Of a stretch of DNA of 37,628 nucleotides, positions 1-37,628 are shown piece after piece (the stretch's first letter is position 1; each line of letters begins with the position of its first letter). This DNA is from Candidatus Arcticimaribacter sp. (lineage in GTDB: Bacteria > Bacteroidota > Bacteroidia > Flavobacteriales > Flavobacteriaceae). The translations under genes were made by a program, and so were the position numbers. The DNA is taken from contig WTJN01000009.1 of the NCBI GenBank assembly GCA_011526265.1, forward strand, positions 1 through 37,628, in the 5' to 3' direction. The notes beneath the pieces were generated by a model. It saw nothing but the letters and a program-made list of their open reading frames with translations, was not told where the DNA came from and did not search any database.

Positions 1-36
1 TCTTTGTTTGAAAAAGTGAGAGACATGTTTGCGTAA
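1..36 (+). CDS. Possible 3' end of an upstream gene (partial)
   Basis: Reading from base 1 in frame 1 gives eleven sense codons (SLFEKVRDMFA) followed by TAA at 34-36. A hairpin with a T-rich tail follows at 73-100, as expected behind a gene end. The fragment is far too short to identify, and an open stretch of this length could arise by chance. Confidence 0.3.
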   Translation, partial: SLFEKVRDMFA

Positions 37-40
37 TTTT

Positions 41-69
41 TTGTTCGTAAAAAAATTAATGTATATTTG
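41..69 (+). promoter_or_regulatory. Bacteroidota-type promoter (TTG, 18 bases, TATATTTG)
   Basis: TTG at 41-43 and TATATTTG at 62-69 are separated by 18 bases and match the Bacteroidota primary sigma-factor consensus. The predicted transcription start is near 73-76, about 120 bases before the MscS start at 198. It probably drives the operon starting with the MscS gene. The start would fall at the edge of the hairpin at 73-87, so the two elements may not both be functional. Confidence 0.55.
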
Positions 70-72
70 TCA

Positions 73-100
73 TGCACTCTTAGTGCAATTTTTCTTTTTC
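73..100 (+). terminator. Short hairpin with T-rich tail
   Basis: TGCACT at 73-78 pairs with AGTGCA at 82-87 across a CTT loop, followed by a T-rich run to about base 99. It could terminate the gene whose stop lies at 34-36. The stem has only six pairs, so the call is weak. Confidence 0.4.
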
Positions 101-197
101 ATAGCAATTTTTTCCCATCCTTGTTTCGATAAGGGTGGGTTTTGTTTTTTGCACCATTTTTCACTTATCTTTGACCAACGCCCATAGATACTACTCG

Positions 198-1043
198 ATG
201 AATAAGATCAAAGATTTTTTTAACTATCCAATCCACTTAGGGGATAATATCGAGTTTACTGCGAAAGCAATCGTTATTTTACTGTTGGTTTTTTTCTTCA
301 CCCGTCTTTTTTTAAAGTTGGTGAAAAGAATTATCATTAAAAATCTCTCTGAAAACGCCAAGTATCGATTCGAAAGCATTTTTACATTCTTCAATTACTT
401 TATCTATATCATTGTTATACTGGCAACTTTTGACAATATAGGTGTCAATGTAACCGCCATTTTCGCAGCCTCAGCAGCGCTCCTTGTTGGAGTGGGTCTT
501 GCTTTACAAACCTTTATTCAGGACATTATTTCGGGGATTTTCATCATCGCTGATCAGGCTGTTCACGTTGGAGATATCATAGAGATAGAAGGACAGTCTG
601 GAAAAGTGGAAAGCATTGCCCTGCGAACAACGCGGGTGGTTACTGTAAATAATAAGGTGTTGATTATACCCAACCACAAATTCCTTACCTCTATCTTGTA
701 CAATTGGACTGAGAACGGCATCATTACTCGAGAGTTTATTCAAGTAGGGGTTTCCTATGCGAGCGATGTAGAACATGTTCGTGCATTGCTATTACAGGTT
801 GGGAACGATCACCGTGCTGTATTGAACACTCCCAAACCCGTAGTCATGCTGACAGACTTTGGGGATAATGCGGTTATTTTTCGTCTCTATTTTTCTATCA
901 ACAACAGTTTTCGTGCAGAAAAAGTTAAAAGTGATGTCCGTTTTTCAATTTGGAAATCGTTTCAAGAAAACAATATAGAGATTCCCTTTCCCCAGCGCCA
1001 AGTATGGATCAATCATTCCAAAGAAATTTCCGCCAATGGCTAA
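198..1043 (+). CDS. Small-conductance mechanosensitive channel (MscS family)
   Basis: A 281-residue inner-membrane channel that would open under membrane tension and release solutes during hypo-osmotic shock. Three hydrophobic segments (about residues 21-43, 60-80 and 86-116) precede the soluble beta domain. The third, Ala/Gly-rich segment runs into QDIISGIFIIADQ, the usual pore-helix end of MscS. Next come VGDIIEIEG and the IIPNHKFLTSILYNW strand motif typical of the family. Its length is close to E. coli MscS (286). I take ATG at 198; an in-frame GTG at 135 would add 21 residues with no family resemblance. The 3' end overlaps the regulator gene by 8 bases, so the two are probably co-translated. 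Confidence 0.9.
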   Translation: MNKIKDFFNYPIHLGDNIEFTAKAIVILLLVFFFTRLFLKLVKRIIIKNLSENAKYRFESIFTFFNYFIYIIVILATFDNIGVNVTAIFAASAALLVGVGLALQTFIQDIISGIFIIADQAVHVGDIIEIEGQSGKVESIALRTTRVVTVNNKVLIIPNHKFLTSILYNWTENGIITREFIQVGVSYASDVEHVRALLLQVGNDHRAVLNTPKPVVMLTDFGDNAVIFRLYFSINNSFRAEKVKSDVRFSIWKSFQENNIEIPFPQRQVWINHSKEISANG

Positions 1044-2199
1044 ACTATTGATTATAGAAGACGAAGAGCCCATCCGTCGGGTGTTGACTAAAATTTTAAA
1101 AGAAGAAAATGCTTCTTTTGAAATAACCACGGCCAACAACGGTGCCGAGGGATTGAAATTAATTTTGACAAAAGACTTCGACTTGGTGCTATGCGACATC
1201 AAGATGCCTTTGAAAGATGGCCTTGAGGTGTTGCAAGCAGTGAATGCAGAAAATGTAGCGGTGCCGTTTATTATGTTGACAGGGCACGGAAACATACAAA
1301 CTGCCGTTGAAGCAATGAAATTGGGTGCTTATGACTTTATTCCCAAACCGCCAGACTTAAACCGCTTGTTGATTTCGGTAAGAAATGCCCTTGAAAACAA
1401 ACAACTAACCGTAGAGAATAAACGGCTCAAAAAACGCGTTGCGAAGAAATACCATATGGTGGGCGATTCAAAAAAGATGAAGGCCATTGTGACAATGATT
1501 GATAAAGTTGCCCCAACCATGGCGCGAGTGTTGATCACCGGCCCCAATGGAACGGGAAAAGAATTAGTGGCGCATCAAATTCATCAAAAAAGCGAACGTC
1601 AAAAAGCTACTATGGTTGAAGTGAATTGTGCGGCCATTCCGTCTGAATTGATTGAAAGCGAGTTGTTTGGGCATGTCAAAGGGTCGTTTACTTCCGCAGT
1701 GAAGGACCGTAAAGGAAAATTTGAAGCCGCACACGGTGGAACTCTTTTCCTCGACGAGATTGGCGATCTTAGTCTAAGTGCACAGGCCAAGGTTCTTCGT
1801 GCATTACAAGAAAATAAAATCCAACGGGTAGGCAGTGACAAGGACGTTGAAGTTGATGTGCGTATCCTTGCCGCTACCAACAAAGATTTAAAAGCCGAAA
1901 TAGCGGCAGGACGTTTTCGAGAAGATCTCTATCATCGTTTAGCAGTCATCTTGATTGAAGTTCCTCCTCTTCGAGAACGGAGTGAAGATATTCCCATGTT
2001 GAGCAAGTATTTCGTTGAGCAAATCGCTCGCAAAGACGGTCACGAGGAAAAACAACTAGACACAGCAGCGCTAAAGTTACTTCAAAAGTATCCATGGACA
2101 GGGAACATTCGAGAGTTGCGCAACGTCATCGAACGCTTGATGATTTTGGGCGACAACCCAATCACCAAAGAGAATATTGAACAATTTGCATCAAAATAA
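1036..2199 (+). CDS. NtrC-type sigma-54 response regulator lacking a DNA-binding domain
   Basis: A 387-residue receiver plus AAA+ protein. The receiver (1-118) has the acidic pocket EDEE, phospho-acceptor Asp54 in LCDIKMP, Thr82 and Lys104. The AAA+ module has Walker A GPNGTGKE (169-176), a GSFTSA loop (216-221) where NtrC has GAFTGA, Walker B GGTLFLDEI (234-242) and arginine-finger GRFREDLYHRL (292-302). The protein ends about 16 residues after the ELRNVIERLMIL helix, so the usual C-terminal Fis-type helix-turn-helix is absent. From memory, a Bacteroidota subfamily has this same architecture. No sensor kinase is encoded nearby. Overlap with the MscS gene suggests joint expression. It may activate sigma-54 RNA polymerase from solution or via another DNA-binding protein; that is inference. 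Confidence 0.9.
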   Translation: MAKLLIIEDEEPIRRVLTKILKEENASFEITTANNGAEGLKLILTKDFDLVLCDIKMPLKDGLEVLQAVNAENVAVPFIMLTGHGNIQTAVEAMKLGAYDFIPKPPDLNRLLISVRNALENKQLTVENKRLKKRVAKKYHMVGDSKKMKAIVTMIDKVAPTMARVLITGPNGTGKELVAHQIHQKSERQKATMVEVNCAAIPSELIESELFGHVKGSFTSAVKDRKGKFEAAHGGTLFLDEIGDLSLSAQAKVLRALQENKIQRVGSDKDVEVDVRILAATNKDLKAEIAAGRFREDLYHRLAVILIEVPPLRERSEDIPMLSKYFVEQIARKDGHEEKQLDTAALKLLQKYPWTGNIRELRNVIERLMILGDNPITKENIEQFASK

Positions 2200-2203
2200 A
2201 ACA

Positions 2204-3580
2204 ATGAAAAAACACCTTTTTTTAACTATTATTCTTGTGTCTTCGGCCCTAGCTAACGCACAAAACACTGTATCGGCCACAATACAAGAAATCTATAAAA
2301 CTGCTTTGGTTGACGGGGAATCTTATGGGTGGCTTGGCCATCTGTCCAATCAAATTGGAGGAAGACTCTCCGGATCACTCAATGCCCAAAGAGCGGTTGA
2401 ATGGGGACAGGAAGAATTGGAGGCCTTGTCCCTTGATCGGGTTTGGTTACAGCCCGTTATGGTACCCAAATGGATTCGTGGGACTTTTGAATATGCCAAT
2501 ATTGAGACCAGTCCTGGGAATACCATCAATGTTCCCGTATGTGCCCTAGGGGGATCTGTTGCGACACCATTAGCAGGAACAAATGCGCAGGTGGTTGAGG
2601 TGAAGAATTTTGAAGAATTGGAGGCATTGGGAAAAGAAGCAGTCGCCGGTAAATTTGTTTTTTTCAACCGTCCCATGCAAGCCGATCTGGTCAATACTTT
2701 TGCCGCCTATTCTGGATGTGTAGATCAGCGATACAGTGGAGCAGAACGTGCTGCACGGCTTGGGGCGGTGGGCGTCATTGTGCGGTCAATGAACCTGCGT
2801 TTGGACGATTATCCCCACACGGGATCTATGAGCTATGGCGAGCTTCCGCTTCGCGAGCGTATTCCCGCTGCAGCAATCAGTACGAATGGCGCTGAATTGC
2901 TGAGTTCGATGTTGGCGTTAAATCCAGATTTGACTTTTTTCTTAAAACAGAATTGTAAAAACATGCCCGATGTGTTGTCCTACAATGTTATCGGCGAAAT
3001 AAAAGGCTCCACGCATCCTGAAGAAATCATGCTGGTAGGCGGCCACCTCGATTCTTGGGACTTGGGAGATGGTTCGCATGACGATGGTGCAGGTGTTGTT
3101 CAGTCCATGGAGGTATTGCGATTGTTTCAAAAAATTGGATACCGCCCCAAAAGAACACTACGCGTTGTCTTGTTTATGAATGAAGAAAATGGACAAAAAG
3201 GGGCGATTGAATACAACAATAAAGCCCGTGAAAAAGGAGAAAAACATGTTTTTGCCTTAGAGTCAGATAGCGGCGGTTTTTCACCGCGTGGATTTTCCAT
3301 TGACACCACCCCCGAAAAACTACTTGCGATCCAACAATGGAAGCCATTGTTTGAACCTTATTTAGTGCACATGTTTATCCAAGGAGGAAGTGGTGCAGAT
3401 GTTCGTCGACTTAAGACTGATGACAATATCTTGGCTGGGCTTCGTCCAGACCCGCAAAGGTATTTTGACTATCATCACGCGGCCAACGATACTTTCGATG
3501 CGATCAATAAACGCGAACTAGAACTGGGTGCAGCGACCATGGCGTCATTGGTTTATCTTGTAGATCATTACGGCCTTTAA
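2204..3580 (+). CDS. Secreted M28 family zinc aminopeptidase/carboxypeptidase Q-like
   Basis: A 458-residue exported metallopeptidase. The start at 2204 (four bases after the regulator's stop) gives a clean Sec signal peptide, MKKHLFLTIILVSSALANAQ; an earlier in-frame ATG at 2177 would spoil it. A protease-associated-like insert lies around residues 110-245. The M28 site is clear: His281 in GGHLDSWD, Asp293 in HDDGAG, the Glu pair at 327-328 in NEENG, Asp355 in ESDSGG and a His near 424-425 in DYHHAANDT. It should remove amino acids from peptides in the periplasm or outside the cell. It ends directly against the MATE gene. Confidence 0.92.
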   Translation: MKKHLFLTIILVSSALANAQNTVSATIQEIYKTALVDGESYGWLGHLSNQIGGRLSGSLNAQRAVEWGQEELEALSLDRVWLQPVMVPKWIRGTFEYANIETSPGNTINVPVCALGGSVATPLAGTNAQVVEVKNFEELEALGKEAVAGKFVFFNRPMQADLVNTFAAYSGCVDQRYSGAERAARLGAVGVIVRSMNLRLDDYPHTGSMSYGELPLRERIPAAAISTNGAELLSSMLALNPDLTFFLKQNCKNMPDVLSYNVIGEIKGSTHPEEIMLVGGHLDSWDLGDGSHDDGAGVVQSMEVLRLFQKIGYRPKRTLRVVLFMNEENGQKGAIEYNNKAREKGEKHVFALESDSGGFSPRGFSIDTTPEKLLAIQQWKPLFEPYLVHMFIQGGSGADVRRLKTDDNILAGLRPDPQRYFDYHHAANDTFDAINKRELELGAATMASLVYLVDHYGL

Positions 3581-4975
3581 TTGCGCGTGAAGTTTCTTTC
3601 TCCATACACCCGTGAGTTTGGGTATAACCTTCGTTTATCTGGTCCGGTAATTACCGGGTTGCTGGGGCATACTGTCGTCCAATTGGTAGATAATATTATG
3701 GTAGGACAGCTGGGTACGGCAGAACTGGCCGCGGTATCTCTTGGAAATAGTTTTGTTTTTATCGCCATGTCTTTGGGCATTGGTTTTTCCACTGCCATTA
3801 CCCCATTGGTCGCGCAAGCCGATGGTGCGGCCGACCGCACGCGAGTGCAAGCAATTTTCTCTCACGGCATCGTTTTGTGCACTCTCTTAGGGCTTGTTTT
3901 ATTTGGGGCGGTATTTTTGTCTCGAAAACAAATGTATTTCATGGGCCAGCCTGCTGCCGTGGTAGAATTGGCCTATCCCTATTTAAAGTGGGTAGCCGCC
4001 TCACTTATTCCTTTGATCACCTTTCAAGCATTCAAACAATTTTCTGATGGTCTATCGTTGACCCGTCCCGCCATGTACGCTACAGTTTTTTCCAATGGGG
4101 TAAATATTTTATTGAATTACGTGCTCATATTTGGCCATTGGGGGTTTCCCGCCATGGGAGTAGAAGGGGCCGCCCTAGGAACGTTTATAGCGCGATCATT
4201 GGCCTTATTGTTCATCATTGTTTACATCATTTTTTACCCAAAATTTCAGCAGTATAGCATTAAAACATCTATAGCATCACTCCGCATAGCATTGTTCAAA
4301 AAAATTGTTGGCCTTGGTTTTCCCTCTGCATTACAAATGTTTTTTGAAGTTTTGTTTTTCACATTAGCCATTTGGATGTCTGGATTATTGGGGAAAAATG
4401 CACAAGCAGCCAATCAGATTGCGCTCAATTTGTCTTCGATGACATTCATGTTTGCGATGGGCTTTGGGGTGGTGGCCATGATTCGGGTGGGTAACCAAAT
4501 GGGTAAAAAAGCCTATGCAGATTTACGACGTATTGCTTTTTCTTTGTTTTTGCTCATTGCGCTTTTTGATGTTGTGTTTTGTGGGGTCTATTTGACATTT
4601 AATCAAGAACTCCCATGGATTTATCTCCAAAATAGCGGTACAGCCACCCCCGCAGACACACAAGAAGTTGTTGCCATTGCCGCTAGTCTATTGCTAGTAT
4701 CAGGATTTTTTCAAATCACCGATGGGCTTCAGGCAGTTATTTTGGGGGCTTTGCGGGGCATTCAAGATGTCAATGTTCCTACCGGTCTCATTTTTCTGGC
4801 CTATATGGTGATTGGCCTACCTATTTCCTACTATTTGGGCCTGCACACGCCCTTGGGCGCAACCGGCATTTGGATCGGACTATTGGCCGGACTGACGACT
4901 TCGGCCTTTTTATTATTTTTACGTTTTCAATATCAAACAAAAAAACACTTAACGCCCAAGCATGGAAGTACCTAA
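3581..4975 (+). CDS. MATE family multidrug/Na+ antiporter
   Basis: A 464-residue inner-membrane protein with about twelve hydrophobic segments in two homologous halves. The first half has the MATE pattern GHTVVQLVDNIMVGQLGTAELAA (from about residue 27), and the second half starts GLGFPSALQMFFEVLFF. MATE proteins expel cationic drugs or metabolites in exchange for Na+ or H+; the substrate here is unknown. There is no ATG at the start. TTG at 3581, immediately behind the previous stop, or GTG at 3587 must be used; the GTG start gives the more typical MKFLSPYTREF-like N terminus. The 3' end overlaps the next gene by 14 bases. Confidence 0.92.
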   Translation: MRVKFLSPYTREFGYNLRLSGPVITGLLGHTVVQLVDNIMVGQLGTAELAAVSLGNSFVFIAMSLGIGFSTAITPLVAQADGAADRTRVQAIFSHGIVLCTLLGLVLFGAVFLSRKQMYFMGQPAAVVELAYPYLKWVAASLIPLITFQAFKQFSDGLSLTRPAMYATVFSNGVNILLNYVLIFGHWGFPAMGVEGAALGTFIARSLALLFIIVYIIFYPKFQQYSIKTSIASLRIALFKKIVGLGFPSALQMFFEVLFFTLAIWMSGLLGKNAQAANQIALNLSSMTFMFAMGFGVVAMIRVGNQMGKKAYADLRRIAFSLFLLIALFDVVFCGVYLTFNQELPWIYLQNSGTATPADTQEVVAIAASLLLVSGFFQITDGLQAVILGALRGIQDVNVPTGLIFLAYMVIGLPISYYLGLHTPLGATGIWIGLLAGLTTSAFLLFLRFQYQTKKHLTPKHGST

Positions 4976-5186
4976 ATTTTTGATTGCCGATAATTCTACT
5001 TTACAAGAATCGATATATGTTCTTCATACGGAATATCCCCGATTTCTTCTCAACGTTGCCAACGATGACATCCTCTGGTTGGAAGAATTTTCTCCAGCCG
5101 ACCAAGAGGAACTCAACACGGTGACTGAAAAACTGATTGAAGAAGCACTTACCTTTTTTGATCACGAAATAGAAACATTAGAATAG
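4962..5186 (+). CDS. Conserved-looking small acidic protein of unknown function
   Basis: A 74-residue acidic, soluble, apparently alpha/beta protein with no signal peptide and no cysteines. I do not recognise a characterised family. It overlaps the MATE gene by 14 bases, and its TAG stop shares a base with the GTG start of the PAP2 gene (TAGTG at 5184-5188). Such tight packing between two membrane-protein genes argues that it is a real translated gene. The second half, rich in Asp/Glu and Leu with heptad-like spacing (residues 40-72), is probably helical. Confidence 0.75.
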   Translation: MEVPKFLIADNSTLQESIYVLHTEYPRFLLNVANDDILWLEEFSPADQEELNTVTEKLIEEALTFFDHEIETLE

Positions 5187-5758
5187 TGATCGACCAATTA
5201 TTAAACTGGGATATACAATTGTTTTTATGGCTCAACGGGCTAGGGCAGCCGTCCTATGATTTTATCTGGTTGTTATTGAGTGAAAAAGCGACCAACGTGG
5301 TGGTCTACTTGATTTTTGTTTTTGCTTATGCCAAACGATATGGCGCGCGCGCCGCTTTTTTTCTTTTTGCTTCTGCGGCTATTTTGGTAGGGATGACAGA
5401 TCAAATCACCAACATATTCAAATACGGTTTTATGCGTTTACGCCCCTGCCATACCCCAGAATTAGACGGACTAATGCGGCTGGTGAAGGACAGTTGTGGG
5501 GGTAAATTCAGTTTTTTCTCTGGGCATTCTTCCAATTCATTTGCGCTGGCTATTTATTTCAGCTTGATGTTTGCGCGCATGAAATGGTTAAAACCTATTT
5601 TAATCCTGTTTGCCGGGTGCATTGCTTACAGTCGCGTCTATCTTGGGGTGCACTTTCCGCTGGATATTCTTTGTGGGGCCCTGGCAGGAAGTTTGTTGGG
5701 CTATACTTTCTTTAAAACGATCAATAGCTATTTCAAAAAAGTTCTTCCCACCTATTAG
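5186..5758 (+). CDS. PAP2 superfamily membrane phosphatase
   Basis: A 190-residue inner-membrane phosphatase with about five hydrophobic segments. The three-part PAP2 site is visible: KYGFMRLRP (motif 1, KxxxxxxRP), FSGH in FFSGHSSNSF (motif 2) and SRVYLGVHFPLD (motif 3, SRxxxxxHxxxD). Relatives dephosphorylate undecaprenyl diphosphate, phosphatidic acid, phosphatidylglycerol phosphate or lipid A. Sequence alone does not separate these. Translation starts at GTG, overlapping the stop of the upstream small gene by one base. The 3' end converges on msrA with a 4-base overlap. Confidence 0.9.
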   Translation: MIDQLLNWDIQLFLWLNGLGQPSYDFIWLLLSEKATNVVVYLIFVFAYAKRYGARAAFFLFASAAILVGMTDQITNIFKYGFMRLRPCHTPELDGLMRLVKDSCGGKFSFFSGHSSNSFALAIYFSLMFARMKWLKPILILFAGCIAYSRVYLGVHFPLDILCGALAGSLLGYTFFKTINSYFKKVLPTY

Positions 5759-6408
5759 TGTTGTTTTTTCAACAACTCGGGGTAGGCTTTTTGAAATTTT
5801 CTCAATCGTGGGATCGACACGCGCTGGACGTAAGGATTATCAGGATTTAATCGTTCATAATTTTGATGATACTCCTCAGCGTAGTAGAATTTTTTTAACG
5901 GTTTGACCTCGGTCACGATTTCTTTAGTAAAAATCTGTTTTTCGACCAAAAGTGCGATGTACTGTTGGATTTGCTCCCGTTCTTGGTCGTTGGAATAAAA
6001 GGCAATCGAGCGGTATTGATTCCCATAGTCGGGTCCTTGTCTATTTGGGGTAGTGGGGTCATGCGAACCAAAAAATACTTGCAGCAAAGTACCAAAGGAA
6101 ACTACCTTGGGATCATAGAGTACTTCTACCGCTTCGGCATGGCCTGTTTTACCGGTGCCTATTTGTTGATAATTGGGATTTTTTGTTTGACCTCCCGCAT
6201 AACCAGAGTAGACTTCATCCACCCCCTGGACAGATTCAAAAATCGCTTCAACACACCAAAAACATCCGCCGGCAAAATAGGCTTTTGCGAGTGCTTGTTG
6301 TTCTTTCTGTGGAGGTGTCCACACAGCCTTATCATTGTGGTAGGGCGGGGTGCTGGAAATACATGTCTGTAATGCAATGAAGCAAAATAGGGTAAGGAAG
6401 CTTTTCAT
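5755..6408 (-). CDS. msrA: Peptide methionine-S-sulfoxide reductase, exported
   Basis: A 217-residue MsrA, which repairs S-epimer methionine sulfoxide in oxidised proteins. The catalytic cysteine is in GGCFWCVEAIFE, followed by YSGYAGGQTKNPNY, GHAEAVEVLYDP and FFGSHDPTTPNRQGPDYG, all typical. About 40 residues precede the domain. They begin with a hydrophobic signal (MKSFLTLFCFIALQTC) ending in a Cys that could be a lipidation site, although LQTC is a poor lipobox. The enzyme is therefore probably periplasmic. The start codon overlaps the stop of the upstream TfoX-N gene as ATGA, so it should be last in a long operon. Confidence 0.93.
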   Translation of the reverse strand: MKSFLTLFCFIALQTCISSTPPYHNDKAVWTPPQKEQQALAKAYFAGGCFWCVEAIFESVQGVDEVYSGYAGGQTKNPNYQQIGTGKTGHAEAVEVLYDPKVVSFGTLLQVFFGSHDPTTPNRQGPDYGNQYRSIAFYSNDQEREQIQQYIALLVEKQIFTKEIVTEVKPLKKFYYAEEYHQNYERLNPDNPYVQRVSIPRLRKFQKAYPELLKKQH

Positions 6409-6769
6409 TTTTTTCTTTTTTTTGACTTTTTGGTTTTGTCATTAAACGCATGACAAAGATCGAGCCAAAATACCAAATCTTCTTCTAAGTCATATCCCTC
6501 CGGCGGGATAAAAACATAGTCTTTCATGGGTCGCCCAGTAAAGTCCATGGGATAGCATTTTCCTGCATTGATGAGTGCATTGGCTTTTTCAAATCCTACC
6601 CTCGCCATCATCAAATCTTCTTCTCTTTTTTTGTCCCAATGAAGGCTGCAAAACATTTTCTCGTTGACCATGAAGACCAATCCGCCCATCATTTCCTTTG
6701 TTTGATGAGCGATTTTTTTTGCTGCAATACTTGAGCAATCCGTTCTGCAAGAAACGTGTCGTACGCCAT
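6405..6769 (-). CDS. TfoX N-terminal domain protein, reading frame broken at an A8 run
   Basis: Two frames together encode one small TfoX-N protein of about 121 residues. ATG at 6769, directly behind the previous gene's TAA, gives MAYDTFLAERIAQVLQQKK and then leaves frame. After an A8 run (bases 6713-6720, T8 on the plus strand) the continuation IAHQTKEMMGGLVFMVNEK lies in the -1 frame and runs to 6405. The joined product has the family hallmarks: a MAYD start, MMGGLVFMVNEKM, MARVG and the PMDFTGRPMKDYVFI block. An automatic call would start at ATG 6692 and lose the first 29 residues. Causes could be a real deletion, transcript slippage, -1 ribosomal frameshifting or a sequencing error. The domain occurs at the N terminus of the competence regulator TfoX/Sxy but also alone in many bacteria with unknown role. 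Confidence 0.8.
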
Positions 6770-7177
6770 TTATTGGTGATGGTCACAATTCATCATCCAG
6801 TGAATACCAAAGCGATCGATGAGTTGTCCGAACGTGGCATTCCAAAATTGTTTTTCGAGCGGCATGGTTATTTTTCCCCCTTGGGACAATTGTTCAAAAG
6901 CGTTTTTCATGACCGAAAGATCGGAGTAGTTAATGCTCAGATGAATGTTTTGGTTTTGGCCCAGGGAAATGTCAGGGCTGTCTGCTATCATGGCCAATGT
7001 TTTGTTTTCGTGAAGAAGTTCCGCATGCATTACCCAATCTTTTTGTTCGGGTAAGTGGGGCACTGGACTGGTTCCATAGGTTTTGATTTCTCCATGGGAA
7101 AGCGACAGGGACGCACAATAGAAGTCGATCGCTTCTCGCGCTTGGCCGTTAAAAATGAAGTAAGGATGAAATAACAT
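6770..7177 (-). CDS. VOC superfamily (PhnB-like) protein
   Basis: A 135-residue glyoxalase-fold protein resembling the PhnB/3-demethylubiquinone methyltransferase-like group: an N-terminal HPYFIFNGQAREAIDFY, a central VMHAELLHENKTLAMIADS and a C-terminal NATFGQLIDRFGIHWMMN. This group has an incomplete metal site compared with true glyoxalase I. No substrate can be assigned. Its TAA stop is directly followed by the ATG of the TfoX-N gene, and an 11-base gap separates it from DUF1272 upstream. Confidence 0.88.
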   Translation of the reverse strand: MLFHPYFIFNGQAREAIDFYCASLSLSHGEIKTYGTSPVPHLPEQKDWVMHAELLHENKTLAMIADSPDISLGQNQNIHLSINYSDLSVMKNAFEQLSQGGKITMPLEKQFWNATFGQLIDRFGIHWMMNCDHHQ

Positions 7178-7188
7178 AAAATAAAATT

Positions 7189-7371
7189 TTAGGGTTGGTT
7201 ACGCTGTGGTCGTTGTTGAAAATTCCCCCCACAGTTGGGACAGCGATGCTTGAGTCTATTTTCAACACAATGTTTACAAAAAGTACATTCATACGAACAG
7301 ATGTATGCCAACGGACTGTCCAAAGACAAAGGTGTTTTACAATGTTCGCAATGGGATTTCATTTCTAACAT
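7189..7371 (-). CDS. DUF1272 zinc-ribbon-like small protein
   Basis: A 60-residue protein matching DUF1272: MLEMKSHCEHC, SYECTFCKHCVENRL and RCPNCGGNFQQRP. Eight cysteines are arranged as CxxC-type pairs and look like two zinc knuckles. The family has no established function. It starts two bases behind the PIG-L stop and ends eleven bases before the VOC gene. In many bacteria DUF1272 accompanies small VOC or stress genes, which fits this placement. Confidence 0.88.
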   Translation of the reverse strand: MLEMKSHCEHCKTPLSLDSPLAYICSYECTFCKHCVENRLKHRCPNCGGNFQQRPQRNQP

Positions 7372-7373
7372 CC

Positions 7374-8237
7374 TCAGGGGGTAATGACTTGTTTTCTAAA
7401 GTATTGTTTCCCCACCCATGCGTTGTGGATGTTGTCCCAGGTCGTATAATGCTTAAAATCACCCAATCCCGATGCGGTCACTCCCCAAGTAGCGGCACTG
7501 AGCATGAAGTCGTCTTCATTTAGGTTGGGCGGGCGTTGTGCAGTGGCATAATTCACATAACGATAAAGGGTGTGTTGCCCTACCCGTCGTGCCGCCTCTT
7601 GTACTATTTTGGCGGAAGTTTGATGATCGGAATGGTCTCCCGGATTGAAGGTAATATCCGTATCGGGTAAGTGAATCTCAAGATCATTCTTCTCTTTCTC
7701 TTCTTTGATGATCGCCGCTATTGTTTGTTTTAAATCGGTGATGTTTGAGTATGTCGTCGATGCATCAATGGCCACCAAATTAGCACACTGCTGCGCATAG
7801 AAGCAGGCCAAAGATTTGTTTTGGTGAAGCGGAAAGCCACTGCCATCTCCATTGCCATCGGGGAGGCGTAGGAGATACATTCTGATGTTTTGGTACCGGT
7901 AAACAACGATTTTGTGTCCGTTGATTGTCGTGGTTTCTTCTTTCATTGTAGGACTTTCTCCGCTAGGGGCATTGTTTTTATTGACCAAAAATCGGAGTGC
8001 GCGAAGACTCCCTTCTTCTCGGGCTAAATAATAAGCATTGTTTCCCACCCCATGGCCGGCATCCCCGGCAGTGGTGTGTATAATGACTGTGTTGTCGTCT
8101 GTGTTTTTAATGCTTTTGGCCACATTGGGATTCATGAATAATTGCCAATCGTCTTGATGCGCTGCGACAAAAATACGTGTAGTCTGTGCCCAGAAAAGTG
8201 AAGGAATGAAAAAGATGAATAACCAAAGCCGCATCAT
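7374..8237 (-). CDS. Secreted PIG-L (LmbE) family deacetylase
   Basis: A 287-residue exported protein. Signal peptide MMRLWLFIFFIPSLFWAQ is followed at once by the PIG-L motif in the form AAHQDDWQ, which keeps the zinc ligands His and Asp and the catalytic Asp but has Gln where most relatives have Pro (AHPDD). The second zinc site HSDHQT lies in the last third (GDHSDHQTS). PIG-L enzymes remove acetyl groups from N-acetylglucosamine conjugates. An extracytoplasmic form could act on glycans or envelope material, but the substrate is unknown. It lies 25 bases downstream of trehalase and 2 bases upstream of DUF1272. Confidence 0.85.
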   Translation of the reverse strand: MMRLWLFIFFIPSLFWAQTTRIFVAAHQDDWQLFMNPNVAKSIKNTDDNTVIIHTTAGDAGHGVGNNAYYLAREEGSLRALRFLVNKNNAPSGESPTMKEETTTINGHKIVVYRYQNIRMYLLRLPDGNGDGSGFPLHQNKSLACFYAQQCANLVAIDASTTYSNITDLKQTIAAIIKEEKEKNDLEIHLPDTDITFNPGDHSDHQTSAKIVQEAARRVGQHTLYRYVNYATAQRPPNLNEDDFMLSAATWGVTASGLGDFKHYTTWDNIHNAWVGKQYFRKQVITP

Positions 8238-8262
8238 TGAAAGAAATTGAGATCTCTACAAT

Positions 8263-9780
8263 TTACATTAAATTTTCCGACTTCAATTTTTTTTGAAAGG
8301 CAAGAATGACCCCATTGGTCCATCCAAAACCGTCTTGTACCGCATATTCGCCCCCTCCACTGAGCAGGTCGGTATCCACGACATTATATTTCTCAAGACA
8401 TTTCCCGGTACGTTGATACACATCGGTTGTTAGTTTCACCCATCTTTTGGCGATGGTATGAGCGAGCTGGTCATATCCATAGTTTTTTAGCCCAATAAAC
8501 GTCATCCACTGAAGAGGGGCCCAACCGTTGGGGGCATCCCATTGCTCACCTGTCGTATTGAGCGTTGTGATCACTCCTCCATCTTTGAGGAAGTCGGTAG
8601 CAATCTTATTTGCACAAGCTTGGGCCTGATCAGGGCGAGCAATATTGAATGCGAGGGGGTACATCCCCGCTAGTGTTAGCGCTGGTGTGGGGGAAAGGGT
8701 ATTGATCCATAGGTCATGAAAAAAACCGGTCTTTTCGTTCCAAAACATCTTTCTAAGCAGTTGCTTCCTTTTCTCTGCTTTGTTTTGGTACAAACTTTCT
8801 TGTTTGGCCCATCCTTTTTCCGCTGCGCTTTGGGCAAGCGTTTCTTCGAGTTGATAGAGCAAACAATTTAAATCAATGGGAAGTATTTCCCCAGTTTGAA
8901 TGCTGGTCAGATCTTGCGGGTTTTGGAGCCATCGCGAACTAAAGTCCCATCCTGACGCACATGCAGCCCTTAGGTGGGCAAAGAGATCCGCATCATCACG
9001 GCCGGTCGTCTGGGCTAGTTCAATATCGATTTGATGCATTTCTGGCCTCGGATGTTGATGCACATCCCAATAGCGGTTCAATGGTCCATCTGGAGTGTAT
9101 ACCGCTTGTTTTTGTTTGGGTGTGTTCTTGGTGACTTTTGTTTCGTCTTGCATCCAAAAAAGGTATTCTTTTTCCAACACCTCGAAATACTCTCCCAAGA
9201 CAGTATTTCCTTTTTCTTGGGCCAGTAGTTGCACCATGAGACTAAAAAATGGGGGTTGAGAACGCCCTAAAAAATAACTCCGATTTCCGTTGGGGATATA
9301 CCCAAATGTTGTGATGAGATGGGCAAAATTTTTCACCATGTTCTCAATCATCTCCACACGCCCACTTTGTTGTAGGCCCAATTGGGTAAAATAACTGTCC
9401 CAATAATAAATTTCATTGAATCTACCTCCGGGAACAATATAGGGATAGGGCAATGGTAGCAAGGAACTGCCCACGACCTTGGTGTCTTTCTCGCGAGTCA
9501 ATACGTCCCAGAGTTGTTCAATGTGCACTTCTATGGGTTGTTCGGTATTGCTCACAAAGGAAGTAGAGCGGGAGGGGGAAGGTTGAAAGTGCTGATTAAA
9601 AAAGGTTTCTAAGTTAAAGTCAGCGTTGTTTTTTTCCGTTCGATAAGCCGCCAGTATTTCACTGGGTTTTTTCAATGGAAGTGCGTCTGAAAGCATTTTT
9701 CCGTCTTCCCATATTTGACTGGCATGCAAGTCGGTGAACAATTCTTCGTAGATGTGTTCTGGAGAGTGTATTCTAGTCAT
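8263..9780 (-). CDS. treF: Alpha,alpha-trehalase (GH37), cytoplasmic
   Basis: A 505-residue GH37 trehalase that splits trehalose into two glucoses. Both family signatures are present: PGGRFNEIYYWDSYF and QWDAPNGWAPLQW. The general acid Asp is in ASGWDFSSRW and the C-terminal catalytic Glu in CLEKYNV, followed by the GGGEYAVQDGFGWTNGV loop. There is no signal peptide, so it acts in the cytoplasm, like E. coli TreF rather than TreA. I choose ATG at 9780; a TTG at 9786 would overlap the MFS stop. It lies two bases behind the MFS gene, implying that the carrier supplies its substrate. Confidence 0.95.
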   Translation of the reverse strand: MTRIHSPEHIYEELFTDLHASQIWEDGKMLSDALPLKKPSEILAAYRTEKNNADFNLETFFNQHFQPSPSRSTSFVSNTEQPIEVHIEQLWDVLTREKDTKVVGSSLLPLPYPYIVPGGRFNEIYYWDSYFTQLGLQQSGRVEMIENMVKNFAHLITTFGYIPNGNRSYFLGRSQPPFFSLMVQLLAQEKGNTVLGEYFEVLEKEYLFWMQDETKVTKNTPKQKQAVYTPDGPLNRYWDVHQHPRPEMHQIDIELAQTTGRDDADLFAHLRAACASGWDFSSRWLQNPQDLTSIQTGEILPIDLNCLLYQLEETLAQSAAEKGWAKQESLYQNKAEKRKQLLRKMFWNEKTGFFHDLWINTLSPTPALTLAGMYPLAFNIARPDQAQACANKIATDFLKDGGVITTLNTTGEQWDAPNGWAPLQWMTFIGLKNYGYDQLAHTIAKRWVKLTTDVYQRTGKCLEKYNVVDTDLLSGGGEYAVQDGFGWTNGVILAFQKKLKSENLM

Positions 9781-9782
9781 GA

Positions 9783-11006
9783 TCAACCCTTGGACTGTGT
9801 CAGTTTTTTCAGCATCACCAATGCAATCAGTAATGCTCCGATGGGGAGCAGGGTGTAGTAAAAACCTTGCGCGGGGCCAATGTCAGCAAACAAAAAGCCC
9901 ATGGCCCGAGAACCCAATGTTCCGCCTAAGGCGGAAAACACGATGATTAGCCCCGTCATGGGACTATGGAGTTTGTTGGGGAGTGCTGTCAACACTGCCG
10001 AATTCAACAGGGGGTAGATGGGCGAAATAAAAAGCCCAACCAATGGAAAAGCATAGGCGAGTAAAGGAACATCTTTTAACTGCGACGTACCGGCACTTAC
10101 CACGCCAATGGATACCGTTTTGGGAAGTACAAAAACAATCATGAGAATAGACAATAAAATGCATCCACCAGTAACATAAAACCAAGAATAACGCTGCGCG
10201 AGGATTCCTGCGATAAGGCGTCCAATGCCCAGTGAAATGGCAAAAATACTCGCCATCATGATCGAAACATTTTCAGAAAGCGCCAGTACTTCTTTGTTGA
10301 AAGTAGGCAGCCATGTCATGATGCCTTGCTCTACCATAACAAAAAGAAAAGCGGCTAAAACAAACACCAAAACAAGTAGCTTGGTGATGAGTCTAAACAT
10401 TTGTTTGAAATCATCCCACAGGTCAGTCCCTGGGATTTGATCCCCTTCATTGAAGGCTACTTTTCTCAATAAAAAAATGGAAAGCAAAGCGAGCCCCGCC
10501 AATACCCAGTAGACCCGTAACCAAGCGTCAGGTTGTCCCTCGGTATTGAAAAATGGGAAAAGAAAATAGGCCAAAGCAATGCCGAACATGAATACCCCTT
10601 CAATGCTACTCATTAAACTGCTATGTTCATTATCGTTGTTGGTCACTAGACCAATGGAGGCATATACCGAAACTTTGATCAACGCAAAAGCGGCACCGAC
10701 GCAGCCGAACAAAACCTTGGCCGCAAAAAATGAATTCCCAAGGGCCATGTAAATACACGCAAAACAAACCAGAGCCAAGGCTGCGAGCATGACGCGTTTG
10801 TATCCAATCCGTGGTAAAAACGAAGCAACCATAAACGAAACAATCGCAATGGGTAAATCTTTATAAGCTTCTAAAACACTGGCCTCGACTTCTCCGACGC
10901 CATATCGATGAATCGATTTTAGTATAACAATACCGACACTGTTGAGCAGGATAGCAAAGACAAAATAGTTGACGTAGAGCGAAAGTTTAATTCCAACGGT
11001 TTTCAT
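9783..11006 (-). CDS. MFS transporter, probable trehalose or sugar carrier
   Basis: A 407-residue membrane protein with about 11-12 hydrophobic segments and an MFS layout. The cytoplasmic loop between TM2 and TM3 reads LPRIGYKRVM, and a long central loop (residues ~195-220, FNEGDQIPGTDLWDDFKQM) divides the halves. ATG at 11006 gives MKTVGIKLSLYVNYF, just before TM1; upstream in-frame codons overlap the HAD gene and encode an unrelated extension. The gene is 2 bases from trehalase and 19 bases behind the HAD phosphatase. Trehalose transport is inferred only from this context. Confidence 0.85.
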   Translation of the reverse strand: MKTVGIKLSLYVNYFVFAILLNSVGIVILKSIHRYGVGEVEASVLEAYKDLPIAIVSFMVASFLPRIGYKRVMLAALALVCFACIYMALGNSFFAAKVLFGCVGAAFALIKVSVYASIGLVTNNDNEHSSLMSSIEGVFMFGIALAYFLFPFFNTEGQPDAWLRVYWVLAGLALLSIFLLRKVAFNEGDQIPGTDLWDDFKQMFRLITKLLVLVFVLAAFLFVMVEQGIMTWLPTFNKEVLALSENVSIMMASIFAISLGIGRLIAGILAQRYSWFYVTGGCILLSILMIVFVLPKTVSIGVVSAGTSQLKDVPLLAYAFPLVGLFISPIYPLLNSAVLTALPNKLHSPMTGLIIVFSALGGTLGSRAMGFLFADIGPAQGFYYTLLPIGALLIALVMLKKLTQSKG

Positions 11007-11025
11007 ACATGGGTTTTCTTTGTTC

Positions 11026-11850
11026 CTAAAGTAAATGTTTTTCAAGAAAAAGAGCGACTCCGTCATTGATATTTGACTCCGTTTGATAGGAAGCAAGGTT
11101 CAAAATTTCCTTTTTGGCATTGGCAACGGCAACTCCCCAACCGCTTTTTTCAAGTAAAGTCGCATCGTTGTAATTGTCGCCAAAGGCGACCACATTCGCT
11201 AACCCAATGGTTGGATACTTTTTTTGCAGCAACAATTCAAGTGCTGAAGCTTTGTCTTGCATTTTGTGGCTCACTTCTATATAGGTGTCTTTTGAGCGAT
11301 ATGCATGAACGTCTTGGGCAAAATTTTCGCTCAGGAAAGCATACATGCGTTCAATGTCAATGGCCTCCCCCATACACATTACTTTATGGGCAGATATTTT
11401 GCGTTTTCTCCAATCCTCAAGGGTCGCAGATAATGGTCGGATAGCTGGAATTACTTTGGTGTTGTGCGCTTCTCGTTTGGCCCAATAGTCTTGTCTAGGC
11501 ACCCACCATTCATCGTTGTAATAAAGGCTTAAATGGATTTTGTTTTGTTGTTTTTCGACAAAATCCACCATGGCAGCCAAGACGTCTAAAGGTATTTCTT
11601 GACTCCAGATGGTCTCGTTTTCTGTGCGCACCAAACTTCCGTTGTAGGCAATCAGGGGATGATTTTCAATTCCCAATGCTTGTTGCAATAAGCGTAAAGA
11701 CTTCGGCATACGGGAGGAGATCAGTACGATGGGAAATTTTGTGCTGAGTTGTTGAAAAACAGCGCTTGTTTTTTTGGAGAGCTCACGGTCTTTGTCAAGC
11801 AGTGTTCCGTCAATATCGGAACAAATAAGTTGAATGGATGGATTAGACAT
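11026..11850 (-). CDS. Cof-type HAD-IIB phosphatase
   Basis: A 274-residue cytosolic hydrolase. Motif I is CSDIDGTLLDKD (nucleophile Asp, then acid/base Asp), motif II VLISSR, motif III Lys in MQDKASALELL, and motif IV VAFGDNYNDATLLEKSG. A large C2-type cap occupies residues ~85-190. Members dephosphorylate sugar phosphates, FMN or pyridoxal phosphate with broad specificity. Next to trehalase and an MFS carrier, a sugar-phosphate substrate is plausible but unproved. It overlaps the upstream glycosyltransferase gene by 8 bases. Confidence 0.9.
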   Translation of the reverse strand: MSNPSIQLICSDIDGTLLDKDRELSKKTSAVFQQLSTKFPIVLISSRMPKSLRLLQQALGIENHPLIAYNGSLVRTENETIWSQEIPLDVLAAMVDFVEKQQNKIHLSLYYNDEWWVPRQDYWAKREAHNTKVIPAIRPLSATLEDWRKRKISAHKVMCMGEAIDIERMYAFLSENFAQDVHAYRSKDTYIEVSHKMQDKASALELLLQKKYPTIGLANVVAFGDNYNDATLLEKSGWGVAVANAKKEILNLASYQTESNINDGVALFLEKHLL

Positions 11851-12970
11851 GTTCGATGAATTTTATCCAATCATGCACAAATCCTTTCCAAGTATATTTC
11901 TCCCTGGTGGTTTGATATTGTTGGATACACAGTTGCTGTATTCTAGGCGTACAAATTTCTCGAATGCCTTTGGAAATGGAATCAACATCAGGGGAAACAA
12001 TGATGCCCGTGCGGTCTTTTTCGACACTCGATGCCATCCCAGGATGGTGGGTCACCAAAAGAGGAGTTTCAAAGTGATAGGCCATGGCCAACACTCCACT
12101 TTGCGTTGCTGTTTTGTAGGGAAGGACCACAGCATCTGCTGCAGAGAAGTAGATCCTTGCCTTTTCATGTGTTACAAATTGAAGATCCAATGCTACGTTA
12201 TCTTGTAATTTTAAGCGTTCAATGATGGACGAATACTTGTCAAAGTTTTCATAGGGCTCCCCAACAATCCAGAGGGTTTTATCCCGATGATCGGCCATGG
12301 CCTTGATCAATAAATCGAGTCCTTTGTAGGCTCTGATGAGTCCAAAAAATAAGAGATTTTTTTTGTTCGATTTTGCTTTGATCCGTTGAAGCGCTTCATT
12401 TTTGGGAAGCGCTTTGGGCATGCTTTTGGGCAAGGGATGCGGATGCGACCACACCGGTTTGTTTTTGGCAATGGATAAAATTTCTTGCTTCACTGCGTCA
12501 GAGAAACAACAAAAGGCATCCATTTGATGCGCAAAGCGTTTTAGTAAAAATCGATCCCAAGGTTTTGGTTCATGCGGTGTCCAGTTGTCTACTAGTGCAA
12601 TTTTTTTAGTCCCAGAGGGCAAGCATTTTGCTAGGGCATTCCAGCATGGAATGAGAAAAGGCGTCCATAGACGAAAAACGGCAACAGAAGGTTCTATGTT
12701 TGAAAGTTCTCGAGCAACTTCCCGCCATTGGAGGGGATTATACGCATGGATTTTTTGCTGAATGATATCAGAAGTGGTCGTTTGGTTTTGATCCAGCTGC
12801 GATTGCCCGGGAAAAAGAAAATTGGGATATAAATGGTTAAAAGTCCACAATTGGATAGCACGCTTCTCTTCGACAAGGGTTTGTCCAAAATACATTTGTG
12901 TTTCTGCAATACCTCCACGGTAGGGTGGTGCTGGACCAAGAAGAACAATATCCGTTTTTTCGGGTCTCAT
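11843..12970 (-). CDS. Glycosyltransferase, GT4-like (GT-B fold)
   Basis: A 375-residue cytoplasmic glycosyltransferase. The N terminus IVLLGPAPPYRGGIAETQ is the usual GT-B glycine-rich start. The C-terminal half has FFGLIRAYKGLDLLIKAM, GEPYENFDKY and the donor-binding stretch ADAVVLPYKTATQSGVLAMA (a Gln sits where many relatives have a second Glu). Acceptor and donor cannot be read from the sequence; a lipid or envelope glycan is possible given the membrane hydroxylase in front. ATG directly follows the TAA of that gene (TAAATG), so the pair is translationally coupled. Confidence 0.88.
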   Translation of the reverse strand: MRPEKTDIVLLGPAPPYRGGIAETQMYFGQTLVEEKRAIQLWTFNHLYPNFLFPGQSQLDQNQTTTSDIIQQKIHAYNPLQWREVARELSNIEPSVAVFRLWTPFLIPCWNALAKCLPSGTKKIALVDNWTPHEPKPWDRFLLKRFAHQMDAFCCFSDAVKQEILSIAKNKPVWSHPHPLPKSMPKALPKNEALQRIKAKSNKKNLLFFGLIRAYKGLDLLIKAMADHRDKTLWIVGEPYENFDKYSSIIERLKLQDNVALDLQFVTHEKARIYFSAADAVVLPYKTATQSGVLAMAYHFETPLLVTHHPGMASSVEKDRTGIIVSPDVDSISKGIREICTPRIQQLCIQQYQTTREKYTWKGFVHDWIKFIEHV

Positions 12971-14230
12971 TTAGGCCAAAATTTTAACGCGATCGGGTCG
13001 AGTAGGGGCCACCCAAAGCGTCAAAACGAAACCGATTACCCCGTAGGCCAGTACGGTTAGTGCAAAGGTGTAATTTTCTAAAAACACTCCATTTTGATAG
13101 GCCCAGAAAAGGAAGAGAAGACTGCAGCTGTGGCGAAATATTTCGAAGTTTAATGCCCATCGAAAACCATCCATTATTGCAGTATAACCAAAAATTCCAA
13201 ACAAAATAAAGCCAGCAAATACCATTTGTTGAGCTGTGTCTAGGTCGCTAATGGTGGCGAGAAAATACAACATGAAATAGTTCATTGCCACAAAATGAAA
13301 ACCTGCAAAAACCTTGAGCGGTAGGGCATAGTTTGGGGCATATTTTTTTTGCGAAAAAACATCGGTTACGGATGAACGGGGATATTTTTGAGCGACATCT
13401 GCAGGACGCCAACCGGTGGGTTTCCACCAAAGGAGCAATTTATCTTTCCATTTTTTTGTGTGCCAGGCATCGGTGATTAACCCCCAGAGATGTTGAAAAT
13501 TGATCAAAAGTGGGTTCCAACTTTGCACCGGTTTGATCGTGCCATAGACACAAGGAACGTCATCCATTTCTTCTTGAAAGGTGCCGAACATTCTATCCCA
13601 TACACAAAAAATTGCCGATAAATTTTTATCGACATATTCGGGATTGATCGCGTGATGCACACGGTGTTGTGAGGGCGTGACCAAAACATATTCCAACCAC
13701 CCTAATTTCCCAATATGTTGGGTGTGGTACCAAAATTGACCAAAGAGATGTAGCGGTGCCAATACAATAATGACTTGATGTGGGACACCCAACAGCGCTG
13801 CAGGAATGAGGAATAGGGCGCCAAATTCGATCAAGTTAGAAATGCTTTGCCGAAGCGCACAAGCCAGATTGAACTCCTCGCTACTGTGATGAATGATGTG
13901 ATAGTTCCAAAAAATATTGATGGAGTGGTTGAGTCGGTGGCCCCAGTAGCTCGCAAAGTCAATACAGATGAATGAAATGACATAAACCACAATTCCATCA
14001 GAGAGTTCCATCAGGTGCAGGTGCTCAAAAATAAAAGGATAGCTAATCAGCGCTAAGCCAATACCCAACACATCTTTCAACAAGTTGGTTATTCCAGAGC
14101 TCAAGCTCGAGAGCGTATCCATGAAGGAATAGGTTTGTTTTTTTTTCCAAAATCCATAAATGATTTCCAGCATCATCAAACCCAAGAATCCTGGTATTGC
14201 GATGAGCAAAATGTTGGCATAAGTTTCCAC
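12971..14230 (-). CDS. Fatty acid hydroxylase / sterol desaturase family membrane protein
   Basis: A 419-residue di-iron membrane oxygenase. The His clusters are present: SYWGHRLNHSINIFWNYHIIHHSSEEFN contains HRLNH and HIIHHS (given here in parts), and QHRVHHAINPEY supplies the third. There are about eight hydrophobic segments, with an extra C-terminal group of four TM helices not seen in minimal family members. The layout resembles alkylglycerol monooxygenase/TMEM195-like proteins; the lipid substrate is unknown. I favour GTG at 14230, giving (M)ETYANILLIAIPGF, over ATG at 14284, which would overlap secA by 25 bases. It is the first gene behind secA (29-base gap) and heads the ten-gene leftward string. 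Confidence 0.88.
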   Translation of the reverse strand: METYANILLIAIPGFLGLMMLEIIYGFWKKKQTYSFMDTLSSLSSGITNLLKDVLGIGLALISYPFIFEHLHLMELSDGIVVYVISFICIDFASYWGHRLNHSINIFWNYHIIHHSSEEFNLACALRQSISNLIEFGALFLIPAALLGVPHQVIIVLAPLHLFGQFWYHTQHIGKLGWLEYVLVTPSQHRVHHAINPEYVDKNLSAIFCVWDRMFGTFQEEMDDVPCVYGTIKPVQSWNPLLINFQHLWGLITDAWHTKKWKDKLLLWWKPTGWRPADVAQKYPRSSVTDVFSQKKYAPNYALPLKVFAGFHFVAMNYFMLYFLATISDLDTAQQMVFAGFILFGIFGYTAIMDGFRWALNFEIFRHSCSLLFLFWAYQNGVFLENYTFALTVLAYGVIGFVLTLWVAPTRPDRVKILA

Positions 14231-14259
14231 AGCACTTATTTTGAAAAAAAAGGTACGAA

Positions 14260-17200
14260 TTATTTTTTTCCGATCAAGACCCAATCTCCACCTTTCAACA
14301 AGGGTTCGGCTTGTTTGAACTTTACCGTTTTGGATTCCCCATTGACTTTGTGCTTGATTTCAACCCTGTCATTGCGACCAATTTTTGGGAGTTCTCTGGT
14401 GATTGTTTCCACCGTTGCTCTTGATGCTCGACTGGCCCCTGCTCCGATTTCGCGTTGTTTGGCCGCCATCTCTTCGGTGTTTAAGACGTCGTCTTTAGAG
14501 GTCTTTAAGGCCTCTTTTCTTCGCGGTTTTTTGGCTTCTTGAATAGAATTTTCTTGGGCAGGAATACTCCCTTTGAGCAAGAAGGAAATGACTTCTCTAT
14601 TGAGGTTTTCCATCATAACTTTGAAAAGTTCAAATGCCTCGAATTTATAAATCAGTAGCGGATCTTTTTGTTCGTGTACGGCCAATTGAACCGATTGCTT
14701 TAACTCGTCCATTTTTCTTAAATGGTTTTTCCAAGCCTCGTCAATCAGGGCAAGTGTGATGTTGCGCTCAAAGTCTTCAATCAATTGTTTTCCTTGCGAT
14801 TGATATGCTTTTTCAAGGTGGGTAACCACATTCAAGGTTTTGTTGCCGTCGGTAAAAGGAACAACGATTTTTTCAAACTTGTTGCCTGGGCGCTCAAATA
14901 CATTTTTAATGACTGGGAAAGTCAATGTGGCATTGATTTCTCCTTTTTGACGGTAGTAGTCAAAAGTGGTTTGGTAAAGCTGATCGATCAGATCGGCTTC
15001 GGTCATAGCTTCAAATTTATCGCGCTGAACGGGAGAGGTAATGGAGAATGTGCTGATGATTTCAAATTCAAAGTTTTTGAAATCGTTTGTTGCTTTATTA
15101 TTGAGTACAATGGTTTCGCAGGTTTCAAAGAGCATATTGGCAATATCCACTTTGAGGCGATCCCCTTGCAGAGCGTGCATCCGTCTTTTGTAAATTACCT
15201 CGCGTTGCGCATTCATCACGTCGTCGTATTCCAACAGACGTTTTCGAATTCCAAAGTTGTTTTCTTCTACTTTTTTTTGGGCGCGTTCTATGGACTTGGT
15301 CATCATGGAATGCTGAATGACTTCGCCTTCTTCCAAGCCCATTCTATCCATTACCTTGGCAACGCGTTCGGAGCCAAAAAGGCGCATGAGGTTGTCTTCC
15401 AGTGATACGAAAAACTGAGAACTCCCTGGGTCTCCTTGTCGACCCGATCGCCCTCTCAATTGTCGGTCGACTCGTCGGGAGTCGTGGCGTTCTGTCCCAA
15501 TAATGGCTAATCCACCCGCTGCTTTTACTTGGTCTGACAGTTTAATGTCTGTTCCACGTCCGGCCATATTGGTGGCAATGGTGACCACACCCGCATTTCC
15601 TGCTTCTGCAACTATGTCTGCTTCTTTTTTGTGCAGCTTCGCATTGAGGACGTTGTGTTTCACTTTTCGAATGTTGAGCATTTTACTCAATAATTCAGAA
15701 ATCTCTACGGAAGTAGTTCCAATCAACACCGGTCGACCCGCTTGGGAGAGTTGTGTGACCTCTTCAATAACCGCGTTGTATTTTTCTCTTTTGGTTTTAT
15801 AGATCAAGTCTTCCTCGTCCTTTCGGGCAATGGGTCGATTGGTGGGTATTTCAACCACATCGAGTTCATAGATTTCCCAAAACTCTCCCGCTTCTGTAAT
15901 GGCTGTCCCTGTCATCCCAGAAAGCTTGTGGTACATACGGAAATAGTTTTGCAAAGTCACCGTCGCAAAGGTTTGTGTAGCGGCTTCGATCTTTACATTT
16001 TCTTTGGCTTCAATGGCTTGGTGTAAACCGTCCGAATAACGACGCCCTTCCATGATCCGCCCCGTTTGCTCGTCTACGATCATGACTTTGTTGTCCATAA
16101 CAACATATTCTGTATCCTTTTCAAAAAGCGCATAGGCTTTGAAAAGTTGATTCATGGTATGGATGCGTTCACTTTTGACGTTGAAATCTTTGAGAAGGAT
16201 TTCTTTTTTGGCGGCTTCTACTTCGGGTTTCAGCGCCTCATTTTCAATTTTTGCTAGGGCTGTTCCAATGTCTGGAAGAACAAAAAAGTCTTTGTCTTGA
16301 ACACTGGCCGAGAGGGTCTCTACCCCTTTATCGGTTAATTCAACGGCATTGTTTTTCTCATCAATGGTAAAGTACAATTCGGCATCAATGACATGCATTT
16401 CACGATTGTTATCCTGCATGTAAAAGTTTTCCGTTTTTTGAAGTAGTTGCTTTATACCCTCCTCGCTAAGAAATTTAATGAGCGCTTTGTTTTTGGGCAA
16501 ACCTCGATGAACGCGATACAATAATTTTCCTCCTTCATCGGTGTCCCCTTCTGCAATTTTCTTTTTGGCTCCGGCCAACACAGTGGTCAGGGTACTGCGT
16601 TGTTTGGTATACAGTTCGGAGACCTTTGGTTTCAACTGGTCAAACTCATGACGGTCTCCTTCTGGTATGGGTCCTGAAATGATGAGGGGCGTTCGCGCGT
16701 CGTCTACCAAAACAGAGTCAACTTCGTCAACAATGGCGTAGTGATGTTTGCGTTGCACCAAATCCTCTGGGGTATGCGACATGTTGTCCCGCAAATAGTC
16801 GAAACCAAATTCATTGTTTGTTCCATAGGTGATGTCAGCGAGATAGGCGTTTCTTCTGGCTGCAGAGTTGGGTTGATGCAGATCAATACAATCGACCCGT
16901 AGCCCATGAAATTCGAAAATGGGTGCCATCCATGCGCTGTCGCGCTTGGCCAAATAATCATTCACCGTGACCAAATGAACTCCCTTTCCTGTCAAGGCAT
17001 TTAAGTATACTGGGAGGGTGGCTACAAGGGTTTTTCCTTCCCCCGTTTGCATTTCAGCAATTTTTCCTTGGTGCATGGCAATGCCTCCTATTAACTGCAC
17101 GTCGTAGTGGATCATGTCCCATGTGATGGATTTGCCTGCGGCGTCCCAGCTGTTGTGCCAAACCGCTTCATCGTTGTTTAAAACGACATACGCGTGGTTT

Positions 17201-17625
17201 TGGGCAAGCTCACGGTCAAAAGCATTGGCCGTTACAGCCAATGTTTCATTATTGGCAAAACGTCTCGCTGTTTCTTTGACAACAGCAAAAGCAGCCGGCA
17301 AGATATCATTCAATGTGCTTTCAACTTTTTCAAGCGCTTCTTTTTCGAGTCGATCGATGGTGTTGTAGTGAGACTCCCGAACATCAATATCGGTTTCTTG
17401 ATCAATTTTGGTTTTTAACGCATCAATTTCTTGATCAATGGCTTGGCGGGTTGATTTGATCTGTTCTTTAAATTCAATGGTCTTACCACGAAGTTCATCA
17501 TTGGATAACGCGATAAAATCATCTTGAAAAGATTTGATTTTTTCGACCAATGGTAAGATGGTTTTAAGGTCTTTTTTGGACTTATCGCCAACAAATATTT
17601 TGAGGAGGTTGTTTACAAAACTCAT
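14260..17625 (-). CDS. secA: Preprotein translocase ATPase SecA
   Basis: A 1,121-residue SecA, the motor that drives unfolded preproteins through SecYEG. Visible are [14 protein letters not shown] (Walker A), [22 protein letters not shown] (DEAD-box, in parts), the preprotein crosslinking region, [12 protein letters not shown] and [25 protein letters not shown] (helicase motifs V and VI, in parts). The protein is longer than the roughly 900 residues of E. coli SecA because of inserts, as in other Bacteroidota. It ends in GDWVLIGKK and lacks the C-terminal CxCxSGxxxxCH zinc motif. A TACATTTA element close to the -7 consensus lies around 17650 upstream. Confidence 0.98.
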   Translation of the reverse strand: [1121 protein letters not shown]

Positions 17626-17666
17626 AGGAATCTACACGCATTAAAGCGTAAATGTAGTTAAAAAAA

Positions 17667-17688
17667 AAAGTCTCTCAATGAGACTTTT
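17667..17688 (-). terminator. Intrinsic terminator of the DUF2795 gene
   Basis: On the minus strand an eight-pair stem (AAAGTCTC / GAGACTTT) with a five-base loop is followed by a T run of ten (plus-strand A run 17661-17669). It lies 13 bases beyond the DUF2795 stop and 40 bases before secA, so it separates the two transcripts. Confidence 0.8.
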
Positions 17689-17700
17689 ATGGTTTACTAA

Positions 17701-17922
17701 TCAATATTCATCTTCGTTCCAGAGATAGTCTTCGTCTGAGGGAAAATCGGGCCAGATTTCTTCAATTGATTCGTAGACATCTCCTTCATCCTCCATCGAT
17801 TGAAGGTTTTCGACCACTTCGAGTGGAGCCCCTGTGCGGATTGAAAAATCGATGAGTTCGTCTTTTGTAGCCGGCCAAGGCGCATCACTCAGGTAGGAAG
17901 CAAGTTCTAAAGTCCAGTACAT
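17701..17922 (-). CDS. DUF2795 domain protein
   Basis: A 73-residue acidic protein. The DUF2795 core is LASYLSDAPWPATKDELIDFS and TGAPLEVVENLQSM, followed by a very acidic tail (residues ~45-73) with Trp, Tyr and Asp/Glu. The family is widespread in Bacteroidota with no proven function. It has its own transcription unit: a consensus promoter 11 bases upstream and a strong terminator downstream, which suggests high or independently controlled expression. Confidence 0.9.
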   Translation of the reverse strand: MYWTLELASYLSDAPWPATKDELIDFSIRTGAPLEVVENLQSMEDEGDVYESIEEIWPDFPSDEDYLWNEDEY

Positions 17923-17933
17923 GTTTTTTTTTG

Positions 17934-17963
17934 CAAAAATAAATCTTTACCCCAACTGTGCAA
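17934..17963 (-). promoter_or_regulatory. Promoter of the DUF2795 gene (TTG, 19 bases, TATTTTTG)
   Basis: On the minus strand TTG (17963-17961) and TATTTTTG (17941-17934) are 19 bases apart, matching the Bacteroidota consensus. The ATG at 17922 follows 11 bases later, so the leader would be only about 5-8 bases long. Confidence 0.65.
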
Positions 17964-17972
17964 GTATTTCTC

Positions 17973-18521
17973 TTACTTTCCTTGCGGGTTCCATTTTATT
18001 TCCTGAACCTCAAGATCTTGGGTTAATTTTCTTGAAAGGGTAAATAAATAATCGGACAATCGATTGATGTAAAAAATGATTTCATCATCGATGGGAATGT
18101 GCTCATTGAGTTCGGTAATGTAGCGTTCTGCTCTTCGGCAAACAGATCGTGCGAGATGCGTATATGAAATAGCAGTATGCCCTCCTGGTAAAACAAAGTT
18201 TTTTAAAGGCGGTAGTGCTAGCGTCATTTGATCAATTTCTTTTTCAAGATAAACGACACTGTCCGCATCAATTTTTGGAATGGGAAGTTCCGCTTTGTCA
18301 TTGGCAAGTTGCGCACCTATGGTCAACAAATCACGCTGAATACCTATGATTTCTTCATTATAGCTTTGTGCTGTGTCTCGAATGATTCCCATCCAACTGT
18401 TGAGCTCGTCGATGGTGCCGTAAGCTTGAATGCGGAGGTTGTGTTTGGGGACTCTCTTACCAGAGAAAAGACTGGTTGTTCCGTCGTCTCCAGTGCGGGT
18501 ATAAACTTTGTTGTCAGGCAT
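17973..18521 (-). CDS. Cob(I)yrinic acid a,c-diamide / cobalamin adenosyltransferase, PduO type
   Basis: A 182-residue PduO-type enzyme that transfers the adenosyl group of ATP to cob(I)alamin, giving coenzyme B12. The ATP-binding N terminus is VYTRTGDDGTTSLFSGKRV, followed by YGTIDELNSWMG and ARSVCRRAERYI, all family hallmarks. ATG at 18521 is preferred to an in-frame ATG at 18545. It overlaps the stop of a 46-codon ORF by eight bases, which suggests coupling, and gives a normal family length. No B12 biosynthesis genes are visible, so it probably serves salvaged cobalamin. Confidence 0.93.
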   Translation of the reverse strand: MPDNKVYTRTGDDGTTSLFSGKRVPKHNLRIQAYGTIDELNSWMGIIRDTAQSYNEEIIGIQRDLLTIGAQLANDKAELPIPKIDADSVVYLEKEIDQMTLALPPLKNFVLPGGHTAISYTHLARSVCRRAERYITELNEHIPIDDEIIFYINRLSDYLFTLSRKLTQDLEVQEIKWNPQGK

Positions 18522-18654
18522 TTCTTTCTTTTTTTCTCGCTTCATATCTCTTTCTAAACCCCTGTTGTTTTTTCTGTGGTGGTAAAAAAAAGTATGTTCT
18601 TAGCAGCACAAAACCGATCACAAGACCAAAAACAATGAACAAGGAATCTTTCAT
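18514..18654 (-). CDS. Possible 46-residue single-span membrane protein
   Basis: ATG at 18654 opens a 46-codon frame ending at TGA 18514-18516. The product has one hydrophobic segment (SLFIVFGLVIGFVLLRTYFF) and a strongly basic tail (KKQQGFRKRYEARKKERNA), so it obeys the positive-inside rule with the tail in the cytoplasm. Its end overlaps the adenosyltransferase start by eight bases. It occupies a space otherwise empty between lnt and that gene. Length, composition and coupling support a real gene, but I cannot name a family. Confidence 0.5.
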   Translation of the reverse strand: MKDSLFIVFGLVIGFVLLRTYFFLPPQKKQQGFRKRYEARKKERNA

Positions 18655-18709
18655 TGATTAAAATTACTAAAATCAACTTGTCTAGCAGCTATGGATCAAT
18701 TGGTCTTTT

Positions 18710-20299
18710 TTATTTTTTTTGTCCTCTGATTCCCAACAACAATAAAATGAATGTAAAAAAGCCTGCCCATCGCGGTATATAATCCCCGAAAGTGGCATAG
18801 AAAGTAATTTCATCCCTAAGCTCAACGGAGTGCATGAGCGCCCCTGAAGTAAGGTAGGGTAATGATTTTTCGATTTCACCTTTGGCGTTTATAAATGCGG
18901 AGATTCCTGTGTTGGCAGAACGAGCAATGGCCCGTCGGTTTTCGATGGCTCGAAGTTTAGCGTATGCCAGTAGTTGGCGATGCCCCTCTGTATTTCCCCA
19001 CCAAGCATCATTGGTGATGATGCTTAGAAATTGGGCGCCATTACGCACAAACCCTGTAGTAAACTCTCCGTAGATGGATTCGTAACAAACCATTGGGGCT
19101 GTTTGCTGATTTTTCTTATTGTGAAAAACCGTTCTGTTTTTTTGGATTCCTCGTGTTGCAATCGTTCCTCCGAAATCGAGCAAAAATCGTCCAACAAGCG
19201 GTTCAAGTGCTTGCTTGTAGGGCATGAATTCTACCCCAGGGACTAACTTAGATTTGTGATAAAACTGGTCGGCTTGATCATGCTGGGTCTGCATTGCACT
19301 GTTGAAGACGTCAAACCATCGACCATCTCTTGCGCGATTGGCTGTAGGGGTTGGTTTTTTGTCTTGGCGAGGATAGATTTTATAGGCTTGAACACCATTG
19401 AGAAAAGCGGTCTGTGGGTGGGATTGAGCGTATTCGACCAGCGACCGATATAAAGCATCATTGAAATAGCCGTTTAGATTTAATCCCAAGCCCTCGTCAA
19501 AATATCCTTCGGGACTGAGTACAAAATCAGGGTTTTGTTGCATGTAGTTGTCGCTCAATCCTTTTGCTCGTTCTAGAAGTTCAACATTGGTAGAGGTGTA
19601 CTTTTGATCATAGGGGTCGATGTTGGGCTGTAAAACAACCACTTTGGTAAATGCATTACTCGCAGAAACGCGCAAGTAGATGGCCAATGATAGCGCAATG
19701 GGAAGGGCAATACATAAGAGAATCCTCACCCCCATAAATCGTGAAACTGTTTTGTCTTTTGCCGCCAGAATGAAGTGGTGAATCAAAAGATTGATGACCA
19801 GTATCCAGAGACTACCTCCAAAGACCCCCGTGTATTCATACCATTGCACCCAGTGGGGTGTTTCTGCAAATACATTTCCAAGGGTTAACCAAGGCCAACT
19901 CAGCTCCCATTCAAGATTGATTTTTTCATAACTCAGCCAACTCACCACCCAGAATAAATAGGTGGCGCGTGCGGTGTTTCGCACAAACATCCATCGGAAT
20001 AATACCATGAGAAGGGCATAGGCGTTGGTATTAAAAATCATGGCAATGCTTCCACCCAGTACAGAGGCATTAAATAGCCAATAAGTGCTGATCATGTTCC
20101 AAACAAAAAAAGCCCAAAAACTCAATAAATAGACTTTTAACCCCTTCTTTTTTGTTGTGCTTTGGTGAATATCAACAACCACATAAAGTAAGGGGGCTAA
20201 AGCGAAAAATATCAAAAAAGACCACCCATAAGTGGGCCACGAAAGTCCCAGTAAAAGCCCGGAAAGGGTAGCGAGGAGAATGTATTTTTTCACTGTCAT
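18710..20299 (-). CDS. lnt: Apolipoprotein N-acyltransferase
   Basis: A 529-residue inner-membrane enzyme that adds the third acyl chain to the N-terminal cysteine of lipoproteins. Roughly the first 210 residues hold six or more TM segments, the rest is a nitrilase-like domain, and a last TM segment lies at the C terminus. The catalytic triad is present: Glu in VLSPEGYFDE, Lys in YHKSKLVPGVEFMPY and Cys in APMVCYESIYGE. The length matches E. coli Lnt (512). It is leftward and divergent from pssA with a 90-base gap. The DUF1573 lipoprotein at 33622 is a likely client. Confidence 0.95.
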   Translation of the reverse strand: MTVKKYILLATLSGLLLGLSWPTYGWSFLIFFALAPLLYVVVDIHQSTTKKKGLKVYLLSFWAFFVWNMISTYWLFNASVLGGSIAMIFNTNAYALLMVLFRWMFVRNTARATYLFWVVSWLSYEKINLEWELSWPWLTLGNVFAETPHWVQWYEYTGVFGGSLWILVINLLIHHFILAAKDKTVSRFMGVRILLCIALPIALSLAIYLRVSASNAFTKVVVLQPNIDPYDQKYTSTNVELLERAKGLSDNYMQQNPDFVLSPEGYFDEGLGLNLNGYFNDALYRSLVEYAQSHPQTAFLNGVQAYKIYPRQDKKPTPTANRARDGRWFDVFNSAMQTQHDQADQFYHKSKLVPGVEFMPYKQALEPLVGRFLLDFGGTIATRGIQKNRTVFHNKKNQQTAPMVCYESIYGEFTTGFVRNGAQFLSIITNDAWWGNTEGHRQLLAYAKLRAIENRRAIARSANTGISAFINAKGEIEKSLPYLTSGALMHSVELRDEITFYATFGDYIPRWAGFFTFILLLLGIRGQKK

Positions 20300-20389
20300 G
20301 AATGCTTTAGCGTAACAAAGAAAACAAAACTTAGGAGTTTGTTAAATCTGAGGCCCTAGAAAATTATTATTTTGTTTTATTTTGCGTTC

Positions 20390-21133
20390 ATGGTCCGAAA
20401 ATCGATTCCTCATTTGTTTACCCTCTCCAATCTTTTCTGTGGTTGTTTGGCGGTGTATGCCGCTTTTTTACATCAATTCAACGCGTCCTTGGCTTTTGTG
20501 TGTCTGGGTGTTTTTTTTGACTTTTTTGATGGTTTTTTAGCGCGTAAACTCGGTGTAGAAAGTGCCCTTGGGGTTCAACTAGATTCCATGGCAGATTTGG
20601 TGACCAGTGGATTGGCTCCAGGGATGATTATGCATCAATTATTTTTGCTCTCAGGGGTAAAAACAATTGATGTTACGTTGCATTTACTGGACGGTCTTCC
20701 ATTGGTTTTTTCTCTTGCTCCATTGGCTTGGGCAGCTTTTTTGATTCCCTTGGGAGCAGCAGTTCGATTGGCAAAATTTAATTTACTCACAGAATCCCTT
20801 CCCTATTTCAAGGGGCTACCTGCCCCTGCGTGTGCATTATTGATAATGGGTTTACCACTCCTGTTTTTCCATCCAAATTTGACTTATTTTCAACCCTATT
20901 TACTGCAGCCATTTACACTGATCGTATTCTGTGTTATTGCTGTTTTTCTAATGAATGTCCATTGGAGGATGTTTAACTTTAAGGGCAAGGGAGAGAAAAG
21001 TGCTTTGTTATTTCCGGCAATATTATTGTTGAATGCTGCCGTTCTTATTTTCTTTTTTGGTGTTGCCGCACTTTCAGCAATTATTCTGTGCTATTTGTTT
21101 TTAAGCTGGATAAAGAATCTGCTTAAAATGTAA
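20390..21133 (+). CDS. pssA: CDP-diacylglycerol-serine O-phosphatidyltransferase
   Basis: A 247-residue membrane enzyme making phosphatidylserine, the precursor of phosphatidylethanolamine. The CDP-alcohol phosphotransferase motif DGx2ARx8Gx3Dx3D is exact in DGFLARKLGVESALGVQLD followed by SMAD. There are about seven hydrophobic segments. ATG at 20390 gives MVRKSIPHLFTLSNLFCGC, the standard start of this family; the earlier in-frame TTG codon at 20372 is unlikely. A -7-like TTATTTTG lies only five bases in front of the ATG. The 3' end overlaps lptB by 11 bases in convergent orientation. Confidence 0.94.
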   Translation: MVRKSIPHLFTLSNLFCGCLAVYAAFLHQFNASLAFVCLGVFFDFFDGFLARKLGVESALGVQLDSMADLVTSGLAPGMIMHQLFLLSGVKTIDVTLHLLDGLPLVFSLAPLAWAAFLIPLGAAVRLAKFNLLTESLPYFKGLPAPACALLIMGLPLLFFHPNLTYFQPYLLQPFTLIVFCVIAVFLMNVHWRMFNFKGKGEKSALLFPAILLLNAAVLIFFFGVAALSAIILCYLFLSWIKNLLKM

Positions 21134-21863
21134 TTTTTTTCCTGCGCAGCTCAAAATTTTGACCCAAGTATACTTTTCTTACCATTTGATCTTGCGCTAG
21201 TTCTTCGGGGGTGCCAGCTTTAAGAATTTTCCCCTCAAACATTAGATAGGTTTTGTCGGTTATAGCAAGGGTTTCTTGCACGTTGTGATCCGTGATCAAA
21301 ATTCCTATATTCTTATTTTTTAAATGGGCAACAATGCGTTGAATATCTTCTACAGCGACTGGATCAACGCCGGCAAACGGTTCATCGAGCAGGACAAATT
21401 TTGGGTCAGTCGCCAACGCACGAGCGATCTCAGTTCTTCTTCGCTCCCCTCCAGAGAGTAAGTCTCCTCGGTTTTTACGAATATGATTAAGACCAAATTC
21501 CTCCAACAGGGCTTCCATTTTGTCTCTCTGTTGTTTTGGTGTCAGTTGGGTTAGTTGAAGCACACTGAGAATATTGTCCTCAACACTCATTTTCCTGAAT
21601 ACGGATGCTTCTTGTGCCAAATAGCCAATACCGTTTTGCGCTCTTTGGTACATAGGGTATTCGGTTATTTCTTTTTCTTCCAAAAATATTTGTCCTCCAT
21701 TGGGTTTTACCAGCCCAACAATCATGTAAAAAGAAGTGGTTTTACCCGCCCCATTAGGGCCCAACAGACCTACAATTTCACCTTGATTTACTTCTAATGA
21801 GATACCGTTGACGACTTTGCGACCGCGGTATGATTTTTCGATGGAAGAGGCGCGTAACTGCAT
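21123..21863 (-). CDS. lptB: LPS export ABC transporter ATPase LptB
   Basis: A 246-residue ABC ATPase that powers LPS extraction from the inner membrane with LptF/G. Walker A GLLGPNGAGKTTSFYM, Q-loop YLAQEASVF, signature LLSGGERRRTEIARAL, Walker B FVLLDEPFAGVDP and H-loop ITDHNVQETL are complete. The GPNGAGKTTSFYMIVGL and SGGERRRTEIARAL blocks are specific to LptB rather than to generic ABC proteins. It follows the AhpD-like gene by three bases in a tatC - AhpD-like - lptB operon. Confidence 0.95.
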   Translation of the reverse strand: MQLRASSIEKSYRGRKVVNGISLEVNQGEIVGLLGPNGAGKTTSFYMIVGLVKPNGGQIFLEEKEITEYPMYQRAQNGIGYLAQEASVFRKMSVEDNILSVLQLTQLTPKQQRDKMEALLEEFGLNHIRKNRGDLLSGGERRRTEIARALATDPKFVLLDEPFAGVDPVAVEDIQRIVAHLKNKNIGILITDHNVQETLAITDKTYLMFEGKILKAGTPEELAQDQMVRKVYLGQNFELRRKKITF

Positions 21864-21866
21864 ACT

Positions 21867-22214
21867 TTATTTTTTATTTTCTAATGCGTCCCAATATTCA
21901 AAAGCTCTTCTAAGATGGGGAATCACGATGGTTCCTCCCACCAATGTCGAGATTTCTAGACTTTCCACAACGGCTGCTTTCGACACCTTGTTTTTGTAAC
22001 ACTGTTCTAAGTGGTACCGGATACAATCATCACACCGCAAAACGGTTGAAGCAACAAGTCCCATCAATTCTTTGGTGGCAACATCGAGTGTTCCAGCACT
22101 GTACGTATTGGTGTCGAGATTAAAAATCCTTTTGATGATTTTAGAGTTTTCATCCAGAATTTTTTCGTTCATTTTCGAACGATAGGCGTTAAATTCTTCA
22201 ACGAGTTGGCTCAT
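21867..22214 (-). CDS. Carboxymuconolactone decarboxylase / AhpD-like protein
   Basis: A 115-residue helical protein with the AhpD-type redox motif in VLRCDDCIRYHLEQC (CxxC plus the downstream His). Members act as peroxidase partners or as gamma-carboxymuconolactone decarboxylases; the CxxC and His favour a thiol-redox role. ATG at 22214 (MSQLVEEFNAYRSK) is preferred to the one at 22235. Its gene overlaps the end of tatC by 17 bases and is three bases from lptB. As I recall, the same order occurs across Flavobacteriia, so it may be linked to envelope biogenesis. Confidence 0.9.
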   Translation of the reverse strand: MSQLVEEFNAYRSKMNEKILDENSKIIKRIFNLDTNTYSAGTLDVATKELMGLVASTVLRCDDCIRYHLEQCYKNKVSKAAVVESLEISTLVGGTIVIPHLRRAFEYWDALENKK

Positions 22215-23010
22215 GTTGTTGACGTTTATAGACAATTTTTGAGATAAAAATACTGACTTCGTAGAGAATAAGTATGGGTATGGTTACAATGATTTGACTG
22301 GCAATGTCTGGTGGGGTAATGATAGCCGAAATGCTTAGGACAATGACAATGGCATATTTTCGGTTATTTTTTAAAAAATCTGGGGTGACCAATCCAATTT
22401 TGGTAAAAAAGTACATCAGAATAGGCAATTCAAAGATGAAGCCCGATGAAAGCGTCGCCGCACGCAGAAGACTGATATAACTGTCCAAATCAAAATCATT
22501 GAACACTTGATCGCTGACTTGATAGGTTCCCAAGAAATTTATTGATAGTGGTGTAACAATATAGTACCCAAACAAAACGCCTAGAAAAAAGAGAATGGAG
22601 GCGATAATGATAAATCCACGCGCGTTGCGGCGTTCGTTTTTTAGTAATCCTGGGCGTATAAATTTCCAAAATTCGTATAACACATAGGGAAAACCAAGAA
22701 TAAATCCGGCCGTAATTGAGGTCCAAAGGTGAGCCGAGAATTGACCCGATACGGCTCGACTTTGTATGCGAAATGGTAATTCTTTGATGCAAAGACTGTC
22801 GCCATTGCCTGTCATGTGAGAGAACTTGCAAAACAGTTCATAGGTAAGAAAATCAACACGTTTAGGACCAAAGATGAGGGTGTTGAAAATAAAATCTTTC
22901 GCAATGAATGCACCCGTTCCTAGAATGACAACCGCAAGTGTTGCACGGATGAGGTGCCACCGCAATTCTTCTAAATGCTCGAGAAAGGACATGTCTTGAG
23001 GTTCACTCAT
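22198..23010 (-). CDS. tatC: Twin-arginine translocase subunit TatC
   Basis: A 270-residue polytopic membrane protein, the signal-peptide receptor of the Tat pathway for folded proteins. The N terminus MSFLEHLEELRWHLIRA contains the conserved signal-binding Glu region. The second half holds FILGFPYVLYEFWKFIRPGL, the hallmark TatC loop, and six hydrophobic segments. An insertion of about 30 residues between TM1 and TM2 (residues ~50-85, with two Cys) is longer than in E. coli TatC. No tatA/B gene lies in the window. The gene heads a leftward operon and is divergent from recQ. Confidence 0.95.
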   Translation of the reverse strand: MSEPQDMSFLEHLEELRWHLIRATLAVVILGTGAFIAKDFIFNTLIFGPKRVDFLTYELFCKFSHMTGNGDSLCIKELPFRIQSRAVSGQFSAHLWTSITAGFILGFPYVLYEFWKFIRPGLLKNERRNARGFIIIASILFFLGVLFGYYIVTPLSINFLGTYQVSDQVFNDFDLDSYISLLRAATLSSGFIFELPILMYFFTKIGLVTPDFLKNNRKYAIVIVLSISAIITPPDIASQIIVTIPILILYEVSIFISKIVYKRQQHEPTR

Positions 23011-23146
23011 CGATTTATCTCCATTGAATCAAAATGACCATTAACTCTAAAAGCCTTCAAATTGGTTTGCCTTTGGGTTAATTGATTTCTAAGTTGTATA
23101 TTTAGGTGACAAATTTAGTTTTTTTGGAACAAAGGTTCCACTCCCC

Positions 23147-25321
23147 ATGGATTTAAACATTCATTTAAAAAAGTTTTTTGGTTTCTCTGCTTTCAAAGGG
23201 ATGCAGGAGGAAGTCATCAATAGTATCATCCACCGAAACAATACGTTTGTAATCATGCCAACAGGTGGAGGGAAATCTCTTTGTTATCAACTTCCGGCAC
23301 TGATGAGTGAAGGCACAGCCATTGTGGTTTCTCCATTGATTGCCCTAATGAAAAATCAAGTTGACGCGATTCGGGGCATTTCGCAAGACGAAGGTATCGC
23401 GCACGTTTTAAACTCCTCGTTGACAAAAACAGCAACCGCACAAGTCAAACGGGATATTCAGGAAGGCATTACCAAACTGTTGTTTGTTGCCCCCGAATCC
23501 CTGGCCAAAGAAGACACATTACAGTTTCTAAAGCAAGCCAAGATATCTTTTTTAGCCGTGGACGAGGCGCATTGTATTTCTGAATGGGGGCACGACTTTC
23601 GTCCTGATTACAGAAATCTTCGCTATATGCTGGAACAAATCGATCAAGATTTGCCTGTCATTGCCCTTACGGCCACTGCTACCCCCAAGGTGCAGGAAGA
23701 CATCATGAAAAACCTACAAATCTCAGACGCGAAAGTTTTCAAAGATTCGTTCAACCGTCCCAACCTATATTATGAGGTACTGCCAAAAACCGATCAGGTA
23801 GAAGTTGACATTATCAAGTTTATCAAGTCTAGAGCGGGGCAATCGGGGATAGTTTATTGTTTGTCGCGAAAAAAAGTCGAGGAGTTGGCTCAGGCACTAC
23901 AAGTCAATGAAATTAACGCCTTGCCCTATCATGCAGGCTTGGATGCCAAAACACGAGCGGCCAATCAAGATGCATTTCTGAAAGAATCTTGCGATGTTGT
24001 GGTGGCCACCATTGCTTTTGGAATGGGAATTGACAAGCCTGATGTGCGCTTTGTCATCCACCATGATATCCCAAAAAGTATTGAAAGTTATTATCAAGAG
24101 ACAGGACGCGCTGGTCGAGATGGGGGAGAAGGCCATTGTTTGGCCTACTACGCCTATAAAGACATTGAGAAATTAGAGAAGTTCATGTCGGGGAAGCCGG
24201 TAGCAGAACAAGAGATTGGCTTGGCCCTTTTGAACGAAATGGTGGCCTATGCGGAAACCTCAGTCTCACGGCGTAAATTTATATTGCATTACTTTGGCGA
24301 GGACTTTGACGAGAAAAATGATCCGCACAAAATGGATGATAATGTGCGGTTCCCTAAATCAAAAACTGAAGCACAACAACAAGTGAAACTTTTACTCGAA
24401 GTGATCTTAGAGACCCGCGAGCAGCTCAAGTCCAAAGAAATTGTAAAGACGTTGGTGGGCAAACCCAATGCTATTCTAAACAGTCATAATGTCCCATCGC
24501 TTGAAGTCTATGGTTCGGGGCAAGATCGTTCTGAAGGTTTTTGGATGGCGTTGATTCGTCAAATCAATCTTGCAGGTTTGATAAAGAAAGACATCGAAAC
24601 CTATGGTGTTTTGCATGTCACCTCCGCCGGACAGCAGTTTTTGGCGTCGCCGATCTCTTTTTTGATGACGGAAGATCATTCCTATAAAGAAGGCCCAAAG
24701 CCGCAGGCTTTTTCTCCCAAAGAATCAGTCAATGATAAAGCCCTCAAAACGCTTTTGGTACAATTGCGGAAAAAGGTTGCCGATCGAAACGAGGTGCCTC
24801 CCTACACTGTTTTTCAGGAAAACTCATTGAACGACATGACCATTAAATACCCTACGAGTATTGAGGAACTGGTGAACATTCACGGCGTTGGGGAAGGTAA
24901 GGCCAAAAAGTATGGACGTGAATTCCTGACCTTGATCGAAAATTATGTCAAGGAAAACAACATTACTCGCCCAGAGGACCTGATCGTTAAAAGCACAGGG
25001 GCCAACTCGGCGCTTAAGTTGTACATGATTCAAAGTGTCGATCGGAAGCTCCCTTTGGATGACATCGCTGCGGCCAAAGGCATGGACATGCATGCCTTTA
25101 TCCATGAAATGGAAACCATAGTCTTTGCCGGTACAAAATTAGACATTAGTTATTGGATCGACGAAATCTTGGATGAGGACCAACAGGAAGATTTGCACGA
25201 ATATTTTATGGAATCGGAAACCGATGAGGTCGCTGAAGCCATTGCTGAATTCGAGGGTGAATATGAGGAAGAAGAAATTCGACTTTTTCGGATTAAGTTT
25301 ATCAATGATGTGGCCAATTAG
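23147..25321 (+). CDS. recQ: ATP-dependent DNA helicase RecQ, zinc cysteines missing
   Basis: A 724-residue RecQ for unwinding DNA in recombination and fork repair. Order: helicase core with PTGGGKSLCYQLPA (38-51), DEAH (139-142), ALTATATP (173-180) and QETGRAGRDG (317-326); a zinc/winged-helix region (about 350-500); an HRDC domain (about 530-605); and an acidic 120-residue tail. In the zinc region the Arg helix SRRKFILHYFGE is kept, but no cysteine lies between residues 350 and 410, where E. coli RecQ has its four zinc ligands. The tail resembles the C-terminal extension of Bacteroidota RecQ. It stands alone and is divergent from tatC. Confidence 0.95.
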   Translation: MDLNIHLKKFFGFSAFKGMQEEVINSIIHRNNTFVIMPTGGGKSLCYQLPALMSEGTAIVVSPLIALMKNQVDAIRGISQDEGIAHVLNSSLTKTATAQVKRDIQEGITKLLFVAPESLAKEDTLQFLKQAKISFLAVDEAHCISEWGHDFRPDYRNLRYMLEQIDQDLPVIALTATATPKVQEDIMKNLQISDAKVFKDSFNRPNLYYEVLPKTDQVEVDIIKFIKSRAGQSGIVYCLSRKKVEELAQALQVNEINALPYHAGLDAKTRAANQDAFLKESCDVVVATIAFGMGIDKPDVRFVIHHDIPKSIESYYQETGRAGRDGGEGHCLAYYAYKDIEKLEKFMSGKPVAEQEIGLALLNEMVAYAETSVSRRKFILHYFGEDFDEKNDPHKMDDNVRFPKSKTEAQQQVKLLLEVILETREQLKSKEIVKTLVGKPNAILNSHNVPSLEVYGSGQDRSEGFWMALIRQINLAGLIKKDIETYGVLHVTSAGQQFLASPISFLMTEDHSYKEGPKPQAFSPKESVNDKALKTLLVQLRKKVADRNEVPPYTVFQENSLNDMTIKYPTSIEELVNIHGVGEGKAKKYGREFLTLIENYVKENNITRPEDLIVKSTGANSALKLYMIQSVDRKLPLDDIAAAKGMDMHAFIHEMETIVFAGTKLDISYWIDEILDEDQQEDLHEYFMESETDEVAEAIAEFEGEYEEEEIRLFRIKFINDVAN

Positions 25322-25403
25322 GTCATCCCAACTATTCTTGCAAAACCGTTGATTCAATATTTTTTTTATTGAAAATTTCGCCCGTAGTTTGCAAAAAAAA
25401 AAT

Positions 25404-26336
25404 ATGGACGCAGGTCTTTACGCTCGATTTGATACCTCTAAAGGACAAATTTTAATTGCACTTACATTCAAACAAACCCCAGGAACTGTAGGTAACTTTG
25501 TCGCTCTTGCCGAAGGAAACCAACCCAACGATGAAAAGCCCCAAGGGACCCCCTACTACGATGGATTAAAATTCCACCGTGTAATTCCAGATTTTATGAT
25601 TCAAGGAGGTTGCCCGCAAGGTTCGGGTATGGGTGGACCTGGTTATCAATTTGCTGATGAATTTGTCGACGCCCTGAAGCATGACAAGCCCGGCATACTT
25701 TCTATGGCCAATGCTGGTCCTGGAACCAATGGAAGTCAATTCTTTATTACTCATGGGCCCACTCCATGGTTGGACGGAAAGCATACCGTTTTTGGTGCAG
25801 TGGTCGAGGGCCAAGAAGTGGTCGACGCAATTGCCCAAAACGATATCATCAATAGTGTTCGCATCGAACGTGTTGGGAAGGAAGCAGAAGCCTTTGACGG
25901 TGTAGCAGCTTTCAATAGTTTCGAAGCTGAGCGGTTAGAAAAGATCGCTGCAGAACGCCTTGCTCAAGCAGAAGCACTCAAAGAAATCACTCAAGGTTTT
26001 GACGTTACAGAGAGCGGTTTGTACTATAGAATCGACGTCAATGGCGTGGGCGAGACTCCTCAAAAAGGGGCAACAGTTAGTGTTCATTATAAAGGGGAGC
26101 TTTTAGATGGAACTGTTTTTGATTCTTCCTATAAGCGCAATTCTCCCATTGAGTTTTCATTGGGTGTTGGACAAGTGATTCCTGGATGGGACGAGGGGAT
26201 TGCTCTCTTGAACAAAGGAGCGAAAGCAACGCTCATCATTCCCTCTGACTTAGCGTATGGAGCAGCAGGAGCTGGTGGGGTTATTCCTCCCAATGCTACT
26301 CTAAAGTTTACCGTAGAGCTGGTTGATTTTAGCTAG
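25404..26336 (+). CDS. Dual peptidyl-prolyl isomerase: cyclophilin-FKBP fusion
   Basis: A 310-residue protein with two unrelated prolyl isomerase domains. A cyclophilin domain (about 1-170) shows [28 protein letters not shown] and [16 protein letters not shown] Glu/Ala-rich helical linker (about 170-205) follows, then an FKBP domain (about 207-310) with [41 protein letters not shown] and [10 protein letters not shown]. There is no signal peptide, so it is cytoplasmic. This order is the CFBP type of dual-family immunophilin known from Flavobacterium and a few spirochetes. ATG at 25404 is chosen because upstream codons encode a Lys-rich unrelated stretch. The end overlaps the thioredoxin-like gene by eight bases. 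Confidence 0.93.
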
Positions 26337-26901
26337 GAAATCCATCTTCAGTTTTCCATTTGATGTTGCATCCCATGCTGGGGTATTGTACAGGGGTTGA
26401 ACGGTTGGCCAACAAATCGTTGATTGCTTCTTGAAGATCTTCTCCTGTAATTGCAATATCATTTCCCGGTCTAGCTTGATCATAGCGCCCGCGATAGACC
26501 AATGCATTATCCTTGTTCAATAGATAGAAGTCAGGAGTGCAAGCTGCATCCATCATTTTGGCAACGCTTTGATCTGCATCCAGGAAATAGGGAAAGTCAA
26601 AGTGTTTATCAGTTGCGAGATTTTTCATTTTTTCTGGGCCGTCGGCAGGATATTTTTCTACATCATTACTCGAGATAGCAACGGTTTTGATGCCTTTCAA
26701 GGCATTTGCTTTGGTGAACTTTACCAAGTGATCCATCAAATAAACGACATAAGGACAATGATTACACATGAAAATAATGAGGGTGCCTTCGTTCCCTTTG
26801 TAGTCTTCCCAGTTTTCTGTCTTCCCAGAAATGGTGTTTAAAAGTGCAAAGTTGGAAATTGTGGTTCCAAGGGGGAGCATGTTGGATGGAGTTAACGCCA
26901 T
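26329..26901 (-). CDS. Thioredoxin-family (AhpC/TSA-like redoxin) protein
   Basis: A 190-residue cytosolic redoxin. The active-site segment [19 protein letters not shown] carries a CNHC motif (CxxC) in thioredoxin position. [24 protein letters not shown] supplies the cis-Pro (TPDFYL). The subgroup with MCNHCPYV is found in many bacteria as a thioredoxin family protein of unknown partner, probably a peroxiredoxin-like or disulfide reductase. It is divergent from the Mpo1-like gene and converges on the prolyl isomerase gene. Confidence 0.9.
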
Positions 26902-26956
26902 GTTTTTGTTTTGAATTTAAATTTATGTAATTAGATGTAATAATTATAGAATCAAT

Positions 26957-27421
26957 ATGAAAACAATGCAAGACTGGCTGGATGCCTATGCCGTAAGCCA
27001 TCAAAACAAAACCAACAAAGCCATTCATTTTATATGTGTTCCGCTCATCGTTTTTTCGGTAGTCGGGTTATTCATGTCTATCCCCAACGAAATGTTGAAG
27101 TCCCTCACGGGAATATCTTCTGATGGGATTGCGAATTGGGCAGTAGTGACATTGATCCCAATCATGTTTTTTTACCTGCGTTTGTCGGTCAAAATGGCCC
27201 TGCTTATTCTGTCATTTATGGTGCTGTGTATTTTGGGTAATCTGCAAATCAGCCCCCTCATGCCTTTGTGGCAATCCTCGTTGATCATTTTTGTGGGCGC
27301 ATGGATTGGTCAGTTTTATGGCCATAAACTTGAAGGACAAAAACCTTCGTTTTTAGATGATGTGAAGTTTTTACTCATCGGCCCCGCGTGGATATTGGAT
27401 GATATTTTCTTCAAAAAATAA
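26957..27421 (+). CDS. Mpo1-like (DUF962) membrane protein
   Basis: A 154-residue membrane protein with four hydrophobic segments. The DUF962 signature WLDAYAVSHQNKTNKAIHF lies at residues 6-24, with the two His residues that bind iron in yeast Mpo1. Mpo1 is an Fe(II) dioxygenase shortening 2-hydroxy fatty acids (alpha-oxidation). A similar role in hydroxy-lipid turnover is possible here; Bacteroidota often make hydroxy fatty acids. The stop at 27419-27421 is followed after one base by the CsaA-like start. Confidence 0.9.
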   Translation: MKTMQDWLDAYAVSHQNKTNKAIHFICVPLIVFSVVGLFMSIPNEMLKSLTGISSDGIANWAVVTLIPIMFFYLRLSVKMALLILSFMVLCILGNLQISPLMPLWQSSLIIFVGAWIGQFYGHKLEGQKPSFLDDVKFLLIGPAWILDDIFFKK

Positions 27422-27422
27422 G

Positions 27423-27749
27423 ATGATTGCGTTTGATAATTTTGAGCAAGTAGATTTCCGGGTGGGGACCATTTTAGAAGTGGATACCTTCCCTGAAGCA
27501 AAAACCCCCGCTTTTCAATTGACTATTGATTTTGGCCCTTTGGGGGTGTTAAAGTCTTCGGCGCAAATTACTACGCGATACACCATCAGCGAATTGATTG
27601 GAAGACAGATTGTGGCAGTGATCAACTTTCCTGTGAAAAAAATTGCCAACTTTAACAGTCAATGCCTTGTGTTGGGTGCAACACAAGGCAATGATGTTTT
27701 TTTACTCTCCCCCGAAGCAGCAGTAGCCAATGGACAGGTTGTTCGTTAA
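27423..27749 (+). CDS. csaA: CsaA-like tRNA-binding domain protein
   Basis: A 108-residue OB-fold protein matching the stand-alone tRNA-binding domain (as in CsaA and the C terminus of MetRS): FEQVDFRVGTILEVDTFPEA, SSAQITTRYTISELIGRQIVAV and the FNSQCLVLGATQGNDVFLLSP block. CsaA is described as a chaperone-like, export-related protein that binds tRNA. ATG at 27423 is one base behind the Mpo1-like stop, so the pair forms an operon. It ends against the converging carboxypeptidase gene. Confidence 0.92.
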   Translation: MIAFDNFEQVDFRVGTILEVDTFPEAKTPAFQLTIDFGPLGVLKSSAQITTRYTISELIGRQIVAVINFPVKKIANFNSQCLVLGATQGNDVFLLSPEAAVANGQVVR

Positions 27750-27750
27750 C

Positions 27751-30264
27751 TTACATGATGTCTGCATAAAACAGCATATTGGCCAATAGCTGTTGTGTCC
27801 CTAACCAAAAAGCCCGGAAATTGGTATTGTCTGTCATCAGTAAATAACTTCCGCTTCCTTTTTTTACCCGCTTAAACGGAACGGTGCCTTTCAGAAGCTC
27901 CAATTGCTCCTCACTAATATAACCGCTCAATAAGGGATTATTGGTATACTGAATAGGGTTGTCAAAACTATTTTCATCGGGTTGTAGATATATCCTTGAG
28001 TTTCTAAACAAAGCCAACTCATTGTCCTCGAGCCCGAAGTTGATGGGATGTGAACGATCGATACGAGCATTGAATATTGCTCCACCAATGGCCTGAGCAC
28101 CAATGAATTTATCACGATCAACAAAGGGGATGTTTTCTGCAGTGAGTTCGGTTTCTTGTAGTTCTTGTGGAACAATTTTGGTTGAATTCAGCCAGCTTAT
28201 GGCGTCTCTGTAAGCAATAAAGTGACCTCCATTTTTCACCCAATGTTGAATTTTATCGGTCGCTTGATTCAATAAACTTCCGCGGTAAGAGGGCAGAATA
28301 ATGTGGGTGTATTTTGAAAGATCCACGCGTCCGATTTGTTTTACATCTAGTTTGGTAATCGGTATGTGATACTGGGTGTCCATCAAATACCAAATCTCTC
28401 CGGCATCATAGCTGCGTACCCCGTCGCCTACAAGCAATGCAATTTTTGGTTGTGGTACCGTTGAGAAGTTTCGAGACCCCAAATCAATTCCTTGTGTGAG
28501 ACCTGTAGACACCGCATTGATTTCAAGCTCGTTTTCCTCGGCTAACTTTTGAAGTGTCTCATGCAGGGCAGTAGCTCCTAGAGTTTGATTGGCCACAGGA
28601 ATCATAATGCTTCCGTAATCGTATTTTTTTCCATCGATTTGAAAGGGTTGCTGGCTGACTTTTAGGCGAACACCTTTGTCTTGAAGTGCATAGATGACAC
28701 GGGGACTATTGTAGTTGTGTGTCTCGAAAAGATAGGCGTAGTTTGATTTTTTAACCTCTTTTTCTTGACCATCTCTTGTTGTGGTGATACGATCACCACG
28801 CAGGTCAAGTGAATTAAGGGGCTGCATGTTTACGTCAAAAGCATGGGAGAACGTCCATGCAGAAACATCGTAAAACAAACTGTCTTCAAACTTGGTTTGC
28901 TCACTAAACATGGCCCGTACCAAGCGTTGCTTTTTTTGTGTTAACGGAACAACATAACTGTTTTCTTCGGGGAAGTATTTCCCCTTTATACTTGCATTTT
29001 TATTGGCCTTGTGCACTTCAATGCCGTGCAATAAAAAGACTTCGACCAAGCGTTTGACACTTTCGGCGTCCTTTTCGTTGCCCACTAAATAGGCTTTGGT
29101 TTTCATTTTTTTGGCTTCATTGCGTGCGTTGTTATAAAATTCACGCTGATAATTTAGCAGATCAACACGTAGGGCAGATGCGGCTTCTAGGGTTGAAAGT
29201 CCAGCGGTCAACTGGTTCTTTATTGTAAATGGGAAAGTCAATATACCGTTGTCTGTTTCTTGTGCATGTCCCCTTGAACTTGCTTGCTCAAACAGAATAC
29301 CAACCCCTCCATTCACATCAGGGTAGGTAGACCCTTTGCCGTAGTAAAAATCATCAAAGCTTTCCTCTGTATAATAGAGCGAACCAATTTTATCCAAGGC
29401 TTTGGCGTGGTATTGTCCAATTTGTTTGGTGAGGGTTTGATTTTTTTGAGGAGTCAGTGGATTGACCCTTGAGGGTATCCCCGGCTGAAAGAAGAAGGTG
29501 GCATTGGATCCCATTTCATGGTGATCGGTGAGTACGTTTGGAAGCCATTTTACAAAGCTGCCAATGCGTGCTTTAGATTCGTTGAGTTGAGCGGGAAGCC
29601 AATCGCGGTTCATGTCAAACCAGTAGTGGTTCGTTCTTCCGCGTGGCCATACTTCGGTATACTCTCGGTCGTTGGGATCGATACTGATGTTTTTGGATTG
29701 ATGGGTATTGGCCCATTGGGAGAAGCGTTGTAGGCCATCGGGATTGAAACTTGGATCAAAAAGCACTACAGTGTTTTCTAAAAGTTTTTCAACATCTGCA
29801 CTTTGCGATGCCGCCAAGTGGTAGGCCAACAATAGCCCTGCATTTGCTCCACTGGGTTCGTTTCCATGAATTGAAAACCCTTGGTAGACGACCACCGGTA
29901 GGGTTGAGGTATCTAAATTGATCCCTTCGGGTTCGGTCAACGCCAAATGATTTTTCTGAATTTCTTCTATATTTTGAAGATTTTGCGGGGCACTGATTGT
30001 TAATAAAAGTAACGGACGATCTTCATAGGTTTTTCCTCTGTTTTCGAGACTGATACGGTCTGAAGCATTTGCTAACGCCCGCATATATTCTACGAGTTTA
30101 TCATGACTTACATGCCATTTTCCCACTTCATGCCCCAAGATTGAAGCTGGGGTAGGGATCGTTTGGTCGTAGTTTTGTTGCGGAGGGAGATAGTCACTCA
30201 GTTGGGTCTGCCCAAGGGCAGTTGTGAGCGTAAAGAGTGAAAATAAAAAAATAATTTGTCGCAT
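27751..30264 (-). CDS. Secreted M14 zinc carboxypeptidase with GATase-like C-terminal domain
   Basis: An 837-residue exported metallocarboxypeptidase. Signal peptide MRQIIFLFSLFTLTTALGQ. The M14 domain (about 45-380) has the zinc ligands His and Glu in SIHGNEPSGAN, the third ligand His in TDHHEMGSNATF, and the catalytic Glu in LFEQASSRG. Residues ~600-720 look like a class I glutamine amidotransferase-type Rossmann domain (KIALLVGDGVRSYDAGEIWY, HIILPSYRGS) without an obvious catalytic Cys. Large M14 proteins of this design are frequent in Bacteroidota. It probably degrades peptides outside the cytoplasm. A terminator at 30287-30314 separates it from the gene upstream. Confidence 0.9.
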   Translation of the reverse strand: MRQIIFLFSLFTLTTALGQTQLSDYLPPQQNYDQTIPTPASILGHEVGKWHVSHDKLVEYMRALANASDRISLENRGKTYEDRPLLLLTISAPQNLQNIEEIQKNHLALTEPEGINLDTSTLPVVVYQGFSIHGNEPSGANAGLLLAYHLAASQSADVEKLLENTVVLFDPSFNPDGLQRFSQWANTHQSKNISIDPNDREYTEVWPRGRTNHYWFDMNRDWLPAQLNESKARIGSFVKWLPNVLTDHHEMGSNATFFFQPGIPSRVNPLTPQKNQTLTKQIGQYHAKALDKIGSLYYTEESFDDFYYGKGSTYPDVNGGVGILFEQASSRGHAQETDNGILTFPFTIKNQLTAGLSTLEAASALRVDLLNYQREFYNNARNEAKKMKTKAYLVGNEKDAESVKRLVEVFLLHGIEVHKANKNASIKGKYFPEENSYVVPLTQKKQRLVRAMFSEQTKFEDSLFYDVSAWTFSHAFDVNMQPLNSLDLRGDRITTTRDGQEKEVKKSNYAYLFETHNYNSPRVIYALQDKGVRLKVSQQPFQIDGKKYDYGSIMIPVANQTLGATALHETLQKLAEENELEINAVSTGLTQGIDLGSRNFSTVPQPKIALLVGDGVRSYDAGEIWYLMDTQYHIPITKLDVKQIGRVDLSKYTHIILPSYRGSLLNQATDKIQHWVKNGGHFIAYRDAISWLNSTKIVPQELQETELTAENIPFVDRDKFIGAQAIGGAIFNARIDRSHPINFGLEDNELALFRNSRIYLQPDENSFDNPIQYTNNPLLSGYISEEQLELLKGTVPFKRVKKGSGSYLLMTDNTNFRAFWLGTQQLLANMLFYADIM

Positions 30265-30286
30265 GATTTGAATTTTGAATCAAGGT

Positions 30287-30314
30287 AAAAAAAAACCACT
30301 TCAAAATGAAGTGG
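30287..30314 (-). terminator. Intrinsic terminator of the PUR-family gene
   Basis: On the minus strand CCACTTC (30314-30308), a five-base loop and GAAGTGG (30302-30296) are followed by nine T residues. It lies 24 bases beyond the PUR-family stop codon and isolates that gene from the M14 peptidase gene. Confidence 0.8.
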
Positions 30315-30338
30315 CTCGTGAATACCCTTGAGATAAAA

Positions 30339-30701
30339 TTAAATATCTTCAAAATTCAAATCCGTATAGCTTTCATTGTTTTCAGTGACAAAATTGGATT
30401 TGTTTTCGCCCGTGTAATTTTTTTGATGCCGCTCGCTAATCACTTCATCTCCTCTTTCTTGGATGATGAAATCCATGATCTCCCCAAGTATAGACTTGAA
30501 TTCTGCAAAGTCTTCTTTATAAAGGTAAATCTTATGTTTCTTGTAGTAAAACGAACCGTCTTCGTTGGTGAATTTTTTGCTTTCAGTGATCGTAAGGTAG
30601 TAGTCGCTTGCCTTGGTCTCTCTGACATCAAAAAAATAAGTGCGGCGTCCTGCACGTAGCACTTTTGAGTTAATTTCTTCCTGTGATGTTTCCATCTGCA
30701 T
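30339..30701 (-). CDS. PUR family DNA/RNA-binding protein (DUF3276)
   Basis: A 120-residue protein of the bacterial PUR-alpha-like family. The core SKVLRAGRRTYFFDVRETKA, YYLTITESKKF, YYKKHKIYLYKEDFAEF and ERGDEVISERHQKNY is nearly invariant in Bacteroidota. Two beta-beta-beta-beta-alpha repeats would form a nucleic-acid-binding PUR fold. The last 20 residues are acidic and probably disordered. ATG at 30701 or 30695 are both possible. It is monocistronic with a strong terminator. Confidence 0.93.
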   Translation of the reverse strand: MQMETSQEEINSKVLRAGRRTYFFDVRETKASDYYLTITESKKFTNEDGSFYYKKHKIYLYKEDFAEFKSILGEIMDFIIQERGDEVISERHQKNYTGENKSNFVTENNESYTDLNFEDI

Positions 30702-30797
30702 TCATTTTGGTCAGCAACAGCATTCTGTTTACTTATTTTGTCAAATCTCTGTAAAATTGCCAAAAATTATTAAACAAAACAAATATTTAACCGATTA

Positions 30798-32537
30798 TCA
30801 AGCTTGCATTTGTGCTAATTCTTGATAAATCCCTTTTTCTTGAATGAGGATTTCATGCGTGCCTTGCTGTACCAATTGTCCTTCAGAAAGAACAATAATC
30901 TTATCAGCTTGTTTGACCGATGATATACGATGGCTCACAATACAGGTTGTTTTGTTCGCACTAAAGGAGTTGATGTTTTTTAGTATTTGTTCTTCGGTGT
31001 CTGCGTCCACGGCTGAAAGACAATCGTCGAGCAATAAAATAAGTGGATTTTTAATGAAGGCTCTTGCAATAGATATCCGTTGGATTTGCCCTCCAGAGAG
31101 CGTCACCCCTCTTTCGCCCAACAAGGTTTGGTAGCCATCGTGGAACCCTGCAATGTTGTGCGCAACCACTGCCTGCTCTGCCGCATTGATGATTTCTTTT
31201 TTTGTGGCATCATGATGACCAAAACGTATGTTGTCTTCGATGGTTTCTGAAAAAAGAAATGGATTTTGAGGGACATAACCCATGCTATTGCGTAGGGTGT
31301 TGAGGTCGTATTTTTTTGCGTCGATCGCTCCGATTTGAACCTGCCCTTGGTCGGGGTCGTATTGTCGGGCGATGAGTTCGAGTAATGTTGATTTTCCTGC
31401 CCCTGTTTTGCCTACAATGCCCAGCGTTTCTCCAGGCAATAAGGTGAAGGAAATGTCTTTGAGGGCCGTAATTCCGGTGTCGGGGTAAGTAAAACTCACT
31501 TGGTCAAAACAAATGCTAGGGGAGGAAATGGGGGTGGTGATTGAGCCGTTTTCAATGCTGGATTTTTGTTGTAAAAAAGTGTTGATACGCTCTTGTGAGG
31601 CCTCTGCTTGTTGCACAATAGATGTCACCCATCCCACTGTAGCTACCGGCCAAGTCAACATATTTACATAAATGATGAACTCGGCCAATACGCCAATATC
31701 AATTTTCCCTGCGATATATTGTGATCCCCCAACATAGATGACCAGCAAATTACTGCAGCCAATAAGGAGGATCATCAAAGGAAAAAACCATGCTTGAACT
31801 TTGGCGAGCGCAACATTTTGATTTTTGCTTTCCAGCGCCAACGCACCAAATTTTTCCCCAACAACGGGTTGCAGATTGTAAGATTTTATAATGCCTATTC
31901 CACTGAACGCCTCTTGCGAAAAGCTCGATAGTTTGGCCAAGGTCTCTTGTACTACCGTACTCCTTCGATTTATGGCCTGACTGAGCTTATAAATGATCAC
32001 CGAAAGGAACGGCAAAGGCAATAGGGTATAGGCAGTAAGTGTTGGTGCAATACTAACCATCAAGCTGATAACGATGACGAATAAGGCCAATGTATTGATG
32101 CTGTACATCAACGCGGGACCAAAATACATGCGTACTTTGCTGACGTCTTCACTTATTCGGCTCATCAAATCTCCTGTTCGGTTACGTTTGTAAAAACGAC
32201 TACACAATACTTGATAATGCGCATAAATTTCGTTCTTCAAATCATACTCAATGAATCGCGAAACATTGATGATGGTTTGCCGCATTAAAAAAGTCAAGAA
32301 CCCAGAGACCAAGGACGCCCCCACAATGATCAAAATATTGAGCAATAAGACATGCTTCAATGATTCGATATCTTTTTCAGGCGACTTGAAATAAGCTTCG
32401 ATAGCATTCATGGAATTCCCCACCAATCTTGGGGTGAACAATGAGAATATCCGCGCAATGACAGTGATAACGATACCAATGATGAGCTTCCAACGGTAAA
32501 CAAATAAAAATTTATTGAGGTATTGAAGTGCTTTCAT
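30798..32537 (-). CDS. ABC exporter (fused TMD-NBD), MdlA/YheI-like
   Basis: A 579-residue half-exporter. Six TM segments occupy residues ~15-300 and the ATPase domain ~340-579. Walker A is GKTGAGKS (376-383), Q-loop YVPQNPFLF, signature LSGGQIQRISIARAF (480-494), Walker B LILLLDDCLSAVDADTE and H-loop SHRISS. Asp505 replaces the usual catalytic Glu after the Walker B Asp, as in the degenerate partner of heterodimeric exporters such as MdlA and YheI. No partner gene is adjacent. The substrate is unknown. A -7-like TACCTTTG lies 13 bases upstream; the gene is divergent from nusB. Confidence 0.92.
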   Translation of the reverse strand: MKALQYLNKFLFVYRWKLIIGIVITVIARIFSLFTPRLVGNSMNAIEAYFKSPEKDIESLKHVLLLNILIIVGASLVSGFLTFLMRQTIINVSRFIEYDLKNEIYAHYQVLCSRFYKRNRTGDLMSRISEDVSKVRMYFGPALMYSINTLALFVIVISLMVSIAPTLTAYTLLPLPFLSVIIYKLSQAINRRSTVVQETLAKLSSFSQEAFSGIGIIKSYNLQPVVGEKFGALALESKNQNVALAKVQAWFFPLMILLIGCSNLLVIYVGGSQYIAGKIDIGVLAEFIIYVNMLTWPVATVGWVTSIVQQAEASQERINTFLQQKSSIENGSITTPISSPSICFDQVSFTYPDTGITALKDISFTLLPGETLGIVGKTGAGKSTLLELIARQYDPDQGQVQIGAIDAKKYDLNTLRNSMGYVPQNPFLFSETIEDNIRFGHHDATKKEIINAAEQAVVAHNIAGFHDGYQTLLGERGVTLSGGQIQRISIARAFIKNPLILLLDDCLSAVDADTEEQILKNINSFSANKTTCIVSHRISSVKQADKIIVLSEGQLVQQGTHEILIQEKGIYQELAQMQA

Positions 32538-32550
32538 GACTAGATCGTTT

Positions 32551-32558
32551 CAAAGGTA
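32551..32558 (-). promoter_or_regulatory. -7 element (TACCTTTG) for the ABC exporter gene
   Basis: CAAAGGTA on the plus strand reads TACCTTTG on the minus strand and fits TAnnTTTG, 13 bases before the ATG at 32537. No TTG is found at the right distance upstream, so only half of the promoter is visible. Confidence 0.4.
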
Positions 32559-32601
32559 AGTAAATGGGAGTGGTAAATTTTAAATCCGACAAAAAAACCC
32601 T

Positions 32602-32609
32602 TAATTTTG
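32602..32609 (+). promoter_or_regulatory. -7 element (TAATTTTG) for the nusB operon
   Basis: TAATTTTG fits TAnnTTTG and ends 22 bases before the nusB ATG at 32632. A TTG at the expected -33 position is missing. Confidence 0.4.
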
Positions 32610-32631
32610 TTGACAGAAAAGTTCTTTGCAC

Positions 32632-33579
32632 ATGCTTACACGGCGACAAATTCGCATCAAGGTAATGCAGCATGTCTATGCGCATTACAATGGCAACCAG
32701 ATTTCACTCAGAGAGAGTGTCAAACAATATCAGGCCAGTTGTTACGACATGAAAATGCTGTATCTCACCTTGTTGGGATTACTCAAGTCGGTATGGGATT
32801 ACGCCGATGAACAAGCCACCATTCAAAAAAAGAAACGCAGGAGTGAAGCCCCGCTCAACCCACATTTCGATGAAATCGTTGCCCTCGAGCCTCTGCGATT
32901 GATTGCACAACACCCTTATCTCAAGCAACAACTGACCGATTTAAAAATCTCCATCTGGGAGTTGGAATTCAATTTTGTTCGTCAGCTTTTTGAACAAATC
33001 ATTGCATCTGAATCCTATGAAGCTTATCAGAAAGCGGAGACCAAGAGTTTCAAGCAGCAACAGAAACTTCTCATTACCCTCTTCAAAAATGTGGTTGCGC
33101 CCAATGAGCAGTTATACCTATATATCGAAGATCTGAGTATGCAGTGGGTTGATGATTTGCCCGTTGTAAACACCTATTTACTCAAACAGCTCAGAAAATT
33201 GAAAAGTGAAAACCTTTCTTCTTTGGGCTTTCCCAATAACGCCGAACGACTCGATGACATTGCTTTTGGGGAGCAACTGATTGAGAAAGTCTTGACCAAT
33301 GAAGAAGAATTACAAAAAGAATTTGAGGGGAAAACCCCCAATTGGGACCCGGAACGCATCGCATTGTTGGATAGCACGCTTATAAAAATTGCGATTGCCG
33401 AGTTGATTTACTTCGAGAATATCCCAACAAAAGTGACCATGAACGAGTACCTCGAGATTGCCAAAGAATACTCTACGCCAAAAAGTAATCAGTTTATCAA
33501 CGGGGTGTTGGATAGTTTGGTCAGGGAATACAAAGAAAACAATCGTTTACATAAAAAAGGACGTGGGCTAATTGAATAA
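32632..33579 (+). CDS. nusB: Transcription antitermination factor NusB, long Bacteroidota form
   Basis: A 315-residue protein, more than twice the length of E. coli NusB (139). It opens with LTRRQIRIKVMQHVYAHYNG. The NusB fold is recognised in the last ~110 residues: LLDSTLIKIAIAELIYFENIPTK and EYSTPKSNQFINGVLDSL (given in parts). NusB with NusE binds boxA RNA and supports rRNA transcription and maturation. The N-terminal half contains a further helical region typical of Bacteroidota NusB. ATG at 32632 is chosen over a TTG six bases upstream. It leads the nusB-DUF1573-yajC group. Confidence 0.93.
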   Translation: MLTRRQIRIKVMQHVYAHYNGNQISLRESVKQYQASCYDMKMLYLTLLGLLKSVWDYADEQATIQKKKRRSEAPLNPHFDEIVALEPLRLIAQHPYLKQQLTDLKISIWELEFNFVRQLFEQIIASESYEAYQKAETKSFKQQQKLLITLFKNVVAPNEQLYLYIEDLSMQWVDDLPVVNTYLLKQLRKLKSENLSSLGFPNNAERLDDIAFGEQLIEKVLTNEEELQKEFEGKTPNWDPERIALLDSTLIKIAIAELIYFENIPTKVTMNEYLEIAKEYSTPKSNQFINGVLDSLVREYKENNRLHKKGRGLIE

Positions 33580-33621
33580 AAATATGTAATTTGAGGCCTG
33601 AAAAAAAATCACTTTAACGAC

Positions 33622-34134
33622 ATGAAAAAATATTTCATTTTATCCTTAGCTGCCCTTGCCTTGACATTTACGGCCTGTGGCGGTAACCCTGAAAAGAAAG
33701 AAGCTCCTGCTGCTGCGGCATCGGCCGTTGAAGCTTCAACAGCAAAAGCCGCTTCCAACTCACCCGTGATGACGTTTGACAAGTCGATCCATGACTTTGG
33801 CACCATCCAAGAAGGAGAGCGCGTGGAAACTTTGTTTACTTTCACCAACACTGGGAAATCAGACTTGGTTATTGTTGATGCCCGAGGAAGCTGTGGTTGT
33901 ACCGTGCCAGAGTATCCAAAAAACACGCCTATTGCTCCAGGAGAATCTGGTCAAATCCGCGTGAGTTTCGATTCGAGCAACAAACCCAATCTACAGCAGA
34001 AAACAGTAACGATCTCTGCCAACACCGAGTCTGGTCGCGAAACCATCCGTATCAAAGCCATGGTACAAGCTGACCCAGTGAAACAACAACAGCGTGACGC
34101 TGCTGCAGCGGCTCGTTTGCAACAAAATAAATAG
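33622..34134 (+). CDS. DUF1573 lipoprotein
   Basis: A 170-residue predicted lipoprotein: signal MKKYFILSLAALALTFTAC with the modified Cys at residue 19. An Ala-rich flexible linker (about 27-50) follows. The DUF1573 immunoglobulin-like domain (about 53-145) contains KSIHDFGTIQEGERVETLF, RGSCGCTVPEYPKNTPIAPG and VSFDSSNKPN. The C-terminal Gln/Ala-rich tail is low complexity. The function is unknown; the fold suggests an adhesive or structural role at the envelope. It is seven bases or less from yajC and 42 bases behind nusB, a common flavobacterial arrangement. Confidence 0.92.
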   Translation: MKKYFILSLAALALTFTACGGNPEKKEAPAAAASAVEASTAKAASNSPVMTFDKSIHDFGTIQEGERVETLFTFTNTGKSDLVIVDARGSCGCTVPEYPKNTPIAPGESGQIRVSFDSSNKPNLQQKTVTISANTESGRETIRIKAMVQADPVKQQQRDAAAAARLQQNK

Positions 34135-34140
34135 TTCTAA

Positions 34141-34419
34141 ATGGATCAACTTCCTTTTCTCTTGTTGATGCTGGTGGTGTTTGTATTTTTCATCATCTTG
34201 CCTCAACAACGTCGACAAAAAAAAGAACGCAATTTCATGAACGATCTCAAAAAAGGAGATCGCGTGATCACCAAAAGTGGCATGCATGGTAAAATTGCAG
34301 AATTGAATGAAAAGGACGATACCTGCGTGGTTGAAACCCTAGCAGGAAAAATCAAAATGGAACGCAGTGCTATATCTTTAGAATTGAGTGCTAAACTTGC
34401 TCCCAAGGCAAAGAAATAG
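34141..34419 (+). CDS. yajC: Preprotein translocase accessory subunit YajC
   Basis: A 92-residue single-span membrane protein (TM at residues 4-21, [18 protein letters not shown]) followed by [23 protein letters not shown] (in parts) and a small beta domain with [15 protein letters not shown], the YajC pattern. It associates with SecDF and SecYEG. A strong terminator follows at 34441-34472, so the nusB transcript ends here. Confidence 0.95.
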
Positions 34420-34440
34420 CCATTTTTGATAACGATGTAA

Positions 34441-34473
34441 AAAAAAACCAACCCCACTGGGGTTGGTTTTTTT
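34441..34473 (+). terminator. Strong intrinsic terminator after yajC
   Basis: CCAACCCC (34448-34455) pairs with GGGGTTGG (34459-34466) across an ACT loop, extended by seven A-T pairs and ending in a run of seven T residues. The symmetry would let it work in both directions, but both neighbouring genes are rightward. Confidence 0.9.
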
Positions 34474-34496
34474 ATTTTTGCAACAAATCATTATTC

Positions 34497-35519
34497 ATGT
34501 ACCAACGGTTGATCAAGCCATTTCTTTTTCTATTCGACCCCGAAAAAGTGCATTATTTCACCTTTTCATTGATCAAGCTTTTGACGTCAATTCCCGGCGT
34601 CAATCTTTTGTTGAAATATTTGTATGTGGTTGAAGATCCAAAATTAGAGCGCGAAGTGTTTGGACTAAAGTTTCCCAACCCTGTAGGACTGGCCGCCGGA
34701 TTTGATAAAAACGCCGTGCTCTATAAAGAGCTTTCCCATTTTGGATTTGGGTTCATCGAAATTGGGACTTTAACGCCCAAAGGCCAGCCCGGAAATCCCA
34801 AAAAACGGTTGTATCGACTGAAAGAAGACCAAGCCATCATCAACCGAATGGGATTTAATAATAACGGCGTAGATGATGCGGTGAAACGTTTAAAAAAGAA
34901 CAAAAGTGTTTTGATTGGCGGAAACATTGGTAAAAATAAAGTAACCCCTAATGAAGAAGCGGTCAACGATTACATTTATTGTTTCAATGCTCTATTTGAT
35001 TACGTGGATTATTTTGTTGTTAACGTAAGTTCTCCCAACACTCCCAATTTACGCGCCTTACAAGACAAAGCACCGTTAACACATCTTTTGTCTACGCTGA
35101 AAAAATTAAATGATAAAAAAGAAAGTCCCAAGCCCATACTGTTAAAGATTGCACCAGATTTGAGCAATGATCAATTGCTTGACATCATTGATATCGTAAC
35201 TACAGTAAATATAGACGGCGTTATAGCGACCAATACAACTCTAAATAGAGAAGGACTTCAATCAACCCACAAAACGGAAGTCGGTGGTCTCAGTGGTAAA
35301 CCCCTGACCAAGCGCAGTACAGAAGTCATCCGTTTCTTGGTTAAAGAAAGCAACAATGCCTTCCCGATAATTGGAGTGGGTGGGATCCATACTCCCGAAG
35401 ATGCGCTGGAAAAACTCGATGCTGGTGCCGCTTTGGTGCAGCTCTACACCGGTTTTGTTTATGAGGGCCCTGCAGCGGTACGGAATATTAACCGCGCCTT
35501 ACTCAAACGTCACCATTGA
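34497..35519 (+). CDS. pyrD: Dihydroorotate dehydrogenase, class 2 (quinone)
   Basis: A 340-residue membrane-associated FMN enzyme oxidising dihydroorotate to orotate in pyrimidine synthesis. Class 2 features: an N-terminal amphipathic segment for quinone access (1-40), [62 protein letters not shown] with the catalytic Ser, [20 protein letters not shown] and [18 protein letters not shown] for FMN phosphate binding. A -7-like TATTTTTG (34473-34480) directly behind the yajC terminator may drive it. It is monocistronic. Confidence 0.96.
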
Positions 35520-35612
35520 GTTCAGTAGCATTACAATGAGATGCATTGAACCCACCCATGCCATGGCGATGAAACGAAGTGACTGAAGCAATCTCTTATT
35601 TTTTTCTAAACA

Positions 35613-35644
35613 TAAAAAAATCCCTTTGGCCATGCCAAAGGGAT
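35613..35644 (-). terminator. Intrinsic terminator of the M42 peptidase gene
   Basis: An 11-pair stem (35620-35630 with 35634-35644, ATCCCTTTGGC / GCCAAAGGGAT) with a three-base loop is followed on the minus strand by seven T residues. It lies 28 bases beyond the M42 stop. On the plus strand no T run follows, so it does not obviously terminate pyrD. The rest of 35520-35672 holds no gene I can support. Confidence 0.85.
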
Positions 35645-35672
35645 GTCATTGGAAAAACCCGCAGTCTTGTAT

Positions 35673-36752
35673 TTAGTCGAAATAACTAAAGGAATCGTCG
35701 GATTTTATGGTTAAAAGTGTTTCGTAAATCAACCGAATAACATTCTCCACATCTTCTCTTTGCACCATTTCTACAGTAGTATGCATATACCGCAAAGGCA
35801 ATGAAATAAGCGCTGATGCGACTCCGCCGTTGCTATACGCAAAAGCATCGGTATCGGTGCCCGTAAAGCGCGAAGAGGCTAGGCGTTGAAAAGGAATGTC
35901 GTTGGCTTCGGCCGTTTCGATGATGCGTTCACGCAATTTGTTGTGCACCGCAGGGGCATACGAAATGACTGGGCCTGCACCCATTTTGGTAAACCCTTGT
36001 TCTTTTTTATTGATCATAGGGGTCGTGGTGTCGTGGCATACATCGGTAACAATGGCCAAATCGGGTTGTAATCGCTCTGTAATCATCTCCGCACCACGAA
36101 GCCCTACTTCTTCCTGAACAGAATTGGTTATGTATAGACCAAACGGCAGATCGATATTGTTTTCCTTCAGCAGTCGGGCTACTTGAGCAATCATAAAACC
36201 TCCTGCTCGGTTGTCGATGGCGCGGCACACAAATTTATTGTTATTCAATACCTGGAATTGATCCGGATAGGTGATCACACAACCAACATGCACACCCAAG
36301 GCTTCGACACCGGCTTTGTCTTCGGCGCCAACATCGATAAAGATATTGTCGAGTTTAGGTGTTTCTTCTTTGCCCGATTTGCGCGTGTGGATGGCTGGCC
36401 AACCAAAAACCCCTTTTACAATTCCTTTTTTTGTATGAATATTGACCCATTTCGAAGGAGCGATCTGATGATCGGACCCCCCATTGCGAATCACATAAAT
36501 CAGCCCATCGTCCGTAATATAATTGACATACCAGGAAATCTCGTCAGAATGCCCTTCAATCACCACCTTAAAAGGGGCTTCGGGATTGATAACGCCAACG
36601 GCTGTTCCATAGGTGTCGGTAATGAAAGTGTCCACATAAGGGCCGAGATAATCCATCCAGAGTTTTTGTCCTTCGGCTTCATAGCCCGTTGGAGAGGCGT
36701 TATTCAAATAATTTTCTAAAAAGGCAATCGCGTTTTGATCCAGTATGCTCAT
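35673..36752 (-). CDS. M42 family aminopeptidase (TET/FrvX-like)
   Basis: A 359-residue cytosolic dinuclear metallopeptidase that forms large TET-type dodecamers in studied relatives. The metal and catalytic residues appear in order: His in EGHSDEISW, bridging Asp in RAIDNRAGG, the Glu pair in SVQEEVGLRGAE, Asp in VTDVCHDTT and a terminal His in LRYMHTTVEMV. The N terminus NASPTGYEAEG is also typical. It trims short peptides. Its end lies upstream of a strong terminator, and it is divergent from the DUF4294 gene with an 80-base gap. Confidence 0.95.
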   Translation of the reverse strand: MSILDQNAIAFLENYLNNASPTGYEAEGQKLWMDYLGPYVDTFITDTYGTAVGVINPEAPFKVVIEGHSDEISWYVNYITDDGLIYVIRNGGSDHQIAPSKWVNIHTKKGIVKGVFGWPAIHTRKSGKEETPKLDNIFIDVGAEDKAGVEALGVHVGCVITYPDQFQVLNNNKFVCRAIDNRAGGFMIAQVARLLKENNIDLPFGLYITNSVQEEVGLRGAEMITERLQPDLAIVTDVCHDTTTPMINKKEQGFTKMGAGPVISYAPAVHNKLRERIIETAEANDIPFQRLASSRFTGTDTDAFAYSNGGVASALISLPLRYMHTTVEMVQREDVENVIRLIYETLLTIKSDDSFSYFD

Positions 36753-36820
36753 AAGAATTTTTTAAAGTTCGAATTTACGATTATCTCTTTAATTTTTATG
36801 GATAGACGCCTTTGAACTTT

Positions 36821-36828
36821 TACCTTTG
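36821..36828 (+). promoter_or_regulatory. -7 element (TACCTTTG) almost touching the DUF4294 start
   Basis: TACCTTTG fits TAnnTTTG and ends four bases before ATG 36833. With a start site a few bases downstream of this element, the mRNA would be leaderless or nearly so. No TTG lies at the -33 distance. Confidence 0.5.
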
Positions 36829-36832
36829 CACC

Positions 36833-37492
36833 ATGCGACGTTTTGGGCTTTTTTGCTGTTTTTTTGTTACTGCTTTTTTAAGCCGGTCACAGGTCAATCA
36901 AGAGTCATCTCTTTTTTTGGTCGAGGGCGACTCGCTACCGGATTATGTTATTCCCCTGAAAGAGGTTGTTGTTTTTCAGCCCTTAAAATTCAAGGATCAA
37001 GAATCCCTTAAGCGATATATTTTACTGCGCCGTCGTGTTTTTCGCGTCTATCCCTATGCAAAACTAGCGGCAGACCGCCTACAAGTACTGAACGAAAGAC
37101 TCAGTAATATTGAAAGCAAAAGTGGCCGAAAAAAATACCTTAAGCGGTTGGAAAAATTCATCTACGGAGAATTTGAAGAAGAGCTCAAGAAACTGTCCAA
37201 ATCCCAGGGCCGTATTCTCATCCGTTTGGTGCACCGGCAAACGGGGAGCACAACCTTTGATTTGGTCAAAGATTTACGCAATGGGTGGCGTGCTTTTGTC
37301 TATCAAACCACCGCATCTCTTTTCAAGCTCTCGTTGAAGACAGAATATAATCCTGAAGAAATTCTAGAAGACTATCTTATCGAAGACATCTTACAACGTG
37401 CTTTTGCAGACGGATATTTGGAAGAACAACCCGCAGCCATCGATTACGACCTCGATGCCCTGTATGGCGTTTGGAACAAAAAGAGGAAATAA
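36833..37492 (+). CDS. DUF4294 domain protein, exported
   Basis: A 219-residue protein with a hydrophobic signal (RFGLFCCFFVTAFLSRSQ) and a DUF4294 domain: YILLRRRVFRVYPYAKLAAD, LVHRQTGSTTFDLVKDLRNG and EYNPEEILEDYLIEDILQRA (given in parts). The domain is basic and helical in its centre, then turns acidic. The family is nearly confined to Bacteroidota and has no assigned function; a periplasmic or outer-membrane-linked role fits the signal peptide. ATG at 36833 is chosen; the upstream in-frame TTG at 36812 lies in the promoter. It commonly sits beside an M42 peptidase, as here. Confidence 0.92.
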   Translation: MRRFGLFCCFFVTAFLSRSQVNQESSLFLVEGDSLPDYVIPLKEVVVFQPLKFKDQESLKRYILLRRRVFRVYPYAKLAADRLQVLNERLSNIESKSGRKKYLKRLEKFIYGEFEEELKKLSKSQGRILIRLVHRQTGSTTFDLVKDLRNGWRAFVYQTTASLFKLSLKTEYNPEEILEDYLIEDILQRAFADGYLEEQPAAIDYDLDALYGVWNKKRK

Positions 37493-37597
37493 TTTTTTTT
37501 ATCGTCAAAATTTTTTATCTTGTTGGTTCCCAATAATTTTAACTAGTGAATAATTTTTTGACCCGATTTTCTTAAAAATAAATTTACAAAAGTGTTT

Positions 37598-37625
37598 TTG
37601 GTACGGAAAAAGGGTTTTATATTTG
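37598..37625 (+). promoter_or_regulatory. Consensus promoter at the window end (TTG, 17 bases, TATATTTG)
   Basis: TTG at 37598-37600 and TATATTTG at 37618-37625 are 17 bases apart, a full match to the Bacteroidota consensus. The transcript would start at the last bases of the window, so the gene or RNA it serves lies outside. The rest of 37493-37597 is AT-rich with no ORF or hairpin that I can support. Confidence 0.7.
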
Positions 37626-37628
37626 CAC

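Follow-up and report, generated by a model that had tools for sequence, protein, structure and literature searches.

A TfoX_N gene split at an A8 run in a draft Candidatus Arcticimaribacter genome, and the repeated damage to the same gene across its genus

The TfoX_N gene and its surroundings

The window, i.e., the whole 37,628-nucleotide stretch that was analyzed (42.6% GC), belongs to a 2.07-Mb draft genome (G000; 186 contigs, 81.9% complete). It contains a compact minus-strand block in the order DUF1272, VOC, TfoX_N and msrA, within which the TfoX_N gene lies in two pieces:

7189 to 7371, minus strand: DUF1272 gene, which precedes the VOC gene and is a member of the conserved block
6770 to 7177, minus strand: gene for a VOC/glyoxalase-like protein (PF06983/PF00903), the upstream neighbor, whose TAA abuts the TfoX_N ATG
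6769 to 6405, minus strand: TfoX_N gene, both pieces
6689 to 6769, minus strand: 5' piece of TfoX_N in frame 0, comprising 26 codons and the stop TGA; the N-terminus that it encodes can be aligned to MAYDxYLAERIRQ in intact relatives
6713 to 6720, minus strand: A8 run at which the frame is lost, read as T8 on the plus strand
6689 to 6692, minus strand: ATGA overlap between the frame-0 stop (TGA 6691-6689) and the first start of the 3' piece (ATG 6692-6690)
6405 to 6692, minus strand: 3' piece of the TfoX_N gene, -1 frame, 95 amino acids, TfoX_N (PF04993)
5755 to 6408, minus strand: gene for MsrA (PF01625), the downstream neighbor, whose ATG overlaps the TfoX_N stop

The frame-0 piece runs on the minus strand from ATG 6769-6767 to TGA 6691-6689 and encodes MAYDTFLAERIAQVLQQKKSLIKQRK, and the -1 frame encodes IAHQTKEMMGGLVFMV..., ending at the stop at 6407-6405. 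The TfoX_N domain of the window copy thus has no uninterrupted reading frame, the two frames parting at the A8 run, and the sequence and its open reading frames bear out the original prediction of a gene split into two frames with a -1 offset that meet at A8. The earliest ATG, GTG or TTG in the -1 frame is ATG 6692; therefore, with the usual starts, the 3' piece must begin there. This piece scores 30.7 bits against the TfoX_N profile (PF04993; cut-off, 30.1; profile positions 14-89 of 91), a search of the whole genome with the profile gave 34.3 bits, and identity is 59-66% to the seven intact copies of the genus and 54% to the copy in genome G004.

In the intact genus copies, MAYDxYLAERIRQ is followed by 11 residues and then KKMMGG, and the distance from the start methionine to MMGG is 26 residues in 7/7, all in a single frame. 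This spacing fits the loss of one base at the run and indicates that the window pieces belong together; it is also consistent with the earlier proposal that one base restores an intact domain. The position of the split is weaker evidence than it appears, since A8 runs are commonplace in a window of 42.6% GC, which holds 14 A/T homopolymers of exactly 8 and six longer ones.

The syntenic position of the TfoX_N gene is identical in both deep branches of the genus. At the 18 genus loci that were found, MsrA is free of stops in 18/18, with at least residues 1-214 of 217 covered. An ATGA at 6405-6408 of the window joins the TfoX_N stop to the msrA start, and the same context occurs at the end of the TfoX_N gene in G005, G008, G013, G015 and G017, being absent in G014 and G018. 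Because this context recurs at the ends of several genus copies, translational coupling from TfoX_N to msrA is plausible.

State of the gene across the genus

Homologues were sought in 60 genomes, including the window's own, and a match was obtained in 23, with five Aquimarina records, a Dokdonia MAG and a Chitinophagaceae MAG among the named relatives. The genus is represented by 19 genomes, the window genome included. The gene is intact and in one frame in seven (G005, G008, G013, G014, G015, G017 and G018) and broken in four (G000, G002, G004 and G010), and the lesions differ from genome to genome: two frame breaks at or beside A9 and A8 runs, with the three pieces otherwise open, in G002 (L127 12025-12446); an in-frame TAA in G004; and two in-frame stops plus two frame breaks, one of them at an A7 run, in G010. 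Probable remnants lie in place in two further genomes, namely the last 27 residues in G003 (E 0.009) and a weak match in G006 that was judged chiefly by position (E 1.4). At five msrA loci (G001, G007, G009, G011 and G012), the locus is present and the gene was not found; a short C-terminal-like stretch is visible by eye at the locus of G007. For G016, the search yielded no msrA locus and no close match to the M28 neighbor of that locus, which makes this genome uninformative. The gene is therefore broken, reduced or not found at 11/18 genus loci, the window's included.

A tree built from the M28, MATE, PAP2-like (our label) and MsrA proteins of 18 genomes (G014 without M28, and some pieces partial) places intact copies beside broken ones in G005/G010, G018/G002/G004 and G013/G008/G003. 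If the gene was ancestral at the locus, this tree gives, by our count, at least eight separate losses, namely in G000, G010, G003, G011, G002, G004, the G009 and G012 pair, and the G001, G006 and G007 group. Some nodes are weak (support of 52 and 61), and the pairs with different lesions are independent of them. Orthologues in relatives thus carry independent lesions or are lost within a conserved locus, as expected for a pseudogene. Repeated breakage and loss, with the msrA gene behind still intact, show that the TfoX_N gene is dispensable in this genus.

No relatives of the gene were found in viral contigs, and no solved structures matched an intact relative at E 0.1. Among the matches listed for TfoX with Bacteroidetes, Flavobacteriia or pseudogene, the titles and opening lines of abstracts made no mention of the gene.

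Origin of the split

The split most probably reflects inactivation, fairly recent on an evolutionary scale, of the TfoX_N gene by a slippage indel in a dispensable gene that the genus keeps losing (we put the probability at roughly 0.7). This reading is preferred because of the repeated breakage and loss at the locus, the differing lesions, the intact msrA in 18/18 and the changes at invariant columns described below, and the comparison thus favors the recent mutation that was among the earlier suggestions, as a lineage-specific event. Replication slippage in an A-rich lysine stretch would have removed one base and broken the frame, and the 3' frame may still be open since little time would have elapsed since the break. 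Reinitiation at ATG 6692 perhaps keeps ribosomes running into msrA, which could help the 3' frame to stay open.

Evidence from substitutions points in the same direction, if mildly. The window copy has changed at 9/43 columns in which all seven intact copies of the genus agree, compared with 0-6 changes of 43-49 columns when each intact copy is tested against the rest and 3/43 in G004. The signal weakens when near outgroups are added (3/28 invariant columns changed, against 0-3 of 28-31 in the others). On a fixed tree, the G000 branch makes up 0.30 of the TfoX_N tree and 0.16 of that of the concatenated neighbors, an excess that is borderline in an equal-size bootstrap (medians of 0.30 and 0.17, overlap of about 5%). 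The ratio of TfoX_N to concatenate is 2.83 for G000, with 3.08 and 2.98 for the intact, short-branch G013 and G015. The 3' piece differs most at the third position of codons (0.45-0.53; first and second positions, 0.20-0.34), and the persistence of this excess would make the break young relative to the branch. Together, these comparisons suggest mild relaxation and a young break, short of proof. Two observations count against decay: no stop interrupts the 3' frame, which still scores above the Pfam cut-off, as would that of a rescued or misassembled intact gene, and the rate excess is only borderline, with equal ratios in the intact G013 and G015 and a signal weakened by the outgroup test.

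The strongest alternative, although an unlikely one, is that the gene is truly intact and that the draft carries an assembly or consensus error, or has collapsed a population polymorphism of the homopolymer. Homopolymers are a usual place of assembly and consensus errors, the assembly is an incomplete draft in many contigs, and it has N gaps within genes. The change at genus-invariant columns nonetheless leans toward real relaxation, and the assembly reads comparable runs correctly elsewhere: in 443.6 kb of G000 (51 stretches, frames aligned to G005 proteins by single match), 15 sense A8/A9 runs and three T8 runs within conserved frames were all read in frame, with no other-strand matches overlapping them. 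Hence, the G000 assembly does not generally misread A8/A9 runs, though a single error is possible.

Surveys of frameshifts, for which open reading frame sets were produced mechanically, gave a similar picture. A survey of HSP pairs, which is blind to short pieces and missed the TfoX_N gene itself, found none in 132 genes and, in reverse, none in 125. A sensitive survey of G000 returned six candidates in 126 conserved genes (13 contig-end cases were skipped), and none of those besides the TfoX_N gene was convincing: two were N-gap scaffolding artefacts, one an antisense open reading frame, one an acidic repeat protein (a judgement by eye) and the last an extension upstream. Run in reverse, the sensitive survey gave three candidates among 124 genes; on inspection by eye none was convincing, and one was tied to an N gap. 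A genome-wide excess of frameshifts in the window genome was accordingly not found in either survey. N runs lie inside genes at two loci of this genome (L044 and L064, on contigs C11 and C21), where the scaffolded assembly mimics frameshifts in such surveys. In 265 kb of G010, the sister of G005, there were four candidates in 79 genes, one of them convincing and away from long A runs; it lies on contig C19 (L198, near 16078-16377) in a gene conserved with G005. Frameshifts are rare in the G000 and G010 samples, and what sets the TfoX_N gene apart is that it has been damaged repeatedly.

It is appreciably less probable that slippage, either during transcription of the A run or by the ribosome (-1) on A-AAA-AAA, restores the frame in part of the products and gives a low dose of full-length protein, whether as rescue or as a programmed event. 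A slippery heptamer is present in the zero-frame phase (CAA AAA AAA TCG), and a 9-bp stem is predicted directly downstream of the run in the centroid structure. In Blochmannia and Buchnera, poly(A) frameshifts are reported to be rescued (PMC3017870), and in G002 both breaks of the same gene lie at or beside A runs (A9 and A8), the pieces being otherwise open. These breaks fit slippage rescue and, equally, replication slipping at A runs.

Comparison of the site in relatives argues against such recoding, as the slippery site is not conserved. A8 at this position was found in 0 of the 28 other copies checked. The longest run there is A7 (G053), and five of the 28 copies have A5-A7, all read in frame: G015 (A5), G038 (A5), the Dokdonia MAG (A5), Aquimarina litoralis (A6) and G053. 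All seven intact genus copies are single-frame, and the longest run among them is the A5 of G015. The site is lysine-rich in other copies as well, and several carry A7-A9 a few codons downstream, at EKKMMGG, with the frame unbroken; more widely, in-frame genes often hold sense A7-A9 runs (73 in 118 kb). The 81-nt fold is ordinary (z of -0.55, with 53/200 shuffles at least as stable), and the predicted stem is formed partly by the ATGATGG codons. Programmed frameshifting, as raised in the original prediction, is thus unsupported.

Run length and the state of the gene also weigh against recoding. Ten other genomes with broken or missing copies show that the gene can be dispensed with, and the run of eight is shorter than the nine nucleotides from which selection against A/T runs is evident in many genomes (PMC1088944). 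Insertions during transcription are described as growing exponentially with run length, to 9 nt in Escherichia coli and 11 nt in Buchnera (PMC5574713). From this relationship, some full-length product from an A8 run is possible and would be expected to be small. A broader version, in which this small-genome genus tolerates poly(A) frameshifts via RNA polymerase slippage and TfoX_N, whose breaks in G000 and G002 all lie at or beside A runs, is kept at a low dose as in insect endosymbionts, seems very improbable.

We give similarly little credence to the idea that the gene now functions as a shortened protein made from ATG 6692 by termination-reinitiation, for which the ATGA overlap at the junction and an open 3' frame that is coding-like by codon position could be cited. 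The short form would be without the conserved first 26 residues, and residues invariant in the genus are changed in it (9/43). It is correct, as noted earlier, that TGA overlaps ATG 6692 and that reinitiation could occur, but the overlap does not speak for it. Every aligned genus copy uses ATGATG for the conserved MM, where any shift of this sign from upstream runs into TGA, such that the overlap arises automatically; we therefore rejected ATGA as evidence of a reinitiation signal or of a designed junction.

Comparison with known systems

The window copy resembles pseudogenes begun by homopolymer indels in shrinking genomes, in having a single A-run indel, an open remainder of the reading frame and relatives in which the same gene is lost or eroded, whereas its host is Flavobacteriaceae-like, with a window of 42.6% GC, rather than an AT-rich endosymbiont. 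The poly(A) frameshifts of Blochmannia and Buchnera (PMC3017870) likewise break a frame that is otherwise intact. However, the run here has only eight nucleotides, the break is not common to relatives, and the gene is damaged or not found at 11/18 loci; the borderline rate excess also differs from the lack of acceleration in four Blochmannia genes tested in that article. The homopolymer frameshifts of Blochmannia described there offer a precedent both for the first step of erosion and for tolerated, corrected breaks.

The -1 programmed frameshifting of the dnaX and insertion sequence type shares the A AAA AAA heptamer in phase, but the site here is not conserved and has neither a significant stimulatory structure nor a second product with a known role. 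With TfoX/Sxy N-terminal domain proteins (PF04993), the gene shares a match above the cut-off, with MAYDxYLAERIRQ...KKMMGG in intact relatives; unlike in these, the product here would be a short, stand-alone TfoX_N protein encoded in a VOC-msrA block, and nothing in the analysis points to a role in competence.

By itself, another homopolymer indel in a dispensable gene is of slight significance. The loss of a TfoX_N gene from a conserved msrA block on at least eight occasions in a single genus (our count), with msrA persisting, makes this genus usable for asking what a stand-alone TfoX_N protein does.

Damage near the locus extends to neighboring genes in two relatives. In G003 (L125 1258-1830), erosion also affects the VOC gene that precedes msrA, which lacks its 5' part and has a frame shift, adjoining the TfoX_N remnant, so that the whole VOC-TfoX_N stretch is decaying in this genome. 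In G017 (L126 8638-9058), the match to DUF1272 is limited to residues 1-36 and that to VOC begins at residue 66, the two being separated by about 107 bases, apparently a deletion extending from the DUF1272 gene into the VOC gene.
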